A stretch of 64,000 nucleotides of DNA. Source: a bacterium. GTDB lineage: Bacteria > Chloroflexota > Dehalococcoidia > Tepidiformales > Tepidiformaceae. The stretch lies in NCBI GenBank assembly GCA_003577245.1, contig QEVS01000001.1, forward strand, positions 337,306 through 401,305. The letters run 5' to 3'. The notes under the pieces are model-generated. The model did no database searches and had not been told where the DNA came from. It was given only the letters and a program-made list of their open reading frames with translations. The translations under genes and the position numbers were made by a program. Shown in pieces: positions 1-64,000 of the stretch (the stretch's first letter is position 1; every line of letters starts with the position of its first letter).

Positions 1-388
1 TGTGCAGATTGGGTGGCCGGATTGCCGCCCTGACTTCCGCCGGGTCGAGCCCGCCATCGGGCAGGTTGGACAGGGCATGCGCCTGCGCAAGGGCCACGCG
101 GGCGGTCCCCGCCACTTCGTAGTTGAAGATATGGCTCTGGTCACCGAGAAGGATCTCGTCCCCCGGCCTCACATGCGTCATTACGGCCACCAGGTTTGCC
201 ATGGTGCCGCTCGCGACGAAGAGCGCGGCCTCCTTGCCGCTCAGGCTGGCGGCCATCTCCTCCAGCCGGTTCACCGTGGGGTCGTCACCGAAGACGTCAT
301 CTCCCACTTCCGCCGCCGCGATGGCCCGGCGCATGCCCTCCGTGGGCTTGCTCACCGTATCGCTGCGGAGGTCGATCGCACCGGTCAT
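1..388 (-). CDS. ltaE: Low-specificity L-threonine aldolase, N-terminal part (runs off window)
   Basis: PLP enzyme that cleaves L-threonine or L-allo-threonine to glycine and acetaldehyde in the cytosol. Translating the minus strand from ATG at 388-386 gives a protein starting MTGAIDLRSDTVSKPTEGM, followed by EVGDDVFGDDPTVNRLEE and a SGTMANL motif. These are hallmark N-terminal segments of beta-eliminating lyase-type threonine aldolases: the RSDT and GDD(V)xGxDPTV motifs and the phosphate-binding SGTxAN. Only about 129 residues are inside the window, so the PLP lysine is not visible. The start codon overlaps the stop of the upstream gene by 4 bases (ATGA), indicating translational coupling. 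The family call is firm; substrate range cannot be read from sequence. Confidence 0.9.
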   Translation of the reverse strand, partial: MTGAIDLRSDTVSKPTEGMRRAIAAAEVGDDVFGDDPTVNRLEEMAASLSGKEAALFVASGTMANLVAVMTHVRPGDEILLGDQSHIFNYEVAGTARVALAQAHALSNLPDGGLDPAEVRAAIRPPNLH

Positions 389-828
389 GCGCGCTGGCGC
401 TCCCACAGCGTCCGGTAGTGATTGGCGCCCCTGATGGCGCCCATCACCTCCCGGCGCTCCTCTGCAAGGAGGGCCTGCATGGCCTTTCCACATTCGTCGG
501 TCACTTCGTCTCCGCCCAGCGCACCAACGCGGTCCACGAGCCGCTGCCAGACCCCGCTGCTGAGCAGCACCTCCATGGAACGAGGCCAGTTGAACGACAT
601 GACCTTCTCCGGGGCCGCGAACTCTGGCCGTAGCCGCCTTATCGAACGAAACCGGTCTTCGATCGATTCCGCGGGAGGCACCACCTGGACCAGCGGCCCA
701 ACGCCGGGCCGCGTCCGAAAGTCCACCAGCAGCCTCTTGGGGATCATGTGGAACCGCACAACCAGCACGTCGGCCTGGTCGAGCACTCGGTAGACCTCGT
801 CGAGGTCCACGCCGAAATCGTCAGTCAT
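385..828 (-). CDS. Hypothetical protein upstream of threonine aldolase
   Basis: A 147-residue soluble protein with no recognised domain. The start is ATG at 828-826 and the stop overlaps the aldolase start by 4 bases, so the two are very likely co-transcribed and co-translated. The N-terminus has an alternating hydrophobic stretch (VLVVRFHMIPKRLLVDF) that looks like two beta strands. The middle has a FNWPRSMEVLLSSG segment, and the C-terminal half is rich in charged helices (ECGKAMQALLAEERREVM). No signal peptide, membrane segment or metal motif is seen. The Shine-Dalgarno sequence is weak. Function unknown; the only clue is the pairing with ltaE. Confidence 0.65.
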   Translation of the reverse strand: MTDDFGVDLDEVYRVLDQADVLVVRFHMIPKRLLVDFRTRPGVGPLVQVVPPAESIEDRFRSIRRLRPEFAAPEKVMSFNWPRSMEVLLSSGVWQRLVDRVGALGGDEVTDECGKAMQALLAEERREVMGAIRGANHYRTLWERQRA

Positions 829-1030
829 TGAACATGTCCGGGAAGCGGGTTATCGGCCTGACCTGATGGTAGGGCAGGGCCCCATGCCGCGCAAAACTGC
901 CGGCTGTCCTGATACGTGCCGCACAACGCCCTTCCCCGGTGCAACACCCGGGCTACTGCCTCTGCCACTCTCAGCACGGGAAGAGCCTCTCCACGCTAAC
1001 CGGGCTGGACAACTCCGCCCTCCCGGTTTC

Positions 1031-1083
1031 ACCCTGTTGCCACCTGTTTGATCGCCTCGAACCCTGTTGCCGTCTGCTATAAC
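1031..1083 (+). promoter_or_regulatory. Promoter region of the PilZ-like gene with an 11-bp direct repeat
   Basis: The 11-mer ACCCTGTTGCC occurs at 1031-1041 and again at 1061-1071, exactly 30 bases (about three helical turns) apart. A TATAAC -10 element lies at 1078-1083, only 6 bases before the ATG at 1090. This suggests a start site at or next to the start codon (leaderless message), and the repeat is placed as an activator site would be. No convincing -35 is visible. Confidence 0.4.
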
Positions 1084-1089
1084 AGTGAC

Positions 1090-1722
1090 ATGGATACGAG
1101 CGGGCCGGCGAGTCTGGTGGCCGGGAGCCCGGTGGCCGTTCTCCGCCGGAGATCGGGCACCGGGACGGAAACCCAGGGGATTGTCTACTGCACGGCCGCC
1201 GACCTCTCGATAGGCATCAGGCTGGCTGGCAGCCCGGCCTACTACCCGGGCGAGAAGGTCACACTCGTTGACTTCGGTGGCTCCGTCCCATGGGCAGCCG
1301 GCGCCACTTACGTGTCGCAGTCCAGGGACACCACCTACTTCCGCAGGACTACAGGCTGGTACCGGCACGATCCCGGCACGAGCCGCCACTTTGCCACGGC
1401 CATACGCGTCACCGTGACCTCCCCGGGCAAGCACTATCTTGAAAGGGGGATCGCGACCGAGGTTTCCGAATGTGGCCTGCACATCTTCGTGCCCGCCGAG
1501 CCCGAGGACCCCGAACTCCTCGTCCTTATGCCGGGCGAACGTGACGACCAACCCGTCACCCTGCCCTCCCTCATGGTCGCAGTCGGCTACAGCGACAACG
1601 GCGTCGACCTGCAAACCGCCTTCCACAGGCTCGATGGGGCGCGTTCGAAATACGTGGCGCGCCTCCTGGATGAGCTCAGCATCGTCGCCGAACGGGGCAG
1701 AAACCTGATTGACAACAGGTAG
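1090..1722 (+). CDS. PilZ-domain-like protein (degenerate)
   Basis: A 210-residue cytosolic protein. I chose ATG 1090 over an upstream in-frame start at 1048 because a TATAAC -10 element ends only 6 bases before it. The C-terminal half (about residues 100-205) resembles a PilZ domain. It has an RVTVTSPG strand, a TEVSECGLHIFVP segment at the place of the D-x-S-x-x-G motif, and an ending similar to PilZ domains (FHRLDGARSKYVARLL helix). The RxxxR c-di-GMP arginines are not obvious and the Asp of DxSxxG is Thr/Glu, so c-di-GMP binding is doubtful. The N-terminal ~95 residues would match a YcgR-N or flagellar-brake-like beta domain only loosely. A c-di-GMP link would fit the HD-GYP protein at 38905-40251. 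The family call is inference. Confidence 0.55.
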   Translation: MDTSGPASLVAGSPVAVLRRRSGTGTETQGIVYCTAADLSIGIRLAGSPAYYPGEKVTLVDFGGSVPWAAGATYVSQSRDTTYFRRTTGWYRHDPGTSRHFATAIRVTVTSPGKHYLERGIATEVSECGLHIFVPAEPEDPELLVLMPGERDDQPVTLPSLMVAVGYSDNGVDLQTAFHRLDGARSKYVARLLDELSIVAERGRNLIDNR

Positions 1723-1804
1723 CCATTCACCTGACATAGATTGGTGGAGTACGGAAACCTTCGCGCCCGCCTCTCGCACCGGGCAGCGGACAGTTGCGAA
1801 GAGA

Positions 1805-2191
1805 ATGACGAACAAGAGACAAACGCCGCCTGAGGAACCGGGGCCGTTCGGCGCCTACCCCGAGCGCATGCCGGGCTGGCTCACCGTTGCCCTTCCGGCG
1901 GCCGCCGACCTCACCACCTTCTGCCGCCGCTGGAAAATCAAGGACCTGGCCATCTACGGTACGGCCGTCCAGTTCGGAGGGGACCCTGCCGCTCCCGTGG
2001 AGGCGATGGTCGGGTTCTGGCGCCCGGGGCAGTGGGTGCTCGACGACTTCGCCCGCCTGCAAACAGAGATCTGCGACCTGTTCGGGCGCGAGGTCCATCT
2101 CATCGAGCGGGCTACCGTGGACCTGAGCAACAACCCGGTCCTTCGCCAGCGCATCTTCCGGTCAGTGCGCACGATCTACCTGGAAAGATAG
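1805..2191 (+). CDS. MntA-like nucleotidyltransferase with degenerate active site
   Basis: A 128-residue protein. ATG 1805 follows a purine-rich GAAGAGA; an earlier TTG at 1709 would overlap the previous gene and lacks a good ribosome site. The order of elements matches minimal DNA polymerase beta-type nucleotidyltransferases (MNT family). There is a CRRWKIKDLAIYGTAV strand-helix where FGS would be, a central strand EAMVGF where D-x-D should be, then DDFARLQTEICDLFGREVHLIER and a terminal VLRQRIFRSVRTIYLE helix typical of the family. The catalytic G-S is G-T, and the metal-binding D-x-D pair is replaced by V-E-A, so nucleotidyl transfer is unlikely. MNT proteins usually pair with a HEPN partner; none is visible next to it. 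Likely a non-catalytic relic or binding protein. Confidence 0.6.
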   Translation: MTNKRQTPPEEPGPFGAYPERMPGWLTVALPAAADLTTFCRRWKIKDLAIYGTAVQFGGDPAAPVEAMVGFWRPGQWVLDDFARLQTEICDLFGREVHLIERATVDLSNNPVLRQRIFRSVRTIYLER

Positions 2192-2276
2192 GCAGACGCC
2201 CTTCCGAAGCCGGGCAGCCACGCCGTACAGGCGTAGGCAGAACAGGCCCGAACGTGGGAAGATTCATCCCACACCC

Positions 2277-3311
2277 ATGACCGGACTCCAGGACCCGCTT
2301 GCTCTCGATTCGGCCAGCCGCGCCGTGGCCGAGGCGGCCGCCATGGCCGTCCCCTACAAGCTCGCCGAGGCCTACGCGCGCCGCGACATCGATTCCCTGC
2401 TCGCCCTCTTCGCCAACATCCGTGAGGTGACATGGATCGGTACAGGCGCCGACGAACGGCGTGTGGGCCGTGAGGAGCTCCGCTGCCAGTTCGAACGTAA
2501 CCTCGAGCAATCCGAGGTGCTGCTCTTCCGTTTCGAATGGGTGCGCGCCTCTGCCACCCCCACCGCGGGCTGGGTCATGGCGGAAGGTTCGATGTTCGCC
2601 GCGGTTGCCGGGGAGAATATCGACGTTCCCGTGCGGCTTACCGCCGTCGTCGTTGAGGAAGATGGCGAGTGGCGCGTCGTGCAGGCCCACCTCTCCTGCC
2701 CTGCCACCGGCCAGGCCGCGGGCGAGTCCTTCCCTACCCTCTTCGAACAGATGGCCGACGCCGTTCGCCGCGAGCGCCCCGACCTCCTGCAACACACTTC
2801 GCCCGATGGCACCGTCACCATCCTCTTCACCGATATCGAAGGCTCCACCGCCGTCACCGAAACGCTGGGCGACAGAGTCTGGATGGAGGTGCTCCGCGAG
2901 CACAACGAGATCATCCGTGAGCTCACCCGCGAGTTCGAAGGCTACGAGGTCAAGTCCAGCGGCGACGGGTTCATGCTCGCCTTCGGCAGCGCGAGGCGGG
3001 CCCTGCTCTGCGCAATCGAGATGCAGCGCGCCTTTGCCCGGCGCAACGCCCTCAAGCCTGAAGTCACAATCCGCATCTGCATCGGCCTGCACACCGGGGA
3101 AGCAATCAGGGAGGCCGACGACTTCTTCGGTAAGAACGTCATCCTCGCCGCCCGCATCGCCGACATGGCACAGGGAGACGAAATCCTCGTGTCATCGCTC
3201 GTGAGGGCGCTCACCGAAAGCACCGGCGATTTCCGCTTCGGCGAAGAACGGCGCGTTGAGCTCAAGGGGCTGCAAGGCCTGCACCGCGTCTACGGCGTAA
3301 CCTGGAACTAA
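2277..3311 (+). CDS. Class III adenylate/guanylate cyclase with N-terminal SnoaL-like domain
   Basis: A 344-residue soluble protein that should make a cyclic nucleotide from ATP or GTP. Residues ~20-140 form a SnoaL/NTF2-like alpha+beta domain (AEAYARRDIDSLLALF, then TAVVVEEDGEWRVVQAHLS), a probable small-ligand sensor. Residues ~175-340 are a class III cyclase catalytic domain: FTDIEGST carries the first metal Asp, SSGDGFMLAF the second, and GLHTGEAI and VILAARIADMA follow. The usual transition-state Asn directly before xAAR is Ile here, while the Arg is retained, so activity may be low or the catalytic Asn is displaced (an Asn lies two residues earlier). The gene starts at ATG 2277 after a spacer of 85 bases with no obvious -10. 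Confidence 0.88.
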   Translation: MTGLQDPLALDSASRAVAEAAAMAVPYKLAEAYARRDIDSLLALFANIREVTWIGTGADERRVGREELRCQFERNLEQSEVLLFRFEWVRASATPTAGWVMAEGSMFAAVAGENIDVPVRLTAVVVEEDGEWRVVQAHLSCPATGQAAGESFPTLFEQMADAVRRERPDLLQHTSPDGTVTILFTDIEGSTAVTETLGDRVWMEVLREHNEIIRELTREFEGYEVKSSGDGFMLAFGSARRALLCAIEMQRAFARRNALKPEVTIRICIGLHTGEAIREADDFFGKNVILAARIADMAQGDEILVSSLVRALTESTGDFRFGEERRVELKGLQGLHRVYGVTWN

Positions 3312-3332
3312 CGCCGTACCGCAGACGGGAAT

Positions 3333-3409
3333 TGGTCGGGGTGCCGCGATTTGAACGCGGGACCTCCTGGCCCCAAACCAGGCGCTCTGCCAGGCTGAGC
3401 TACACCCCG
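3333..3409 (-). tRNA. tRNA-Pro (UGG anticodon)
   Basis: The minus strand folds as a cloverleaf. The acceptor stem CGGGGTG (5') pairs with CACCCCG, the D-arm contains AGCTCAG, the anticodon stem is CCTGG/CCAGG with loop TTTGGGG (anticodon TGG), and the T-loop is GTTCAAATC. The discriminator base is A and the 3' CCA is encoded (plus-strand TGG at 3333-3335). Anticodon UGG reads proline codons. Confidence 0.95.
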
Positions 3410-3468
3410 GACTCTCCACAGGTTACATGCCCGGCTCCACAGGCGCAGCGGCCCGCTCCGGGACTCGC

Positions 3469-4113
3469 TCAGAGCAGTCGCCCCTGCTTTCCACCGCGGC
3501 GAATCCCGGGCACGGGAAGGTTGATATCGAAGGCGATTCCGCCCACCCGCACCATCGCCACCACGGTCGCCCCCGCCAGGGCCGCGAGCCCCACCGACAC
3601 CGGCTCCACTGCCCAGACCGTCAACCCCCCGATGGCAGCCGCGGTGGCGTTGATCTCCGAGCGAAGCACCAGCGGCACACGGTCGGCCATCAGGTCGCGC
3701 AACACTCCGCCGCCGGTTCCCGTCAGGATGGCAAGCAGAACGATCGCCGGGAGGTCCAGGCCGGCTTCAATCCCCGCCAGCGCGCCGGCCACGGCAAAGG
3801 CGCCCAGCCCCGCCGCGTCTGCCACCGCCAGGAGAGTGCGAGAAAACCGCCGGTTCAGCGCCACCACGCCGATCGCTGCAGCCGCCGAACCGCTCGCCCA
3901 GAGCAGGTAATCCGCGTGGTCAATGACGAACGGCAGGCGCACGAGCACCAGGTCGCGCATCAGCCCGCCGCCCGTGGCGGTAACCACGCCCATTACCAGC
4001 AGCCCGAACACGTCGAGCCGCCGTCTCGCCCCTACTTCCACCCCCGAAATGGCAAACGCAACGATGCCGGCACGGTCCAGGATCGTAACCAGGCCGGCGG
4101 CGTCAACATCCAC
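3469..4113 (-). CDS. TRIC cation channel family (UPF0126) membrane protein
   Basis: A 214-residue integral membrane protein with about six to seven hydrophobic segments, made of two repeats of three helices. Each repeat carries the diagnostic ATGGGLMRD / GTGGGVLRD signature (residues ~46-54 and ~131-139) seen in the UPF0126/YicG family and prokaryotic TRIC channels. It probably conducts K+ or transports a small metabolite; the substrate cannot be told from sequence. A charged C-terminus (RRGGKQGR) follows the last helix. It stands alone between tRNA-Pro and the rhodanese gene. Confidence 0.88.
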   Translation of the reverse strand: MDVDAAGLVTILDRAGIVAFAISGVEVGARRRLDVFGLLVMGVVTATGGGLMRDLVLVRLPFVIDHADYLLWASGSAAAAIGVVALNRRFSRTLLAVADAAGLGAFAVAGALAGIEAGLDLPAIVLLAILTGTGGGVLRDLMADRVPLVLRSEINATAAAIGGLTVWAVEPVSVGLAALAGATVVAMVRVGGIAFDINLPVPGIRRGGKQGRLL

Positions 4114-4169
4114 GCGCGCAGGTTAGCACCGCGCCGCGTGTACGGGCATCGCCCGGGACATGGCGCCTC

Positions 4170-4520
4170 TCAGTCGCTTGTGGGCAATCCCGCCTCGACC
4201 CACGCGAGCGTGCCACCCTCCACGTTGTAGAGGGGCAGCTCGGTCAGGCCGGCCGCCGTGGCGTATTCCGCCGCCAACGCGCTGCGCTGGCCCGAGCGGC
4301 AGATGAAGAGCACTTCCTTGCCGCCCGCGAACTCGCGGATCTGGGCAACTTCATTGATCACCGTGTTCACCGGCACCAGCCGGACGCCCGTCGCATGAAC
4401 CTCCGCGTATTCGTGCGGCTCGCGCACGTCAACCATCACAGCCTTGCCCGCGTCCAGCATCTCCTTCGCTTCGGCGACGGTCACGCGGCCGAATGGCTCC
4501 TGGGGGTCTTTCGTTGCCAC
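4170..4520 (-). CDS. Rhodanese-like sulfurtransferase domain protein
   Basis: A single-domain rhodanese of 116 residues. The start is GTG 4520-4518 with GGAGAG upstream. It has the strand-loop VMVDVREPHEY, the active-site loop CRSGQRS at about residues 74-80 with the catalytic Cys, and a C-terminal NVEGGTLAWVEAGLP typical of GlpE/PspE-like proteins. It would carry a persulfide on the Cys and pass sulfur to an unknown acceptor. No signal peptide, so cytosolic. Possible partners include thiolation enzymes elsewhere in the genome; none is adjacent. Confidence 0.9.
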   Translation of the reverse strand: MATKDPQEPFGRVTVAEAKEMLDAGKAVMVDVREPHEYAEVHATGVRLVPVNTVINEVAQIREFAGGKEVLFICRSGQRSALAAEYATAAGLTELPLYNVEGGTLAWVEAGLPTSD

Positions 4521-4622
4521 AGGTGTCTCTCCGGATTGTTGATAGAGTTACTAGAGATCAGGCTAGCACAGCCTGCCTGTCGGATGAATGCCGCAACCTC
4601 CCCCGGTGCGTAAACTGGCCGC

Positions 4623-5465
4623 ATGACCGACCCCCTCCGTCCCTCCGCCGAAGAAGCCCTTGCCGAATGGGCCCGCCGCGTTCGCGCCGACCGCGAACAG
4701 GTGGACCGCTTCCGCGAGGAGCCCGAACGCGCCGACTTCTACGCCCCTGTCGCCGCCGCGTTCAAGGCTGACCCGCGCCGCCAGGACGACCAGGTGGTGA
4801 ATGCGCTGCGCGACCTCGTGGTGCCCGGCGAGACCTGGCTCGATATCGGCGCAGGCGGCGGCCGCTTCGCCCTGCCGATTGCCCTGCTGGCGAAGGAGGT
4901 GATCGCCGTCGATGCCTCTGAGGCCATGCTTGGCATCCTTCACGAGGCGATGGCGGAATACGGCGTGCCCAACGTGCGCCCAATCCGTTCCCGCTGGCCC
5001 ATGGAAAACGCCCCGAAGGCCGATGTCGCCCTCATCGCCAATGTGGGCAACGACATCGAGCAGATCGGTCCCTTCCTCGATGCCATGGAAGCGTCCGCGC
5101 GGCGCCTCTGCGTGATGATCAACCTTGCCCGGCCCCCGGCCTCTTACGCCTGGCCCCTGTGGCCCGCCATCCACGGCGTCGAGCGTGAACCCCTCCCTGC
5201 CGTTCCTGAATTCCTTTCTCTTCTGCTCGCCCGCCAGAAGCTCTTCGAAGTGCGCCTCTTTCCCCGGCGGCCAATGTCCTTCGAGAACCCGGAGGACGCC
5301 TTGCCCTTCTTCCGCCAGCAACTCTGGATTCGCGAGGGTGGCGAGAAGGACCGGCGCCTCCGGCAGGTGCTTTCCGAGGTCGTCGAGCGCGGCGAAGACG
5401 GGCGCTACGTGATGCCGTGGAGCAATTCCATTCCCGTCGCGCTTGTCACCTGGAAGCCCCGCTGA
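4623..5465 (+). CDS. SAM-dependent methyltransferase (tandem copy 1)
   Basis: A 280-residue class I methyltransferase. Motif I is LDIGAGGGRFALPIA (about residues 76-90), the acidic end of strand 2 is VIAVDASEAMLGILHEA, and motif IV-like ADVALIANVGNDIEQIGPFLDAME follows. The C-terminal part (about 190-280) is a specific cap: PEFLSLLLARQKLFEVRLFPRRP, then a FFRQQLWIREG region. The next gene, 5 bases after this stop, is a clear paralogue with the same layout, so the pair arose by tandem duplication. Methyl acceptor unknown. Confidence 0.85.
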   Translation: MTDPLRPSAEEALAEWARRVRADREQVDRFREEPERADFYAPVAAAFKADPRRQDDQVVNALRDLVVPGETWLDIGAGGGRFALPIALLAKEVIAVDASEAMLGILHEAMAEYGVPNVRPIRSRWPMENAPKADVALIANVGNDIEQIGPFLDAMEASARRLCVMINLARPPASYAWPLWPAIHGVEREPLPAVPEFLSLLLARQKLFEVRLFPRRPMSFENPEDALPFFRQQLWIREGGEKDRRLRQVLSEVVERGEDGRYVMPWSNSIPVALVTWKPR

Positions 5466-5470
5466 GGGTC

Positions 5471-6313
5471 ATGGCCGGCTCACTGATGCCCCCGGCAGCT
5501 ACCTCTTACCAGGCCTGGGCCAATCGCGTCCGCGCACATGGCGAGGCTCCCGTCCGTGCGGGGCTGGAACGCAATCGGGAAGAGACCTGGGCCTCTGCCG
5601 TCGATGCCTTCACCGCCGACCCCCGGCGAGATGATGAGCCGGCCCTCGACGCCCTTCTCCGTCTGGTGCAGCCGGGAGAAACCTGGCTCGATATCGGAGC
5701 GGGCGCGGGCCGCTATGCGCTGCCTCTCGCCCTCGCGGGCGCCTCCGTCGTGGCTATCGAGCCGTCAACGGCGATGGCCGGTGCTCTCCGCGCCGGGGCT
5801 GCGAAGCACGGAGTCGAGGGCCTGCGGGTGATTGAGCGAGAGTGGCCCATGGCCGGCCCCCCGGCTGCCGGCGTAGCCCTCATCGCCCATGTCGGCTACG
5901 GCACCGAGAGCATCGGTCCGTTTCTTGACGCCATGGAAGCCGCGGCCCGGCGGCTCTGTGTCGCCCTGATGCTCGCCCGCGCGCCCTCTTCCGCGGCAGA
6001 CGCCTACTGGCTCCCGGTCCATGGGGTGGAGCGCCCTTCGCTCCCCGCTCTGCCGGAGTTCCTGCGCGTCCTGCTGGCGCGCGGCAAGCTCTTCGACCTC
6101 CGCTTGCTCCCCCGCTTCGAACAGGCCCGGCGTGATCCCGCTGCGGACCTGCGTTTCCTGCGGCGCCATCTGCGGGTCGAGGCCGGGACGCCCGCGGATG
6201 AACGCCTTCAGCGCGAATACGAGACCCGCGTGGCTCGCGGCGAATCCCTCCACCCTTCCGATGTTCCCCTGGGGATCGTCACCTGGGAGCCGGGACAGGC
6301 TTCCGAAAGCTGA
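5471..6313 (+). CDS. SAM-dependent methyltransferase (tandem copy 2)
   Basis: A 280-residue paralogue of the preceding gene. ATG 5471 was preferred over an in-frame start inside the previous gene because GAGGG lies just before it. It shares WLDIGAGAGRYALPLA (motif I), VVAIEPSTAMAGALR (acidic strand 2), LIAHVGYGTESIGPFLDAMEAAARRLCV and the LPEFLRVLLARGKLFDLRLLPR cap with copy 1. The retained SAM motif argues that both copies are functional. The last 35 bases overlap, tail to tail, the next gene on the minus strand. Confidence 0.83.
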   Translation: MAGSLMPPAATSYQAWANRVRAHGEAPVRAGLERNREETWASAVDAFTADPRRDDEPALDALLRLVQPGETWLDIGAGAGRYALPLALAGASVVAIEPSTAMAGALRAGAAKHGVEGLRVIEREWPMAGPPAAGVALIAHVGYGTESIGPFLDAMEAAARRLCVALMLARAPSSAADAYWLPVHGVERPSLPALPEFLRVLLARGKLFDLRLLPRFEQARRDPAADLRFLRRHLRVEAGTPADERLQREYETRVARGESLHPSDVPLGIVTWEPGQASES

Positions 6314-6869
6314 AGGTGTGGCTCCAGCCGCCCCCGTTCTTCGCCTCGAACAGGAATCCGCACCCGGCCGCCAGTTCCCTCAGGTTGTCCGGCTTCACCC
6401 GGTCGGGGTCGCCGCGCATCTCCGTGACCGAGAGCAGCCCACCGGGACGGAGCACCCGGAAGACCTCCGCCAGGCACACGCCGGGGCCGGGAATCTCGCC
6501 CAGCACCGCAACAAGAAAAGCCACATCGAAGGTGTCGCCCTTGAATGGAAGCTGCATCGCGTCGCCCCTCGCCATTCGGCAGTTGGTGAGGCCGGCGCGC
6601 GTCACCCGCTCCTGCGCCAGCTTCAGCATCCCCTCCTGGAGGTCGAACATACAGAGCAGCCCTTCCGGCACTTGCGCCGCCGCCTCTATCGAAAAGTACC
6701 CCGGCCCCGGGCCGATCTCCAGCACCCGCGAGTCCGGCGCAAGGCCGAGCCTGCCCACGATCCGTCCCGGCGGCTGCACCAGGCGCCGCAGAGGGTTGAG
6801 CAGGGCCTTCGCCTTCGCTGCCGGATAGACAGCACCCTTTCCCAGCCCGTAGTGCACCTCGCGCCGCAT
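6279..6869 (-). CDS. Class I SAM-dependent methyltransferase (UbiE/Methyltransf_11-like)
   Basis: A 196-residue protein. VLEIGPGPGYFSIEAA (about residues 47-62) is motif I, CMFDLQEGMLKLAQER the acidic strand-2 loop, GDAMQLPFKGDTFDVAFLVAVLGEI motif IV, and VLRPGGLLSVTEM motif VI, the standard order of UbiE-like small-molecule methyltransferases. It is not closely similar to the two upstream methyltransferases. It converges on copy 2 with a 35-base overlap. Substrate unknown. Confidence 0.87.
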   Translation of the reverse strand: MRREVHYGLGKGAVYPAAKAKALLNPLRRLVQPPGRIVGRLGLAPDSRVLEIGPGPGYFSIEAAAQVPEGLLCMFDLQEGMLKLAQERVTRAGLTNCRMARGDAMQLPFKGDTFDVAFLVAVLGEIPGPGVCLAEVFRVLRPGGLLSVTEMRGDPDRVKPDNLRELAAGCGFLFEAKNGGGWSHTFSFRKPVPAPR

Positions 6870-6962
6870 GGGCGGAGTCTACAGCGGCCCGCTCCCCTGG
6901 GCCGCCGCCGAGGAAACCAGGTGGCGCCGGGATGCTCTCTGCCGTTCTTCGAAGGAAACTCT

Positions 6963-7505
6963 ATGGCGAGGTTTGCCATGGCTGCAGCGAATCCCGGCGC
7001 CACGCCCGGGTCGTCATTCATCGACGAAATCCTACGCGCCAACGCGGAGTTCGCCGAGGGCGAGACAGCGCGCGGCTTGCCCGGCCCGGCCGGCTACCGT
7101 GGTGCCATCGTTCTCTGCATGGATGCCCGCATCGACCCCATCCAGGTGCTCGGATTGCCGCCGGGGACGGCTCACATCATCCGCAACGCCGGCGGACGCA
7201 TGGCCGAAGCCCTCCGCAGCATCGCCATCAGCCAGCAGATGATGGGCACCCGCGAAGTCGCTGTCGTCCACCACACCGAATGCGGCATGACCACCTTCAC
7301 CAGCGACAGCCTCCGCCTTCGTCTGCGCGAAGAGCTGGGCGCAGATGCATCCACCATCGATTTCCTGGCGTTCAACGACCTCGCGGAGTCGGTGCGCGAG
7401 GATGTCCGCATCTACCGGGCCTCCGCCATCGTGCGGCAGGACATCCCCGTTCGCGGTTTCATCTACGACATCAGGACCGGGAGGCTCCACGAGGTCACCT
7501 CCTGA
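6963..7505 (+). CDS. Beta-class carbonic anhydrase
   Basis: Interconverts CO2 and bicarbonate in the cytosol, supplying carboxylases and pH control. ATG 6963 is chosen because GAAGGA lies 6 bases upstream; the frame is open much further upstream but without a ribosome site. The protein is 180 residues, a small beta-CA. Zinc ligands are Cys52 in CMDARID, and His104 and Cys107 in HHTECGM. Asp54 and Arg56 form the usual Asp-Arg dyad. The HIIRNAGGR and MGTREVAVVHHT segments are also typical. Monocistronic between convergent neighbours. Confidence 0.92.
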   Translation: MARFAMAAANPGATPGSSFIDEILRANAEFAEGETARGLPGPAGYRGAIVLCMDARIDPIQVLGLPPGTAHIIRNAGGRMAEALRSIAISQQMMGTREVAVVHHTECGMTTFTSDSLRLRLREELGADASTIDFLAFNDLAESVREDVRIYRASAIVRQDIPVRGFIYDIRTGRLHEVTS

Positions 7506-7520
7506 CCCGGCCGTCCCGCG

Positions 7521-9980
7521 TTACTGGCGGGCGCTCCCTGCCTTTTCCCGCCGAGCGTACTTTCTTGCCGGGGTGAGCACTATGGGCGCCAGCGCCGCCG
7601 CCGCGAAGGACGCAATCTGCTGGCCCTCGGGCGGTGCGCCGTAGGTGGTTGTCCGCTGGCGAGGCGTGCGGCCTGCCTCGCGGATTATGCGTTCCATCTC
7701 CGCGGGCGGCAGCTCCTGCCCGAATTCGGCCCCGGCAGCGCGCGAAATGCTCTCGTTCATCAGCGTGCCCCCAAGGTCGTTTACTCCTGCCTCCAGGCAG
7801 GCCCGGATGCCGGCCTCGCCCATCTTCACCCACGACACCTGGATGTTCGTGATGAGCGGGTGAAGGGCCAGCCGCGCCACCGCGTGCATGAGAACGGCCT
7901 CGCGGAACGTGGGCCCGCTGCGAGACCTCCCCTTCAGGTAGATGGGTGCTTCCATGTGCACGAACGGCAGCGGCACGAACTCCGTGATGCCGCCCGTGCG
8001 CTCCTGCACCTCTCTCAACCGCAACAGATGGCGAGCCCAGTGCTTCGGCTCTTCAATGTGCCCGTACATGATGGTTGAGGTGGTACGCAGCCCGCTGCGG
8101 TGGGCCTCCTCTATCACCTCCATCCACTGCGATGTCGTCAGCTTGTCGGGACAGAGCGTGGCACGCACCTCATCGTCGAGGATCTCCGCGGCAGTCCCCG
8201 GCAGCGTGCCCAGGCCCGCGTCTCGCAGCCGGCCAAGGAACTCGCGCAGGCTGATGCCCAGCGTCCGTGCGCCCTGCCACACCTCCAGTGGCGAGAACGC
8301 GTGGGCGTGGATCCCCGGCGCCGCCTTCTGCACAGTCTCAAGAACGCGAAGGTACGTTTCGCCCGTGTATTCGGGGTGGATGCCCCCCTGCAGGCAGACC
8401 TCGGTCGCGCCACGTTCCCACGCCTCCGCGCTGCGCCGGCCGATCTCCTCCATCTCCAGGTTGTAGGGCGCACCGCGAAGACTCTCACTCAGCTTCCCTT
8501 TGCTGAAAGCGCAGAACTGGCACTTGAAGTAGCAGACGTTCGTGTAGTTGATGTTCCGGTTGACCACGTAGGTCACCACGTCGCCGTTCATTCGCCGGCG
8601 CAGCCCATCGGCCGCCGCGCAAACAATGTGGTAGTCATCACCCCGCGCCCGGAAGAGCCGCACAATATCGCTTTCCGAAAGACCCTCTCCCGCTGCCGCC
8701 CGCTCCACGATCGTCGCGACCTCCCCCGAGGCCGTGTTCTCCGCCCGTCCTGGCGAAAGGCGCATCGGGATGTCGCCGGCCGGCGGAGCGGTGTGAGCGT
8801 CCCCGGGCGACCAGTCATCCACCCGTGCGAACCCCTCGGCGTCGATGGCGCGCAGCACGTGCGGCGCCAGCGCCGGGTCCTGCCAGCGGGCCACATCGTG
8901 CGCGTACCCGGGGTAGACGGCCAGCCGTTCCACCAGCACCTTTCCCGATTCCGCCGTGCACCGGCGAAGATCTTCCAGGTGCGGCCACGGGGCTTCCGGG
9001 TTCACGTGGTCGGGCGTCACCGGTGACACGCCGCCCCAGTCGTTCAGCCCCGCCGCCACCAGGCGCTGGTATGTGCCGGGGCTCAGGTTCGGCGGCGCCT
9101 GGATGTTCATCTCCCCGCCAAAGACGACCCGCGCGACCGCGATCGTCCACAACAGGTCATCCAGATCAGGCTCCGGGGAGTTCGCCATCTTCGTGTCCGG
9201 CTTGGCGCGGAAGTTCTGGACGATCACCTCCTGGATGTGCCCGAACTCCTGCTGCAGCCCCCGCAGGGCCAGCAGCGACTCGACCCGCTCCTGCCGCGTC
9301 TCGCCAATCCCGATGAGAATCCCCGAGGTGAACGGCACCTGGAGTTCGCCCGCCCGCCGAATCGTCTCCAGCCGTACCGCGGGACGCTTGTCGGGCGAGC
9401 CGTAGTGGGGCCCGCCCTTCTGCGAAAGCCGCTCCGAAGCGCTCTCCAGCATGATGCCCTGCGAGATCGACACCCGGCGCAGGGCCGCAATCTCGTCGCC
9501 GGTCATCACCCCCGGGTTGGCGTGGGGAAGCAGCCCGGTCTCCTTCAGAACGAGCTCCGCCATGGCCGCGAGGTAGGCGATTGTGCTGCCGAAGCCCATC
9601 CCGTCCAGCTCCCGGCGCGCTGCCTTGTAGCGCAGCTCGGGCTTGTCGCCGAGCGTGAAGAGCGCCTCCTTGCAGCCTGCTTCTCTTCCCGCCCGTGCAA
9701 TGGCGAGGATCTCGTCCGGCGTCATGTAGGCCCGCTCGCCGGGGCGCGGTGGCCGCGCGAACGTGCAGTAGTGGCAAACGTCCCGGCAGAGGTGCGTCAG
9801 TGGGATGAATACCTTGCGTGAGTACGAGACGGCGTTGCCGTGGGCCCGGTCTCGCAGCTCACCTGCAGCCTCCAGCAGGGGAGCCAGGTTCGTCTCCCCT
9901 GCAAGCGCCACCGCCTCCCAGGGTGAGGGCAAGCGGCCATCGAGCACAGAGCGAAGCGTGTCCCTTGTTTGAGCGTTCAT
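7521..9980 (-). CDS. fbiC: 7,8-didemethyl-8-hydroxy-5-deazariboflavin (FO) synthase, fused CofG-CofH
   Basis: Makes FO, the deazaflavin chromophore of coenzyme F420, from tyrosine and the ribityl-diaminouracil intermediate of flavin synthesis. The 819-residue chain has two radical-SAM domains. The CofG half has its [4Fe-4S] motif CRDVCHYC near residue 65, and the CofH half has CYFKCQFC near residue 480. Full length for FbiC-type fusions (about 830-860 in actinobacteria); archaea and cyanobacteria often encode the halves separately. It diverges from an HxlR regulator with back-to-back promoters between them. An F420-type LLM enzyme at 49749-50672 is a plausible consumer. Other F420 genes (CofC/D/E) are not in the window. 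Confidence 0.96.
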   Translation of the reverse strand: MNAQTRDTLRSVLDGRLPSPWEAVALAGETNLAPLLEAAGELRDRAHGNAVSYSRKVFIPLTHLCRDVCHYCTFARPPRPGERAYMTPDEILAIARAGREAGCKEALFTLGDKPELRYKAARRELDGMGFGSTIAYLAAMAELVLKETGLLPHANPGVMTGDEIAALRRVSISQGIMLESASERLSQKGGPHYGSPDKRPAVRLETIRRAGELQVPFTSGILIGIGETRQERVESLLALRGLQQEFGHIQEVIVQNFRAKPDTKMANSPEPDLDDLLWTIAVARVVFGGEMNIQAPPNLSPGTYQRLVAAGLNDWGGVSPVTPDHVNPEAPWPHLEDLRRCTAESGKVLVERLAVYPGYAHDVARWQDPALAPHVLRAIDAEGFARVDDWSPGDAHTAPPAGDIPMRLSPGRAENTASGEVATIVERAAAGEGLSESDIVRLFRARGDDYHIVCAAADGLRRRMNGDVVTYVVNRNINYTNVCYFKCQFCAFSKGKLSESLRGAPYNLEMEEIGRRSAEAWERGATEVCLQGGIHPEYTGETYLRVLETVQKAAPGIHAHAFSPLEVWQGARTLGISLREFLGRLRDAGLGTLPGTAAEILDDEVRATLCPDKLTTSQWMEVIEEAHRSGLRTTSTIMYGHIEEPKHWARHLLRLREVQERTGGITEFVPLPFVHMEAPIYLKGRSRSGPTFREAVLMHAVARLALHPLITNIQVSWVKMGEAGIRACLEAGVNDLGGTLMNESISRAAGAEFGQELPPAEMERIIREAGRTPRQRTTTYGAPPEGQQIASFAAAALAPIVLTPARKYARREKAGSARQ

Positions 9981-10033
9981 CGAAGCCTACCTCGAGTTGA
10001 CCGTTCCAACGGACTCTTGAAACCAGTGTAGCT

Positions 10034-10073
10034 CTTATAACCCAAGTTACTCTGCCCCTGCAACGTGTATAAT
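10034..10073. promoter_or_regulatory. Back-to-back promoters between fbiC and the HxlR gene
   Basis: On the plus strand a consensus TATAAT lies at 10068-10073, 20 bases before the HxlR ATG, with AGTTAC 17 bases upstream as a weak -35. On the minus strand TTGCAG (10063-10058) and TATAAG (10039-10034) are 18 bases apart and point at fbiC. The two promoters overlap, so a regulator bound here would affect both genes. Confidence 0.6.
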
Positions 10074-10093
10074 CCCGATGTGAGGAGACCCGC

Positions 10094-10516
10094 ATGAGCC
10101 GGCGCACCGTCCGATGCCCCGTGGCCGCCACTCTCGATGTCGTCGGCGATCGCTGGACCCTGCTCATCATCCGCGACATCCTCCGCGGCCACTCTCGCTA
10201 CTCCCAGTTGCGCCGGTCAGTCGAGGGGGTCACCACCAGCCTCCTGTCCGACCGCCTGAAGCTCCTCGAACGTGAAGGGATCCTTGAGCGAAGCTTCTAC
10301 AGCCAGCATCCTCCCCGCGCTGAATACCTGCTCACAGCCAAAGGCCACGCCCTGGGGGTGGTGGTGGGCGCCCTTGCCGCCTGGGGCGAACGCTATACCG
10401 AGCACGACCTCACCCTCGTCGACAAGGAATGCGGCCACGGCGTCAGCATTGTCTACCACTGCGATACCTGCGGCCGCGCCGCGCCCCGCTCTCGAGTGCG
10501 AATCATCGAAGCCTGA
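10094..10516 (+). CDS. HxlR-family transcriptional regulator
   Basis: A 140-residue winged-helix regulator. CPVAATLDVVGDRWTLLIIRDIL at the N-terminus contains the conserved HxlR cysteine (Cys9) and the GDRWTLLIIR helix. RYSQLRRSVEGVTTSLLSDRLKLLEREG is the recognition region, and PRAEYLLTAKGH the wing. The C-terminus adds a potential metal or redox motif, CGHG followed by CDTCG, not present in all family members. GAGGAG lies 8 bases before ATG 10094. It probably acts on its own promoter and on divergent fbiC. Confidence 0.9.
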   Translation: MSRRTVRCPVAATLDVVGDRWTLLIIRDILRGHSRYSQLRRSVEGVTTSLLSDRLKLLEREGILERSFYSQHPPRAEYLLTAKGHALGVVVGALAAWGERYTEHDLTLVDKECGHGVSIVYHCDTCGRAAPRSRVRIIEA

Positions 10517-10611
10517 CGCCATTTCAGGCCCCTCTCCCTTGCAGGGGAACTTCCTCCCACCGGCCGACGACGGTTTGCCCGTACCTCCCTCCAGGGCCAA
10601 CCTCAGCGGTG

Positions 10612-11430
10612 ATGGACCTCCTTCGCGCCGTCGTCCTCGGCATCGTCCAGGGCCTGACCGAGTTCCTCCCGGTTTCATCGTCCGGTCACCTTATCCTCAT
10701 CCCGGCGCTCTTCAACTGGCCTGACCAGGGCCTGACTTTTGATGTCGGGCTTCACCTCGGGACGCTCACCGCGTTGCTGGTCTACTTCTGGCGCGACTGG
10801 TGGAACATGGCACGCTCCGCCCTCGCCGACGTCGCTCGCTACGGCCCGAAAGTAAAGGACCACTGCCAGCAAAGCCAGCTGCTCTGGCTCATCGCCCTCG
10901 GTTCCGTGCCCGCAGGCGTTGCCGGGCTCCTCCTTGAGAACTGGGTCGAAGAGAACGTTCGTCAGCCATGGCTCGTGGCCGTGATGCTCGCCTGCGTCGG
11001 CGTTGTCATGCTCGTAGCTGACCGCCGTGCCCGCCTCGAGCGCACCGTCGCCAGCGTCGGCGTGCTCGATGCGGTGCTCATCGGCCTGGCGCAGGCCTGC
11101 GCCCTGGTCCCCGGTGTTTCCCGCTCGGGCGCCACCATCACCGTGGGCCTCATGCGCGGCCTAACGCGTGGTGATGCCGCGCGCTTCGCATTCCTGCTCG
11201 GCACTCCTGCATTTGCGGGTGCAGCGCTCCTAAAGGCCCCCGACCTGGCGGAGGCCAACGGGCAGCTGCCCGAGCTCGCCCTCGGTTTCGCCACTTCCGC
11301 GCTCGTCGGCCTGGCGGCAATCCACTTCCTCCTCCGCCTCCTGCGGACCCGGGACCTCGTCCCCTTCGTCGTCTACAGGTTCGCGGTGGCCGCGCTTGCC
11401 CTCGCCATCGGCGCCGTGCGCGTGGCCTGA
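10612..11430 (+). CDS. uppP: Undecaprenyl-diphosphatase (UppP/BacA family)
   Basis: Integral membrane enzyme that dephosphorylates undecaprenyl diphosphate to recycle the lipid carrier for cell-wall and polysaccharide synthesis. 272 residues with about eight hydrophobic segments. Signature motif 1 is GLTEFLPVSSSGHL (about residues 15-28) and motif 2 is PGVSRSGATI (about residues 166-175), supplying the catalytic Glu, His, Ser and Arg. The start at ATG 10612 gives the normal MDLLRAVVLGIVQG beginning; the open frame extends upstream without a good site. Confidence 0.95.
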   Translation: MDLLRAVVLGIVQGLTEFLPVSSSGHLILIPALFNWPDQGLTFDVGLHLGTLTALLVYFWRDWWNMARSALADVARYGPKVKDHCQQSQLLWLIALGSVPAGVAGLLLENWVEENVRQPWLVAVMLACVGVVMLVADRRARLERTVASVGVLDAVLIGLAQACALVPGVSRSGATITVGLMRGLTRGDAARFAFLLGTPAFAGAALLKAPDLAEANGQLPELALGFATSALVGLAAIHFLLRLLRTRDLVPFVVYRFAVAALALAIGAVRVA

Positions 11431-11493
11431 TTCTCCCGCACTGCGAGCCCCGGGAGCCGCGTATGATCGCCCTACCTTCATTCGGAGTCACCA

Positions 11494-12336
11494 ATGGTGC
11501 TTGAGAAACTGAGACTCGACGGCCCACCACGCAGGGTGGCCATCGTCACGGGGGGCAGCCGCGGGCTTGGCAAGGCGATGGCCATCTCCCTTGCCGAGGC
11601 AGGCGCCGAAGTCTGCATCGCCAGCCGCACCATCGCCCAGCTCGAATCCGCCGCCGCCGAAATCGAAGCTGCGAGCGGGCGCAAGCCGCTGATTGTCCCC
11701 ACCAACGTCCAGCGCAGCTCCGAGTGCGACGACCTCATCCGGAAAACGGTCGAGCACTTCGGAAGACTCGACATAATGCTCAACAACGCTGGCATTGGCG
11801 ATGCCCGCGGCGCCGGCTCACGCGTCTGGGACCTCTCTGACGCCGACTGGCTCGACACCATGGAAGTGAACCTCTTCAGCACCTTCTACTGCACGCGCGC
11901 CGCTGCCCGGCAGTTCATCGGCCAGGGTGGCGGCGGCGTCATCCTCAACGTCGCCAGCGGGACGGCCCTGCGTGGAACCCCCAACTCCTTCGCCTACGCC
12001 GCGGCCAAGGCCGGCGTCATCGCCCTCACAAAGAGCATGGCTGTGATGCTCGTTGGCGAAAACGTGCGTGTGAACTGCATCGTCCCCGGCTTCGTGGCCC
12101 AGCAGCCCCCACGCAATGATGACGAGGTGGAGGCCCTGAAGGCCCGCGGCCGCTTCAACACCGCCCGTCGCCTGGGTGAGGCCTGGGAGCTTGGCCCCCT
12201 TGCCGTCTACCTCTGCTCCGACGCTTCCAGCTACATCACCGGGGAGTCCATCGCCATCGACGGCGGCGGGCTGGCGGGAGGCATCGCGCCCACCGGCTTC
12301 GCGCCTGCCTTCACGGGGGTTGCCTCCAATGCCTGA
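11494..12336 (+). CDS. Short-chain dehydrogenase/reductase (classical)
   Basis: A 280-residue NAD(P)-dependent oxidoreductase. The cofactor motif is TGGSRGLG (residues 19-26), the NNAG motif lies at about residue 92, and the catalytic Ser-Tyr-Lys set is NVASGTA, then YAAAKAG. The C-terminus has the usual SSYITGESIAIDGGG. An extra ~18-residue Gly/Ala/Pro-rich tail follows. The stop overlaps the ATG of the next SDR gene by 8 bases, so the two are a translationally coupled pair. Substrate unknown; tandem SDR pairs of this type often act on acyl-CoA or lipid-type alcohols, which here is inference only. Confidence 0.88.
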   Translation: MVLEKLRLDGPPRRVAIVTGGSRGLGKAMAISLAEAGAEVCIASRTIAQLESAAAEIEAASGRKPLIVPTNVQRSSECDDLIRKTVEHFGRLDIMLNNAGIGDARGAGSRVWDLSDADWLDTMEVNLFSTFYCTRAAARQFIGQGGGGVILNVASGTALRGTPNSFAYAAAKAGVIALTKSMAVMLVGENVRVNCIVPGFVAQQPPRNDDEVEALKARGRFNTARRLGEAWELGPLAVYLCSDASSYITGESIAIDGGGLAGGIAPTGFAPAFTGVASNA

Positions 12337-13117
12337 GTGGAACCGGAAGCCCGGCTTCGACCTCAACGGCAAGAAAGCCCTCGTCGTTGGCTTCTCTAAC
12401 CCCGGCGGCCGCGCCATAGCCCTCGCGCTGGCGGAAGCGGGCGCCGATGTCGCCACAGCGTCCGCCACGCTCGACGGCGATGAGGTGATGGAAGCGAAAC
12501 GGGTCGCCCGCGATGCCGCCGCAATGGGCCGGGACACGTTCAGCCAGGGGTGGGACGTCACCCTTCCGCGCAACGTCCAGGTGGGCCTGAAGCAGCTCAT
12601 CAAGGAGTTCGGCCGGCCCCGGGTTCTCGTCTATAACGGCGACGCTCCCTTCTCCAGGCCAATCGCCAGGGTTACCGATGCCGAGTTCGCCCACGTGCAG
12701 GCCGTGAACCAGAACGGCGCCTTCTATGCCGCCCGCTCCTTCGTCCACGACCTGGACGAGAGCGGTCCTGCTCGCCTGATCTTCGTGACCTCCATTTTCG
12801 GCGAACGAGGAGTGGACAACGTGGTCCCCTACGCCATGGCGAAGGCAGGCGTTCAGGGCCTTGCCCTGGCGCTGAGCCAGGAGCTCGGGGGCAGGGGAAT
12901 CACCGTCAACTGCATCTCGGCAGGGTGGATGAACTACACACCCGGGCGTGGACCAGACGAGATCGGCCAGAACCTCCTCCTGCGCTTCATCCCCATGCGC
13001 CGCTTCGGCGGAGCCGAGGAGCTCGGCGCGCTCGCCGTGCTGCTCGCCTCCGATGCCGCTGGCTACATCAATGGCCAGGTCATCCACGTCGATGGCGGAG
13101 TGATGACTCACCTGTAG
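12329..13117 (+). CDS. SDR family oxidoreductase with atypical cofactor motif
   Basis: A 262-residue SDR. ATG 12329 lies inside the end of the previous gene, giving an 8-base overlap. The active-site TS...YAMAKAG and the terminal AAGYINGQVIHVDGG are intact. The usual TGxxxGxG loop is replaced by VGFSNPGGRAIA, and the NNAG motif reads YNGDAP. These changes, also found in enoyl-reductase-like and divergent SDRs, imply altered cofactor binding or a different partner role. It may form a heteromer with the SDR encoded immediately upstream. Confidence 0.82.
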   Translation: MPEWNRKPGFDLNGKKALVVGFSNPGGRAIALALAEAGADVATASATLDGDEVMEAKRVARDAAAMGRDTFSQGWDVTLPRNVQVGLKQLIKEFGRPRVLVYNGDAPFSRPIARVTDAEFAHVQAVNQNGAFYAARSFVHDLDESGPARLIFVTSIFGERGVDNVVPYAMAKAGVQGLALALSQELGGRGITVNCISAGWMNYTPGRGPDEIGQNLLLRFIPMRRFGGAEELGALAVLLASDAAGYINGQVIHVDGGVMTHL

Positions 13118-13121
13118 CGCC

Positions 13122-13586
13122 ATGGCCGGGAAGCCCCTTGCGATTCGCATTCTCGAACAAAGGAAGGTGCCGCACGACGTCTTCAGCTTCGAAGCCACCA
13201 TTCGCTCCGCCGCCGGGGTGGCGCGCGAAACAGGCGTGCCTCCCCACCAGGTCTACAAGACGCTGGTAGTCGAGCACGACCCTCCCCGTGGCAAGCCCCT
13301 CCTTGTCATGATGCCGGCAGATTCTGAGATCGATCTGAAGACGCTGGCCGAAGCAATCAGAGCGAAGAAGCTCCGCATGGCCACCCACCGCGACGCTCAG
13401 CGCCATACCGGTCTCGAGGTCGGAGGGATAAGCGCCCTGGCACTCCTGGGCAAAGGTTTCCCCGTGCTCATTGACCGGCGCGCCCTTGGAGAAAGCCACA
13501 TCCTTGTCAGCGCCGGTCAGAGGGGCATGGACGTTCGCCTGGCGGTCGCCGACCTGGTCGCGCTCACCGGTGCGCAACCCGTTTAA
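13122..13586 (+). CDS. ybaK: YbaK/EbsC-type aminoacyl-tRNA deacylase
   Basis: A 154-residue member of the YbaK/ProX editing family, which in E. coli hydrolyses Cys-tRNA(Pro). Visible family features: start PLAIRILEQRKVPHDVFSF, HQVYKTLVVE with the catalytic Lys, VMMPADSEIDLKTLA, the GGISALALLGKGFPVLID core and a terminal GQRGMDVRLAVADLV. Starts 4 bases after the SDR stop, so probably co-transcribed. A tRNA-Pro gene lies 10 kb away, but that is not a functional argument. Confidence 0.92.
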   Translation: MAGKPLAIRILEQRKVPHDVFSFEATIRSAAGVARETGVPPHQVYKTLVVEHDPPRGKPLLVMMPADSEIDLKTLAEAIRAKKLRMATHRDAQRHTGLEVGGISALALLGKGFPVLIDRRALGESHILVSAGQRGMDVRLAVADLVALTGAQPV

Positions 13587-13618
13587 CCGGGCCCTTGAAC
13601 CACAATCACCAGATTCTG

Positions 13619-13648
13619 ATGACATCCGTTAACGAAAGCTGTTATTCT
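13619..13648 (+). promoter_or_regulatory. Promoter of the zinc-ribbon/Gly-rich gene
   Basis: ATGACA (13619-13624, one mismatch to TTGACA) and TATTCT (13643-13648) are 18 bases apart. A start near 13655 would leave a leader of about 94 bases before the GTG start at 13749. That is long for this compact genome and leaves room for post-transcriptional control. Confidence 0.5.
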
Positions 13649-13748
13649 TCCCTTGGTACCCACGTTACATCGGCCTCACGGTGAGGCTGTCCGCATTACT
13701 TGGCGCTCGATGACCGTTAGGGACCAGGAAACTCAAGGAGGTCGTCGA

Positions 13749-14171
13749 GTGCCTTACACCGACAAAACGCTTGTCTGCTCCGATTGCGGAGCCGAGTTCA
13801 CCTTCACGGCGGGTGAACAGGAATTTCATGAGTCCAAGGGCTTCACCAACGAGCCCCGCCGTTGTCCCAATTGCCGGCGTGCCCGCAAGGGCGATTCGCC
13901 CCGCGGTGGTGGCGGTGGCGGAGGCGGTTACGGCGGAGGCGGTGATCGCGAAATGTTCACCGTGACCTGCTCCTCGTGCGGGAAGGATGCCAAGGTGCCC
14001 TTCCAGCCGCGCGGCGACCGCCCCGTCTACTGCAGCGACTGCTTCCAGCCCCAGGGCCGCGGTGGCGGTGGTGGCGGCGGTGGCTACGGCGGCGGTGGCG
14101 GTGGTGGCTACGGCGGCGGCCGTGGCGGTGGCGGTGGTGGCGGTGGCGGGCGTGGCCCGCGCCGCTGGTAG
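13749..14171 (+). CDS. Zinc-ribbon protein with CxxC-x17-CxxC domain and Gly-rich RGG/GYGGG tail
   Basis: A 140-residue protein. GTG 13749 is set by a perfect AAGGAGGT at 13735-13742. Residues ~8-45 are a first zinc ribbon (CSDCGAEFTF, then RCPNCR). Residues ~75-100 form CSSC-x17-CSDC, the signature of the CxxC-x17-CxxC family. Two glycine-rich linkers (GYGGGG repeats) and a final arginine-glycine tail make it look like a nucleic-acid-binding protein; RGG-type tails in bacteria are known in RNA chaperones. The strong ribosome site and long leader suggest high, regulated expression, perhaps at cold or growth arrest (inference). Confidence 0.85.
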   Translation: MPYTDKTLVCSDCGAEFTFTAGEQEFHESKGFTNEPRRCPNCRRARKGDSPRGGGGGGGGYGGGGDREMFTVTCSSCGKDAKVPFQPRGDRPVYCSDCFQPQGRGGGGGGGGYGGGGGGGYGGGRGGGGGGGGGRGPRRW

Positions 14172-14183
14172 GCGTTCAAACCA

Positions 14184-14212
14184 CAGGGCCGGGGATCACC
14201 TCCCCGGCCCTG
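14184..14212 (+). terminator. Strong hairpin after the Gly-rich gene
   Basis: A perfect 12-bp stem (CAGGGCCGGGGA / TCCCCGGCCCTG) with loop TCACC, 12 bases after the stop codon. There is no U-tract behind it, so it may act as an RNA 3'-end stabiliser or a weak terminator rather than a canonical one. Confidence 0.6.
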
Positions 14213-14247
14213 CCCCATTCCACTGGTATACTCCGCCTGTAATCAGG

Positions 14248-14323
14248 GGGCCCGTAGCTCAGCGGTGAGAGCGGCCGGCTCATAACCGGTTGGTCCTGGG
14301 TTCGAATCCCGGCGGGCCCACCA
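14248..14323 (+). tRNA. tRNA with CAU anticodon (elongator Met or Ile2)
   Basis: A cloverleaf with acceptor stem GGGCCCG/CGGGCCC, D-arm GTAGCTCAGCGG, anticodon loop CTCATAA (anticodon CAT), T-loop GTTCGAATC, discriminator A and encoded CCA. The first pair is a normal G-C and the anticodon stem lacks the three consecutive G-C pairs of initiators, so it is not the initiator. Whether it is elongator Met or lysidine-modified Ile2 cannot be decided by eye. A TATACT -10 element lies at 14227-14232. Confidence 0.92.
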
Positions 14324-14440
14324 GTTCCCCTGCCAGTCTCGGCCCCCGGGGCCTCCCTCCGTGCGTGCACCGGCCCACCGCAACCATGCTCCCGACGCAC
14401 GCCCTATACTCGGCTCCATCGCTGCCGAAGGAGACCGCCC

Positions 14441-14488
14441 TTGCAGAAGAACACCGCCACGGCTTATTGCCGCCCGGGCGTCCACTGA
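14441..14488 (+). CDS. Possible 15-codon leader peptide coupled to the next gene
   Basis: TTG 14441 follows GAAGGAG by about 7 bases, and a TATACT at 14405-14410 would start the message near 14417. The frame codes 15 residues (MQKNTATAYCRPGVH) and its TGA shares one base with the ATG of the downstream membrane protein (TGATG). That arrangement is typical of translational coupling. Too short to judge by coding statistics. Confidence 0.3.
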   Translation: MQKNTATAYCRPGVH

Positions 14489-14685
14489 TGCGCGGAATCG
14501 CCCCGTGGACGTGGGCTCTGCTCATCTGTGGCGACCTGGCCGCCGGCGCGATCATCGTCGCCGGCATCCTCTTCGATGCCATCGTCCCGGCGGTAGCCGG
14601 GGCAGTCATCCTGAGCTCCACCACCACGCTCATGTTCGTCTTCGCCGCCCGCGCCGCAGCGGCCGGGAACAACGGCGTAGGGTGA
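14488..14685 (+). CDS. Small two-helix membrane protein
   Basis: A 65-residue protein from ATG 14488 with two hydrophobic helices (WALLICGDLAAGAIIVAGILF and IVPAVAGAVILSSTTTLMFVF) separated by a single Asp-containing turn. Its short cytosolic tail ends GNNGVG. Its start overlaps the stop of a 15-codon reading frame. Function unknown; small paired-helix proteins of this type can be membrane-stress peptides or subunits, but there is no context to choose. Confidence 0.5.
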   Translation: MRGIAPWTWALLICGDLAAGAIIVAGILFDAIVPAVAGAVILSSTTTLMFVFAARAAAAGNNGVG

Positions 14686-14692
14686 GCCTCTC

Positions 14693-16399
14693 TTAGATCA
14701 CCGTCGGCGGACGGTACTCCCCGAAGACCTCGCGCATGGCGCCGCAGATCTCGCCCAGAGTGGCGTAGGCGCGCACCGCGTCCAGGATTGGAGGAAGGAG
14801 GTTCGCCGTGCCCCGGCAGGCGGCCCCCAGCGCATCGAGCGAAGCTGCCACTGCCGCGGCGTCGCGCTCCCGGCGGTGGTGCTCCAACCGCTTCAGCTGG
14901 TGCTCCACCAGCCGCCGGTCGACCGAAAAGATGGCAGGGCGCTCCTCGCTCCCTTCCGTGAAGGCGTTGACTCCCACCACCAGCTCTCGCTTCTCATCGA
15001 TGCGCTGCTGTGTCTGCCAGCTCGCCTCGGCTATCTGTGCCTGCACCCATCCCGTCTCGATCGCCTTCACCGCCCCGCCGGCCTCCTCCACCTGGCGCAT
15101 GTAATTCCGCGCCTGCTCTTCGAGCTCATTCGTCAGGCTTTCGACGAAGTAGCTCCCGGCGAGCGGGTCGATGGTATCGGTCACGCCCGTCTCGTAGGCG
15201 ATGATCTGCTGTGTGCGCAGTGCCATGCGCTGGGCTTCGTCGGTTGGCAGCGCCAGCGCCTCATCGAAACAGCTCAGGGCTATGCTCTGCACGCCCCCCA
15301 GGACCGCCGCCAGCGACTGGATTCCCGCCCGGACGATGTTGTTCTCCGGCTGCTGTGCCACAAGCGTGCTGCCGCCCGTCTGTGTATGCGTGCGAAGCAT
15401 CATCGAACGAGGATCCCTGGCCCCGTACTTCTCCTTCAGCATCCGAGCCCAGAGCCGCCGCAGCGCCCGGTACTTGGCGATTTCTTCGAAGAAGTTGTTG
15501 TGCGTATTGAAGATCCAGCTGATGCGGGGCGCGAACTCATCGATGTCCAGCCCGCGTTCGAGGGCCGCATCCATGTAGGCACACGCGTTGGCGAATGTGA
15601 AGCCAATCTCCTGGGCGGCGGTGCACCCGGCATCGCGCATGTGGTAGCCGCTCACGCTGATGGTGTTCCACTGGGGAACGTTGCGGGCACAGTACTCCAT
15701 GATGTCGGCCGCCAGCCGCACGCTTGGCCCCGGCGGGAAGATGTAGGTGCCGCGCGCCACGTACTCCTTGAGCACGTCGTTCTGCACTGTTCCGTTCAGC
15801 TTGCCGGGGGCCACGCCCTGCTTCTCGGCGGCCGCGACGTACATCGCCAGCATCACCGCCGCAGGGGCGTTGATCGTCATACTCGTGGAAACGCGATCCA
15901 TGGGAATCCCGTCGAAAAGCGTCTCCATGTCATAGAGCGAATCGATCGCCACCCCCACCTGGCCAACCTCCGCAATGGCCAGCGGGTCATCGGAGTCATA
16001 GCCAAGCTGGCTGGGGAGGTCCAGGGCCACCGAGATGCCAGTCTGCCCCTGCCCCAGCAGGTAGCGGAACTTCTGATTCGACTCCTCTGCCGTTCCGAAG
16101 CCCGCGTACTGCCGCATGGTCCAGAACCGGCCCCGATACATCGTCGGCTGCACCCCGCGCGTGAACGGGAACTCGCCCGGGAAGCCAAGGTCGCGCTCGT
16201 ACTCCATCTCCGCCACATCGAGCGGCGTGTAGAGCCGTTCTACCCTCGCCGAGCTCGAACGAAACGATGGCTCGCGCTCGGGCGCCTTCTGCAGCGTCGA
16301 TGCAAGCAGGCCTTCCTCCCACGCGTGCGTCGCGCGGGAAAGCCCCGCAAGCGCTTCGGGCGAGAACAGGGAAGGTTGAGCGGCTTCTTGGTCGGGCAT
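14693..16399 (-). CDS. Acyl-CoA mutase large subunit, methylmalonyl-CoA mutase family (orphan copy)
   Basis: A 568-residue B12-dependent mutase large subunit without its own cobalamin domain. ATG 16399 follows GGAGG by 6 bases. The TIM-barrel CoA-binding part is clear: [22 protein letters not shown], a GYDSDDP turn, [13 protein letters not shown] and WNTISVSGYHMRDAG. The Tyr of RQYAGF and the Arg of VARGTY correspond, as far as I can align them, to substrate-contacting Tyr89 and Arg207 of Propionibacterium MutB. Several other segments differ from the 40.5 kb paralogue: SWIFNTHNNF instead of [10 protein letters not shown], and QSIALSCFDE instead of [10 protein letters not shown]. No B12 subunit is adjacent, so it must share the one at 44018-44428 or use another. 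Substrate may not be methylmalonyl-CoA. Confidence 0.88.
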   Translation of the reverse strand: MPDQEAAQPSLFSPEALAGLSRATHAWEEGLLASTLQKAPEREPSFRSSSARVERLYTPLDVAEMEYERDLGFPGEFPFTRGVQPTMYRGRFWTMRQYAGFGTAEESNQKFRYLLGQGQTGISVALDLPSQLGYDSDDPLAIAEVGQVGVAIDSLYDMETLFDGIPMDRVSTSMTINAPAAVMLAMYVAAAEKQGVAPGKLNGTVQNDVLKEYVARGTYIFPPGPSVRLAADIMEYCARNVPQWNTISVSGYHMRDAGCTAAQEIGFTFANACAYMDAALERGLDIDEFAPRISWIFNTHNNFFEEIAKYRALRRLWARMLKEKYGARDPRSMMLRTHTQTGGSTLVAQQPENNIVRAGIQSLAAVLGGVQSIALSCFDEALALPTDEAQRMALRTQQIIAYETGVTDTIDPLAGSYFVESLTNELEEQARNYMRQVEEAGGAVKAIETGWVQAQIAEASWQTQQRIDEKRELVVGVNAFTEGSEERPAIFSVDRRLVEHQLKRLEHHRRERDAAAVAASLDALGAACRGTANLLPPILDAVRAYATLGEICGAMREVFGEYRPPTVI

Positions 16400-16493
16400 G
16401 GCATGCCTCCGGGGGTCGTAACAGTGTACAAACACCGTCGCGATCCGGCATTCCGCGGTTGTGCAGCGAGGGCCACAGGCATACGCTGTAGCT

Positions 16494-16946
16494 GTGGTAC
16501 AGGCCGCGAACGTCATCTACCTCCCGCCCGGGGTAGCTGCTGCTCCGCCACAGGTCGCGCAGACGGCCATACCATTTGACCGGGCCTTCTTCGAACAGAT
16601 CCTCCCGGGAGCGGTCTCGGCCTTCTGCGAGCAGACCGGCTGCGAAGGCCCGATTGTGGAAGTCCTCACCCTCGATGGCACCACGCACTACGTCAATGGC
16701 ATCTCGGGCCTCACCGATTCCTGGGTCGCCCTGCACACGGCCGACCCCGAACACGACCATGCCGTGCAGGTCTTCGTCCCCTACCAGACGATCTTCCGCG
16801 TGGAAGTGCACCCGTCGTCTGACCTCCACCCCGGGCGCATGGGCTTCGTAACCACGCCCCCGAAGGCCCCGCGGAAGCGCCGGGCCGCGCCCCCTGCTCC
16901 GGCTTCGAAGCCTGCCGCTCCGTCGCGCAGCGCCGCGAAGAAGTAA
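16494..16946 (+). CDS. Hypothetical protein with possible Sm-like beta core and Lys/Ala/Pro tail
   Basis: About 150 residues, diverging from the mutase gene. Start uncertain: GTG 16494 (used here, a TACGCT -10 would make it leaderless) or GTG 16461 in the same frame. The centre (IVEVLTLDGTTHYVNGI, then DSWVALHT, then VFVPYQTIFRVEV) has the five-strand rhythm and closing PY..I..V pattern of Sm/Hfq-like barrels. The last ~30 residues are Lys/Arg/Ala/Pro-rich and would bind nucleic acid non-specifically. The Sm-like idea is inference from pattern only. Confidence 0.6.
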   Translation: MVQAANVIYLPPGVAAAPPQVAQTAIPFDRAFFEQILPGAVSAFCEQTGCEGPIVEVLTLDGTTHYVNGISGLTDSWVALHTADPEHDHAVQVFVPYQTIFRVEVHPSSDLHPGRMGFVTTPPKAPRKRRAAPPAPASKPAAPSRSAAKK

Positions 16947-17002
16947 GCCACCTTCCGGCGAACACCTGTTCTAACAGGCCCGGTTCTGCCACAATAGGGG
17001 CC

Positions 17003-20000
17003 ATGCCCGTGAGGGAGTGCCCACCCGCCCTGTCGCCCTTTTCGCCGGTCGCTCGCGCCTGGTTCCAGGACACCTTCGCGCAGCCCACGCGAGCCCAGGA
17101 GCTTGGCTGGAAGGCAATCGCCACGGGCGAACACACCCTCCTGCTCGCCCCGACCGGTTCAGGGAAGACGCTTGCCGCCTTCCTCTGGTGCCTGGACCGC
17201 CTTGCGACGCGCCCTGAGGCGCCACTCGCCCGTGGTGCAGCGGTTCTCTACGTCTCGCCGCTCAAGGCGCTCACCTACGACATCGAACGGAACCTTCGCG
17301 CGCCCCTTGCCGGCCTGCGTATCGCCGCCGCCCGCGAAGGCGTGCCCGTTCCCGGGATCACCGTTGCCACGCGCACCGGCGACACTCCCACCCGCGAACG
17401 CGAAGACATCAGGCGCAACCCTCCCGACATCCTCATCACAACCCCCGAATCGCTCTACCTGATGCTCACCTCACGCGCCCGCGATGCCCTGCGCACGGTC
17501 GGCACGGTGATCGTGGACGAAATCCACACCATGGCCGGTACAAAGCGTGGGGCCCACCTTGCCCTGTCGCTGGAGAGGCTCGAACACCTCACGGGGCAGC
17601 CCTTCCAGCGTATCGGCCTCTCTGCCACGCAACGCCCGCTCGAAGAGGTGGCCCGCTACCTGGGCGGCGACCGCCCGGTGCGAATCGTCGATGCCGGCGC
17701 CTCACGCGAACTCGACCTCGCCGTGATCGTTCCCGTGGAAGACATGTCCCGCCCTGGGGACAACGAGCTAGTCCACGGTCCCTCCGCCGATGGCCGCGAC
17801 ATCGAGGCCCGCTCATCGGTCTGGCCCGCCATCTACCCGCGGCTCCTGGAACTGGTGCAGGCTCACCGCTCAACGCTCATCTTCGTCAACAATCGCCGCC
17901 TCGCTGAAAGGCTTGCCGCTCGCCTCAACGACCTCGCCGGCCAGGAGCTCGTTCTCACCCACCACGGCTCCATGTCGCGCGCCCAGCGCACCCTCGTTGA
18001 GGAGCGTCTCAAAGAGGGCACGCTTCCCGGCCTCGTCTGCACGAGTTCCCTTGAGCTCGGTATCGACATGGGCGCCGTGGATCTCGTCATCCAGGTCGAA
18101 TCGCCCGGGTCTGTCTCCCGTGGTCTCCAGCGGGTGGGTCGCGCCGGGCACCGTGTCGACCTGCCCAGCACGGGCCGCATCTTCCCTAAGTTCCGCGGCG
18201 ACTTGCTCGAATGCGCCGTGCTCACGAGTCGCATGCGTGACGGGCTCATCGAATCGACCACCGTTCCGCGCAATCCCCTCGATGTGCTCGCCCAGCAGGC
18301 CGTTGCCATGTGTGCCATGGACGACTGGCCGCTCGACGATCTCGAGCGCCTGGTGCGCCGCACCCACAGCTTCTCCAGCCTCAGCCGCGAAGCCCTGGAA
18401 AGCGTCCTCGGCATGCTGGCCGGCCAGTACCCCTCTGACGAGTTCGCCGACCTCCGGCCCCGTATCACCTGGGACCGCGAGACGAACGTGCTCTCCGGCC
18501 GCCGCGATGCCCGGAGCGTGGCTATCGTGAATGCCGGCACCATCCCCGACCGCGGCCTCTTCGGTGTCTTCCTTGGCGAGACAGGCCCCCGCGTCGGCGA
18601 GCTCGATGAGGAGATGGTCTACGAATCGCGCCCCGGGGAGGTGTTCATCCTCGGGGCGAGCAGCTGGCGCATAGAGCACATCGGCCGGGACCGCGTCACC
18701 GTTTCGCCCGCCCCGGGTGAGCCCGGGAAGCTCCCCTTCTGGAAGGGCGACGGGATAGGCCGCCCCCTCGAGTTCGGCCGTGCCATTGGCGCCTTCACCC
18801 GCGAACTGGGCCGCCTCCCCGAGTCCGAAGCCGCCTCCACGCTGGCTGCTGACCATGACCTTGATGACCTCGCAATCCGCAACCTCCTCGCCTACCTGTC
18901 CGAGCAGAAGCAGGCCACCGGTGCCCTGCCCACCGACCGCACCATCGTCGTGGAGCGCTTCCTCGACGAGCTTGGAGACTGGCGGATTGTCGTCCTCACC
19001 CCCTTCGGCGGGCGTGTCCATGCCCCGTGGGCGCTCGCGATCGAGGCCCTCCTTGCCAGGCGCTCCGGCTTCGATGTCCAGGCCATCTGGAGCGACGACG
19101 GCATCGCCGTCCGGTTCGCCGAGGGCGACGAATTGCCCCCGGACTCCCTCCTCTTCCCGGGCCCGGACGAAGTGGAAGACCTGGTCGTGCAGCAACTTGC
19201 GAACTCCGCCCTCTTCGCCTCGCACTTCCGCGAAAATGCCGCCCGGGCCCTGCTGCTGCCCCGCCGCCGCCCGGGGAGCCGTACCCCCCTCTGGGCTCAG
19301 CGGCTCCGCTCCGCCAACCTCCTCGCCGTGGCCAGCCAGTACGGATCCTTCCCCATCGTGCTCGAAACCTATCGCGAATGCCTGCGCGATGTCTTCGACC
19401 TCCCGGGACTTGTCGAGGTGCTCACTGCCATCCGCAGCCGCACCATCCACGTCGCCCACGCCGAGACCGCCCAGGCCTCTCCCTTCGCTCGCTCGCTCCT
19501 CTTCGACTGGGTGGCCGCCTACATGTACGAGGGCGACGCTCCGCTTGCTGAGAGGCGCGCCCAGGCCCTTGCCCTCGATCGCGCCCTCCTGAGCGACCTC
19601 CTTGGCGATGGTGACCTGCGCGAGCTCCTCGATGCCGATGCCATCGATGACACTGAGGCCGCTCTGCAATGGCTCTCCGCAGGCCGCCGCGCCCGGAATG
19701 CGGATCAGCTGCATGACCTCCTGCGCCAGGTCGGAGACCTCGCTCTGCACGAGATCGAAGCGCGCGTGGCCTCCCCGCCGGAAGTCCCGGCCTGGTTGGC
19801 CGAGCTGGAGAGCGGCCGCCGCGCCTGCCGTATCCGCGTTGCCGGCGAGGAGCGCTGGATCGCGATCGAGGACGCCGGCCGCTACCGCGATGCCCTCGGA
19901 GCCAACCCGCCGCCGGGCGTCCCCGAAGCCTTCCTGAAACCATCGCCGCGCGCCCTTGAGAGCCTGCTCAGCCGCTACGCCCGCACCCACGGTCCGTTCG

Positions 20001-21439
20001 TCGCCGCCGGGCCGGCCGGGCGCTGGGCCATTCCCGAGCCCCTGGCGCTCGCCAGCCTCCGCGAACTCGAAGCCGAGGGGACCATCCTGCACGGCGACTT
20101 CCGTCCCGGCCGCGTGGGGCGCGAATGGTGCGACCCCGGGGTTCTGCGAACGTTGAGGAAACGCTCACTCGCCCGCCTGCGCCGCGAAGTCGAGCCCGTC
20201 GATGGTGCAGCCTGCGCGCGCTTCCTGCTCTCGTGGCATGGCATCGGCAGCGACGCGGTCGGGCCTGAACGCTTGCGCGAGGTGCTGTCGCAGCTCGAAG
20301 GGCTTCCCCTGCCCGCCTCCGTGTACGAACGCGACGTGCTCGCTGCTCGCGTCCCCGGCTACGAGCCCCGGATGCTCGATGAGCTCTGTGCAGCCGGCGA
20401 ATTCACGTGGATGGGCCGGGGCGCGCTCGGGCGAGACGATGGCCGCGTGGCCTTCTTCCGGCGAGAGCGGCTGCCCTTGCTCGCGCCCGTAGCCACAGAA
20501 CCGCCCGCGGGCGAGATCCCTGCCGCCATCCTCGGCGCATTGCGCGAAAAGGGCGCCCTCTTCTTCAGTGACCTCGTGGGCGCGGCGCGCGCCCCCCTGC
20601 GCGAGGTGCTCGACGCCCTCTGGGACCTGGCATGGGCCGGCTTCGTTACCAACGACACCTTTGGACCCGTCCGCGCGCTCGCATGGCCGCGCGATGGCAG
20701 GGTCCGCCCGTACCGGGGAACGGGCTCACTGATTCCCGCCGAGGCGGCAGGCCGCTGGTCGCTCGTCTCCACGCCCGCGGCCACGCCTACCGAACGGGCG
20801 CACGCCCTCGCCGGCTCCCTCCTCGAACGCTACGGCGTGGTGACCCGCGAATGCGCGGCCACCGAGGGCCTGCCCGGCGGGTTCTCCTCGGTCTACCCGG
20901 TCCTCAAAGCCATGGAGGAGAGCGGCCGCGTGCGGCGCGGCTACTTCATCGAGGGGCTCGGCGGCGCCCAGTTTGCTCTGCCCGGAGCAGTGGACCGCCT
21001 CCGCGCCGGGCGTGAGGCGCCCCGTGACGAGACCGCCGTCGTCCTTGCCGCCATCGACCCGGCCAATCCTTATGGCGCCATGCTCCCCTGGCCGCTGCGA
21101 GTCCCCAACGGCCGCAGCACACCCCAGCGGGCCGCCGGCGCCTCCGTGGCCCTTGTCTCCGGCGAACCGGTCCTCTATCTGGAGCGCAGCGGAAGGGGAC
21201 TCCTCACCTTCCCCGCTGCCGAGGAGTCCGCAAAGCTCGAGCTTGCCCTCTCCGCTCTGTTCCAGTCCGTGGCTCTCTCGCGCCGCCGTTCGCTCACCAT
21301 TGAGCGGATCGATGGCGAACCTGCGGCCGGGGCCGCCTTCGCTCCGGCACTGCTTGGCGCCGGTTTCGTCCCCGGCTACAAAGGCCTGGTTCTCCGCGCG
21401 GGAACAGGAGGGTCCGCTCCCCATGCCCGAAGGAGATAG
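17003..21439 (+). CDS. lhr: Lhr-family ATP-dependent superfamily 2 helicase
   Basis: A 1478-residue giant helicase, normal for full-length Lhr (about 1500). Order: Q-motif PTRAQ (about 29), Walker A APTGSGKT (about 50), TPESLY, DEIH (about 171), SATQ (about 206), QRVGRAGHR (about 376), then the Lhr winged-helix/beta-barrel core and a long C-terminal domain. Lhr translocates 3'-5' on single-stranded DNA and unwinds RNA:DNA hybrids in mycobacteria. Its last 17 bases overlap the start of a Nei-type glycosylase. The same gene order (lhr then nei) is known in Mycobacterium tuberculosis, supporting a DNA-repair role. ATG 17003 lies 7 bases after a CACAAT -10-like element. Confidence 0.96.
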   Translation: MPVRECPPALSPFSPVARAWFQDTFAQPTRAQELGWKAIATGEHTLLLAPTGSGKTLAAFLWCLDRLATRPEAPLARGAAVLYVSPLKALTYDIERNLRAPLAGLRIAAAREGVPVPGITVATRTGDTPTREREDIRRNPPDILITTPESLYLMLTSRARDALRTVGTVIVDEIHTMAGTKRGAHLALSLERLEHLTGQPFQRIGLSATQRPLEEVARYLGGDRPVRIVDAGASRELDLAVIVPVEDMSRPGDNELVHGPSADGRDIEARSSVWPAIYPRLLELVQAHRSTLIFVNNRRLAERLAARLNDLAGQELVLTHHGSMSRAQRTLVEERLKEGTLPGLVCTSSLELGIDMGAVDLVIQVESPGSVSRGLQRVGRAGHRVDLPSTGRIFPKFRGDLLECAVLTSRMRDGLIESTTVPRNPLDVLAQQAVAMCAMDDWPLDDLERLVRRTHSFSSLSREALESVLGMLAGQYPSDEFADLRPRITWDRETNVLSGRRDARSVAIVNAGTIPDRGLFGVFLGETGPRVGELDEEMVYESRPGEVFILGASSWRIEHIGRDRVTVSPAPGEPGKLPFWKGDGIGRPLEFGRAIGAFTRELGRLPESEAASTLAADHDLDDLAIRNLLAYLSEQKQATGALPTDRTIVVERFLDELGDWRIVVLTPFGGRVHAPWALAIEALLARRSGFDVQAIWSDDGIAVRFAEGDELPPDSLLFPGPDEVEDLVVQQLANSALFASHFRENAARALLLPRRRPGSRTPLWAQRLRSANLLAVASQYGSFPIVLETYRECLRDVFDLPGLVEVLTAIRSRTIHVAHAETAQASPFARSLLFDWVAAYMYEGDAPLAERRAQALALDRALLSDLLGDGDLRELLDADAIDDTEAALQWLSAGRRARNADQLHDLLRQVGDLALHEIEARVASPPEVPAWLAELESGRRACRIRVAGEERWIAIEDAGRYRDALGANPPPGVPEAFLKPSPRALESLLSRYARTHGPFVAAGPAGRWAIPEPLALASLRELEAEGTILHGDFRPGRVGREWCDPGVLRTLRKRSLARLRREVEPVDGAACARFLLSWHGIGSDAVGPERLREVLSQLEGLPLPASVYERDVLAARVPGYEPRMLDELCAAGEFTWMGRGALGRDDGRVAFFRRERLPLLAPVATEPPAGEIPAAILGALREKGALFFSDLVGAARAPLREVLDALWDLAWAGFVTNDTFGPVRALAWPRDGRVRPYRGTGSLIPAEAAGRWSLVSTPAATPTERAHALAGSLLERYGVVTRECAATEGLPGGFSSVYPVLKAMEESGRVRRGYFIEGLGGAQFALPGAVDRLRAGREAPRDETAVVLAAIDPANPYGAMLPWPLRVPNGRSTPQRAAGASVALVSGEPVLYLERSGRGLLTFPAAEESAKLELALSALFQSVALSRRRSLTIERIDGEPAAGAAFAPALLGAGFVPGYKGLVLRAGTGGSAPHARRR

Positions 21440-22223
21440 CGTTTACCGCTTTGCTGCACTCCTGCGGGATACCCTGCAAGGCCGCCCGGTGCTGGCCGCA
21501 AGCAGCCACGGCCCGGGCCCCGCGCCCCAGGTTCAGCGCATCGTCGGCGCCACCTGCACGGGCGTTCGCTCCCGCGGCAAGAACCTGCTCATCAGCTTCG
21601 ATAACGGCCTGGCGCTGCGCGGGCACCTCCATATGTACGGAACCTGGCATGTCTACGCCCCGGGAGAGCCCTGGCGGCTCCCCCAGAGTGCCATGCGCGT
21701 GGCCATTGAAGTGCCCGGGGCCGTCGCCGTTAACTTCAACGCCCCCACCATCGAACTCATCGAGGAGCGTGCCCTTGCGGTCCACCGCCCACTCGCAGCG
21801 CTTGGCCCGGACCTGCTCGACGACTCATTCGATGCCGAAGCAGCGGTTCGCCGCCTTCGCGACCCCTCCCGGGCCGGGCTGACCATTGGCGACGCCATCA
21901 TGGACCAGCGCGCACTGGCCGGCGCCGGCAACATCTGGAAGCACGAAACCCTCTTCCGTTGCCGCGTCAATCCCTGGAGACGCGTCGAAGACCTTGACGA
22001 CACCACCCTCATGGCGATTATCCTCAAGGCACAGGAGCTGCTCCGCGCGAGCGTGATGAAGCCCTCCCCCGGCAGGCCATCGGCGCGACCCACCATGTAC
22101 GTCTACGGAAGAACGGGCATGCCCTGCCGCCGCTGCAACACCCGCCTGCGGAGCGCTCCCCAGGGCCTCGACACGCGCCGCACTACCTGGTGCCCGCGTT
22201 GCCAGCCGGGCGAGTCTCCTTGA
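21423..22223 (+). CDS. nei: Fpg/Nei-family DNA glycosylase (endonuclease VIII type)
   Basis: A bifunctional glycosylase/AP lyase of 266 residues removing oxidised pyrimidines. The mature N-terminus PEGDSVYR has the catalytic Pro2 and Glu3 and the PEGD form of the Nei2/actinobacterial branch. RGKNLLISF supplies the conserved Lys and LRGHLHMYG the following strand. GDAIMDQRALAGAGNIWKHE is the H2TH region, and the C-terminus ends in a zinc finger CRRC...CPRC. The ATG at 21423 is inside the lhr gene (17-base overlap), so it is translationally coupled to the helicase. Confidence 0.94.
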   Translation: MPEGDSVYRFAALLRDTLQGRPVLAASSHGPGPAPQVQRIVGATCTGVRSRGKNLLISFDNGLALRGHLHMYGTWHVYAPGEPWRLPQSAMRVAIEVPGAVAVNFNAPTIELIEERALAVHRPLAALGPDLLDDSFDAEAAVRRLRDPSRAGLTIGDAIMDQRALAGAGNIWKHETLFRCRVNPWRRVEDLDDTTLMAIILKAQELLRASVMKPSPGRPSARPTMYVYGRTGMPCRRCNTRLRSAPQGLDTRRTTWCPRCQPGESP

Positions 22224-22227
22224 GGCG

Positions 22228-22243
22228 CGCCCCGTCAGGGGCG
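22228..22243. terminator. Hairpin between convergent nei and hemA
   Basis: CGCCCC GTCA GGGGCG forms a 6-bp G/C stem with a 4-base loop. It starts 4 bases after the nei stop and covers the last codons of hemA. No U-tract on either side; it could serve as a weak bidirectional terminator. Confidence 0.4.
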
Positions 22244-23317
22244 TCCCGAGAACAGGCGAGCCACCGCCCGCGCCAGTTCCGCGTCACCGCTCGCTCGCAG
22301 ACTCGCGGTCGGGCCGTGAAGCAGCTGGTTAACGAGGGAGCGCGTGAGCTGCTCTGCCGCGTCGGCCGGGATTTCGGGGTGCAGGCGGCGGATCCTCTCC
22401 ACCTCGCGCTGACGGATGCGCTCGGCGCCCATGCGCATCTCCGTCACCGCCGCGCCCGTCTCGGCGAAGCGCTCAAGCCGCCGCTCAACGAGCGTCCGCA
22501 CGTGGGTGCGCAGCTCGCCCCGGCGGCGCGTGGCGTGGGGACGCTCGCACTGCTCATCGGCAAGCAGGTCGGCCAGCATGAGCGAAGCCACTGCTGGCGC
22601 GCCCGCGAAATTGCGCGGCGTGCCCAGGTCGAGCAGCAGCCGCCGTACCGGGGGCAGCTGTTCTATGCGGACCTCGGGGGCATTTGACCCGAGACAACCG
22701 GCGATCACATCGAAGGGACCGGCGCTGCCCACCCCGGACAGGGCCGCGAACGTGGCTCCTGGCAGCGGTTGCGCGGGCGCCCTGCGTCCGGCCACCACAA
22801 CTTCTGCGAAGCCAAGCTCCACCGCTCGCTCTGCCACCAGCCGGCCCATCTGTCCGGTCCCAAGGATGAGGATGTTCCCCGCTGTCGGAACGCCTCCCAT
22901 CCTGAGCGCGCGATCGAGCAGGTGCCCCGCGTGGCCCTCGAACCTGGTCTCGCGGCGAAGGTCGCGTGCAGCGCTGATTGCTATCTCGCCCAGCCCGCGA
23001 ACCGGAGCGGGCGCGCCCACGAGCGCCTGCCGCACCTGGCCCAGGATTTCCCTTTCTCCCAGCACGACTGAGTGCAGACCGGCAGCAACTTCCGCAAGGT
23101 GAAAGAGCGCCTCGGCGCCGCCCAGCCGGCCCGGTGCGGGACAGTTGCAGGGTTCAAGGCTGTACGCTTCGAGCCGCTGGCAGCTTTCGACCAGGGCCGA
23201 ACCCGCGTGCGCCCCGGCCAGGCGGCCAATCTCCACCACACGGGGGCGCGGGAGCGAAACGGTGCTCCAGCAGCACGCCTGCAGTGACTCGACAGCGAGC
23301 GCGGAGGAAAAAGCCAT
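22235..23317 (-). CDS. hemA: Glutamyl-tRNA reductase
   Basis: First enzyme of C5 tetrapyrrole synthesis: reduces glutamyl-tRNA to glutamate-1-semialdehyde, feeding heme and cobalamin. A divergent 360-residue form (usual about 410-430). The catalytic Cys46 sits in ESCQRLEAY, the catalytic-domain helix reads VVLGEREILGQVRQA, and the NADPH fold begins ILILGTGQMGRL. The C-terminal dimerisation helices are shortened and the N-terminal GLSHKxxP motif is not recognisable. It follows fumarase beta after an AT-rich 52-base spacer that probably holds its promoter. No other hem genes are in the window. Confidence 0.88.
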   Translation of the reverse strand: MAFSSALAVESLQACCWSTVSLPRPRVVEIGRLAGAHAGSALVESCQRLEAYSLEPCNCPAPGRLGGAEALFHLAEVAAGLHSVVLGEREILGQVRQALVGAPAPVRGLGEIAISAARDLRRETRFEGHAGHLLDRALRMGGVPTAGNILILGTGQMGRLVAERAVELGFAEVVVAGRRAPAQPLPGATFAALSGVGSAGPFDVIAGCLGSNAPEVRIEQLPPVRRLLLDLGTPRNFAGAPAVASLMLADLLADEQCERPHATRRRGELRTHVRTLVERRLERFAETGAAVTEMRMGAERIRQREVERIRRLHPEIPADAAEQLTRSLVNQLLHGPTASLRASGDAELARAVARLFSGRP

Positions 23318-23369
23318 AAAGTAGATTTATTTTGTCAGGTTATTTCGGAAAGGGGAACCCTGCCGCCGG

Positions 23370-23963
23370 CTACCCGCCCGCCGCCTGCCCTGCCGGGATC
23401 GGGCGGTCGCTCGTCCGGAACTGCTTCCGGCCCTCTTCCAGCAAGTCCCCACCCCGGCAGTCGTTCACGACAATCGCCGGGAAGCCCTCCACCTCAAGCC
23501 GCCTGATCGCTTCCGTGCCAAGGTCTTCGAAAGCTATTACCTCGGCCTTCTTGATGTGACGGTTGAGCAGCGCTCCCGTACCCCCCACGGCTATGAAGTA
23601 AACCGCGTGGTTGCTCGCTATCGCCTGGCGCACCGCGGCGCCGCGCCCGCCCTTGCCGATGATTCCCTTCAACCCCAGCTCCAGCATCCGTGGCGTGTAC
23701 GGATCGAGCCGCATTGCCGTTGTGGGCCCCGCCGACCCGATGACCATCCCCGGCCGCGGCGGGGTAGGCCCCACGTAGTAGACAATCTGCCCGCTGAGCT
23801 CCAGCGGGAGCTGCTCCCCGCGCTCGGCCATTTCGAGCAGCCGCTTGTGGGCCGCGTCACGCGCCGTGTAGATAACTCCGCTAATGCTCACATGATCACC
23901 CGGCTTCAACCGTTCGATCACGTCGTCAGTGAGAGGAGTGGTGATGGCGATGGAGTCGCTCAC
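23370..23963 (-). CDS. Class I fumarate hydratase, beta subunit / Fe-S hydro-lyase beta
   Basis: A 197-residue C-terminal-type subunit of the two-subunit Fe-S fumarase/tartrate dehydratase family. GTG 23963 with GGGAGG upstream. Conserved stretches: LKPGDHVSISGVIYTARDAAHKR, IVYYVGPTPPRPGMVIGSAGPTT, GIIGKGG and AVYFIAVGGTGAL. With the alpha subunit at 24482 it hydrates fumarate to malate in the TCA cycle. Its start overlaps the stop of a GNAT gene by 4 bases; that gene splits the usual alpha-beta neighbourhood. Confidence 0.92.
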   Translation of the reverse strand: MSDSIAITTPLTDDVIERLKPGDHVSISGVIYTARDAAHKRLLEMAERGEQLPLELSGQIVYYVGPTPPRPGMVIGSAGPTTAMRLDPYTPRMLELGLKGIIGKGGRGAAVRQAIASNHAVYFIAVGGTGALLNRHIKKAEVIAFEDLGTEAIRRLEVEGFPAIVVNDCRGGDLLEEGRKQFRTSDRPIPAGQAAGG

Positions 23964-24475
23964 GGGGTGACCTCCCTGTCGTTTGCTTTGGGCGGCGCCA
24001 GCTCCTTGCTCAGGACAAGGAAGTGGCAGGGGACCTTCGATGGCGGATCGTACGGCAGCGTCCCGGTCTGCCGGTAACCCAGCCGCCCGTACCAGGCCGG
24101 CAGCTCCTCCCGCAGATTCACCACCAGGATATCGACACCGGTGAGTCCGCGCGCCGCAAAGTGCGCCTCGGCCCGGGCTACCAGCTCCTTCCCGAGTCCG
24201 CGGGCCTGCGCCTCGGGGTGCACCGAAAGCATGCCGAAGTACCCCCGGCCGTTCTTCTCGGTCAGGTGAATGCAACCCAGCATCGTGCCGCTCTCATCTT
24301 CGGCCACGAGGAAGCGGTCGCGGGCCAGCAACGCGTCGACTTCGGCCTCGTCGGTGCGGTCGCTGTAGACGAAGAAGTCCTCCACCCTGTAGGCGAGCGT
24401 CACCAGGCTGGCGATACTCGCCGCATCGCCGGTGGTCGCTACTCTGATCCTGGCGCCGGTGTCCGTCCCGGCCAT
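23960..24475 (-). CDS. GNAT family N-acetyltransferase lodged between fumarase subunits
   Basis: A 171-residue acyl-CoA N-acyltransferase. LGMLSVHPEAQARGLGKELV-type motif A (here FGMLSVHPEAQARGLGKELV) with the Q/RxxGxG/A acetyl-CoA loop, followed by ILVVNLREELPAWYGRLGYRQTG (motif B). The gene sits between fumarase alpha (gap 6) and beta (4-base overlap), so all three are translated from one message. Substrate unknown. Co-translation raises the possibility that it modifies the enzyme or is simply a passenger. Confidence 0.88.
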   Translation of the reverse strand: MAGTDTGARIRVATTGDAASIASLVTLAYRVEDFFVYSDRTDEAEVDALLARDRFLVAEDESGTMLGCIHLTEKNGRGYFGMLSVHPEAQARGLGKELVARAEAHFAARGLTGVDILVVNLREELPAWYGRLGYRQTGTLPYDPPSKVPCHFLVLSKELAPPKANDREVTP

Positions 24476-24481
24476 GGCAGG

Positions 24482-25327
24482 CTACAGCACCGCCTGGCGG
24501 GTGCGCGCGCTGTGACACTGCATGCTCACCGCCACCGGCAACGACGTGATGTGCGTCGGGTGCGTCTCCACGAAAACGTCCAGTGCCGTGGTCGTTCCGC
24601 CTACCGCCTGGGGCCCCACGCCCAGCGCGTTCACTGCCGCGAACAGCTCATCCTCCAGCTCCGCCGCCTCCGCGTCGCCATGGCGCGAACCGACCGGGCG
24701 AAAGAGCGCGTGCTTGGCGATCGTCATCGCCTTCTCGGCAGTCCCGCCTATCCCGACACCGATGATGAGCGGCGGGCAGGGATTGCCACCCGCAAGGTCG
24801 ACTGTCTCGCAGACGAAATCGATGACCGCTTTCCTGCCCATGCCCGGCAGGAAGTTCTGGTAGCGCGACATGTTCTCGCAGCCGCCGCCCTTCGGCATGA
24901 ACATCAGCTTCAGCTCGTCGCCGGGCACGATCTCGAAGTGAATGACCCCCGGCGTGTTGTCGCCCGTGTTGGTGCGCGCGCTGAAGGGTCGCGCGGCGAT
25001 GGACTTCCGCAGGTACCCTTCGGCATAGCCCCGCCGGATTCCCTCGTTGATGGCGTCGACCACGTACCCGCCGCTCACGTGCACTTCCTGACCGAGCTCG
25101 ACATGCACCACCGCCGTGCCCGTGTCCTGGCAGAGCGGCAGCATCCTCTCCCTCGCGATCTCCGCGTTCTCCAGGATCTCGTCGATCACCTGGACCGCGA
25201 GCGGCGACTTCTCGGTCGCGCGCGCGGCCCGAATTGCGCCTTCGACGTCGGCGGGAAGGTAGTGTGTGGCCTCAACGGCAAGCTTCGCGATGGCATCGGT
25301 GATGGCCGCTGCCGGGATCTCTCTCAT
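24482..25327 (-). CDS. Class I fumarate hydratase, alpha subunit
   Basis: A 281-residue subunit carrying the [4Fe-4S] cluster. The three cluster cysteines are recognisable in LCQDTG, GGGCENMS and QCHSAR. The RTNTGDNTPG stretch and PPLIIGVGIGG are also typical. Works with the beta subunit at 23370. Class I fumarases are oxygen-sensitive, so this suggests low-oxygen metabolism or effective cluster repair. The substrate could in principle be tartrate; fumarate is the more likely in a TCA/methylmalonyl-CoA context. Confidence 0.93.
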   Translation of the reverse strand: MREIPAAAITDAIAKLAVEATHYLPADVEGAIRAARATEKSPLAVQVIDEILENAEIARERMLPLCQDTGTAVVHVELGQEVHVSGGYVVDAINEGIRRGYAEGYLRKSIAARPFSARTNTGDNTPGVIHFEIVPGDELKLMFMPKGGGCENMSRYQNFLPGMGRKAVIDFVCETVDLAGGNPCPPLIIGVGIGGTAEKAMTIAKHALFRPVGSRHGDAEAAELEDELFAAVNALGVGPQAVGGTTTALDVFVETHPTHITSLPVAVSMQCHSARTRQAVL

Positions 25328-25443
25328 TGGCGGTTCCCTGGCCGGTGAGGTGCGGCGCGCACCGCACCCCGGATTCTCAGAGGGTACCGCGAAGCAGGGC
25401 CAGCCGCACTCTACGTTGGCCCGTCACTCGCCCGGGGGCAGTC

Positions 25444-25638
25444 TCAGGCGCGAAAGTCCACGTTGCGTCCTGCGCCGGGGTCGAGCAGTTGTTGCACGAT
25501 CGCCACCCCCGTCGTCGCCTGGATCTCGATTGCCTTCTTGGCGATGAGGAACCTTGAGGCGGCGAGAGCGCTGGCAAACGGGTCGGCCGGGACTGATCCA
25601 ACCGCAGGTGTGCTGGTGATGTTCATCGCCACGATCAT
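25444..25638 (-). CDS. YjfB-like small protein (putative motility family), orphan
   Basis: A 64-residue protein. The start at ATG 25638 is set by AGGAG at 25647-25643; an upstream in-frame ATG lacks a ribosome site. The N-terminus MIVAMNITST is followed by a PADPFASALAASRFLIAKKAIEIQ amphipathic helix, then GVAIVQQLLDPGAGRNVDFRA. This pattern matches the YjfB family: the VLKKAxDxQxxxGxxLVxLL helix and a terminal G..VDxxA. The family is annotated as putative motility proteins and lies near flagellar genes in other bacteria. No flagellar or pilus gene is visible in this window. Upstream of the fumarase operon on the same strand. Confidence 0.65.
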   Translation of the reverse strand: MIVAMNITSTPAVGSVPADPFASALAASRFLIAKKAIEIQATTGVAIVQQLLDPGAGRNVDFRA

Positions 25639-25764
25639 CGGACTCCTGTACGTAAAGCTGGAGTGCATCGGACGTGAATCTCGAGTGTCCTGGCGGTGGA
25701 CTGGCGCGTCCCCTCGCCCGTTGGACGCTGATATCCTGCGCTCCAGGAAATCCAGGAGGCACGC

Positions 25765-26559
25765 ATGGGCAGGCTCGAAGGCAAGGTGGCCATCGTAACC
25801 GGGGGCGGCCGTGGCATAGGCCGCGGCATCTCCCTGGTCCTCGCCGGGGAGGGCGCCGACATCGCCATCCTCGACCTCGATCTCGAGAATGCAAACCGCA
25901 CGGCCGCCGAAATCGCCACGCTTGGCCGGCGCGCCGTCGTCATCCTCACCGATGTCTCGGACACCGCTTCCGCCGAAAGCGGCATTGAGGCCGCCATCAA
26001 CGGCCTGGGGCGCGTTGACATCCTCGTGAACAACGCGGGCGTGGCGGGCGCCAATGTCGCCGCTTCCAGGCTCACGCTTGACGATTGGGACGCCTGCTAT
26101 CGCGTCAACCTGAGGGCAATATGGACCATGTCCAGCGCCCTTGTTCCCCATTTCAAGGCCAACGGGGGAGGCAAGATCGTCAACATCTCCTCCATCGCCG
26201 GGAGGGTTGGCGGCGTGGGACTCGCCCACTACGGCGCCTCCAAGGCCGGCGCCATCAGCGTGACGCAATCCCTCGCCGCCGAGCTGGGCCCTTCGAACAT
26301 CAACGTCAACGCGGTCTGCCCGGGGCTGCTCTGGACCGACATGTGGCGCGGCCTCGAAGCTGCCGTCGGCGGTGATGCGACCCCGGAGGTAGTCGAGCAG
26401 CGCCGCTTCTTCGAATCCTATCTGCGCACCAACTGCCCCCTGCGCAGGGAGCAGTTCCCGGAGGACATCGGCCACGCCGTCGCCTTCCTCGCTTCCGAAC
26501 AGGCGCGCAACATCACCGGGCAGTCATTGAATGTCGATGGCGGCATTCGCATGAACTGA
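25765..26559 (+). CDS. Short-chain dehydrogenase/reductase (FabG-like)
   Basis: A 264-residue classical SDR. TGGGRGIG (residues 12-19) binds NAD(P), DLD at the end of strand 2 suggests NAD preference, NNAG lies at about 90, and the catalytic set is NISSIAG, then YGASKAG. The C-terminus ends ITGQSLNVDGGIRMN, complete. GGAGGC precedes the ATG. It stands alone between the YjfB-like gene and nadC. Substrate unknown. Confidence 0.9.
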   Translation: MGRLEGKVAIVTGGGRGIGRGISLVLAGEGADIAILDLDLENANRTAAEIATLGRRAVVILTDVSDTASAESGIEAAINGLGRVDILVNNAGVAGANVAASRLTLDDWDACYRVNLRAIWTMSSALVPHFKANGGGKIVNISSIAGRVGGVGLAHYGASKAGAISVTQSLAAELGPSNINVNAVCPGLLWTDMWRGLEAAVGGDATPEVVEQRRFFESYLRTNCPLRREQFPEDIGHAVAFLASEQARNITGQSLNVDGGIRMN

Positions 26560-26577
26560 TCGCCGGGCTTCCTGCCG

Positions 26578-27435
26578 CTAGAACGAAAGCTCCAGGCTGA
26601 TGTCGAGCGCCGGCGCGCTGTGCGTAAGGGCCCCCACGGAGATGGCGTCGACTCCCGTGGCTGCAATCGCGGCGATGGTCGCGAGCGTGACCCCGCCGCT
26701 CGCCTCCAGCTTCGCGCGCCCGGCGGTGAGCCTTGCCGCCTCGCGCATCTCCCCCGGACCCATGTTGTCGAGCAGGACCCACTCCGGCCTCGCCGCAAGC
26801 GCGTCCTCGAGCTGGCCCGGCGCGTCGATCTCGATCTCGATCGCCCGGCCCGGGGCCGCCGAGCGGATGGCAGCCGCCGCCTCCGCCAGCGTGCGCCCCT
26901 CGCGGGCAAGCGCCTCGCGGTGGTTGTCTTTGATCATCGCCATACTTACCAGGTCGCGACGGTGATTCGTTCCCCCACCGCAGCGGACCGCGTATTTCTC
27001 CAGGTCTCGCAGCCCGGGGGTGGTCTTGCGTGTGTCGAGGACCATGACGCCCGTCCCCGAAACCTCGTCCACGAACTGCCGGGTCAGCGTCGCGACGCCC
27101 GAAAGCCGCTGAAGGAAGTTCAGGGCCACGCGCTCGCCCTGCAGCAGGGCGCGTACCGGCCCCCGGGCCACGGCAATGGTTTCTCCCGCCGCAATGCGGG
27201 CGCCGTCTTCCACGTGTACCGAAAGATGGACGTTTGGGTCCAGTTGCCGGAAGGTCTCTGCCGCCAGTGCCAGCCCCGCCACTACCCCGCTGTCGCGAGC
27301 CACGAACACGCCGCGTCCCTGCAGCTCCGCGGGGACGGTGTTCAGGGAGGTGATGTCATCTGCCGCCCGGTCTTCGGCCAGCGCAAGTGAAACTGCCCGG
27401 GCAATCTCGGCAGGGGGAGGGGGCTCAATTGCCAC
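26578..27435 (-). CDS. nadC: Nicotinate-nucleotide diphosphorylase (quinolinate phosphoribosyltransferase)
   Basis: Converts quinolinate and PRPP to nicotinate mononucleotide, CO2 and PPi in de novo NAD synthesis. GTG 27435 gives 285 residues and an 11-base overlap with nadB. Visible motifs: EDRAADDITS near the N-terminus, LNFLQRLSGVATLT, LDTRKTTPGLRDLEKYAV with substrate-binding Arg/Lys, GGGTNHRRDL, IKDNH, EIEIDAPGQ and LEASGGVT at the end of the barrel. Coupled to nadB; nadA is not adjacent. Confidence 0.95.
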   Translation of the reverse strand: MAIEPPPPAEIARAVSLALAEDRAADDITSLNTVPAELQGRGVFVARDSGVVAGLALAAETFRQLDPNVHLSVHVEDGARIAAGETIAVARGPVRALLQGERVALNFLQRLSGVATLTRQFVDEVSGTGVMVLDTRKTTPGLRDLEKYAVRCGGGTNHRRDLVSMAMIKDNHREALAREGRTLAEAAAAIRSAAPGRAIEIEIDAPGQLEDALAARPEWVLLDNMGPGEMREAARLTAGRAKLEASGGVTLATIAAIAATGVDAISVGALTHSAPALDISLELSF

Positions 27436-28969
27436 GGCGGAACACCTGCCTTCGCGCCCAGTGCCGGTCATCCTGTTCGGGGTAGTCGCTTCGGTAATGG
27501 GCCCCGCGGCTCTCGGTACGCAGGAGCGCCGCCTTGAGCATGAGCCGCGCGAGCGTGCCCATCTCGCGGAGCTCATGCCATTCGCGGGTTGGCCGCGCCG
27601 GGGAGTTCGCCCATCCGGTGGCTGTCCCGAGCGCGCGTTCCAGCCCTTCGTGGCTTCGCTCAATACCGGCGAAATCCCACATGAGCGCCTGCAGCGTGCC
27701 GTGGCCGGGAGCCGGGCCGCCGTCGACGCCATCGACGATTGCGCGAGGGTCGCGCTCGGCGCCCCGAGGGGCTTCTCCCAGGCACTCCACCGTTCGCTTG
27801 CCAAACACCACTGTCTCCATGAGAGAGTTGCTGGCCAGCCGATTCGCGCCATGCACCCCGGTACAGGCGGCTTCGCCCACGGCAAAGAGCCCCGGCACCG
27901 TGGTGCGCCCGAACGTGTCTGTCCTCACGCCTCCCATCAGGTAGTGGGCTGCAGGCGCCACCGGGATTGGGGCGGAGCGCATGTCGATTCCCTGGCCCTG
28001 GCAGAACGCGAAGATCGCCGGGAACCTCGCCGCAAGGTCTACCCCCCGCGCGACGGTGCAGTCGAGGAACACGTTCTCACTGCCTGCTGCCCGCATCTCC
28101 GCCACAATCGCCCGCGCCACAATGTCCCGCGGTGCAAGGTCGCCAAGCGGATGGTATCCAGCCATGAAGGCCTCACCGGCCGCGTTTCGCAGCACCGCCC
28201 CCTCGCCCCGCACCGCCTCCGAGATCAGGAACGGTGGCGCGCCATCGCCGCGGAACGCCGTGGGATGGAACTGGTAGAACTCCAGGTCTGCGAGTTCGGC
28301 CCCGGCTTCATAAGCAAGGGCGATGCCGTCGCCGGTCGCCACGTCCGGGTTCGTGGTGTGCGAGTAGAGCCACCCGGCGCCGCCGGTAGCAATCACCACC
28401 GCCGGAGCCTCGAACGAAAGGCCTTCGCCAGCGGCAAGGTCCACTGCTTCCACGCCAGTCACGGCCCCGCCTGCGGTGCTTATCCCCGTGGCAATTGTGT
28501 GGTCCAGGATGGTGATCCCCGGGGTCGCGGCCGCGGCCGCGAGCGTCGTCTCGATCGCTGCTCCGGTCTGATCCCCACCCGCGTGGAGCACCCGCGCCCG
28601 GCTGTGCGCGGCTTCGCGGCCGAGCGCGAGTTCGCCCCCCGGCGAATCGAAGGCGACTCCGTACTCCACCAGGTCGCGAATGCGGGAGGGCGCCTCATAG
28701 CAGAGGACTCGCGCCGCCGCCACATCCACCAGCCCGGCCCCCGCCGCGATTGTGTCGGCAAGATGCTGCTCCGGGCTGTCGAGCGGCCCCACCGCCGCCG
28801 CGATGCCCCCCTGCGCCCATGCCGTGTTGCAGTCCTCAATCGACCCCTTGGTCAGCACCAGCACCGGCCCGAGCTTCCTGCTTTCGAGCGCCACGAAGAG
28901 CCCCGAGATGCCGCTGCCGATGACAATCAGCCGGTAGTCCTGTTTCACCGGGAGACTCTGACCGGACAC
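27425..28969 (-). CDS. nadB: L-aspartate oxidase
   Basis: FAD enzyme oxidising L-aspartate to iminoaspartate, first step of de novo NAD synthesis. 514 residues. The dinucleotide-binding motif VIGSGISGLFVAL is at the N-terminus; AQGGIAAA, VIATGGAGWLYSHTTNP, YQFHPTAF and SEAVRGEGAVL follow, with HGANRLASNSLMETVVFGKR for flavin binding and the capping domain. GTG 28969 is the assigned start, but a second in-frame GTG at 28948 is possible. A palindrome overlapping a TACACT -10 element lies just upstream. Confidence 0.95.
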   Translation of the reverse strand: MSGQSLPVKQDYRLIVIGSGISGLFVALESRKLGPVLVLTKGSIEDCNTAWAQGGIAAAVGPLDSPEQHLADTIAAGAGLVDVAAARVLCYEAPSRIRDLVEYGVAFDSPGGELALGREAAHSRARVLHAGGDQTGAAIETTLAAAAATPGITILDHTIATGISTAGGAVTGVEAVDLAAGEGLSFEAPAVVIATGGAGWLYSHTTNPDVATGDGIALAYEAGAELADLEFYQFHPTAFRGDGAPPFLISEAVRGEGAVLRNAAGEAFMAGYHPLGDLAPRDIVARAIVAEMRAAGSENVFLDCTVARGVDLAARFPAIFAFCQGQGIDMRSAPIPVAPAAHYLMGGVRTDTFGRTTVPGLFAVGEAACTGVHGANRLASNSLMETVVFGKRTVECLGEAPRGAERDPRAIVDGVDGGPAPGHGTLQALMWDFAGIERSHEGLERALGTATGWANSPARPTREWHELREMGTLARLMLKAALLRTESRGAHYRSDYPEQDDRHWARRQVFRRGN

Positions 28970-28980
28970 TGCATGGGACT

Positions 28981-28999
28981 TAGTGTAGGTGCTACACGA
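28981..28999 (-). promoter_or_regulatory. Palindrome over the nadB -10 element (candidate operator)
   Basis: TAGTGTAG GTG CTACACGA: 8-base arms with a single mismatch around a 3-base centre, 12 bases before the nadB start. Read on the minus strand it contains TACACT (28987-28982) in the -10 position. The TAGTGT...ACAC half-site pattern recalls NAD-metabolism regulators such as NrtR, but that link is only inference. Confidence 0.45.
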
Positions 29000-29094
29000 A
29001 GTGCGCCGCCACCCCCGGAAGCGCCAGCGCGACGCGCGCGCTAAACTGCACCGCGGCGCACTGCCTTCCTCAATTCCACCGTCGGAGCGTATTC

Positions 29095-29592
29095 GTGGCC
29101 ATCCTGCCGATCCGCCGTGCTGGCGACCCTGTTCTGCGCGAGAAGGCGAAGCGGGTTCGCCTGCCCGTTGACAGCTCCATCCACCGGCTCATCGAAGACA
29201 TGTGGGACACGATGTACGACGCTCCCGGCGTCGGACTCGCCGCACCACAAATCGGCATCGGCCTGCGCGTCATCGTCATCGATGTGCCCGACCACGATCG
29301 CGTTGCACTCGTTAACCCCGAGATCATCAAGCGGTCGGGAGAGCGCAATGTCGACGAAGGCTGCCTCTCCGTCCCGGGGTTCCGTGGCGAGATCGTTCGC
29401 TCCGTGAAGGTGCTTGCCAAAGGCATCGACCCCTATACCGGCAAGGAAGTGCGCATCAGGGCAGAGAATGACCTGATGGCCGAGGCCCTCGAACACGAGA
29501 TCGACCACATCAATGGCATCCTCTACATCGATTATCTTCCCGGGCCCGAAGCACTGGTCCCGCTCAACGAGGCTCCCGAGGTGCAGAGCTAG
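29095..29592 (+). CDS. def: Peptide deformylase
   Basis: Removes the N-formyl group from nascent proteins. 165 residues. Motif 1 GVGLAAPQIG (residues 45-54), motif 2 EGCLSVPG with the metal-binding Cys (about 90), motif 3 HEIDH (about 131-135) with two metal His and the catalytic Glu. GTG 29095 start. Only 3 bases separate it from the next gene, and enolase follows directly, giving a three-gene unit. Confidence 0.96.
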   Translation: MAILPIRRAGDPVLREKAKRVRLPVDSSIHRLIEDMWDTMYDAPGVGLAAPQIGIGLRVIVIDVPDHDRVALVNPEIIKRSGERNVDEGCLSVPGFRGEIVRSVKVLAKGIDPYTGKEVRIRAENDLMAEALEHEIDHINGILYIDYLPGPEALVPLNEAPEVQS

Positions 29593-29595
29593 GCC

Positions 29596-31427
<1,832 letters not shown>

Positions 31428-31447
31428 GAAGAGGTTAGACTGCCCCC

Positions 31448-32068
31448 GTGCTCGCCAGGGTTCATGCTCTTGCCGATAAGCTGATCTACGACGTCGCGAT
31501 GGCCCGCTACCTGGCGGCAACCCTCCCGAAAAACGGGCTCGAACGGAAGATCCCCGGGGGCTGGACTGTTCGCCAGCTCATCGGACACCTCGGCGATGCG
31601 CAGGCCCGGTACGCCGCGGCGCTCGCCAACGTACTCGCCGGCGAACCGCCCTTCCCCGGCGGGTTTGACCCCGAGCGCCAGAACAGCGCTGCCGCGCCCG
31701 CCTTCGCCAGTGCCCGGCTCCCCGCTCTCCTCGAATCGCTGGACCAAACGCGCAGTTCCCTGCTGGACCTGATGGGCTCTTTCAGCCCCGCGCAACTCGA
31801 GATGCCCTTCAGCCATGGCCTTTCACTCATCGAGGCCCTTGGCGCGTGGTCCGGGCACATCGAGGGCCACGCGCTCGATGTTATCGACGCCGTCCCCGAG
31901 CTGGGCCGCGACCCAATGGTGCTCAACTGGGTCTTGTACGCCGACTACACTGCCGACCCCGGCCGCCTTGTACGCCAGCAGCGGCTCCTTGAAGCGGTCC
32001 GCGAGCACTTCGGAGAGGACGCTCCCGGCGCCGGCGATGAAGACTTCGAGGATGAGGAGGAAAGCTAA
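31448..32068 (+). CDS. DinB-superfamily protein
   Basis: A 206-residue four-helix-bundle protein. GGWTVRQLIGHLGDAQARYAAAL near residue 38 and SGHIEGHALDVIDAV near residue 138 provide the His residues typical of DinB/DfsB metal sites. The C-terminus is very acidic (GEDAPGAGDEDFEDEEE). GTG 31448. The DinB fold includes thiol transferases and many uncharacterised proteins, so no reaction is assigned. Followed after 1 base by an uncharacterised gene. Confidence 0.75.
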   Translation: MLARVHALADKLIYDVAMARYLAATLPKNGLERKIPGGWTVRQLIGHLGDAQARYAAALANVLAGEPPFPGGFDPERQNSAAAPAFASARLPALLESLDQTRSSLLDLMGSFSPAQLEMPFSHGLSLIEALGAWSGHIEGHALDVIDAVPELGRDPMVLNWVLYADYTADPGRLVRQQRLLEAVREHFGEDAPGAGDEDFEDEEES

Positions 32069-32069
32069 C

Positions 32070-32927
32070 GTGGCCATCCCCCGGGTTGCTCCACCGCGGG
32101 TCTTCGCTGCTGTTGCGCGCGCTCCCAGGCCTCCGTCCGAGGGCCCGGCCGATGCCCATCGCCAGACCTCGTTCATCCTCGGCGCCGAGGCCGACCTCGT
32201 CGTTGAGGGGCTTGCCTTCGAGGGCTCCGTGGCCGGGGCCGCCACCGGAGCGAAGCTGCGGACCCAGCAGCTCGCCTCCGCGCTGGGGCTCTGGTCCCGC
32301 GCATGGCAATGCCGCCTCCAGGCACTCCATGCCGTGGAATGGGGCAATTACTCTTCTGCTGTCACCCTTATACGCTCCGCCGCCGACTACCAGGCAGCCC
32401 AGGTCTACCTGCTTCGCCAGGGAGCGGCTGAATGGCTCATGTGGCTTGAGCAGGGCGGCATCGCCCTCGCTCCCGAAGAGCACGCGACCGAATACAGGCT
32501 CCACGCCTTCCGCGCCGCCGAAGTGCTCGCCGCCCATCCCATCCTCGGCCCCCTGTACCGGATGACCATGGACCTTTCCATGCCCCACTTCGGCGCCACC
32601 CTCATGCTTGCCGGCAGCGAATCCAGCCCCGAACGGGTTGCCATCACCTTCGGCGACCGCGACTTCCACCTCGGCCTCGCCGAGCTGTGTTTGGGCTGGC
32701 TGTTGCAGCTCAACGTTGCCCAGGCCGGCGACCTTGCCGAGTTCGGTGAGGTCTTCGGGGTGGCCGATCCCTCGCCGCTCCAGGCAATGGCAAACCGCAG
32801 CGCTTCGGCTGCCGCGCGTGCGGACCGCTGCACCATGGAAGCCGTGGAGCGCGATGGCATCAAGCGCTACCTCGTCCACAACTGGCGAAGGCGCTCGGGG
32901 TCCGCTGCCACCAGGCTCCTCCTGTGA
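32070..32927 (+). CDS. Hypothetical protein, helix-rich
   Basis: A 285-residue protein from GTG 32070 (GAGGAGGAA in the end of the previous gene as ribosome site; an ATG at 32038 in the same frame is an alternative). No known domain recognised. The first ~40 residues are Pro/Ala/Arg-rich and probably unstructured. The body is alpha-helical with conserved-looking segments (WSRAWQCRLQALHAVEWGNY, SAADYQAAQVYLLRQGAAEWLMWLEQGG, HFGATLMLAGSES, FHLGLAELCLGWLLQLN). The HAVEWGNY...RSAADY pattern resembles proteins built around a helical ligand pocket, but no function is proposed. Coupled to the DinB-like gene. Confidence 0.7.
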   Translation: MAIPRVAPPRVFAAVARAPRPPSEGPADAHRQTSFILGAEADLVVEGLAFEGSVAGAATGAKLRTQQLASALGLWSRAWQCRLQALHAVEWGNYSSAVTLIRSAADYQAAQVYLLRQGAAEWLMWLEQGGIALAPEEHATEYRLHAFRAAEVLAAHPILGPLYRMTMDLSMPHFGATLMLAGSESSPERVAITFGDRDFHLGLAELCLGWLLQLNVAQAGDLAEFGEVFGVADPSPLQAMANRSASAAARADRCTMEAVERDGIKRYLVHNWRRRSGSAATRLLL

Positions 32928-32991
32928 GGCGCTGCCGGGCCGGGGTTTCCCTCACGGCGTCTTGTCCCTTGCCGGTGTAGCATTCAACTCC

Positions 32992-33432
32992 ATGCGTAGA
33001 CCGCTCGCACTCTTTCTCGTCCCCTCCCTGCTGCTCGCCTTCATCGGTTCTGCCTGCGGCGGCAACGAAAAGGACGGCCAGGACACTCCCACGGCCCCGG
33101 TCTCTGAGCCTGTGACCGACAAGGAGTACCTGAAGGTCATCTGCACCGGCACCAAGGGTTTCTCCGACGCCCTTGTCAGCCAGACCACCGCCGAAGGGAT
33201 CGCCGGCAGCATCACCGGCTTCATCGCCTCCCTCAAGCAGACGACCCCGCCGGCCGACCTCCAGCAGTTCCACCAGGACCTCATCAAGTACCTCGAAGAT
33301 TCCGTCTCCGACCCCACCTCGCTTGTCACGAAGAAGCGGCCTCAGCCCCCCGAGAAGGTACGCGAAAGGCTCGCCGCCACCGAAGCCGAGGTGCCCGAAT
33401 GCACCAAGGCCCACTACTTCGTGACGGAGTAG
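32992..33432 (+). CDS. Secreted lipoprotein, unknown function
   Basis: A 146-residue precursor: MRRPLALFLVPSLLLAFIGSAC with a lipobox (FIGSAC|GG) predicts lipidation at Cys22. A Thr/Pro linker follows, then a small helical domain with two cysteines (VICTGT and EVPECTKA) that could form a disulfide. The middle region (EGIAGSITGFIASLKQTTPPADLQQFHQDLIKYLED) resembles extracytoplasmic four-helix proteins of actinobacteria and Chloroflexota. No enzymatic motif. ATG 32992. Confidence 0.75.
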   Translation: MRRPLALFLVPSLLLAFIGSACGGNEKDGQDTPTAPVSEPVTDKEYLKVICTGTKGFSDALVSQTTAEGIAGSITGFIASLKQTTPPADLQQFHQDLIKYLEDSVSDPTSLVTKKRPQPPEKVRERLAATEAEVPECTKAHYFVTE

Positions 33433-33481
33433 CCATCGGCCCCAGCGGAGGGCCCGCCCTGTCCCTCACCGGGACGAACGG

Positions 33482-33487
33482 TATACT
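33482..33487 (+). promoter_or_regulatory. Probable -10 element of the aminotransferase gene
   Basis: TATACT, 43 bases before the ilvE ATG. AAGGAG at 33512-33517 is the likely ribosome site. No good -35 is seen at 17 bases, so confidence is modest. Confidence 0.35.
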
Positions 33488-33529
33488 GGCAAGACCCCGG
33501 CGCGGCCGGGATGAAGGAGTGCCTCACCG

Positions 33530-34456
33530 ATGCCTACCCGTCACGCATACTTCCAGGGCAACGTCGTCCCCCTGGAACAGGCGAAGATCGGCGTGATGAC
33601 TCACGCCTTCAACTACGGCACGGCGGTATTCGAAGGCATCCGCGGCAACTGGAACCCCGACGACCAGACCGTCTACCTCTTCCGCGTGCGTGAGCACATG
33701 GAGAGGCTCGTCCAGAGCGCGAAGATCCTCACCATGGAAGTCCGGGACTCCGTCGACAGGCTCTGCGACCTCTCGGTGGAGATCGTCGAGCGCAGCGGCT
33801 TTGCCGAAGACGTCTACCTGCGCCCCATGGTCTATCTCGCCTCGGAGCAGCTCGGGGTGCGCCTCCACAACCTGCAGAGCGACACGCTCATCTTCCTCAC
33901 CCCCTTCCCCGCGTACCTCCCGGAAGTCGCCCGTTGCCACACGAGCACCTGGCGGCGAGTCGATGACACCGGCATCCCGCCCCGGGCGAAAGTCACCGGG
34001 ATCTACGTGAACAGCGCCCTCGCCAAGACCGAGGCCAACCTCAACGGCTTCGACGAGGCCATCATGCTCAACGCCGATGGCCACGTTTCCGAAGGCAGCG
34101 GCGAAAACATCTTCATGGTCCGTCATGGCAAGCTCATCACCCCCACCCCCGCCGACAACATCCTCGAAGGCATCACCGCCCAGAGCGTGGTGGAGCTGGC
34201 GGCAAAGGAACTCGGCGTCGAGACCATCCAGCGGCAGATTGACCGCACAGAGCTCTATATAGCGGATGAAATCTTCATGACCGGCACGGCCGCACATCTC
34301 ACGCCGGTAACCGAGGTCGACCGCCGCGTGGTGGGCAGCGGCCGCCCCGGCCCCATCACGAGCAGGCTCAGCCAGCTCTTTTTCGATTGCATTCGCGGCA
34401 AGAACGAGAAGTACCGGCATTGGTGCACGCCCGCCCGCGTTCCCGTCGCGCAGTAG
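33530..34456 (+). CDS. ilvE: Branched-chain amino acid aminotransferase
   Basis: PLP class IV aminotransferase of 308 residues, exchanging amino groups between glutamate and Leu/Ile/Val. Typical segments: N-terminal FQGNVVPLEQAKIGVMTHAFNYGTAVFEGIRG, substrate loop VYLRPMVYLASEQLGV, catalytic Lys in RAKVTGIYVNSALAK, EAIMLNADGHVSEGSGENIFMV, and the phosphate-contacting FMTGTAAHLTPV. Complete at both ends. The next gene starts within its last 34 bases. Confidence 0.94.
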   Translation: MPTRHAYFQGNVVPLEQAKIGVMTHAFNYGTAVFEGIRGNWNPDDQTVYLFRVREHMERLVQSAKILTMEVRDSVDRLCDLSVEIVERSGFAEDVYLRPMVYLASEQLGVRLHNLQSDTLIFLTPFPAYLPEVARCHTSTWRRVDDTGIPPRAKVTGIYVNSALAKTEANLNGFDEAIMLNADGHVSEGSGENIFMVRHGKLITPTPADNILEGITAQSVVELAAKELGVETIQRQIDRTELYIADEIFMTGTAAHLTPVTEVDRRVVGSGRPGPITSRLSQLFFDCIRGKNEKYRHWCTPARVPVAQ

Positions 34457-35361
34457 AAGCCGTAGCCTTCAGGCCGCCGCGCGCCCTCGGCGTCCTCACC
34501 GGGGGAGCCTTCACCGTCTGGGCCGTGGTGGTGGCTGCTGTCGCTGCAAGCGTTGCCCTCGCCTCGGCTGTCGAAACAAAGACCTTCGTCGCCTGGATCG
34601 TGGCCGGAACGCTCGCGCTCGCAGCCCTCACGTTCGCTCACTGGACCTACGCGCTCGTCACTCTGGATTACATAATCGACAAGAATACCCTCACAATCCG
34701 CTGGGGCTTCCGCCGCGTCATCGTTCCCATCGATGCCATTCAGCGCATGGTCCCCGGGAGAACGCTCGATGAGCCCCGCGTCCGCGGCCAGAACTGGTGG
34801 GGATGCCACATCGGCAGCGCCGACGTGAAGCGCATTGGCTTCACCCTCTTCTACTCCACTCACCGCGCCCCCGAAGAGCTCCTCTACGTCGTCACAACCG
34901 GGGAGTCGTACGCCATCACCGTGCTCGACCAGGCCGCCTTTGCCGAGGAGATCCAGGCCCGCGCCCGCGTCGCCACGGCCGAAGAGCCCCACCCCCAGCG
35001 CTCTTCGGCCACGGGCCTCGCCGCTCTTCCCTTCTGGCGCGACCGCGTGGCCACGACCACGGCCGCCCTTTCCGTCCTGGCGGGCGCGGTGCTGTTCGGC
35101 TACGTCTACTCCCAGTATCCCGGCCTCCCCGATGTAATTCAGCTCAATTTCCCCGCGCTCGGCGGAATCGTCCGCGTTGGCGACAAGAGCGAGCTTCTGC
35201 GCATCGTCTACCTCGGGCTCGGCGTGCTCGCCGTCAACACCACCCTGGGCATCTTCCTGCATGCGCGCGAACGGGCCGCCGGGCTCTGGATGCTCGCATC
35301 GGGAGGCATGCTCCAGTGCGTGCTGCTCGCTGCCGCCATCCTCGCCCTCGAACGAAGCTAG
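34423..35361 (+). CDS. Membrane protein with bacterial PH (bPH) domain
   Basis: About 312 residues from GTG 34423 (overlapping ilvE). Two N-terminal transmembrane helices (residues ~18-75) are followed by a cytosolic bPH-like beta domain: LDYIIDKNTLTIRWGFRRVIVPIDAIQRM, ending with VTTGESYAITVLDQAAFAEEIQ. Then come two or three more hydrophobic segments (TTAALSVLAGAVLFGYVY; LRIVYLGLGVLAVNTTLGIFL; LWMLASGGMLQCVLLAAAILAL). The YPGLPDVIQLNF portion resembles DUF1648-type membrane units. Function unknown, probably envelope-associated. Ends with a 4-base convergent overlap with the MocR gene. Confidence 0.78.
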   Translation: MHARPRSRRAVEAVAFRPPRALGVLTGGAFTVWAVVVAAVAASVALASAVETKTFVAWIVAGTLALAALTFAHWTYALVTLDYIIDKNTLTIRWGFRRVIVPIDAIQRMVPGRTLDEPRVRGQNWWGCHIGSADVKRIGFTLFYSTHRAPEELLYVVTTGESYAITVLDQAAFAEEIQARARVATAEEPHPQRSSATGLAALPFWRDRVATTTAALSVLAGAVLFGYVYSQYPGLPDVIQLNFPALGGIVRVGDKSELLRIVYLGLGVLAVNTTLGIFLHARERAAGLWMLASGGMLQCVLLAAAILALERS

Positions 35362-36836
35362 GACCGCTCGTTCGCGACCTCCGCCAGCCGCCGTATGCCC
35401 TCCGCTATCCCGGCCTCGTCCACGCTCGAGTAGCCCATCAGGAACACTGCCCCCGGTGGCGGCGCCTGCGTGTAGTAACCCCGTGCCGAATAGATGCCGA
35501 CGCCGCGGGCCCGGGCGGCCGCGATGAACTCCTCCGCATCGCCGGCTTCTTCCAGCCTGACCAGCACGTGCATGCCGCTCTCCACCCCCATCACCACGGC
35601 ACGTTCGCCGAAGTGCCGGTGAAACGCCTCAAGGAGCGTGTCACGCCGGCGCTGGTACACCTTGCGCATGCGGCGCAGATGGCGCTCAAAGTGGCCCTCC
35701 TCTATGAAGAGCGCCAGCACCGCCTGGTAGAGCAGTGCCACGTGACGGTCGGTCAGCCACTTCGCCCCGCGCACCGCTGGTTGCAGTCGCGGCGGCGCGA
35801 CCATGTAGCCGAGCCGGAGCGCGGGCAGCAGCACCTTGGAGAGGGTACCGGTATAGAGAACGGCGCCGTTGCGGTCGAGCCCCTGGAGCGCCGCCAGCGG
35901 CCTGCCCTCGTACCGGAACTCACTGTCGTAGTCGTCCTCGATGATTACGGCGCCCACCCGGCCGGCCCACTGGAGCAGGTCCAGGCGCCTGCTCGCCGGC
36001 ATCACGGCCCCCGTCGGAAACTGGTGGGACGGGGTAACGTAGGCGACGCGCGCTTCTTCCGGAAGCGCCTCGACGAGTATCCCCTGGCTGTCGCACTCAA
36101 CTGGCGCCAGCGCCGCTCCATTGGCCAAGAACACGGCGCGAGCGCCCTGGTAGCACGGCTCCTCAATGACCACCGTATCGCCCGGGTCAATTAGAATTCG
36201 GGCCGCCAGGTCCAGGGCCTGCTGCGAACCGTTCACGATCACCACATCCTCCGCATCGCAGCGAACCCCTCTCGACCTCTGCAGGTAGCGGGAAAGCGCC
36301 TCCCTCAGCCGGGGCAGGCCCTCCGTTGGGCCGTAGCCCAGCAACTCCCTCGGCGGGTAGTCAAGCACACGCTTCGTCAGCATTCGCCAGGCATCCACCG
36401 GGAACTCCTCCAGGGAAGGGGTGCCGTAGCGAAACTCGTACATCGCGCCTTCTTCCTGTGTCCGCACCAACCCGGGCACCTCGCCGCCCATTACCCGCTC
36501 CCCGAATGCCGAGAGCTTCCCGGTACCTGGTTCTTCCCCCCCGGCGGCGCGGTGCTTCGCGGAGTCCTCGGGCCGGAATGCAGCTTCGGGCAGCTGGGGC
36601 GCCACGAATGTCCCCGACCCGTGCCGGGAAGCCAGGTAACCCTCCGCCGCGAGCTGCTCGTAGGCTTCCAGGATGGTGTTCCTGGCCAGCTTGAGCGCTG
36701 CGGCGAGCGCACGGGAAGGGGGCATGCGGTCGCCCGGCCGGAAACGGCCGCTGAGGATCCCTTCCCGGATCGCTTCGGCCAGGCGCCGGTAGGCCGGCAG
36801 AGCCGGGTCGCGGTCGAGATCGATCACGAAGTCCAA
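35358..36836 (-). CDS. MocR/GabR-type regulator (GntR HTH fused to class I aminotransferase)
   Basis: A 492-residue fusion. Residues ~12-80 are a GntR winged helix (YRRLAEAIREGILSGRFRPGDRMPPSRALAAAL, then ILEAYEQLAAEGYLASRHGSGTFV). After a linker, residues ~130-490 form an aminotransferase fold with the PLP Lys in TGTLSKVLLPALRLGY, EDDYDSEFRYEG and HHG-like GSQQALDL. Members sense PLP or amino acids and control vitamin B6, GABA or taurine genes. It diverges from a NimA-like FMN/PLP-oxidase-fold protein, the obvious target. Start uncertain: TTG 36836 (used) or GTG 36827. Confidence 0.92.
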   Translation of the reverse strand: MDFVIDLDRDPALPAYRRLAEAIREGILSGRFRPGDRMPPSRALAAALKLARNTILEAYEQLAAEGYLASRHGSGTFVAPQLPEAAFRPEDSAKHRAAGGEEPGTGKLSAFGERVMGGEVPGLVRTQEEGAMYEFRYGTPSLEEFPVDAWRMLTKRVLDYPPRELLGYGPTEGLPRLREALSRYLQRSRGVRCDAEDVVIVNGSQQALDLAARILIDPGDTVVIEEPCYQGARAVFLANGAALAPVECDSQGILVEALPEEARVAYVTPSHQFPTGAVMPASRRLDLLQWAGRVGAVIIEDDYDSEFRYEGRPLAALQGLDRNGAVLYTGTLSKVLLPALRLGYMVAPPRLQPAVRGAKWLTDRHVALLYQAVLALFIEEGHFERHLRRMRKVYQRRRDTLLEAFHRHFGERAVVMGVESGMHVLVRLEEAGDAEEFIAAARARGVGIYSARGYYTQAPPPGAVFLMGYSSVDEAGIAEGIRRLAEVANERS

Positions 36837-36884
36837 AGTGGCCCTACTCTAACAGCGGCAATTGGCCGATGTGAAGGGACCACT
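36837..36884. promoter_or_regulatory. Inverted repeat between MocR and its divergent neighbour
   Basis: AGTGGCCC (36837-36844) and GGGACCACT (36876-36884) are imperfect inverted copies (AGTGG-CC common) separated by 31 bases, in the 96-base divergent spacer. The spacing is about three helical turns. A plausible MocR operator pair; not a known consensus. Confidence 0.35.
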
Positions 36885-36932
36885 GCGACGCTACCCTCGT
36901 TCCAACATCACCTTCCCCGCGAGCCCATAAAC

Positions 36933-37544
36933 ATGAGACGCAAAGAATTCGAACAACACGAACAGCGCGCCATCGAGGCGCTGCTGGACTCCGCCGGGCA
37001 CGGCTTCCTGGCCTTCGTCCGCCCCAACCTGACGCCAGGTGCCATCGCCGTCAACTTTGTTCGCCTTGACTCCACAATCTACTTCCATGGCTCGCCCCAG
37101 GGAGAGAAGATGGAGGCCCTCGCTGCCAATCCTGAAGTCGCCTTCATGGTGGCCGAAGCAATGTCGCTCATCCCCTCGTACTTTTCGGCCAGTGACCTCG
37201 CCTGCCCGGCGTCGCAGTTCTTTCGCTCGGTCGTGGTCCGTGGGCGTGCGCGAATCGTGGAGGACCCTGCTGAGAAGGCCATCGCGCTCCAGGCCCTGAT
37301 GGAGAAGCTGCAACCTGAAGGTGGATACCTCCCCATCAGCCAAACAAGCACACGCTATCGCAAGCAACTCCGCGCGACCGCCGTGGTGGCGATTCCCATG
37401 GATGATGTCACCGCGAAGTTCAAGCTGGGCCAGAACCTGCCGCGGTCCAGGCGTGCGTCAATCGCGCGGCAACTCACCGAGCGAGATGCACCCGGAGATA
37501 GCGAGACCGCGGCGGCAATGGCCAAAGCGCGCCCTTTCATCTGA
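36933..37544 (+). CDS. NimA-like flavin split-barrel protein (PNPOx-like family)
   Basis: A 203-residue protein of the pyridoxamine-phosphate-oxidase-like fold, NimA branch. It has GHGFLAFVRPN, an IAVNFVRLDSTIYFHGSPQGEKMEAL flavin-binding strand-turn, VAFMVAEA, FRSVVVRGRARIVEDPAEKAIALQALM and a C-terminal TAVVAIPMDDVTAKFKLGQN close. Homologues reduce nitroimidazoles or bind FMN or heme; some actinobacterial relatives use F420, which this organism should make. Divergent from a MocR regulator, so it is likely regulated by it, perhaps in B6 or flavin homeostasis. Confidence 0.83.
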   Translation: MRRKEFEQHEQRAIEALLDSAGHGFLAFVRPNLTPGAIAVNFVRLDSTIYFHGSPQGEKMEALAANPEVAFMVAEAMSLIPSYFSASDLACPASQFFRSVVVRGRARIVEDPAEKAIALQALMEKLQPEGGYLPISQTSTRYRKQLRATAVVAIPMDDVTAKFKLGQNLPRSRRASIARQLTERDAPGDSETAAAMAKARPFI

Positions 37545-37563
37545 CCGCGTGCCCGGCCTGGCC

Positions 37564-38136
37564 TCAGGGCGCTCTCGCGAAGATGCGCTCCGCCACGGGC
37601 TTTCTGACAGCCATGCCGTCGCCAGTGGCGCTATCGAGCACCTGTACCAGCGCCACCACCCGCCCCTGGCGGTAGATGTCCGTCCAGACATTGTTGCCCG
37701 ACCCATCCGGCTTCGCGGTCACGTATGACTTCCGCAATTGAGCCACCTGCGGCGAAGTCGCATCAACGTTCTTGGCGCTTGTGCCCAGCACGTCGGGCGG
37801 CGGGTTGCGGAACGCCTCCGCATACGCCGCCCACTGCTTCTCCGCGTTCCCTGCGTCCGGGAAGACGTACACCCGCACCTGGACCGACTTCGGCGACCCC
37901 TGCTTCTGATACAGGGCAAGCGCCGAATCGACATCCCCGATGATTGCCGGCTCTTTGCCCTGCTGCGTTAGCTGATACCCGAGGTCGTCTAATTTAGGTA
38001 CAAGCGCCGCCGCAGCCAGCGGCCCGGCCGTCGCGGTACCTGCCGGCGTAGCCGCGCTCTCCGATCCGTTGGAATCCCCCCCACAGGCGACCGCCAGGGC
38101 CGCCAGCAAGATTGCTGCTAGCGCGGCGAGGCGCAC
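37564..38136 (-). CDS. Secreted lipoprotein, unknown function
   Basis: 190 residues from GTG 38136: VRLAALAAILLAALAVAC|GGD has a clear lipobox. A Ser/Ala/Thr-rich linker is followed by a compact domain (LDDLGYQLTQQGKEP, then VQVRVYVFPDAGNAEKQWAAYAEAFRN and VVALVQVLDS). This layout is often seen in Chloroflexota/actinobacterial lipoproteins of unknown role. Its first 19 bases overlap the end of the kinase-like gene, so it is coupled to it. No enzymatic motif. Confidence 0.75.
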   Translation of the reverse strand: MRLAALAAILLAALAVACGGDSNGSESAATPAGTATAGPLAAAALVPKLDDLGYQLTQQGKEPAIIGDVDSALALYQKQGSPKSVQVRVYVFPDAGNAEKQWAAYAEAFRNPPPDVLGTSAKNVDATSPQVAQLRKSYVTAKPDGSGNNVWTDIYRQGRVVALVQVLDSATGDGMAVRKPVAERIFARAP

Positions 38137-38753
38137 TGCACGATTACGTCCGCAGCCTGCGCCGGTGAGATGCGGTCGGTGTTGATGCAGAGATCGTAGG
38201 TGCACGCCGTCAGCCATCCTGTGTCGTAGAAACGCTTGAAGTAGTCGAGCCGTTCGCTGTCCGTGCGCTCCACCGTCTTGAGCGCCGTCTTCTCGTCCAC
38301 ATTCATCCCTGCCATTACACGGCGAGCGCGAGGTTCGGTCGACCCCGCAATAAGCACCCGCAGGACATCGGCCCTGTCGCGCAGGATCACCTGCGCGGCG
38401 TGGCCCACGATCACGCAGGACCCCTCGTTCGCCAGGTCGCGGATCACCGATTCAATGAACCGCCGGTAGTCGGCGGACGTGTACAGGGGGCTGGTTGTCA
38501 GCGGCACCGGGTCGGCCCAGGCGGCGACGGGCATGCTCGGGTTGCGCGCCAACGACTCCAGGATGCGCGTCAGGAGCGACGGCGAATGCTCGGCCTCGCT
38601 CACCGTCTCGGGCGAAACCCCGGCTTCGCGCGCCGCTCCCTGGATCACCTGGTAATCGATGAAGCGGAAGCCCAGGTCTGCGGCGGCCTTCTGAGCTACC
38701 TCTTCGCCCGCCGTGCCAACCTGCCGGGAAATGGTGACTGCCCGGATGTTCAT
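38118..38753 (-). CDS. Cytidylate kinase-like family protein
   Basis: A 211-residue P-loop kinase relative. The start is ATG 38753, with AAGGAGG 6 bases upstream; an earlier in-frame ATG overlaps the ribosome site. It begins MNIRAVTISRQVGTAGEEVAQKAA: the P-loop is the degenerate SRQxGTxG form of the cytidylate-kinase-like family. LIAGSTEPRARRVMAG and the KTVERTDSERLDYFKRFY lid also match that family. Substrate is unknown; not the housekeeping Cmk. Confidence 0.85.
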   Translation of the reverse strand: MNIRAVTISRQVGTAGEEVAQKAAADLGFRFIDYQVIQGAAREAGVSPETVSEAEHSPSLLTRILESLARNPSMPVAAWADPVPLTTSPLYTSADYRRFIESVIRDLANEGSCVIVGHAAQVILRDRADVLRVLIAGSTEPRARRVMAGMNVDEKTALKTVERTDSERLDYFKRFYDTGWLTACTYDLCINTDRISPAQAADVIVQCASPR

Positions 38754-38830
38754 GAGCATCCTCCTTGCGGACGTGTCGGCCGGATCATAGCCCAAACGCG
38801 CCGGCGCCAGTCGAGTCCTGCTCCATAACG

Positions 38831-38860
38831 GAAGAGGCCCCCGGAGCCGGGGGCCTCTTC
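38831..38860 (-). terminator. Terminator hairpin downstream of the HD-GYP gene
   Basis: GAAGAGGCCCCCGG AG CCGGGGGCCTCTTC: a perfect 14-bp inverted repeat (in practice a 12-bp stem with 6-base loop), 45 bases past the stop of the HD-GYP gene. The minus-strand sequence after it is CGTTAT, not a long U-tract, so termination would rest on the very strong stem. Confidence 0.65.
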
Positions 38861-38904
38861 CTGAAGCGGAGGTGCCTGCAGAGGTCGCCTGTTGGCGGCC
38901 CTCG

Positions 38905-40251
38905 TTAAGCCGGAAATGGCCCGGCCACGCTCTCGAAGCGCGCCAGGAGATACGGGTCGAAGCGCGTGCCTGCCAGCCCGCGCATCACCTCGAAAGCATC
39001 TTCGCGGCTCATCGCCCGCCGGTAGGGGCGGTCACTCGTGAGAGCGTCGAACGCTTCGCACATGCCGATTATCTGTGCCTCCGAAGGGACCTCGTCCCCC
39101 TCAAGCATGCCCGGATAGCCCTTCCCATCGATTCGCTCGTGGTGGCATCCAACCCACCATGCGGCCGCGCCGAGCCCCGGAATCTCGCTGACAATGTCGC
39201 GCGCATACACCGGGTGAAGCTGCACCACCGACATCTCATCGATGGTCAGAATGTCGGGCTTGCTCAGGAAGTGGGCCGGCACCCCGAGCGTGCCGATGTC
39301 CTGCAAGAGCGCGGCGACCTTCACCAGGTCCGCCCGCCTCTCCGTCATGTCGCACGTGAGCGCCACGCGCCGGGCCATGTCGGCCACACGCCGCGAACGG
39401 CCGCTCTCCCGCCCGTTGCGGCCATCCACCACGTCGGCGAACACCCCAAGGAAGTCGAAGAGCTCCTCGCGCGACATCATGCCGCCGTGGCCGAGTGCCA
39501 TCAGCGTCGCCGCCAGGTCATTGTCGTAGAAACCGAGCCAGAAGGTATCGCGCTCGGCGATCGTCGCCATCTTCTCTGCCAGGTCAGGGTCAAGCTCGCT
39601 TCCACCCATCTCGCGGATCAGCTCTGGCCCGCGCCTCCGCACCGCCAGCGGCGATGACTCGGCGTCAATCATCGATTCCACCCGGTCGGCCAGGGCCACG
39701 ATACGCGCCACCAGCGGAGCCTCTTCCCCGGCCCGCGACTGCGAGAGCCCCGACCCGTCCCAGCAGTCATGGTGGCTCGCGATGGCCTTGGCAACGGTCT
39801 CACCCAGCCCCAGCTTGCGGCCGATCCGGGCCCCGTGCTCGCAGTGCGCCTTGAGCGTCTCGATGACCGCCGCCCAGCGCCCGCCATCGACGGCCGAAAG
39901 CACGTCCGCCGCGTGGGCCGAATCCGCAACCACCCTGGCGCCCCGGCCGGTTTCGACCTGTGCGCCCGGCGCCGATGCTGCCATGCCGACGTCGTGAAGC
40001 AGGCACCCGAAGAACACCTCCTCCACCTGCGACGGCTCCATGCCAAGCTCGGCAGCGAGGAACGTACCAATGTAGGCCACCCGCTGGGAGTGCCCCGGCC
40101 TCCGCCCCTCTGCGAGGTCGAACGCCCTGCTGAGGGCAGCCAGCACCGTCCCCCGGCTGAGGCGCGGAAGCGCGGCCAGTCCGGTGTCATCGTATAGAGA
40201 CGGGTCGAGGAACTCTGCTCTTGCCGTCTGAATCTGAGCGTTCGATGCCAT
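38905..40251 (-). CDS. Tandem HD / HD-GYP domain protein with complementary active-site losses
   Basis: A 448-residue protein of two phosphohydrolase domains, candidate c-di-GMP phosphodiesterase. Domain 1 (residues ~45-200) keeps HSQRVA, LLHDVGM and an HHDCWDGSG motif, but GYP is GLS. Domain 2 (~285-445) keeps HPVYARDI and the exact HHERIDGKGYPG, but its first His is Arg (GRSRRV) and HD is QD (LLQDIGTLG). No sensor domain, no signal peptide. Either only one domain is active or they cooperate. Could turn over the signal read by the PilZ-like protein at 1090. Confidence 0.88.
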   Translation of the reverse strand: MASNAQIQTARAEFLDPSLYDDTGLAALPRLSRGTVLAALSRAFDLAEGRRPGHSQRVAYIGTFLAAELGMEPSQVEEVFFGCLLHDVGMAASAPGAQVETGRGARVVADSAHAADVLSAVDGGRWAAVIETLKAHCEHGARIGRKLGLGETVAKAIASHHDCWDGSGLSQSRAGEEAPLVARIVALADRVESMIDAESSPLAVRRRGPELIREMGGSELDPDLAEKMATIAERDTFWLGFYDNDLAATLMALGHGGMMSREELFDFLGVFADVVDGRNGRESGRSRRVADMARRVALTCDMTERRADLVKVAALLQDIGTLGVPAHFLSKPDILTIDEMSVVQLHPVYARDIVSEIPGLGAAAWWVGCHHERIDGKGYPGMLEGDEVPSEAQIIGMCEAFDALTSDRPYRRAMSREDAFEVMRGLAGTRFDPYLLARFESVAGPFPA

Positions 40252-40363
40252 CTGCCTCTTCTCGCAATTCGGCGGTCACCGGGTATATCGACCGCTTTCG
40301 AGAACCGCTACAGGGGACGTTGTGCGTCTGCAGGGAGAAATCGGGAAGAGTCGTAGGCGCCAT

Positions 40364-40394
40364 CGCCCGGGGTGCCCCCCGGGAACCCCGGGCG
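40364..40394. other. Strong G/C hairpin in the 279-base HD-GYP / mutase spacer
   Basis: CGCCCGGGGT and ACCCCGGGCG pair perfectly (10 bp) around an 11-base loop. It lies between divergent genes, before the mutase promoter, without a U-tract. Purpose unknown; may insulate the two units or form a cruciform. Confidence 0.4.
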
Positions 40395-40441
40395 TCCCGT
40401 CCCCGGCGCGCTACTCCCGGCAGCGGACCCCACCCCCGCGT

Positions 40442-40471
40442 TTGCCGCCCTCAGCCCGGCATGCCTATACT
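40442..40471 (+). promoter_or_regulatory. Promoter of the methylmalonyl-CoA mutase cluster
   Basis: TTGCCG (40442-40447) and TATACT (40466-40471) are 18 bases apart. The predicted start is near 40478, leaving a leader of about 53 bases before ATG 40531. This leader contains a terminator-like hairpin. Confidence 0.6.
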
Positions 40472-40488
40472 TCGAGAACAGCTGACCG

Positions 40489-40509
40489 CGGGCCGCGAGG
40501 CCCGTTTTT
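40489..40509 (+). terminator. Terminator-like hairpin with U5 tract inside the mutase leader (possible attenuator)
   Basis: CGGGCC GCGA GGCCCG TTTTT: a 6-bp G/C stem, GNRA-type loop and five Ts. It lies downstream of the promoter and 22 bases upstream of the mutase ATG. No plus-strand gene ends nearby, so it is not a terminator for something else. Position argues for premature termination control of the mutase message. Confidence 0.6.
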
Positions 40510-40530
40510 GTCCCCCGGAGCCTCCACATA

Positions 40531-42186
<1,656 letters not shown>

Positions 42187-42726
42187 ATGACCAGCAACGA
42201 TGCCGGTGTCCTCGCCGACGAGCGCCGAAGGCTGCTCCACCAGCTCGAAGTGGAACGCAACCAGCTCATGCGCAATATCGAAACGTGCCGCATTCGGGAT
42301 ATCGACCGCACCTTCATTGGCGAATGGTCGTTAAAGGATATCGTCGGCCACATTGCGACCTGGGAGGCCGAGGTCGTGAAGGCAATCCGGGAGCTTCGCC
42401 AGGACGCCCGCCCGGCACTCCTTGACTTCGATCAGTCGCAAATCGACCGCTGGAACCAGGACCACGTCGAACGGAAGCGCGAACTGGACTTCTGGAGTGT
42501 CCTCGAACAGCTCCGCGGCGGCCGTACGCGCCTGCTCGAAGAGCTGGATGCCCTTGGCGACGAAGAGCTCGCTTCCGAGGGGTCCGTCTACCCTCGCCTT
42601 GTTCACTCCGTTCTCGACCACGATCGGGAGCACTGGCACGAGATCGCTGCACGCCTGGCTGGCATGTCCGGCGCCCGCCACACCGGCCCCGTCTCCGTTC
42701 CCGAAGAAGCCGCATCCACAAGCTGA
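42187..42726 (+). CDS. DinB-superfamily protein inside the mutase cluster
   Basis: A 179-residue four-helix bundle starting with the base after the mutase stop. GEWSLKDIVGHIATWEAEVVKAI (about residues 40-62) and LVHSVLDHDREHWHEIAARL (about 138-157) supply the DinB-type His residues. It is of the ClbS/DfsB-like DinB_2 kind, distinct from the protein at 31448. Its tight position suggests a role linked to the acyl-CoA pathway, perhaps thiol or CoA ester handling, but that is inference. Confidence 0.78.
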   Translation: MTSNDAGVLADERRRLLHQLEVERNQLMRNIETCRIRDIDRTFIGEWSLKDIVGHIATWEAEVVKAIRELRQDARPALLDFDQSQIDRWNQDHVERKRELDFWSVLEQLRGGRTRLLEELDALGDEELASEGSVYPRLVHSVLDHDREHWHEIAARLAGMSGARHTGPVSVPEEAASTS

Positions 42727-42745
42727 GAGGTTCGTAAGAAGGCCG

Positions 42746-43156
42746 ATGCTAACCAAGGTCCACCATGTCGGTATAGTCGTGAACAGCGCCGATGAGGCCC
42801 TCAAGTTCTACCGCGATGCCCTCGGCCTTCCCGTCACCGCCGACCGCGTTATCGAAGACCAGGGTGTCCGTGGTGTCCTGCTCCAGATCGGCGAATCGGA
42901 GATCGAGCTCCTTGAGCCCACCCGCGACGATACCGGCGTTGCCAGGTTCCTTGCCTCCCGCGGCGAAGGCATGCACCACATCTGCTTCGAATCCGACGAC
43001 GTCGACCGGGAGCTCGAGACCGCCCGCGCCCGGGGCATCCAGCTCATCGATGAGAAGCCCAGGCCCGGGCTCGCCGGCATGATCTGCTTCCTCCACCCTA
43101 AGTCGAACCACGGCGTCCTCGTCGAATTCGCCACTCCCATTCCCGGGGGGCACTAG
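42746..43156 (+). CDS. mce: Methylmalonyl-CoA epimerase
   Basis: VOC-fold metalloenzyme (136 residues) that interconverts (S)- and (R)-methylmalonyl-CoA so that the propionyl-CoA carboxylase product can enter the mutase. HHVGIVVNSADEALKFYRDALGL starts repeat 1. ESEIELLEPT, GEGMHHICFESDDV and HGVLVEFA give the metal ligands (His, Gln/Glu, His, Glu) in the expected order. ARFLASRGEGMHHICFE is the strongest epimerase-specific stretch. Same operon as the mutase subunits. Confidence 0.92.
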   Translation: MLTKVHHVGIVVNSADEALKFYRDALGLPVTADRVIEDQGVRGVLLQIGESEIELLEPTRDDTGVARFLASRGEGMHHICFESDDVDRELETARARGIQLIDEKPRPGLAGMICFLHPKSNHGVLVEFATPIPGGH

Positions 43157-43162
43157 CCCGCG

Positions 43163-43579
43163 ATGGGTGTCGGCGCTACCCACATCGACCACATAGTCAT
43201 CTCGTCCAACGACAGCGCCGCGACGGCTTCGCTGTTCGCGACGAACCTCGGGCTCGAGATCCGGCGGACGATGTCGCGCCCCGGGACCGGCGCCCACATG
43301 GAGTTCGCAAAGCTCGGGGAAGTCGTGCTCGAATTCGGCGGACCGCCGCACCCTGTTCCCGGCGCTGAGGTGAAGGCCAATCTCTGGGGCTTTGTGCTGG
43401 CTGTGAAGGATATGCAGCAGGCCGTGGGCTCGCTCCAAACCGCAGGCTATCAAACGTCCGAACCACGTCCCGCCGTGCAGCCCGGAGCCCTCATCACCGC
43501 TGTTAGAGGCGGCACTCATGGCGTTCCCTTCGCCCTCATCCAGTACAACGCCCTGCCCATCAAGGAGACCGCGCAATGA
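43163..43579 (+). CDS. VOC family protein (second of three in tandem)
   Basis: A 138-residue glyoxalase/bleomycin-resistance-fold protein: THIDHIVISSNDSAATASLFATNLGLEI, HMEFAKLGEVVLEFGG, then WGFVLAVKDMQQAVGSLQTAGYQ and HGVPFALIQY. The metal positions are partly retained (His in IDHIV, Glu in VLEF), but repeat 2 lacks the HHICFE signature. It is therefore probably not an epimerase. Could be an aldolase/lyase or a binding paralogue derived from it. Its stop overlaps the next ATG by 4 bases. Confidence 0.83.
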   Translation: MGVGATHIDHIVISSNDSAATASLFATNLGLEIRRTMSRPGTGAHMEFAKLGEVVLEFGGPPHPVPGAEVKANLWGFVLAVKDMQQAVGSLQTAGYQTSEPRPAVQPGALITAVRGGTHGVPFALIQYNALPIKETAQ

Positions 43580-43965
43580 AGCTGAAGAAGATCGACCACG
43601 TCGGCATCGTTGTGAAGAGCCTGGCCGAAGGTGTCGCAACGTTCGAAAACAACTTCGGCTTCCGGGCGAATCCCGCGAAGGGTGGCGAGGTGCCCGCCCT
43701 GGCCATGCGCAACGCCTTCGTGCCCGTCGGGGAGTGCGACCTGGAGTTCATTGAGCCCCTCAGCGCGGATGGCCCCATCGGCAAGTTCGCTGCCGAACGC
43801 GGCGAAGGTGTCTTCATGCTCTCCCTGGCCGTGGACGACATCAGTGCTGCCGTTGAACACCTTCGCGGCCTGGGTGCCCGCGTAGGCGACCCCAACAATG
43901 GCGTCGCCTTCGTTTCGATGAAATCCACTCACGGCGTAAACTTGCAACTCGTCCAGCGTTCCTGA
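43576..43965 (+). CDS. VOC family protein (third of three in tandem)
   Basis: A 129-residue paralogue: [73 protein letters not shown]. It resembles the epimerase more than the second copy does (RGEG is kept), but HHI is FML and the last ligand Glu is Gln. The predicted metal site is incomplete. Translationally coupled to the second VOC gene. A substrate relative of methylmalonyl-CoA is possible. Confidence 0.83.
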
Positions 43966-44017
43966 CGGCTATTCCGTAACCCCGTCGATTCACCACGTCC
44001 TGAGAGAAAGCGTACCT

Positions 44018-44428
44018 ATGACCCCTTCCCCCACGGCTACAAAGATTCGCGTGCTCATCGCCAAGCCCGGCCTCGATGGCCACGACCGCGGCGCCAAGGT
44101 TGTCGCCCGCGCCCTCCGCGATGGCGGCTGCGAGGTCATCTACACCGGCATCCGCCAGACCCCTGAGATGATCGCCGAAGCGGCCCTCCAGGAGGATGTC
44201 GACGTCGTTGGGCTCAGCATCCTCTCCGGCGCCCACCTTGAGCTCTTTCCCCGCATTGTCGACGAGCTGAAGAAGCGCGGGCGCGACGACGTTCTTCTGT
44301 TCTGCGGCGGCATCATCCCCGAAGAAGATACCCCGGCGCTCGAGAAGCTCGGATTCCAGGCCATCTTCCGGCCCGGCGCCAACACGCAGGACATCGTCAA
44401 GTACGTCTTCGACCACGTGACGAAGTAG
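44018..44428 (+). CDS. mcmA2: Methylmalonyl-CoA mutase, cobalamin-binding subunit
   Basis: A 136-residue B12-binding domain. [22 protein letters not shown] includes the D-x-H-x-x-G box with His22 as the lower axial ligand. SILSGAH and [26 protein letters not shown] complete the family signature. It must partner the large subunit at 40531, and possibly also the orphan one at 14693, which has no B12 subunit of its own. Followed 3 bases later by MeaB. Confidence 0.95.
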
Positions 44429-44431
44429 CCC

Positions 44432-45367
44432 GTGGACGGCCTCATCGAACGCTTCCTGCAGGGTGATCGGCGCGCCCTTGCACGCGTCATCAGCCGGGTC
44501 GAGAACGAGACCGCCGAAGGGCGCGAATTCCTGCGTGCCCTCTTCCCGCGCTCCGGGCGCGCTCACACGATCGGCGTCACCGGCGGCGCCGGGTCCGGCA
44601 AGAGCACCCTTACCGGCGCCCTTGCGGCCGAGTACCGGCGACGCGGGCACACCGTCGGAATCGTCGCCGTCGACCCTTCCAGCCCCTTCACCCAGGGCGC
44701 TATCCTCGGCGACCGCATTCGCATGCAGGACCTGACGCTCGACCCCGGAGTCTACGTTCGCAGCATGGCCTCGCGCGGCGCCCTCGGCGGCCTCGCACCC
44801 ACAATCGACGACGTGGTGGCCGTGATGGACGCCTACGGGTTCGACTTCGTCATCATCGAGACCGTCGGCGCCGGCCAGGACGAGGTGGAGGTCGCCGGCA
44901 CTGCTCTCACCACCGTGCTCGTCAACAACCCCGGCACCGGCGATGACATCCAGGCCATGAAGGCGGGCATCCTCGAAATCGCCGATGTGCTCGTCGTCAA
45001 CAAGGCCGACCACCCCGGCGCCGACGTCCTCGTCAGCCAGCTTCAGGCCCTGCTCACCCTCTCCCCGGCAGGCAGCCGGAGGCCACCCGTGCTGAAGACG
45101 ATTGCCACCAAAGGCGAAGGCTTTGGCGCGCTCGCCGACGCCATCGCCGACCACCGCACTTACCTCGAATCCTCCGGCGAGATGGAACGCCAGCGTGCCA
45201 TCGACGCCCGCCACCAGGTCCTCTCCATTGCCCGGAGCATCCTTCTTGAGCGCATTCGCCAGGCCACGCCCGAGGCCGAGCTCGACGACCTCGTCGGCCA
45301 GGTCGCCGCGCGCCACCTCGACCCGCACAGCGCCGCGGAGGCCCTCGCTGCCCGGCTCCACGCCTGA
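44432..45367 (+). CDS. meaB: MeaB/ArgK-type GTPase, mutase chaperone
   Basis: G3E-family GTPase (311 residues) that gates adenosylcobalamin loading and protects the mutase. Walker A GGAGSGKST (about residues 50-58), AVDPSSPFTQGAILGDRIRM, YVRSMASRGALGGL, ETVGAGQDEVEV (switch) and NKAD for guanine recognition are all intact. The C-terminal helices serve dimerisation. GTG 44432. Adjacent to the B12 subunit as in many bacteria. Confidence 0.95.
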   Translation: MDGLIERFLQGDRRALARVISRVENETAEGREFLRALFPRSGRAHTIGVTGGAGSGKSTLTGALAAEYRRRGHTVGIVAVDPSSPFTQGAILGDRIRMQDLTLDPGVYVRSMASRGALGGLAPTIDDVVAVMDAYGFDFVIIETVGAGQDEVEVAGTALTTVLVNNPGTGDDIQAMKAGILEIADVLVVNKADHPGADVLVSQLQALLTLSPAGSRRPPVLKTIATKGEGFGALADAIADHRTYLESSGEMERQRAIDARHQVLSIARSILLERIRQATPEAELDDLVGQVAARHLDPHSAAEALAARLHA

Positions 45368-45397
45368 GAGCCACCGCCCGGTGCTAGCATTGGCTCA

Positions 45398-46087
45398 ATG
45401 AGCGCGCAGCGTGTCCGCGTCTGGTTTCGCAAGGGCGAAAGGCTTCGCTACATCTCGCACCTCGACGTGCTCCGCTTCTGGGAGCGCGCAATCCGCCGCG
45501 CTGAGCTCCCGCTTTCCTATTCGCAGGGGTTCACACCCCATCCACGCCTTGCATTCGCGTCGCCCCTTCCTCTCGGCTTCATCGGCGAGGCCGAGATCAT
45601 GGACGTGACCCTGGATGAGCGCGTGGCCCTCGCGAGCTTCCGCGAGCGGGTTGCCGCCCAGGCCTCCGACGACCTCTGCCTGGTTGCCGTCGCCGAAGTT
45701 CCGACCGGCGCACCCGCGCCCCAATCGTGCCTCTCCTGGGCCGACTTCAGGGTCGACGTCCCGGGGCTCGACCCCGAAGAAGCCGGGCAGGCGGTTGCCG
45801 AATTCCTCGCCCTTGAGGCGATGGAATGGGTCGACGACCGCCGCGAGAAGGCCCGAACCATCGACCTGCGGGACGGCGTCTCGCAGCTTGCCGCGGAGCC
45901 GCTGGACGGCGGCACGCGCCTCACCATGCGCCTTCGCGCTCACCAGGACCTCACCGTGCGCCCCGAACTGGTGGTGGCGGCGTTGTTCTCCGGACGCGAG
46001 CCGGGGATGATTGCCCGCGTCGCGCTCTACCTCGATGAGCCGTCGCCCGCGCGCGACGCCTGGCGACGCCGGGGGAGATTCGAATGA
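45398..46087 (+). CDS. DUF2344 / TIGR03936 family protein (radical-SAM-associated)
   Basis: A 229-residue protein beginning RVRVWFRKGERLRYISHLDVLRFWERAIRRAELPLSYSQGF, the hallmark of this family. FTPHPRLAFASPLPLGF follows. Elsewhere it is fused or adjacent to a B12-binding radical SAM protein; here no such partner is seen, so it acts alone or with a distant one. In many bacteria the pair lies near ribosomal genes, and a tRNA/rRNA modification role has been suggested but not proven. Stop overlaps the next ATG by 4 bases. Confidence 0.88.
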   Translation: MSAQRVRVWFRKGERLRYISHLDVLRFWERAIRRAELPLSYSQGFTPHPRLAFASPLPLGFIGEAEIMDVTLDERVALASFRERVAAQASDDLCLVAVAEVPTGAPAPQSCLSWADFRVDVPGLDPEEAGQAVAEFLALEAMEWVDDRREKARTIDLRDGVSQLAAEPLDGGTRLTMRLRAHQDLTVRPELVVAALFSGREPGMIARVALYLDEPSPARDAWRRRGRFE

Positions 46088-46578
46088 ACCAGCGCATCCG
46101 TCCTGCACAGCCTTCCGATGGTCCTGCGCTCTTCGCCGCCTGGTCCAGCCTCCGTTCCCACAACGCCGCCATCGATCGGCGCATAGTTCCCGCGCCTGTC
46201 ACCGAACAGGAGTTCCTCGAAGCCTTTTCGCAGATCCTCCAGCGTCGCGCCGGCGCCACGTTCGTCGCGCAATGCGAAGACCGCCTCGCCGGATTCCTCA
46301 CCGGGAGCATTGAGGCGAACCAGCCGGACAGGCTCCCCGAGCGCCACGCCACCATCGGCTACCTCTACGTGGAGCCCTTCTGCCGCCGCCAGGGCGTGGG
46401 CCGCGAGCTCTTCACCGCCTTCGCCCGCTGGGCCGGGTCATTCGATGGCGTGGACCACTTCGAAATGCCCGTCCTTGCGCTCGACCAGGGCGCCGAGGCG
46501 TTCTGGAAGGCGCTCGGTTTCACGCCCTTCATCCAGAGGCTCTGGGCGCCGGTCAGCGCCGGTGAGAACCCGGGTTGA
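46084..46578 (+). CDS. GNAT family N-acetyltransferase
   Basis: A 164-residue acetyl-CoA-dependent transferase: IRPAQPSDGPALFAAW start, ATFVAQCEDRLAGFL strand, then ATIGYLYVEPFCRRQGVGRELFTAFARWA with the R-x-x-G-V-G acetyl-CoA loop and AEAFWKALGFTPFIQRLW. Overlaps both neighbours by 4 bases. Substrate unknown. Confidence 0.9.
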   Translation: MNQRIRPAQPSDGPALFAAWSSLRSHNAAIDRRIVPAPVTEQEFLEAFSQILQRRAGATFVAQCEDRLAGFLTGSIEANQPDRLPERHATIGYLYVEPFCRRQGVGRELFTAFARWAGSFDGVDHFEMPVLALDQGAEAFWKALGFTPFIQRLWAPVSAGENPG

Positions 46579-47210
46579 ACCTCTACCTCGTCCGCCATGG
46601 GCAGACCGCGCACAACCGCGATGGCGTCTCCCTTGGCCGCCAGGATGTGCCCCTCACACCGCTGGGTGAGCAGCAGGCTGCCGCCGTTGCATCGGCCCTC
46701 GCGCCTGCGCGCCCCGTTCGCGTTTATGCGAGCCCCCTGCGCCGCGCGTACGACACGGCCGCTGCCATAGCCCGCGGGCACGGCCTGGAGCCTATCGTTC
46801 GCTCAGAGCTCATCGAGCTTGACGCCGGGGAGGCTGAGGGCCTCACGTTTCCGGAGCTGCGAGAGCGCTTCGGCCCCTTCCTTGCGGAATGGGTGGGCCC
46901 ACTCGGCCACCAGGCCGTGATGCCCGGCGGCGAGAGCATCTCCCGGCTGGAGCAGCGGCTTCTCCCGATCATCCCCGAGCTGCTTGACCCCGCCGCCGGA
47001 GATGCCGCTGTGGTATCCCACAACTTCGTCCTGCGCGTGCTCGTCTGCCGCCTCATGGGGCTCGATGCAGCCGCGTTCCGGTCCGTCGCGGTCGATGTCG
47101 CTTCCATCTCCACCTTCCTGGTGAACGGCGATCGAGTGGTAATGGACCGCCTCAACGACACCTGCCACCTGAACTCCTTGAACCTTGATCGGGATGGGCG
47201 TAGCGTTTGA
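46575..47210 (+). CDS. Histidine phosphatase family protein (phosphoglycerate mutase-like)
   Basis: A 211-residue branch-1 histidine phosphatase. LVRHGQTAHNRDG gives the catalytic RHG and phosphate-binding residues, ASPLRRAYDTAAAIA the second Arg, ELDAGEAEGLT the acid/base Glu region and VVSHNFVLRVLVC the second catalytic His. TTG 46575 overlaps the previous TGA (TTGA). CobC (alpha-ribazole phosphatase), PhoE-like and GpmB-like roles cannot be separated; a cobalamin role would suit the B12 context but is unproven. Confidence 0.9.
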   Translation: MNLYLVRHGQTAHNRDGVSLGRQDVPLTPLGEQQAAAVASALAPARPVRVYASPLRRAYDTAAAIARGHGLEPIVRSELIELDAGEAEGLTFPELRERFGPFLAEWVGPLGHQAVMPGGESISRLEQRLLPIIPELLDPAAGDAAVVSHNFVLRVLVCRLMGLDAAAFRSVAVDVASISTFLVNGDRVVMDRLNDTCHLNSLNLDRDGRSV

Positions 47211-47234
47211 CCTGGCTGGGTTGGAAGGTCCTTC

Positions 47235-47561
47235 TTGAGTCGTAGTCGCCTCGTCTTTTTCGCTTGCCTGGTGATTGCGGGCTATTTCCTCTATACCGCT
47301 GCCGTCGGCGCCCTCCGTGCCAATCAGCTTGGCAACGACAGGGAGCAGGCCGAACGCGAAGTCGCGGCCCTGGCAGAGAAGAAGAAGTACCTCGAAGCGG
47401 TGCGTGACTACGTCGCCTCCGACGCCTACGTGGAGCAGGAAGCCCGCCGGCAGCTCGGGTATGTGCGAGATGGAGAAGTCCCCTTCGTCGTCATCAGCCC
47501 GCCCCTCGATGAGGGAGCACGGCCAACGGGCGAGTGGTGGCAACGCCTCTTCCCTCGTTGA
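47235..47561 (+). CDS. FtsB/DivIC-like septum formation initiator
   Basis: A 108-residue bitopic protein. TTG 47235 follows GGAAGG. One N-terminal transmembrane helix (LVFFACLVIAGYFLYTAAVG) is followed by a coiled coil (NDREQAEREVAALAEKKKYLEAVRDYVAS). The family-specific ending DAYVEQEARRQLGYVRDGEVPFVV is a clear FtsB/DivIC signature. Acts in divisome assembly. Lying directly before tilS is a common arrangement in Gram-positives and relatives. Confidence 0.88.
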   Translation: MSRSRLVFFACLVIAGYFLYTAAVGALRANQLGNDREQAEREVAALAEKKKYLEAVRDYVASDAYVEQEARRQLGYVRDGEVPFVVISPPLDEGARPTGEWWQRLFPR

Positions 47562-48966
47562 AGCGCCGGTCACCGCCCGGGCGTGCCGCGATGTAGCCGC
47601 CTTCGCGCGCAAAGAGAAGCTGTTCCGCCGCACCCAGAAGATACTCGTCGCCGTCTCGGGCGGACCAGATTCCGTCGCCTGTCTGCTGCTTCTGCTCCGG
47701 CTACGCCAGCAGTTCGGCTTCGAAGTCGTGGTCGCTCACTTCGATCACCGGCTGCGTGAGGGCTCGGCCGCAGACCTCGAGTTCGTCCGCTCGCTCTCCG
47801 CGCAGCTGGAGGTGAAGTGCCTTACCGGCGAAGGTGATGCCGGCGCCCTTGCCGCCGAGCGGGGCATGGGCATCGAGGAGGCTGCGCGACGCATGCGCTA
47901 CCAGTTCCTGGCCTTTGTTGCCGGCAAGGAAGGCGCCGATTGCATCGCCACCGGCCACACTGCAGACGACCAGGCCGAGACGGTGCTGCAGCGCGTCCTG
48001 CGCGGGACAGGAGTGCGCGGTCTGCGAGGCATGCTGCCCGCCAGCGAGGTTCCCGGCGCCCCTTCCCAGCGCCTCGTCCGCCCTCTGCTCGTCCTGCGGC
48101 GCGCCGATACTGAGCTGCTCTGTGCCGAGGCGGGCATCCAGCCGCGGAATGACCCGACCAACCTCGACCTCTCCATAGGGCGCAACCGCGTCCGCCACGA
48201 GGCCCTCGGCGTGCTCCGGGCGATCAACCCCTCCATTGACCGCGCGCTCGTCGGGCTGGCCGAGAGCGCCCGCGAGATCTTCGCGCCCGTCGCCCGCGCC
48301 GCGCTGGCAACCCAACCGCTGGAGCGCGGGCCCGATGGCTCCATCTTCACCCTGGAAGTGATGGCGGCGCTCCCCACCGAGGCGGTGACCCTTGTCATCG
48401 AGCGCGAGGCCGCCTTCCACGGGCTCGTGGCCGAGGTCAACCGCACCCGCATGCGGAATCTCGTCTCCGTGTTTGCCCGGGGTACCGGGGAAGTGATGTT
48501 TGGGCCCATCGCGGTCGAGGCTTCGACAGGGCTCCTCCGCATCGGCCCGGCCGCGGTCGAAAGCTCGCCGGCCGGGCCGGTGGTGCTGAACGTCCCCGGG
48601 GTGACGCTCGCCGATGGCTGGCGCATCGAAGCGCTCACCAGCGAACCAGCCTCGCGTCCGGGCGCATCCATGGCGACCGTCGACCTCGGCGCATTGAAGG
48701 GGCCCCTCCGCGTGCGCCCACTATCGCCCGGCGACCGCGTTCCCCACCACGGCGCCCTTCGAAACGCCTTTGACGTGCTGCTGGCCGAACGCGTGCCCCG
48801 CTGGAAGCGCCAACAGGTACTGGCCGTTTCTGACTCGACGGGGATCCTGGCCCTCCTGGGAGGGCCGCCGGCGCTCTGTGGCTCAGCCCCGCCCGATACC
48901 GCGCTCTATATCGTCGCCACGAGAACGGCGCCGTTGCAGCCCGCTCAGGTCACAAGATCCCAGTAG
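47509..48966 (+). CDS. tilS: tRNA(Ile)-lysidine synthase
   Basis: Modifies C34 of the CAU-anticodon tRNA-Ile2 to lysidine using ATP and lysine. 485 residues if started at ATG 47509, which overlaps the FtsB-like gene by 53 bases; no later in-frame start precedes the core. The PP-loop SGGPDS lies near residue 52, then VAHFDHRLREGSAADLEFV, GHTADDQAETVLQRVLRGTG and RPLL for N-type catalysis. RNRVRHEAL starts the linker, and LRVRPLSPGDRV marks the C-terminal TilS domain. The tRNA with CAU anticodon at 14248 could be its substrate. Confidence 0.94.
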   Translation: MREHGQRASGGNASSLVEAPVTARACRDVAAFARKEKLFRRTQKILVAVSGGPDSVACLLLLLRLRQQFGFEVVVAHFDHRLREGSAADLEFVRSLSAQLEVKCLTGEGDAGALAAERGMGIEEAARRMRYQFLAFVAGKEGADCIATGHTADDQAETVLQRVLRGTGVRGLRGMLPASEVPGAPSQRLVRPLLVLRRADTELLCAEAGIQPRNDPTNLDLSIGRNRVRHEALGVLRAINPSIDRALVGLAESAREIFAPVARAALATQPLERGPDGSIFTLEVMAALPTEAVTLVIEREAAFHGLVAEVNRTRMRNLVSVFARGTGEVMFGPIAVEASTGLLRIGPAAVESSPAGPVVLNVPGVTLADGWRIEALTSEPASRPGASMATVDLGALKGPLRVRPLSPGDRVPHHGALRNAFDVLLAERVPRWKRQQVLAVSDSTGILALLGGPPALCGSAPPDTALYIVATRTAPLQPAQVTRSQ

Positions 48967-49703
48967 CGGCGAATGCGCTGGTGGAGGCCTGGCTCCGCCA
49001 CCAGCAGGCCGCGCACGTGCGGATCTCTCTGGTTGAACCGTAACGGCGCGCCCGGTGCGTCCGTCACCCGCAAGCCCGCGGCGCGGCAGAGGGCGGCTCC
49101 TGCCGCCACGTCCCACTCTGCCCGGCCGTAACCGGTGAGAACCGCATCGCCGGTGCCCGCCGCCACCAGCGCCATCCGGTAGGCCACGCTGCCGATCCCG
49201 CGTGAGCGCGCGTCCCGGGGCAGCGGCGGCAGGTCGTCGTAGCCGTGCTCGCCGCGGCCCACCAGGACCTCGAAGCCATTGCGAAATTCCCCGGGCTCGC
49301 GTTCCCGGGCGTCCCAGCAGCCGGCCGCCCGCATCTCGCCCGTGGCCGGGTTGTACACCACGCCAAGTGCGGGCTCACCCTCCACCACCAGCGCCACTGA
49401 GATGGCGTACTCGGGCAGGCCCATCAGGTACTCGCGCGTGCCGTCAATCGGGTCCACCACCCAGACGCGATCGCAGCGCAGGCGTTCCGCCGTGTCATGA
49501 TGCTCTTCGCTGAGCCAGCCGACGCCCGGGAAGCGCGCTGCCAGCCGGTCATGCAGCAGCTCGGCGGCATGGATGTCGGCCTCCGAGACGAGCTCGTGTC
49601 CCGCCTTGCGGCCATAGCGAAGCCCGCTCCTGCGCAGCCGCGCGACCTCGTCGCCTGCCTCGCGCGCGGCCTCTACCGCAACCTCCAGCTCAGCCTCGAA
49701 CAT
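48945..49703 (-). CDS. Inositol monophosphatase family protein, CysQ-like
   Basis: A 252-residue Mg2+ phosphatase. Metal motifs: SEADIHAAELLHDRL, WLSEEHHD, DPIDGTREYLMGLPEYAISVALV and EWDVAAGAALC. DPIDGTREY with the following PEYAISVAL suits 3'(2'),5'-bisphosphate nucleotidases (CysQ) that remove PAP from sulfate assimilation, rather than inositol phosphatases (DPLDGTxNF). Converges on tilS with a 22-base overlap. Confidence 0.87.
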   Translation of the reverse strand: MFEAELEVAVEAAREAGDEVARLRRSGLRYGRKAGHELVSEADIHAAELLHDRLAARFPGVGWLSEEHHDTAERLRCDRVWVVDPIDGTREYLMGLPEYAISVALVVEGEPALGVVYNPATGEMRAAGCWDAREREPGEFRNGFEVLVGRGEHGYDDLPPLPRDARSRGIGSVAYRMALVAAGTGDAVLTGYGRAEWDVAAGAALCRAAGLRVTDAPGAPLRFNQRDPHVRGLLVAEPGLHQRIRRYWDLVT

Positions 49704-49748
49704 GCTCTCACTTTCGCGTGCCGCCCCCTGCCTCGCAAGGCGGCTCCC

Positions 49749-50672
49749 CTATGAGAAGGCCGCGAACAGCTCCTCGATCGCCTTCACCTGGCCGCCGCTG
49801 GTGGACGATGGAACCAGCATCGGCGTCTTCACCCCGGCGGCGAACCACGCCTCAAGGCCTTCGCGCACCTCCTTCGTGCTCCCGAAGAGGCACGAATCCG
49901 CCAGCCAGCGCTCCGTCATCAGTCCCGGCAGGCGGTCGCGTTCACCAGCCGCCAGGGCCGCCTCAACCGCCTCCATCTCCTCGACGTAGCCCGCTTCCTT
50001 CCAGTAGTTGCGGTAGTTGGGGAGCATCAGGTAGCCGCCAAGGGACCGCTTCGCCACGTTCATGGCCGCCTCACGGTCGTTGTCGTCGATGCACGTGGGG
50101 ATCATGTCGCCGATGAAGAAGCCGCCTTCGCGCACCTCCTTCGGGATGTGACTGAGCGAGCCGGCCATGTGCGAGCGCGAGGCGTTGGCCCAGACAGCCC
50201 CCTCCGCTATCTCCACCGAAAGCTGCACCATCTTCTTGCGGAGCGTCGCCAGCACAATGGGCGGCAGCTCTCCGAACTGCTGCGTCCCCGCCCGCATCGC
50301 TTCCACATAAGCACGTGTGTCGCCCAGCGGCTTTCCGGCCTTCACCCCCAGCCGGGCGTGGGTGGGCGCGTGGCTGACCCCTATCCCGAGGTAGAATCGC
50401 CCGCCGCTGATCTCGTGGATGTAGGCCGCGCTCTGCCCCATGTCGAAGGCGCTGCGCATGTAGATGGGGGCAATGGCAGTGCCGAACTTGATCTCGTTCG
50501 TGACGTGGGCGATCGAAAGGCAGAGCCCGAGGCTATCGCCAAAGCTCGCGCAGTAGATCCCCTGGAATCCGCGCCGCTCTATCTCACGCGCGATGTCGAC
50601 GGTCCACTTGCGGCGTCCCGGCACGGCGGTCAGGGCAATGGCAGGCATTTGGGTCAAATCAGGCTTCTCCAT
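49749..50672 (-). CDS. LLM-class oxidoreductase, probably F420-dependent
   Basis: A 307-residue TIM-barrel enzyme of the luciferase-like family. EIERRGFQGIYCASFGDSLGLCLSIAHVTNEIKFGTAIAPIYMR, SGGRFYLGIGVSHAP, PPIVLATLRKKMVQLSVEIAEGAVWANAS and the substrate-domain tail are typical of F420-dependent members of actinobacteria and Chloroflexota. FbiC in this window shows the organism makes the F420 chromophore. Alternative cofactor FMN cannot be excluded. Substrate unknown. Confidence 0.86.
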   Translation of the reverse strand: MEKPDLTQMPAIALTAVPGRRKWTVDIAREIERRGFQGIYCASFGDSLGLCLSIAHVTNEIKFGTAIAPIYMRSAFDMGQSAAYIHEISGGRFYLGIGVSHAPTHARLGVKAGKPLGDTRAYVEAMRAGTQQFGELPPIVLATLRKKMVQLSVEIAEGAVWANASRSHMAGSLSHIPKEVREGGFFIGDMIPTCIDDNDREAAMNVAKRSLGGYLMLPNYRNYWKEAGYVEEMEAVEAALAAGERDRLPGLMTERWLADSCLFGSTKEVREGLEAWFAAGVKTPMLVPSSTSGGQVKAIEELFAAFS

Positions 50673-50710
50673 CAGAGGTTGTGTGGAGCGACTATACGTG
50701 CAGGCCGGGG

Positions 50711-51994
50711 TTACCTGGAACTCGCCAGCAACAACCCGGCGGCCCCGGCCACCTCTTCGAGCGGAACTTCCCGCTGCCCACCATCGCCGCGCAGATCCTT
50801 GACTACGGCCGTGCCCCGCGCAGCCTCGTCGTCGCCGAGAATGACCGCCACGAGTGCGCCTGATGCGTCCGCGCTCCGCATCTGCGACTTGAACGAGCGT
50901 TCACCTTCACCCAGCACCGCCGCCAGGCCGGCCGCCCGCAGGGCACCCGCGGCCCGCAGGGCGGCCGCTGCTGTCGCCGCACCGCGGTGCACCACGAAGA
51001 TGCTCGCCTGGGGGTGTTCGGAAAGCTCCATCTCGTTCCTCTGCATCTCCAGGATGACGCGTTCAAAGCCGCACCCAAAGCCGATTCCGGGCGTGGACGG
51101 CCCGCCCAGCAGCTCCATCAGCCCGTCGTAGCGCCCGCCCCCGCCTATGGTGCTCTGGGCGCGTTCGTCCTCCAGCGGCACTATCTCGAAGACCGTCCGG
51201 TTGTAGTAATCGAGGCCGCGCACCAGCAGCGGGTCAATCTCGTACGGGATGCCGGCCGCCCTCAGGGCTGCCATCACGGCCTCGTGGTGCGCCGCGGCCT
51301 GCTCACTGAGCTGCTCGACCAGCTTGGGCGCGCCGGCCTTGTAAGGGGCGTCGCGGTCGTCCTTGCTGTCCAGCAGCCGGAGCGGGTTGCGATCGAACCG
51401 CCTCCGGCTGTCTTCCGAAAGGTCGCCCAGGAACGGCCGGTAGTACTCCTTCAGGCGGTCAACATAGGCGCGCCGGGGCGCCGGGTCATCAATGGATGAG
51501 AGCCGCACCTGCAGGCCCTTCAGGCCAAGCCGCCGGTAGAGGCTCCAGAGCAGGTCGATGAGCTCGGCGTCAACGAGCGGGTCGCCCGAGCCCAGCACCT
51601 CGCAGTCGAACTGCGTGTGCTGGCGGTAGCGCCCCTTCTGCGGCCGGTCATAACGGAACATCGGGTGCGTCGTGTAGAGCCTCACCGGCTGGGGCCAGCT
51701 TGCCATGCCGTGCTCCAGGTAGGCCCGGCAGATCGCCGGTGTAGCCTCGGGCGTCAGGGCCAGCTCCTCTCCGCCGCGGTCCGTGAAGACGTACATCTCC
51801 TTCTCGACGATGTCGGTCGTATCGCCGCTCCCCTTTTCGAAGAGCGCCGCGGCTTCGAAGACGGGCGTGTCGATGCGCCGGTACCCGTAGAGGCGCGTGA
51901 CCTCGAGGATCGCCTCGTTGATAGCGGACCAGTAGGGCTGAACGGCGGGCAACACATCCTGCGTGCCGCGCGGCGCCTGGAAGCGGGTGCTCAT
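50711..51994 (-). CDS. hisS: Histidyl-tRNA synthetase
   Basis: Class II synthetase of 427 residues. ATG 51994 gives the normal start MSTRFQAPRGTQDVLP. Motif 1 contains YGYRRIDTPVFE, motif 2 MFRYDRPQKGRYRQHTQFDCEVLG, the His-specific loops LLVRGLDYYNRTVFE and STIGGGGRYDGL, and motif 3 GIGFGCGFERVILEM. The C-terminal anticodon-binding domain is complete. Divergent from rel with a 72-base spacer. Confidence 0.96.
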   Translation of the reverse strand: MSTRFQAPRGTQDVLPAVQPYWSAINEAILEVTRLYGYRRIDTPVFEAAALFEKGSGDTTDIVEKEMYVFTDRGGEELALTPEATPAICRAYLEHGMASWPQPVRLYTTHPMFRYDRPQKGRYRQHTQFDCEVLGSGDPLVDAELIDLLWSLYRRLGLKGLQVRLSSIDDPAPRRAYVDRLKEYYRPFLGDLSEDSRRRFDRNPLRLLDSKDDRDAPYKAGAPKLVEQLSEQAAAHHEAVMAALRAAGIPYEIDPLLVRGLDYYNRTVFEIVPLEDERAQSTIGGGGRYDGLMELLGGPSTPGIGFGCGFERVILEMQRNEMELSEHPQASIFVVHRGAATAAAALRAAGALRAAGLAAVLGEGERSFKSQMRSADASGALVAVILGDDEAARGTAVVKDLRGDGGQREVPLEEVAGAAGLLLASSR

Positions 51995-52066
51995 GGTTCT
52001 CTGTGAGTTCGTCCGGGGGACTGAATGCATGCTAGGATAGGGCAGGAGCACCCCCCCGGCAAAGAA

Positions 52067-54337
52067 ATGCAGACGCTGCCATCGCGCGCCCAGGATGCGC
52101 AGTCATCCAGCATCACCATCGAAACCGTGCTCGAGCGCGCGGCCGAATACCTCCCGGCAGAGAGACTGACGATCGTGCGCGAAGCGTACGAGTACGCGGC
52201 TGCCTGCCACGAAGGACAGCAGCGCCGCACCGGCGACGCCTTCATCACCCACCCGCTCGCCGTCACCTACTTCGTTGCCGGGCTCGAGCTCGACCACCTG
52301 GCCCTCGCCGCCGCTCTGCTCCATGACGTGCAGGAAGATTGCGGCATCCCCAACAGCGTCCTCAGAACACGCTTCGGCGCCGAGGTCGCCCTCCTCGTCG
52401 ATGGCCTCACCAAGCTCGAAAAGCTCCCCATCCACATCGTGGGCGATGACGTATCGCGCGATGGGGTGCAGGCTCAGAACCTTCGCAAGATGTTCCTGGC
52501 AATGGCCGAGGACATCCGCGTGGTCCTCATCAAGCTCTGCGACAGGCTCCACAACATGCGCACGCTCTGGGCCTTCGAACCCGCCAAGCAGCGCCGCATC
52601 GCCCTGGAAACCATCGAGATCTTCGCCCCGCTGGCCAACCGGCTCGGCGTCTGGCAGATAAAGTGGGAGCTGGAAGACCTCGCCTTCCGCTACCTCGACC
52701 CGGTCCGCTACAAGGAGATCGCCGAACTCGTCGCCTCCAAGCGCGACGTCCGTGAACGCTACATCGAAGAGGCCGCCGCCACCGTCCGCCAGCAGCTCGA
52801 ACAAGCGGGCATCGCCGCCGAAGTCACCGGGCGCGCCAAGCACATCTACAGCATCCACCAGAAGATGCAGCGCTACTCCCAGCAATCCAAGTCCTTCGAC
52901 CAGATCTACGACCTCCTCGCCCTCAGGGTCTTTGTCGATACCGTGGCCGACTGCTACCACGCCCTCGGTGTCATCCATGCCCTCTGGCGCCCACTCCCGG
53001 GCCAGTTCGACGACTACATCGCCAACCCCAAGGACAGCATGTACCAGTCCCTCCATACCACCGTTGTGGCCGTGGGCGGCCGGGCGCTGGAAGTGCAGAT
53101 CCGTACCCATGAGATGCACCGCGTGGCGGAATACGGCGTGGCCGCACACTGGCGCTATAAGGAAGGCACGCGCCAGCAGGGCAAAGACGAAGAGCGCATC
53201 GCCTGGCTGCGCCAGCTGCTCGACTGGCAGCGCGACCTTGCCGGCGCCGAGGAGTTCGTCGATAGCGTCAAGACCGACATCTTCCACGACCAGGTCTTCG
53301 TCTACACCCCCAAGGGCGCCGTCCTCGACCTTCCCGCCGGCGCCACCCCGCTCGACTTCGCCTACCGCATCCACACCGACCTCGGCCACCAGACGGTCGG
53401 CGCCAAGGTCAATGGCCGCATGGTATCGCTCAACTCCAGCATCAAGACCGGTGACGTCGTTGAGATCCTCCGCAGCCGCACCAGCAAGGGGCCTTCGCGC
53501 GACTGGCTGAACCCTCACCTCGGGTACGTCCGAACGGCCCACTCCAAGGCCAAGATCCGTCAGTGGTTCCGCCGCCAGGAGCGCGACGAAAACATCGAAC
53601 GTGGCCGCGAGCTCCTGGAAAAGGAGATGCGGCGCCTCGCCATCGACCTCTCCGACCGCCACGACGAGATCCTCGCCATGTTCAACTACTCGAACTGGGA
53701 GGACTTTCTCGCCGCGCTCGGCTATGGCGGTGTCAGCACCAACTCAATCGCCCGGCGGCTCGCCACGCTCATCCAGGAAGAAGAGGTCATCCCCGAACCG
53801 CTGCCGGCCGAAATGCCCAAGCAGGCCCCCGCCACCCTGGGTGGCCCCGGCCTGCGCGTGCTCGGCATAGGCAACCTGCTCACCACCATGGCCCGGTGTT
53901 GCAAGCCCGTCCCCGGCGACCAGATCGTCGGCTACATAACCCGCGCACGCGGCGTCACCGTACACCGCGCCGACTGCCAGAACGTCCTCAACCTCGATGG
54001 CCACGAGGAGCGCGACCGCATCGTCGAAGTCGAATGGGGCACCGCCACGAAGCTCTACCCAGCCACCATCCGCATCGAAGCGTGGGACCGGGTGGGCCTC
54101 CTCCGCGACATCACCCTCGTGGTCACAGAAGACAAGGTGAACATGGTTGGCGTGCGCACCATCGAGAACGGCGACGGGTCCGTGACCGTTGAGGCCACCC
54201 TCGAAACCACCGGTATCGAACAGCTTTCACGCCTGCTTTCGCGCATCGAGATCATTCGCGGCGTGCGCAACGTTGAACGCAGCCTCGACCGCAAGCGCTC
54301 TCGACCCGAGCCCTCCCCGCTGCGCCGCGCCCGCTAA
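52067..54337 (+). CDS. rel: Bifunctional (p)ppGpp synthetase/hydrolase (RSH)
   Basis: Stringent-response enzyme of 756 residues from ATG 52067. An in-frame ATG at 52025 precedes a TAGGAT -10-like element and is less likely. The HD hydrolase is intact: CHEGQQRRTGDAFITHP, LLHDVQEDC (His, Asp, Glu, Asp) and KLCDRLHNMRTL. The synthetase has GRAKHIYSIHQKM, YDLLALRVFV, DSMYQSLHTTV and EVQIRTHEMHRVAEYGVAAHW. TGS (VFVYTPKGAVLDLPAGATPLDFAYRIHT), zinc-finger/helical (ARCCKPVPGD) and ACT (IRIEAWDRVGLLRDITLV) domains follow in order. Both activities are predicted. Confidence 0.96.
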   Translation: MQTLPSRAQDAQSSSITIETVLERAAEYLPAERLTIVREAYEYAAACHEGQQRRTGDAFITHPLAVTYFVAGLELDHLALAAALLHDVQEDCGIPNSVLRTRFGAEVALLVDGLTKLEKLPIHIVGDDVSRDGVQAQNLRKMFLAMAEDIRVVLIKLCDRLHNMRTLWAFEPAKQRRIALETIEIFAPLANRLGVWQIKWELEDLAFRYLDPVRYKEIAELVASKRDVRERYIEEAAATVRQQLEQAGIAAEVTGRAKHIYSIHQKMQRYSQQSKSFDQIYDLLALRVFVDTVADCYHALGVIHALWRPLPGQFDDYIANPKDSMYQSLHTTVVAVGGRALEVQIRTHEMHRVAEYGVAAHWRYKEGTRQQGKDEERIAWLRQLLDWQRDLAGAEEFVDSVKTDIFHDQVFVYTPKGAVLDLPAGATPLDFAYRIHTDLGHQTVGAKVNGRMVSLNSSIKTGDVVEILRSRTSKGPSRDWLNPHLGYVRTAHSKAKIRQWFRRQERDENIERGRELLEKEMRRLAIDLSDRHDEILAMFNYSNWEDFLAALGYGGVSTNSIARRLATLIQEEEVIPEPLPAEMPKQAPATLGGPGLRVLGIGNLLTTMARCCKPVPGDQIVGYITRARGVTVHRADCQNVLNLDGHEERDRIVEVEWGTATKLYPATIRIEAWDRVGLLRDITLVVTEDKVNMVGVRTIENGDGSVTVEATLETTGIEQLSRLLSRIEIIRGVRNVERSLDRKRSRPEPSPLRRAR

Positions 54338-54362
54338 ACGCGTCCCGCCAGAGTGCCCGGGG

Positions 54363-55100
54363 CTACCCCGACTCTCCGATCTCGAACCTCTGCAGTTTCA
54401 CGACCGCCAGCCATCCCGCCGCGGCAACCGCCAGGATGAGAACAGCCACGGAAGTTGCACCACCGAGTTCGGGGTCGAAGGTGTCCCGGCTCACCGATGC
54501 CACGTAACCGGCCAGGCCCAGGGTGGCGTGCCGAAGACTCAGCAGGCGCGTGCCATCGAAGAGCGCTGTCACCAGCCCTTCCCAGATGAACACGTAGAGC
54601 AGCCCGGCGATGAACGCCCTCCCGGTGAGCAGGCTGAGCAGCGTGAAGACCGTGCAGTAGGCGAGCGAACCGGCCACCGTGGCCACCACGAAGCCGGCGA
54701 TGAGGGCGCCCCATTCATCGGTTCCCTCAAGCGCAATCGTCCCCGCCACCAGCAGGCTCGCGGCGACAAACACCGCCGTCAGCAGCCACGCAACGCACAG
54801 CTTCGAAAGCAGGATCTCCCGGCGCGGGATCGGCCTCGCCAGCAGGTAGACGGCCGTCCCGTCATCGATCTCCGTGCCAAGGATGGCCGTTCCAAAGACG
54901 AGGCCAGCCAGCGGCAGCAGCATCGCCACCACCATGCCACCGAGGAGCTGCGTCGAGGCCCATTCGGCCGGGTCCCCTTCGCCACTCGCCCGGAACGCCG
55001 TGGCCAGCACCGACGGCAGGAGCGCCACCAGCACCATGAAGACCGTGCGCCGCTTCCCCACAAGCTGCCTCAGCGTCAGCCGTACGATGTCCCCGTTCAT
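54363..55100 (-). CDS. ABC-2 type permease (second of operon)
   Basis: A 245-residue membrane protein with about six helices. LAGLVFGTAILGTEIDDGTAVYLLARPIPRREILLSKL is the typical cytosolic-facing motif of ABC-2 permeases that pair with a single ATPase. Its ATG overlaps the ATPase stop by 4 bases. Substrate unknown; such exporters move antimicrobials, lipids or act in gliding/sporulation. Confidence 0.87.
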   Translation of the reverse strand: MNGDIVRLTLRQLVGKRRTVFMVLVALLPSVLATAFRASGEGDPAEWASTQLLGGMVVAMLLPLAGLVFGTAILGTEIDDGTAVYLLARPIPRREILLSKLCVAWLLTAVFVAASLLVAGTIALEGTDEWGALIAGFVVATVAGSLAYCTVFTLLSLLTGRAFIAGLLYVFIWEGLVTALFDGTRLLSLRHATLGLAGYVASVSRDTFDPELGGATSVAVLILAVAAAGWLAVVKLQRFEIGESG

Positions 55101-56056
55101 CGGCGCACCAGGTACGAGAACACGCTCTCCAGCGACTCATCCGATGGCGCCACTTCCAGCAGGGTGATTCCCCTGGTGCGCGCCACCCCCGGCAGAGCGC
55201 GCGTGAACGCCCCGAAGTCCGCTACGCGCACGGTCATGACCTCGCGGTCAAGCTCAATCCCGCTGACGGACGGCTGCGAGAGCATGGCGGCACCCAGGTC
55301 GCGGTTGTCGCTCGACCGGATGCGGAACGTGTGTGGCCTGTCCGTCATCAGGCGCCGTATCTCGCGGAAGTCGCCCGAGGCGGCCAGCCTGCCCGCCACG
55401 ATCACCAGCACGCTATCCGCCAGCCGCTCCACCTCCTCCAGGATGTGCGAGGAGAAGAGCACGGTCCGGCCGGCCCTGGCCATCGCGCGCAGCAGGTCCA
55501 TCATGTGGATTCGCTGCCGCGGGTCCATGCCGTTGAATGGCTCGTCGAGGATCAGCACCTGCGGGTCGTGGACAATCGAGGCGGCCACCTTTATCCGCTG
55601 CTTCATGCCCTTGGAGTAGCCCCCCGTCGCCCGGTCCTGCGCCCCCGCCATCTCCACGGTCTCAATCGCTCGTGCGGCTGCCCGGTCGGGGTCCGGCAGC
55701 CGGTGGAGCTTCGCCGCCAGCCGCACGAACTCAAAGCCCGTGAGGAACCCGTAGGTCGCTTCCCGCTCCGGTACGAGCCCCACCCGGCGGAACATCCCCG
55801 GGTTCAGCCACGCCGGTTCGTCCCCGATCCGGACGCCTCCAGCCGAGGGCTTCAAGAAACCCGACATAACATGCAGGAGAGTCGACTTCCCGGCCCCGTT
55901 GGGACCGAGCAGGCCCGTCACCCCGGGGCCTACCTTGAACGAGATGTCGTTCACGGCCACCACGTTTCCAAACCAGCGCGAGACGTGCTCAACCTCAATC
56001 GGCACCGGGCCCGGTCCCGGCGGCACCCTGGGCTGCCTCCGTGGCTCCGCGCTCAC
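55097..56056 (-). CDS. ABC transporter ATPase (second of operon)
   Basis: A 319-residue ATPase. GTG 56056 overlaps the preceding permease stop by 4 bases. It has a short N-terminal Arg/Pro leader, then Walker A GPNGAGKST, signature YSKGMKQR (a variant of LSGGQ), Walker B VLILDEP and SSHILEEVERL. The last ~80 residues form an accessory domain (TFRIRSSDNRDLGAAML...ITLLEVAPSDESLESVF) usual in ABC-2 exporters. Pairs with the permease at 54363. Confidence 0.92.
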   Translation of the reverse strand: MSAEPRRQPRVPPGPGPVPIEVEHVSRWFGNVVAVNDISFKVGPGVTGLLGPNGAGKSTLLHVMSGFLKPSAGGVRIGDEPAWLNPGMFRRVGLVPEREATYGFLTGFEFVRLAAKLHRLPDPDRAAARAIETVEMAGAQDRATGGYSKGMKQRIKVAASIVHDPQVLILDEPFNGMDPRQRIHMMDLLRAMARAGRTVLFSSHILEEVERLADSVLVIVAGRLAASGDFREIRRLMTDRPHTFRIRSSDNRDLGAAMLSQPSVSGIELDREVMTVRVADFGAFTRALPGVARTRGITLLEVAPSDESLESVFSYLVRR

Positions 56057-56910
56057 GCTGGGATCCGCTCGTAGCGCCTCAGGATGAGGCCCACTGAGAT
56101 GGCCGTGACACCCACCACCGCCGCGAACATGAGCTCGGTGGCCACCTCGTACTCGTGTTCCGCCGAGAAGATCCAGTAGGTGGCGCCGGTCATCAGGTCG
56201 AACAGGCTGACCATTATCCCGTATCTCCCCACGGTCGCGTCCAGGATGCCGCCAATAGCCGCGCTCCCCACGAAGATGGCAATGATGCCCCCCGTGGCGT
56301 AGGCGCGGCGCGGCGTGCGCGAAGCAATTGCCAGGGCCACCGAGGCGCACAGGCCCGAGACCAGGACCGAACTGGCCAGCACCCGGGGCACATTGGCCGC
56401 ATCCTCGCGCAGGTATTCGAGCGCATCGTTGGTGGTGAAGGCGTTTCCCACGAAGAGCACTGCCTGCGGCACGAGCGTCAGGACGAGCATCGCCGAAACC
56501 AGCGCCCCCAGCTTTGCAAGCGCGTAGTCCCGCCTCTCAATGGCACGCGAGAAGTAGAGCGAAAGCGTCCTGTTGCGCTGGTCACGCCCGGCCAGCTCGG
56601 GCGCCTGGGCCGCCACGAAGAGGGCCAGGATTACCTCCACGAACGAGGAGTAGTCCTCCGGCTTGACGATGTCCATCTGCTGACGGCTCGCCGCCGCAAT
56701 GCCCAGGTGTACCGCGGCCGGGAGCAGCACAATCACGAGCAGGATGACCGGGATTACCTTGCTCGAAGCCCTCCGCCCCAGGCCGAACGCGGACCGCAGG
56801 CTCTCCACGTAGACGGTCCTCACGGCGTGCCTTCGCCCGAGCCGGGTGCCGCCGTAGCTCCTGTAGCCCAGGTCGTAGATGCTGCCCGCCCGTTCAGGCT
56901 CCGTTGTCAT
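56053..56910 (-). CDS. ABC-2 type permease (first of operon)
   Basis: 285 residues from ATG 56910, with about six helices and an N-terminal soluble piece IYDLGYRSYGGTRLGRRHAVRTVYVESLR. The YRSYGGxRxGR signature marks a family of permease components next to ABC ATPases in Chloroflexota and actinobacteria. LAGRDQRNRTLSLYFSRAIERRDYALAKLGA is the coupling region. Overlaps its ATPase by 17 bases and the next ATPase by 4. Confidence 0.87.
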   Translation of the reverse strand: MTTEPERAGSIYDLGYRSYGGTRLGRRHAVRTVYVESLRSAFGLGRRASSKVIPVILLVIVLLPAAVHLGIAAASRQQMDIVKPEDYSSFVEVILALFVAAQAPELAGRDQRNRTLSLYFSRAIERRDYALAKLGALVSAMLVLTLVPQAVLFVGNAFTTNDALEYLREDAANVPRVLASSVLVSGLCASVALAIASRTPRRAYATGGIIAIFVGSAAIGGILDATVGRYGIMVSLFDLMTGATYWIFSAEHEYEVATELMFAAVVGVTAISVGLILRRYERIPA

Positions 56911-57817
56911 TCCCATCCTCACCCTGGCGGAAGAGGTCCTCCAGGCTCTGCCGTCGCTGCTGTAGCTTCACCAGGCCAACTTCCATCTCCGCCGCGGCAT
57001 CGCGAATCAGGTCGTAAGCACCGGTGCCCCCTTCAAGCGCTACCATCACGAGCCGCCCCTGGCGCGCCGCGCGCAGTCCACTCCCGGTCAGCCGGCGCTC
57101 CAGTTCATCAACTCCATCGTCCACCTCCACCGCCAGCACCCCGGTCTCCCCGGTGAAGGTCGCGACGGCCGCCGACTGTACAAGCCTGCCCGCATCGATC
57201 AGCACCAGGTGGTCGCAGACCCGTTCGATTTCGTTCAGCAGGTGCGACGACATGATGATGGAGATGCCGAAGTCCACCCCGATGCGCCGTACCAGGTCGA
57301 GCATGTCATCGCGGCCGGCCGGGTCCAGGCCATTCGTGGGCTCGTCCAGCAGCATTACCTTCGGGTCGTGGACGAGCGCCTGGGCCAGCTTCACGCGCTG
57401 CTTCATGCCAGTTGAGTAGCCACGCATCTCCCGATACCGCTCTTCGAACAGCCCGACGTGGCGGAGAGTCTCGGCGGTTCGCTCGCGCGCCGCACTGCGC
57501 GGAAGTCCGCTCACCTGCGCCATGTGCGCCACGAACTCCGTGGCCGTCATGTCCAGCGGAAGGCAGTCGTGTTCTGGCATGTAGCCCACGAACTGGTGCA
57601 GCTCGGCACGTTCGTTCAGTGCATCGAAACCGAGAACGCTGGCCGATCCGCTGGTCGGCTCCAGCAGCCCGAGAAGGATCTTGAGCAGGGTGCTCTTGCC
57701 GGCGCCGTTCGCCCCTACCAGCCCCACGATCCCGGGCTTGATTTCGAGGTCGAGCGAATCAAGCGCCGTGGCGCCCGGGTACCGCTTGGTGAGGCCGCTC
57801 GTGGCCACTATTGCCAT
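56894..57817 (-). CDS. ABC transporter ATPase (first of operon)
   Basis: A 307-residue ATPase opening the four-gene operon. Walker A GANGAGKST, YMPEHDCLPLDMTATEFVAHMAQVSG between, signature YSTGMKQR, Walker B VMLLDEPTNGLDP, SSHLLNEIERVCDH. C-terminal accessory domain includes FTGETGVLAVEVDDGVDELERRL. The tail LVKLQQRRQSLEDLF is the usual last helix. Together the operon makes two related ATPase-permease pairs, either two exporters or one heteromeric exporter. Confidence 0.93.
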   Translation of the reverse strand: MAIVATSGLTKRYPGATALDSLDLEIKPGIVGLVGANGAGKSTLLKILLGLLEPTSGSASVLGFDALNERAELHQFVGYMPEHDCLPLDMTATEFVAHMAQVSGLPRSAARERTAETLRHVGLFEERYREMRGYSTGMKQRVKLAQALVHDPKVMLLDEPTNGLDPAGRDDMLDLVRRIGVDFGISIIMSSHLLNEIERVCDHLVLIDAGRLVQSAAVATFTGETGVLAVEVDDGVDELERRLTGSGLRAARQGRLVMVALEGGTGAYDLIRDAAAEMEVGLVKLQQRRQSLEDLFRQGEDGNDNGA

Positions 57818-57888
57818 TTCGTCATGCTAAACCGTGCCGACCTTCTGGGAACATCCCGGGCTTGCGCACCACCCGAGGGAACCGGGGT

Positions 57889-58074
57889 TCAAGGTCCGCG
57901 ATGTTCATGCTCTCCGATTGGCCGGCCGCTGCCAGCATCCCCGGCGCACTCACCAGCCGGCGTGGCGAACAGCGGTGCGTACGTCTTCACCGCCGCCAGG
58001 CCAAGGCCGGCCGTGATCACGGCGAAGGCGATCACCAGCCCGCCGGATGCGTCCGCGCATCGCCGCGCATGCAT
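57889..58074 (-). CDS. Possible small membrane protein
   Basis: A 61-residue frame from ATG 58074 with GGAGG 4 bases upstream. One hydrophobic helix (GGLVIAFAVITAGLGLAAV) then a short Gly/Pro tail with a single Cys. No homology recognised. It lies in a 350-base stretch between the ABC operon and the SDR fragment where nothing else is evident, so it may be spurious. Confidence 0.3.
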   Translation of the reverse strand: MHARRCADASGGLVIAFAVITAGLGLAAVKTYAPLFATPAGECAGDAGSGRPIGEHEHRGP

Positions 58075-58169
58075 CCGGCCTCCGGGGGAAGCCACAACAG
58101 GCCGCGCGGCATCATAGTCAAAGCCCTCGGAAGCGGCTATGCTTGGCGGCCAACTCGACAGAGGTTGTC

Positions 58170-58349
58170 ATGAAGGACATAGCAGGCAAGACAGCAGTCG
58201 TCACTGGAGCCTCCGGTGAGGCGGGGCTGGCGTTTGTCCACCGCTTTGCCGCCGTGGGCCTGAACGTCGCCCTTGCCGACATCGAGGGCGAGCCGCTCTC
58301 AGTGGCCGAGGCGGCGCTCAACACGAAGGGCGCCGCGGAGCGTGGCAGC
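58170..58349 (+). pseudogene. N-terminal fragment of a short-chain dehydrogenase
   Basis: About 60 codons read MKDIAGKTAVVTGASGEAGLAFVHRFAAVGLNVALADIEGEPL, an unmistakable SDR start. The frame then leaves homology around 58335-58350 and runs without a stop into the signal peptide of the following lipoprotein. The cofactor loop is already damaged (TGASGEAG instead of TGxxxGIG). The Tyr/Lys catalytic region is absent, so it is a remnant produced by deletion or recombination. Confidence 0.75.
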
Positions 58350-58379
58350 GTGGGGGGTAAGCTCACGAGCGCGCTTCCG

Positions 58380-59531
58380 ATGGTGATCCGCATGCACACG
58401 CGCCGGGTGTTTGGGCTAGGATTTGCCTTGTCCCTCTGCTTCATTCTGTTGACGGCTAGCGGCTGCCGTGGTGATGACAGCGACGTCATCTCTGACGATG
58501 GCGGCGGCAGCGCGGTACAATCGCCACACGTCTCCGGCACGACCGCTCCTGGCTCCAGTACGACCGCTCCGGCGCCAAGTCAGTCCGCGAGTGTGTTGAA
58601 GTTCAAGAAGGGCCAGAACAACTACACCCTGACGGTAGATGGCCAGCGCCGTCAGTTCATTGTCCACGTTCCTCCGGGCTACAACAGCAGTACACCGGCG
58701 CCACTGGTATTTGTGTTCCACGAGTCGGCCCATAACGGCGGCTTTGTATACGAAAAGTGGAAGTGGCGGGAGAAGTGCGACCAGGAAGGCTGCATCTCCG
58801 TCTATCCCACCGCGTTATCCTACTTTGTTGTTCCAGAGGACCGAAATCAGACGAAATGGAACGACACCAGCCTCTCCCAGATAGTGCCACCGGGCACGGC
58901 TTTAGCAGACGACGTGAAATTCGTCCGGACAATGGTCGAGACGCTGGAGGCCACGTTCAGCATCGACAAGAAGCGGATTTATGCGACGGGAGGCTCGAAC
59001 GGCGGCCGCTTCGTGTCATCCCGAATTCTGGTGGAGCTTCCCGACATATTTGCCGCGGCAGGCATCTCCCACCTGCTGGGGACCGACGGCCTCGCGCCCA
59101 AGAACAACGAGGCGATCCCGGCCTACGTGTCCTACGGTAATCTCGACCCAATCCTGCTGAAAGGCAGCGAGGCGTTGGGCGCTTCCGGAAAGCAGCTGCC
59201 GATGGAGGCCGCAGAGATCATGCAGCACCCACTCGTGGGCGGGCAGATCGCGAACGCCCTGACGACCCTCGGCCTCGATACCACCTACACGGTGGAGTAC
59301 TGTGCGCCGAAGCTCGACCGCTGTACCGCGACGTACACCACGGCCCTGGAGCGGTCGTAGGGCGTGCACACGACATTGACGTTTGCCAGGGGCGGGAAGC
59401 CCGGCGTCGAGTTCCGATTCCGCATGATTAAGGGCATGGGCCACTCGTATGCCCTCGCCGGCAACAACCCGGCCCACCTCGAGGCGGCCAGCTTCTTCTG
59501 GGACTTCTTCAAGGAGCATCCGAAGCCGTAG
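58380..59531 (+). pseudogene. Lipoprotein esterase (polyhydroxybutyrate-depolymerase/LpqC-like), interrupted by TAG
   Basis: From ATG 58380 or 58392 the frame encodes a signal peptide with lipobox LTASGC, a Ser/Thr/Pro-rich linker, then an alpha/beta hydrolase. The FIVHVPPGY and PLVFVFHES strands are followed by the nucleophile Ser in TGGSNGGRF and the acid Asp in YGNLDPIL. An in-frame TAG at 59358-59360 stops it. The same frame continues for 56 codons with the catalytic His in KGMGHSYAL and a normal FFWDFF ending at 59531. Without readthrough the enzyme loses its His. Base usage is less GC-rich than its neighbours, hinting at transfer. Confidence 0.8.
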
Positions 59532-59542
59532 CCGGTCCTGCA

Positions 59543-59845
59543 TTACGCGGGCCCCACCACGTACTGCACCAGCATGTAGGTCGCGAAGAACGCCGGCCCC
59601 ACGGCGAGCGCCGGCGCGGCGGCATGTCCCCGCAGCGTAAGGAAGGCAGCTCCCGCCGTGACAGGGGCCACCAGACCCAAGGAAACCGCATCCAGCCCGA
59701 TCGTCTGGTTCGTCAGCGAGTCCGAGAAGTGATAGTCGATGACGCCGATCCCGAGCGGCCCCAGCAGGGAATTGGCGGCGAGCCCCGCCGCCAGCGCAAG
59801 CAGCCCGGCGGCGTTCAGACGGCGGGCACGTTCGTCATGGTTCAC
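59543..59845 (-). CDS. Membrane protein, probably C-terminally truncated
   Basis: A 100-residue protein from ATG 59845 with three hydrophobic segments (AAGLLALAAGLAANSLLG; LGLVAPVTAGAAFLTL; LAVGPAFFATYMLVQYVVG). It stops right after VQYVVGPA. From memory, related membrane proteins continue past a VQ.V.GPE motif with a further loop and helix, which would place a break at its 3' end. That end is only 12 bases from the broken esterase. Function unknown. Confidence 0.6.
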   Translation of the reverse strand: MNHDERARRLNAAGLLALAAGLAANSLLGPLGIGVIDYHFSDSLTNQTIGLDAVSLGLVAPVTAGAAFLTLRGHAAAPALAVGPAFFATYMLVQYVVGPA

Positions 59846-59960
59846 CGGGCCACGATAATCGGCCGGTCATCAATCGGGAAGGCGACGTCTGGCCACCTGC
59901 ACGCGGCAGCGCCGAGGGTCTCCACGCTCCCCGGCGCTGCTACTGCCCGCTGAGACTCCC

Positions 59961-60611
59961 CTACCAGAGGCCGGGGCGCCAGGTCATGAGAAAGAGGCTG
60001 AGAATCGCCAGCAGGGCGAGCACTTTGCCAACCCTGTCGAGCCGGCCTGCAATCGGCCCCATGGCCTGGGGAACCGGCCCGTTGTCGGCAGCCCCTTCAA
60101 GAACCGCGAGCGCCCGCTTCACCGCCGGGTTCTGCACCGTGAAGGCGATCACCGCCGCAGCCACCCAGAGAGCGATCGAAACGACGATCCACGCCGGCAG
60201 GTCATCCTGGTAGCCGCTCACGTCGCTCAAGATGAGCCCGCCGCCGGTCGCCGCCACCAGCAGCGAACCAGGGACGACGATCTTCTCCTCCAGCTGCTCA
60301 GCGAAGTGGAGGGCAACTCGCAGGGTGGCAACTCCGCCCCTCCCCGCCAGCGGCATCAGTACCGGGATGCCGAACGTCGACCCAAAAGCCACGACCGCGA
60401 CCACGACATGTACGAGGCGCAGCACCTTGTAGACGTTCAGCTCCGAGAGCCCGAGATCGGCGCCCCATTCGCCGAAGGCCAGCGCCGCGGCGGAAAGAGC
60501 GAGGGCGGCGACCATGGGGAGCGCGCGTGCCGCTCCACCGGGCGCCTCGTGGGCGGATGCCGGCGCTCCCTCTCCGCCGGCGTGAGCTGGGGCCTGGACC
60601 CTGGCTGTCAA
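59961..60611 (-). CDS. DUF2269-like membrane protein
   Basis: 216 residues starting at TTG 60611 (GGAGG 9 bases upstream; TTGA overlap with the upstream small frame). A Gly/Ala/Pro-rich N-terminus precedes about five helices (MVAALALSAAALAFGEW; VYKVLRLVHVVVAVVAFGSTF; KIVVPGSLLVAATGGGLIL; WIVVSIALWVAAAVIAF; VLALLAILSLFLMTW). The LRLVHVVVAVVAFG segment with its His is typical of the DUF2269 family. Probably controlled by the divergent MarR regulator. Confidence 0.78.
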   Translation of the reverse strand: MTARVQAPAHAGGEGAPASAHEAPGGAARALPMVAALALSAAALAFGEWGADLGLSELNVYKVLRLVHVVVAVVAFGSTFGIPVLMPLAGRGGVATLRVALHFAEQLEEKIVVPGSLLVAATGGGLILSDVSGYQDDLPAWIVVSIALWVAAAVIAFTVQNPAVKRALAVLEGAADNGPVPQAMGPIAGRLDRVGKVLALLAILSLFLMTWRPGLW

Positions 60612-60850
60612 AACTGTGTTCCTCCTGTGTGAATTACTGGTGACGTCAAGGGGTGTTCACCCCGTATGACTGGAGTGGAGCGCGCCTTGCGAAGACGCGA
60701 TATGAGCCTTGTCTGCAGCGGCTGTGGCCGTGGAGCCAGGCCACCCGCGAGGCGGACCTGCATCTGCATGCGGCGTTCCCGCCTCTCCGCCTCAAGGCGG
60801 TGCAGCATCCCGTGCGAAGCGGTATCAAGAAAACGAAACGGCATGGTCAA
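60608..60850 (-). CDS. Small Arg-rich frame ahead of the DUF2269 gene
   Basis: 80 codons from ATG 60850, with several Arg-rich stretches (HRLEAERRERRMQMQVRL). Its TGA overlaps the TTG start of the next gene (TTGA). It is in the right place to be the first gene of the MarR-controlled minus-strand unit, but the sequence does not resemble any family and could be an untranslated leader. Confidence 0.35.
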   Translation of the reverse strand: MTMPFRFLDTASHGMLHRLEAERRERRMQMQVRLAGGLAPRPQPLQTRLISRLRKARSTPVIRGEHPLTSPVIHTGGTQF

Positions 60851-60974
60851 CTCCTCCCTGGAGCAAGTGCTGTGGATGGAACCCGAGACCCCCGCTCCGG
60901 CGGCCAGCCCGGGCGCGGTCGCGGAAACGGAACGGTGTCATCGGCTATCCTCCTGTGTTGGGGGGCGCCCCCTC

Positions 60975-61023
60975 TGGACGGGATAGTACAGATGCTGTAC
61001 TATCTAGTCAAGCATTTGGACTA
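60975..61023. promoter_or_regulatory. MarR operator with two overlapping divergent promoters
   Basis: GATAGTACAG ATG CTGTACTATC (60982-61004) is a perfect 10+3+10 palindrome. On the plus strand TGGACG (60975-60980) and TACTAT (60998-61003), 17 bases apart, point to marR. On the minus strand TTGACT (61011-61006) and TACTAT (60988-60983), also 17 apart, point to the DUF2269 unit. Both -10 elements lie in the palindrome arms. A second weaker repeat, TAGTC...GACTA, lies at 61005-61023. Confidence 0.8.
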
Positions 61024-61041
61024 TCAAAATCTGGAACGAAT

Positions 61042-61509
61042 ATGAACCGTCCCCGCGACATCCACGAAACCACCCTCAGCTACCTGCTCCGCACGGCCCA
61101 CACGGCCATGAACCGCGCCGTTTTCCGGCGCCTCGCCGAGCGCGGGTTTGGCGATGTCGATGTGGCCAGCCGCCACATCTTTCCCCACCTGCGCCCCGGA
61201 GGTACCCGCCTCACCGAGATCGCCGAGCGCGCCGACCTTACCAAGCAGGCCGTCGGCTACCTCGTCGATGCCCTCGAGTCGCGCGGATACGTCGAGCGCG
61301 TTCCCGACCCGACCGACCGCCGCGCCAAGCTCGTCCGCTGGACCGAGCGGGGACTCGAACAGGACCGCATTGCCATGGAATCGTTCGCCGATACCGAGCG
61401 CCGCTGGGCCGAAGCCCTTGGCCCGGGCGAGGTTGCGAAGCTCCGCGAAGTCCTCGAGCGACTCGCCGACTACCTGGAGGAGCAAACCCAGGGCGCCCGC
61501 GGCCGTTAG
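61042..61509 (+). CDS. MarR-family transcriptional regulator
   Basis: 155 residues from ATG 61042. Winged-helix core: TRLTEIAERADLTKQAVGYLVDALESRGYVERVPDPTDRRAKLVRWTERG, including the D-x-R-D/A-K wing. N- and C-terminal helices give the dimerisation domain. Divergent from the DUF2269 gene, with a perfect palindrome covering both promoters, so it is likely autoregulated and represses the divergent unit until a ligand binds. Ligand unknown. Confidence 0.92.
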   Translation: MNRPRDIHETTLSYLLRTAHTAMNRAVFRRLAERGFGDVDVASRHIFPHLRPGGTRLTEIAERADLTKQAVGYLVDALESRGYVERVPDPTDRRAKLVRWTERGLEQDRIAMESFADTERRWAEALGPGEVAKLREVLERLADYLEEQTQGARGR

Positions 61510-61675
61510 CCCGCGCCGTTTCTCCCGCGTGCTGGCTGGACCGCCAATCAACGGTCGCAACGTCCGCTACGCTCTTCCACCGGCCCCCGTAGCGCAGTCA
61601 GCCACCCCACGCCATCGCGCAGGGGACCCGTGCGCGGTACACTATGTCGCCAGCTACAACCCGGGAGCCCCCGCC

Positions 61676-62572
61676 ATGACCGAACTGGGCCGCCTCCTCA
61701 CGGCGATGGTCACCCCCTACACGCCCGACGGCGAAGTCGACTACCCCCACGCCCGCAAGCTCGCCCGCTACCTCGTGAGCGCCGGGAACGACGGGGTGGT
61801 CGTCACCGGCACGACCGGGGAAGCCCCGCTTCTCACCGACGACGAGAAGATCCGCCTCTGGGCAGAGGTCAAGCAGGAGCTTGGCGCCGGCGCCACCGTG
61901 GTCGCCGGGGCGGGCACCAACGACACCCGCCACTCAATCCACCTCGTTCGCGAAGCTGAGCGCGCCGGTATCGACGCCGTCCTGGCGGTCGTTCCTTACT
62001 ACCTTCGCCCCCCGCAGGAAGGCATCTACCAGCACTTCCGCGCTATTGCCGAAAGCACTTCCCTCCCGGTCATCGTCTACAACGTGCCCACTCGCACCGG
62101 CATCAACATGACCGTCGAAACCATGCTCCGCGTCGCCGAGCTGCCCGGTATTGTCGGCGACAAGGAGGCCAACGGCGACCTCGCCCATTCCGCCGAGATC
62201 ATAGAACGCGCCCCCGGGCTCAAAATCTGGAGCGGCAACGACAACGACAACTTCCCCCTCTGGTGCCTGGGCGCGTACGGCGCCATCAGCGTCACCGGTC
62301 ACATCGTCGCCGGTCAGTTGAAGCGCATGCTCCAGCACTCCCTCGCCGGCCGCACCGCCGAGGCTGCCGTCATCCACCGCCGCCTCGTGCCACTCACCAA
62401 CGCCTGCTTCGCCAACGGCAGCCCCAGCACCATCCGCTACGTGCTCCGCCAGCTCGGCTTCGAAATCGGCGCGCCACGCCTGCCCGTCGTCGAGCCCGGC
62501 GAAGCAGTTGGCGCCACCGTCATGGCCGAGGTCCGCCGGCACCAGCTCGACATCCCTGTTCCCAGCCGCTGA
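61676..62572 (+). CDS. dapA: 4-hydroxy-tetrahydrodipicolinate synthase (DapA family)
   Basis: A 298-residue class I aldolase. LTAMVTPYTPDGEVDY start, VVTGTTGEAPLLTDDEK, VIVYNVPTRTGINM with the catalytic Tyr, and Schiff-base Lys in VGDKEANGDL (usually G-x-K-E-A/x). WSGNDNDNF and GAISVTGHIV follow. It condenses pyruvate with aspartate semialdehyde for lysine/diaminopimelate synthesis if it is true DapA; related lyases (NanA, KDG aldolase) share the fold. ATG 61676 after GGGAG. Not in a lys operon. Confidence 0.9.
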   Translation: MTELGRLLTAMVTPYTPDGEVDYPHARKLARYLVSAGNDGVVVTGTTGEAPLLTDDEKIRLWAEVKQELGAGATVVAGAGTNDTRHSIHLVREAERAGIDAVLAVVPYYLRPPQEGIYQHFRAIAESTSLPVIVYNVPTRTGINMTVETMLRVAELPGIVGDKEANGDLAHSAEIIERAPGLKIWSGNDNDNFPLWCLGAYGAISVTGHIVAGQLKRMLQHSLAGRTAEAAVIHRRLVPLTNACFANGSPSTIRYVLRQLGFEIGAPRLPVVEPGEAVGATVMAEVRRHQLDIPVPSR

Positions 62573-62763
62573 CCGCCGCCAACACAGGAGCGCGCTATCC
62601 CTTGCCGGCGCCGGGCAGCCGCTGCGTCTCTCCCGCGAACCGGCATAGCCACCGGGCAGTTGGCCCGGCCGCCGTCTCGAACAGCCACATCCCGTTCGAA
62701 AGGGCTGTGCAGCGCCTTCCCCCGGTGCTAACTTGCGCGGGAGATAACAGGGAGGTTCGGACC

Positions 62764-63468
62764 ATGTCCCAGCCCGAGCTGGTGCAGCGCGCCTACACCG
62801 CGATCATGCGCCACAGCGTGGAGCACGGGGTCGCACCCCACTTCACGACCCTCGCCCGCGAAATCGGCGTCACCCCCGACGATGCCCTTGATCTCCAGGG
62901 AGAGGCTGCGAAGGCCGCCGTCGGCTGCTGGATCAGCCACGACACCGACTATATCCACTCCTTCGCACCCTTCTCCAACCTGCCCACCCAGTACCGCCTG
63001 AGCGTGGACGGAGTTGAGAAATGGTATGGCCAGTGAGGGCTCGAATCGCTGGCCGTGCGCTGGCTCTTCCCCGGCAAAGAAGTCCGCATCGATGCCCCCT
63101 GCCTCGACTGCGGCGAGCCCATCGTCGTCCGCATGCGCGACGAAGAGATCCTCGAGGTTGATCCGCCCGAAACCGTCGGCCACACCGTCCGCTCATTCGT
63201 CAAACGGAGCGATGAATCGGCGGCCTTCAGGTGAAGCCGCATGAACCTCTTCCGGTCGGAAGAGCATGCAAAGGCCTGGTCCCGGTACGAGCCTGAGTCG
63301 GCGGATGGCATCCTGCCGCTGGCGGAGTGGGCCCGCATCTTCAGCGGACCCCTCTTCCGCGACCGCCTGCGCGAAGACTACCTTTCCCGTCGAGGCGAAG
63401 GGATGGCCGCCTTCATGCAGGCAATCGCCGGCCTGGCGAAGACAGGGCCATTCTGGCAGCCCGGCTAA
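62764..63468 (+). CDS. Alkylmercury-lyase (MerB)-like selenoprotein with two in-frame UGA codons
   Basis: One frame of 234 codons from ATG 62764 (GGGAGG 9 bases upstream) to TAA 63468, containing TGA at 63034-63036 (codon 91) and 63232-63234 (codon 157). The N-terminal ~80 residues are the MerB helical domain. The core then matches E. coli MerB piece by piece. VEKWYGQ[U]GLESLA aligns with the Cys96/Asp99 site (RLYAWCALDTL); the Glu three residues after the first Sec replaces Asp99. DAPCLDCGEPIVV aligns with the Cys117 segment, and FR[U]SRMNLFRSEEHAKAW with the Cys159 segment ahead of HFF. Both TGAs thus replace the two catalytic cysteines. Stem-loops follow both. MerB cleaves C-Hg bonds; here no mer genes are nearby and the substrate is unknown. 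Family and recoding are inferred; a gene finder would call two short unrelated genes. Confidence 0.82.
63037..63072 (+). promoter_or_regulatory. Candidate bacterial SECIS element 1
   Basis: Immediately after the first TGA: GGG (63037-63039) pairs with CCC (63070-63072), GAA (63043-63045) with TTC (63067-63069), and GGCC (63051-63054) with GGCT (63062-63065). The apical loop GTGCGCT begins with GU, 22-23 nucleotides from the U of UGA. The stem is interrupted by an internal loop, so it is weaker than element 2. Confidence 0.5.
63239..63269 (+). promoter_or_regulatory. Candidate bacterial SECIS element 2
   Basis: GCATG (63239-63243) pairs with CATGC (63265-63269). A 3-base bulge AAC follows, then CTCTTCC (63247-63253) pairs perfectly with GGAAGAG (63258-63264) around loop GGTC. 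The upper stem-loop starts 12 bases after the TGA and the loop G-G-U falls at nucleotides 23-25 counting from the U of UGA. That is close to what I recall of the E. coli fdhF arrangement (about 11 bases, loop G and U at 23-24). Confidence 0.78.
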
Positions 63469-63653
63469 GCTTGCCGGCCCCGGCTGAACGACCAGATGAT
63501 GGGCGGGAGAGCGGGGCCAGGGTCGAGGGCGACCATATGTTCCCGTTGGCCGTAGCCGCTGAGGTGGCCAGGAAGGTGCGGGCACCCTGCGTTCCATGCC
63601 TTCGCCTTAGGCAAACCATCGGCGCCTCTGGTCGTGATGCGGCCTGACTACGC
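63469..63653. other. Non-coding spacer, nothing recognised
   Basis: 185 bases between the selenoprotein stop and the C-terminal fragment on the other strand. No gene, tRNA, hairpin with U-tract or repeat was recognised. Short frames exist but lack ribosome sites and family resemblance. Confidence 0.5.
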
Positions 63654-63764
63654 CTATAGCCCCTCGAAGTACGTACGCATTCTCTTGGCCATGAGTCGCC
63701 GCCGCTCGGACAGAAACTCTGGGAAGTCCTCGACGGTGAGCCGCTCCATTCCTTCTGGTAAGCA
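63654..63764 (-). pseudogene. C-terminal fragment of an unidentified gene
   Basis: The minus strand reads LPEGMERLTVEDFPEFLSERR followed by RLMAKRMRTYFEGL and a TAG at 63656-63654. It looks like the charged helical end of a larger protein (the VEDFPEFLSERRRLMAKRM pattern recalls C-termini of nuclease or ATPase-type proteins, not assignable). The frame has no matching upstream part: at about 63760 the sequence changes to an RHS gene on the other strand. A short self-standing protein from the internal ATG is unlikely. Confidence 0.45.
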
Positions 63765-64000
63765 ATTTTGATGGCAACCGCTACGTCTACGGCGCCGGGC
63801 TGGAGTCGATGGTGACCCCCACCGGCAGCTACTACTACCTGGCCGACGGTCTGGGCTCGACCATGGCGATGGTCGATAGTACCGGCATGGTGCAGAAGAG
63901 CTACACCTACGACGTCTACGGCAAGCCGGCGGCCACCGGAGCGCTGGCGAACGAGTTCGACTTCGCGGGCCAGCAGACCGATCCCACGGGCCTCCAGTAC
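63740..64000 (+). pseudogene. RHS-repeat-associated core fragment (5' end missing, runs off window)
   Basis: In frame with the window end the sequence reads FDGNRYVYGAGLES, then YYYLADGLGSTMAMVDSTG, SYTYDVYGKPAATG and FDFAGQQTDPTGLQY. This is the classic RHS-repeat-associated core (YYxxDxLGSxxxxxDxxG, YDxYGxxxxxxG, FxGQxxDxxTGLYY). A stop at 63737 and the absence of a start and of upstream YD repeats show that the 5' part is missing; homology begins at about 63767. RHS proteins deliver variable C-terminal toxins; the toxin end would lie beyond the window. Confidence 0.82.

Follow-up and report, generated by a model that had tools for sequence, protein, structure and literature searches.

The closest described system is the organomercurial lyase MerB. 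According to the part of PMC4525700 available to us, its mercury is held by Cys96 and Cys159, with Asp99 involved both in binding and in proton transfer. A survey of MerB screened its sequences on Cys96, Asp99, Cys159 and Cys117, and the accessible sections of PMC8261052 name only 99Ser and 117alt as variants. A selenium-containing relative is SaoL, a MerB-like organometallic lyase (NF040728) with one Sec in a CU motif, which is the one MerB-like selenoprotein among the 119 families of Table 1 of PMC13188914; the available part of PMC9312934 lists the same SaoL accession. Two families with two Sec in the same catalogue are named as metal-binding, MbdU (NF045648) and the metal-binding protein NF041115. 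In the literature searched, including the accessible portions of PMC9312934, PMC12013277 and PMC2398784, with the source papers of SaoL lying outside the search, we found no MerB-like selenoprotein besides SaoL. Nor does NCBIfam of June 2026 hold a model with a cut-off that is passed by the protein considered here. Hence, within the literature, Table 1 of PMC13188914 and NCBIfam June 2026 as searched, a MerB-like gene with two Sec codons is not described.

The window, i.e. the whole stretch of 64,000 nucleotides that was analysed, is the end of contig C13 of an assembly of 2.16 Mb given as 72% complete. It carries a gene that the original prediction described as a single 234-codon frame interrupted by TGA at codons 91 and 157 and nowhere else, and a recount from the sequence gives the same. 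The residue contexts of the two TGAs are GQ-U-G and FR-U-S. The alignment of 121 rows cited below consists of the query and the best 120 of 261 database proteins. The features of the gene are collected in the table.

Features of the double-TGA gene in the window
Feature	Positions	Strand	Description
GGGAGG, ribosome-binding-like	62750..62755	+	8 nt before ATG; sequence
MerB-superfamily gene	62764..63468	+	234 codons, start ATG at 62764, two in-frame TGA, stop TAA at 63466-63468; Pfam MerB, structure model, PDB matches
TGA codon 91	63034..63036	+	predicted selenocysteine, MerB Cys96 column
Glu94	63043..63045	+	MerB Asp99 column, predicted proton donor; alignment, E in 121/121 rows
SECIS-like hairpin 1	63048..63064	+	6-bp stem GCUGGC/GCUGGC, 5-nt loop CGUGC, which begins after 17 nt from TGA 91
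Cys113-x-x-Cys116	63100..63111	+	Cys113 aligns with MerB Cys117; both invariant in 100 rows (Glu-type set)
TGA codon 157	63232..63234	+	predicted selenocysteine, MerB Cys159 column
SECIS-like hairpin 2	63247..63264	+	7-bp stem CUCUUCC/GGAAGAG, loop GGUC, which begins after 19 nt from TGA 157; hairpin encodes LFRSEE

The protein is a member of the MerB superfamily outside the canonical MerB and SaoL families as their cut-offs define them. Pfam MerB (PF03243) matches it with 74.7 bits against a gathering cut-off of 27 (E 8.5e-21), and the structure model together with PDB matches gives, with high confidence, a MerB fold and not a thioredoxin-like one. The alignment to PDB structures bears out the proposed active-site correspondence: codon 91 falls on MerB Cys96 and codon 157 on Cys159, with a TGA spacing of 66 against 63 in MerB, and the residue three positions after the first TGA, Glu94, falls on Asp99. 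The gene shares with MerB (PDB 3f0o, 5c17) the predicted fold, the Pfam domain, the two metal-ligand columns, the acidic-residue column and a Cys, Cys113, at Cys117. It differs in having TGA (predicted Sec) for both Cys and Glu for Asp99, and also in the extra conserved Cys116, a longer C-terminal part and the lack of a mer operon. At the residues Cys96, Asp99, Cys159 and Cys117, the canonical set in the available text of PMC8261052, it reads TGA, Glu, TGA and Cys.

We rejected filing the protein as canonical MerB, since it scores 36.6 bits against a curated cut-off of 193 (NF009710) and 35 against 200 (NF033555), and filing it as SaoL (NF040728), where it reaches 37 bits against 140. Both SaoL and the window gene are MerB-like; however, SaoL has one Sec in CU, while here the two predicted Sec follow Gln and Arg and neither stands in a CU motif, a comparison made by model score and published description and not by the SaoL sequence. 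Among 386 genomes of the class none has a match to SaoL over the cut-off. MbdU and NF041115 have two Sec like the window gene and differ in the domain models and motifs that the catalogue gives for them.

The prediction called for homologues with Cys at exactly the two TGA columns or for other genomes with TGA there, and both are found. Exactly two TGAs at columns 91 and 157, with no other stop in the matched stretch, occur in 16 distinct genomes, the window's included and two loci repeating L019 and L020 set aside; this recurrence makes the TGAs more than chance or error. The genomes are named as Chloroflexota (and members), Nitrospirae, Acidobacteria and Desulforhabdus sp. TSK, most of them are metagenome-assembled, and their gene products share 45-88% identity with the protein of the window. 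Ten loci came from a scan of one-genome-per-species contigs, eight with TGA at both columns (L019-L026), one with Cys and then TGA (L027) and one partial (L028). MerB-like matches are present in 26/393 genomes of the class. The copy on contig C10 of G365 (L041, L055, L068) has TGA at both columns, but also a frameshift and a TAG, so its frame is broken, as a reading of the TGAs as decay would have it.

When TGA is written as Cys in a chosen set of 16 MerB-like sequences, all 16 have Cys at column 157 and 15/16 at column 91, where P0006 has Ser. The 121-row alignment has Cys at both columns in three rows, one of them the query with its TGAs entered as Cys. Trp stands at both columns in 51 rows, in another 63 column 91 is Cys and the protein stops just short of column 157, and the remainder are two Ser/Trp rows, one Ser/Cys row and one Trp row with a shifted tail. 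The Trp rows, being metagenome gene calls, could be taken for UGA read as Trp. We suggest that they are most likely TGA as read by the gene caller, because P0004, 95% identical to the product of L022, has W exactly at the L022 TGA positions; P0002 and L021 are alike in this. The proteins that end at column 157 are likewise the product that would be expected from a TGA there, and the DNA of L036-L038 reads TGC at column 91 and then TGA at column 157. In annotation such genes would be hidden behind these two forms of protein, truncated or with Trp twice.

Behind each TGA the sequence can form a hairpin shaped like a bacterial SECIS. The bSECIS rule, as it stands in the accessible part of PMC13188914, specifies a stem of 4-16 bp, a loop of 3-9 nt, 16-37 nt from the UGA, G in the first two loop positions and an MFE of -7.5 or lower, and both hairpins fit it, their 45-nt folds having -12.6 (hairpin 1) and -19.1 kcal/mol (hairpin 2). 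When the near kin L019 and L032 are omitted from the 16 double-TGA genes, the remaining 14 keep 84/84 pairs of hairpin 1 and 94/98 pairs of hairpin 2, with maxima of 72 and 84, respectively, in 1000 within-gene synonymous shuffles, where the hairpin geometry is taken from these same sequences and the shuffles ignore shared ancestry. Codon identity beyond codon usage, counted in 10-codon windows, peaks at those starting at codons 153-164 (excess 0.51 at best) and is second highest at those starting at 91 and 90 (0.27 at best), against a baseline mean of 0.07 and sd of 0.10 over 178 windows. Within hairpin 2, Ser165 is TCG in 14/14, Phe163 is TTC in 14/14 and Arg164 is CGG in 13/13 genes.

By free energy hairpin 1 is unremarkable (z 1.17, 173/200 shuffles as good), and in several genes neither hairpin beats synonymous shuffles (for TGA157, L024 has rank 121/200 and L026 99/200). 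The SECIS-like assignment is carried by the pair and codon conservation tests, not by free energy. Hairpin 1 is whole also in three close relatives whose column 91 is Cys (18/18 pairs, reached by 9/1000 shuffles), where it would be either a relic of recent exchange or partly an effect of protein and base composition. In single-TGA relatives, with TGA at column 157, hairpin 2 keeps 60/63 pairs in nine genes. The original prediction had taken the intact segments between and after the TGAs as structural ones that random decay would not leave. The segment MNLFRSEEHAKAW is intact, but not as protein structure alone, as its codons form the second SECIS-like hairpin. The conservation of LFRSEEH may be RNA-driven as much as protein-driven, which would make it a protein motif whose conservation at least partly reflects an RNA hairpin. 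All-Cys relatives have other letters at the LFRSEEH position. An Rfam search gave two matches close to the gene, on the opposite strand and with scores far under the gathering cut-off.

Of the Sec machinery that the original prediction asked for in the genome, tRNA-Sec (69.6 bits, anticodon tca), selB and selD, the latter two searched in this genome and both over their cut-offs, are found, and the gene has the genomic background of a selenoprotein gene besides its in-frame TGAs at Cys columns of homologues and at TGA columns of other genomes. selA is not found in this 72%-complete assembly, which is a point for the reading of the TGAs as decay or error; it is present in a genome of the same genus (G077). 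In the class selA occurs in 256/393 genomes and in 8/11 of those holding the double-TGA gene (missing in G000, the window's own genome, G169 and G289), i.e. with no enrichment (p 0.43). tRNA-Sec occurs in 269/393 genomes of the class and in 11/11 of those with the double-TGA gene, the broken copy included (one-sided p 0.014). Of the six genomes of L021-L026 five have tRNA-Sec, and in the L022 genome it is not found. The selD of the window's genome (L016, G000 C13:267549-268484) has one in-frame TGA and is therefore probably a selenoprotein gene itself.

A tree of 72 rows places all double-TGA genes put in it into a Glu-type clade of 58 rows with support 98/99. If Trp is counted as TGA, the tree requires 13 switches between TGA, Cys and Ser at column 91, and nine changes of the TGA label are forced by well-supported branches; if truncation is counted as TGA too, column 157 requires six. 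Among rows read at the DNA level each column requires three. It is likely that Cys and Sec were exchanged repeatedly at column 91, although this conclusion depends largely on the metagenome rows. TGA at column 157 only is the state of a separate clade (L027, L043, L044, L048, L050, L054) and also of L053; in the clade, column 91 is Cys and the Asp99 column holds Asp. Both the clade and L036-L038 have the same second TGA and hairpin as the window gene, but Cys at column 91. No name for single-TGA MerB-like relatives was found in the sources searched.

Both active-site Cys columns are TGA, with a conserved SECIS-like hairpin of the bacterial type behind each, so that the product is likely a double-selenocysteine enzyme. 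We suggest that this stand-alone MerB-superfamily gene encodes a double-selenocysteine enzyme predicted to cleave carbon-mercury or related carbon-metal bonds, a reading to which we assign a probability of about 0.6. That a protein with two Sec is made seems to us very likely; that such a protein is a carbon-metal lyase is, given the first, quite probable. The super-affinity organomercurial lyase of the original prediction is still a hypothesis. Against the lyase we count the lack of a mer operon, Glu in place of Asp99 and the presence of MerA in few double-TGA genomes.

The proposed mechanism is as follows. UGA would be read as Sec at both codons. The selenolates of Sec91 and Sec157 would grip R-Hg+ between them, and Glu94, standing for Asp99, would protonate the carbon that leaves. 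R-H would then be set free, with Hg(II) still bound by the two seleniums. Se-Hg bonds are tighter than S-Hg bonds. Release of the metal would thus need strong thiols or selenols from outside the site, and could run by way of the Cys113/Cys116 pair or MerA. In a broader version of the proposal, a two-selenolate organometal lyase is spread over at least four phyla, with the Cys96 column switching between Cys, Sec and Ser and the Cys159 column mostly Sec, and is possibly aimed at trace methylmercury or organometals poorly handled by thiol MerB; taken as a whole, this version has a little less than an even chance.

The original prediction that no merA, merR or merT lies near the gene agrees with inspection by eye of the ORFs of 52-64 kb, where none is seen, but the genome does have merA elsewhere: a MerA of 488.9 bits, over the cut-off, is encoded at G000 C15:38000-39385. 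Beside it, on the same strand, lies a gene for a MerB-like protein of 193 aa (L069, C15:37125-37706; Pfam 93.1 bits) whose three catalytic columns read Cys, Asp and Cys and which has a residue other than Cys at the Cys117 column. The pair of merA and Cys-type merB is found also in G077. The double-TGA gene is therefore not the only MerB of its genome. MerA over the cut-off is present in 4/17 genomes with the double-TGA gene, the broken copy counted, and in 28/393 genomes of the class. In the class sample MerB-like genes of any type and MerA co-occur in nine genomes (p 1.7e-5), and double-TGA genes occur with MerA in 3/10 genomes (p 0.028), two of the three being from one genus. We note that in G007 merA (C211:33193-34575) adjoins L053 (C211:32354-32848), a distantly related MerB-like gene that has TGA at column 157 and is a predicted selenoprotein-type MerB in a mer setting.

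This setting can also be read in favor of a double-Sec protein that has the MerB fold but no action on organomercurials and serves either another organometal or organometalloid or the capture and handing-on of a soft metal without cleavage. The gene stands alone, its genome has a separate Cys-type merB next to merA, its site is altered by Glu for Asp99 and two Sec for two Cys, a MerB variant at position 99 is reported in the available text of PMC8261052 to bind other metals, and some of the two-Sec families in Table 1 of PMC13188914 are named as metal-binding. However, the site retains its two metal-ligand columns and has a carboxylate where the proton donor stands, merA co-occurs with MerB-like genes, and the relative with TGA at column 157 adjoins merA. 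We consider this alternative unlikely, and more so the reading as a redox enzyme, where the two Sec would form a diselenide or a selenenylsulfide and reduce peroxides or disulfides on a re-used MerB fold. The available part of PMC13188914 regards the majority of known selenoproteins as redox proteins, and Cys113 and Cys116 are extra invariant Cys in the Glu-type set; nevertheless, the two Sec stand exactly on the metal-binding columns of MerB, the fold is not thioredoxin-like, and Glu94 is kept in every row of the alignment, which makes redox chemistry improbable. Beyond organomercurials, the remaining alternatives are, in order, a different organometal, capture of a metal with no bond cleaved, and a redox reaction.

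A pseudogene, a sequencing error or UGA read otherwise, e.g. as Trp, is scarcely credible and was rejected in view of the 16-genome TGA pair, always at Cys columns, and of the conserved pairs of the codon-preserved hairpins, with tRNA-Sec in the genome, which outweigh the broken G365 copy, the Trp rows and the missing selA.

If the preferred reading, a double-selenocysteine carbon-metal lyase, is true, both catalytic metal ligands of an enzyme would be selenocysteine in a non-redox reaction. The exchange of Cys and Sec at one catalytic column would then be a natural series for the gain of selenium over sulfur in C-Hg cleavage. Because the MerB survey screened on Cys96, Asp99, Cys159 and Cys117 (PMC8261052, in the sections available), double-TGA genes would escape counts of demethylation genes.

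The neighbors of the gene give no operon clue, as none recurs in more than 3 of 21 stretches; these include the window, four stretches from single-TGA relatives (L027, L063-L065) and the broken copy L068. A plasmid search gave no match. Leaving aside the gene and overlapping shadow frames, we counted three recurring neighbor groups, each in three stretches. An NADH:flavin oxidoreductase adjoins the gene in L058 (7711-9864), L059 (3875-6028) and L064 (3994-5979), as assigned by Pfam on the L058 copy, L058 and L059 being from one genus. A response regulator lies near the gene in L067, L021 and L068 (Pfam on L067 only), and ABC-type frames occur in the stretches of L019 and L027 and in the window. 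At 63770-64000 of the window, directly downstream of the gene, an RHS/YD-repeat-like frame, recognized by eye, runs off the contig end.
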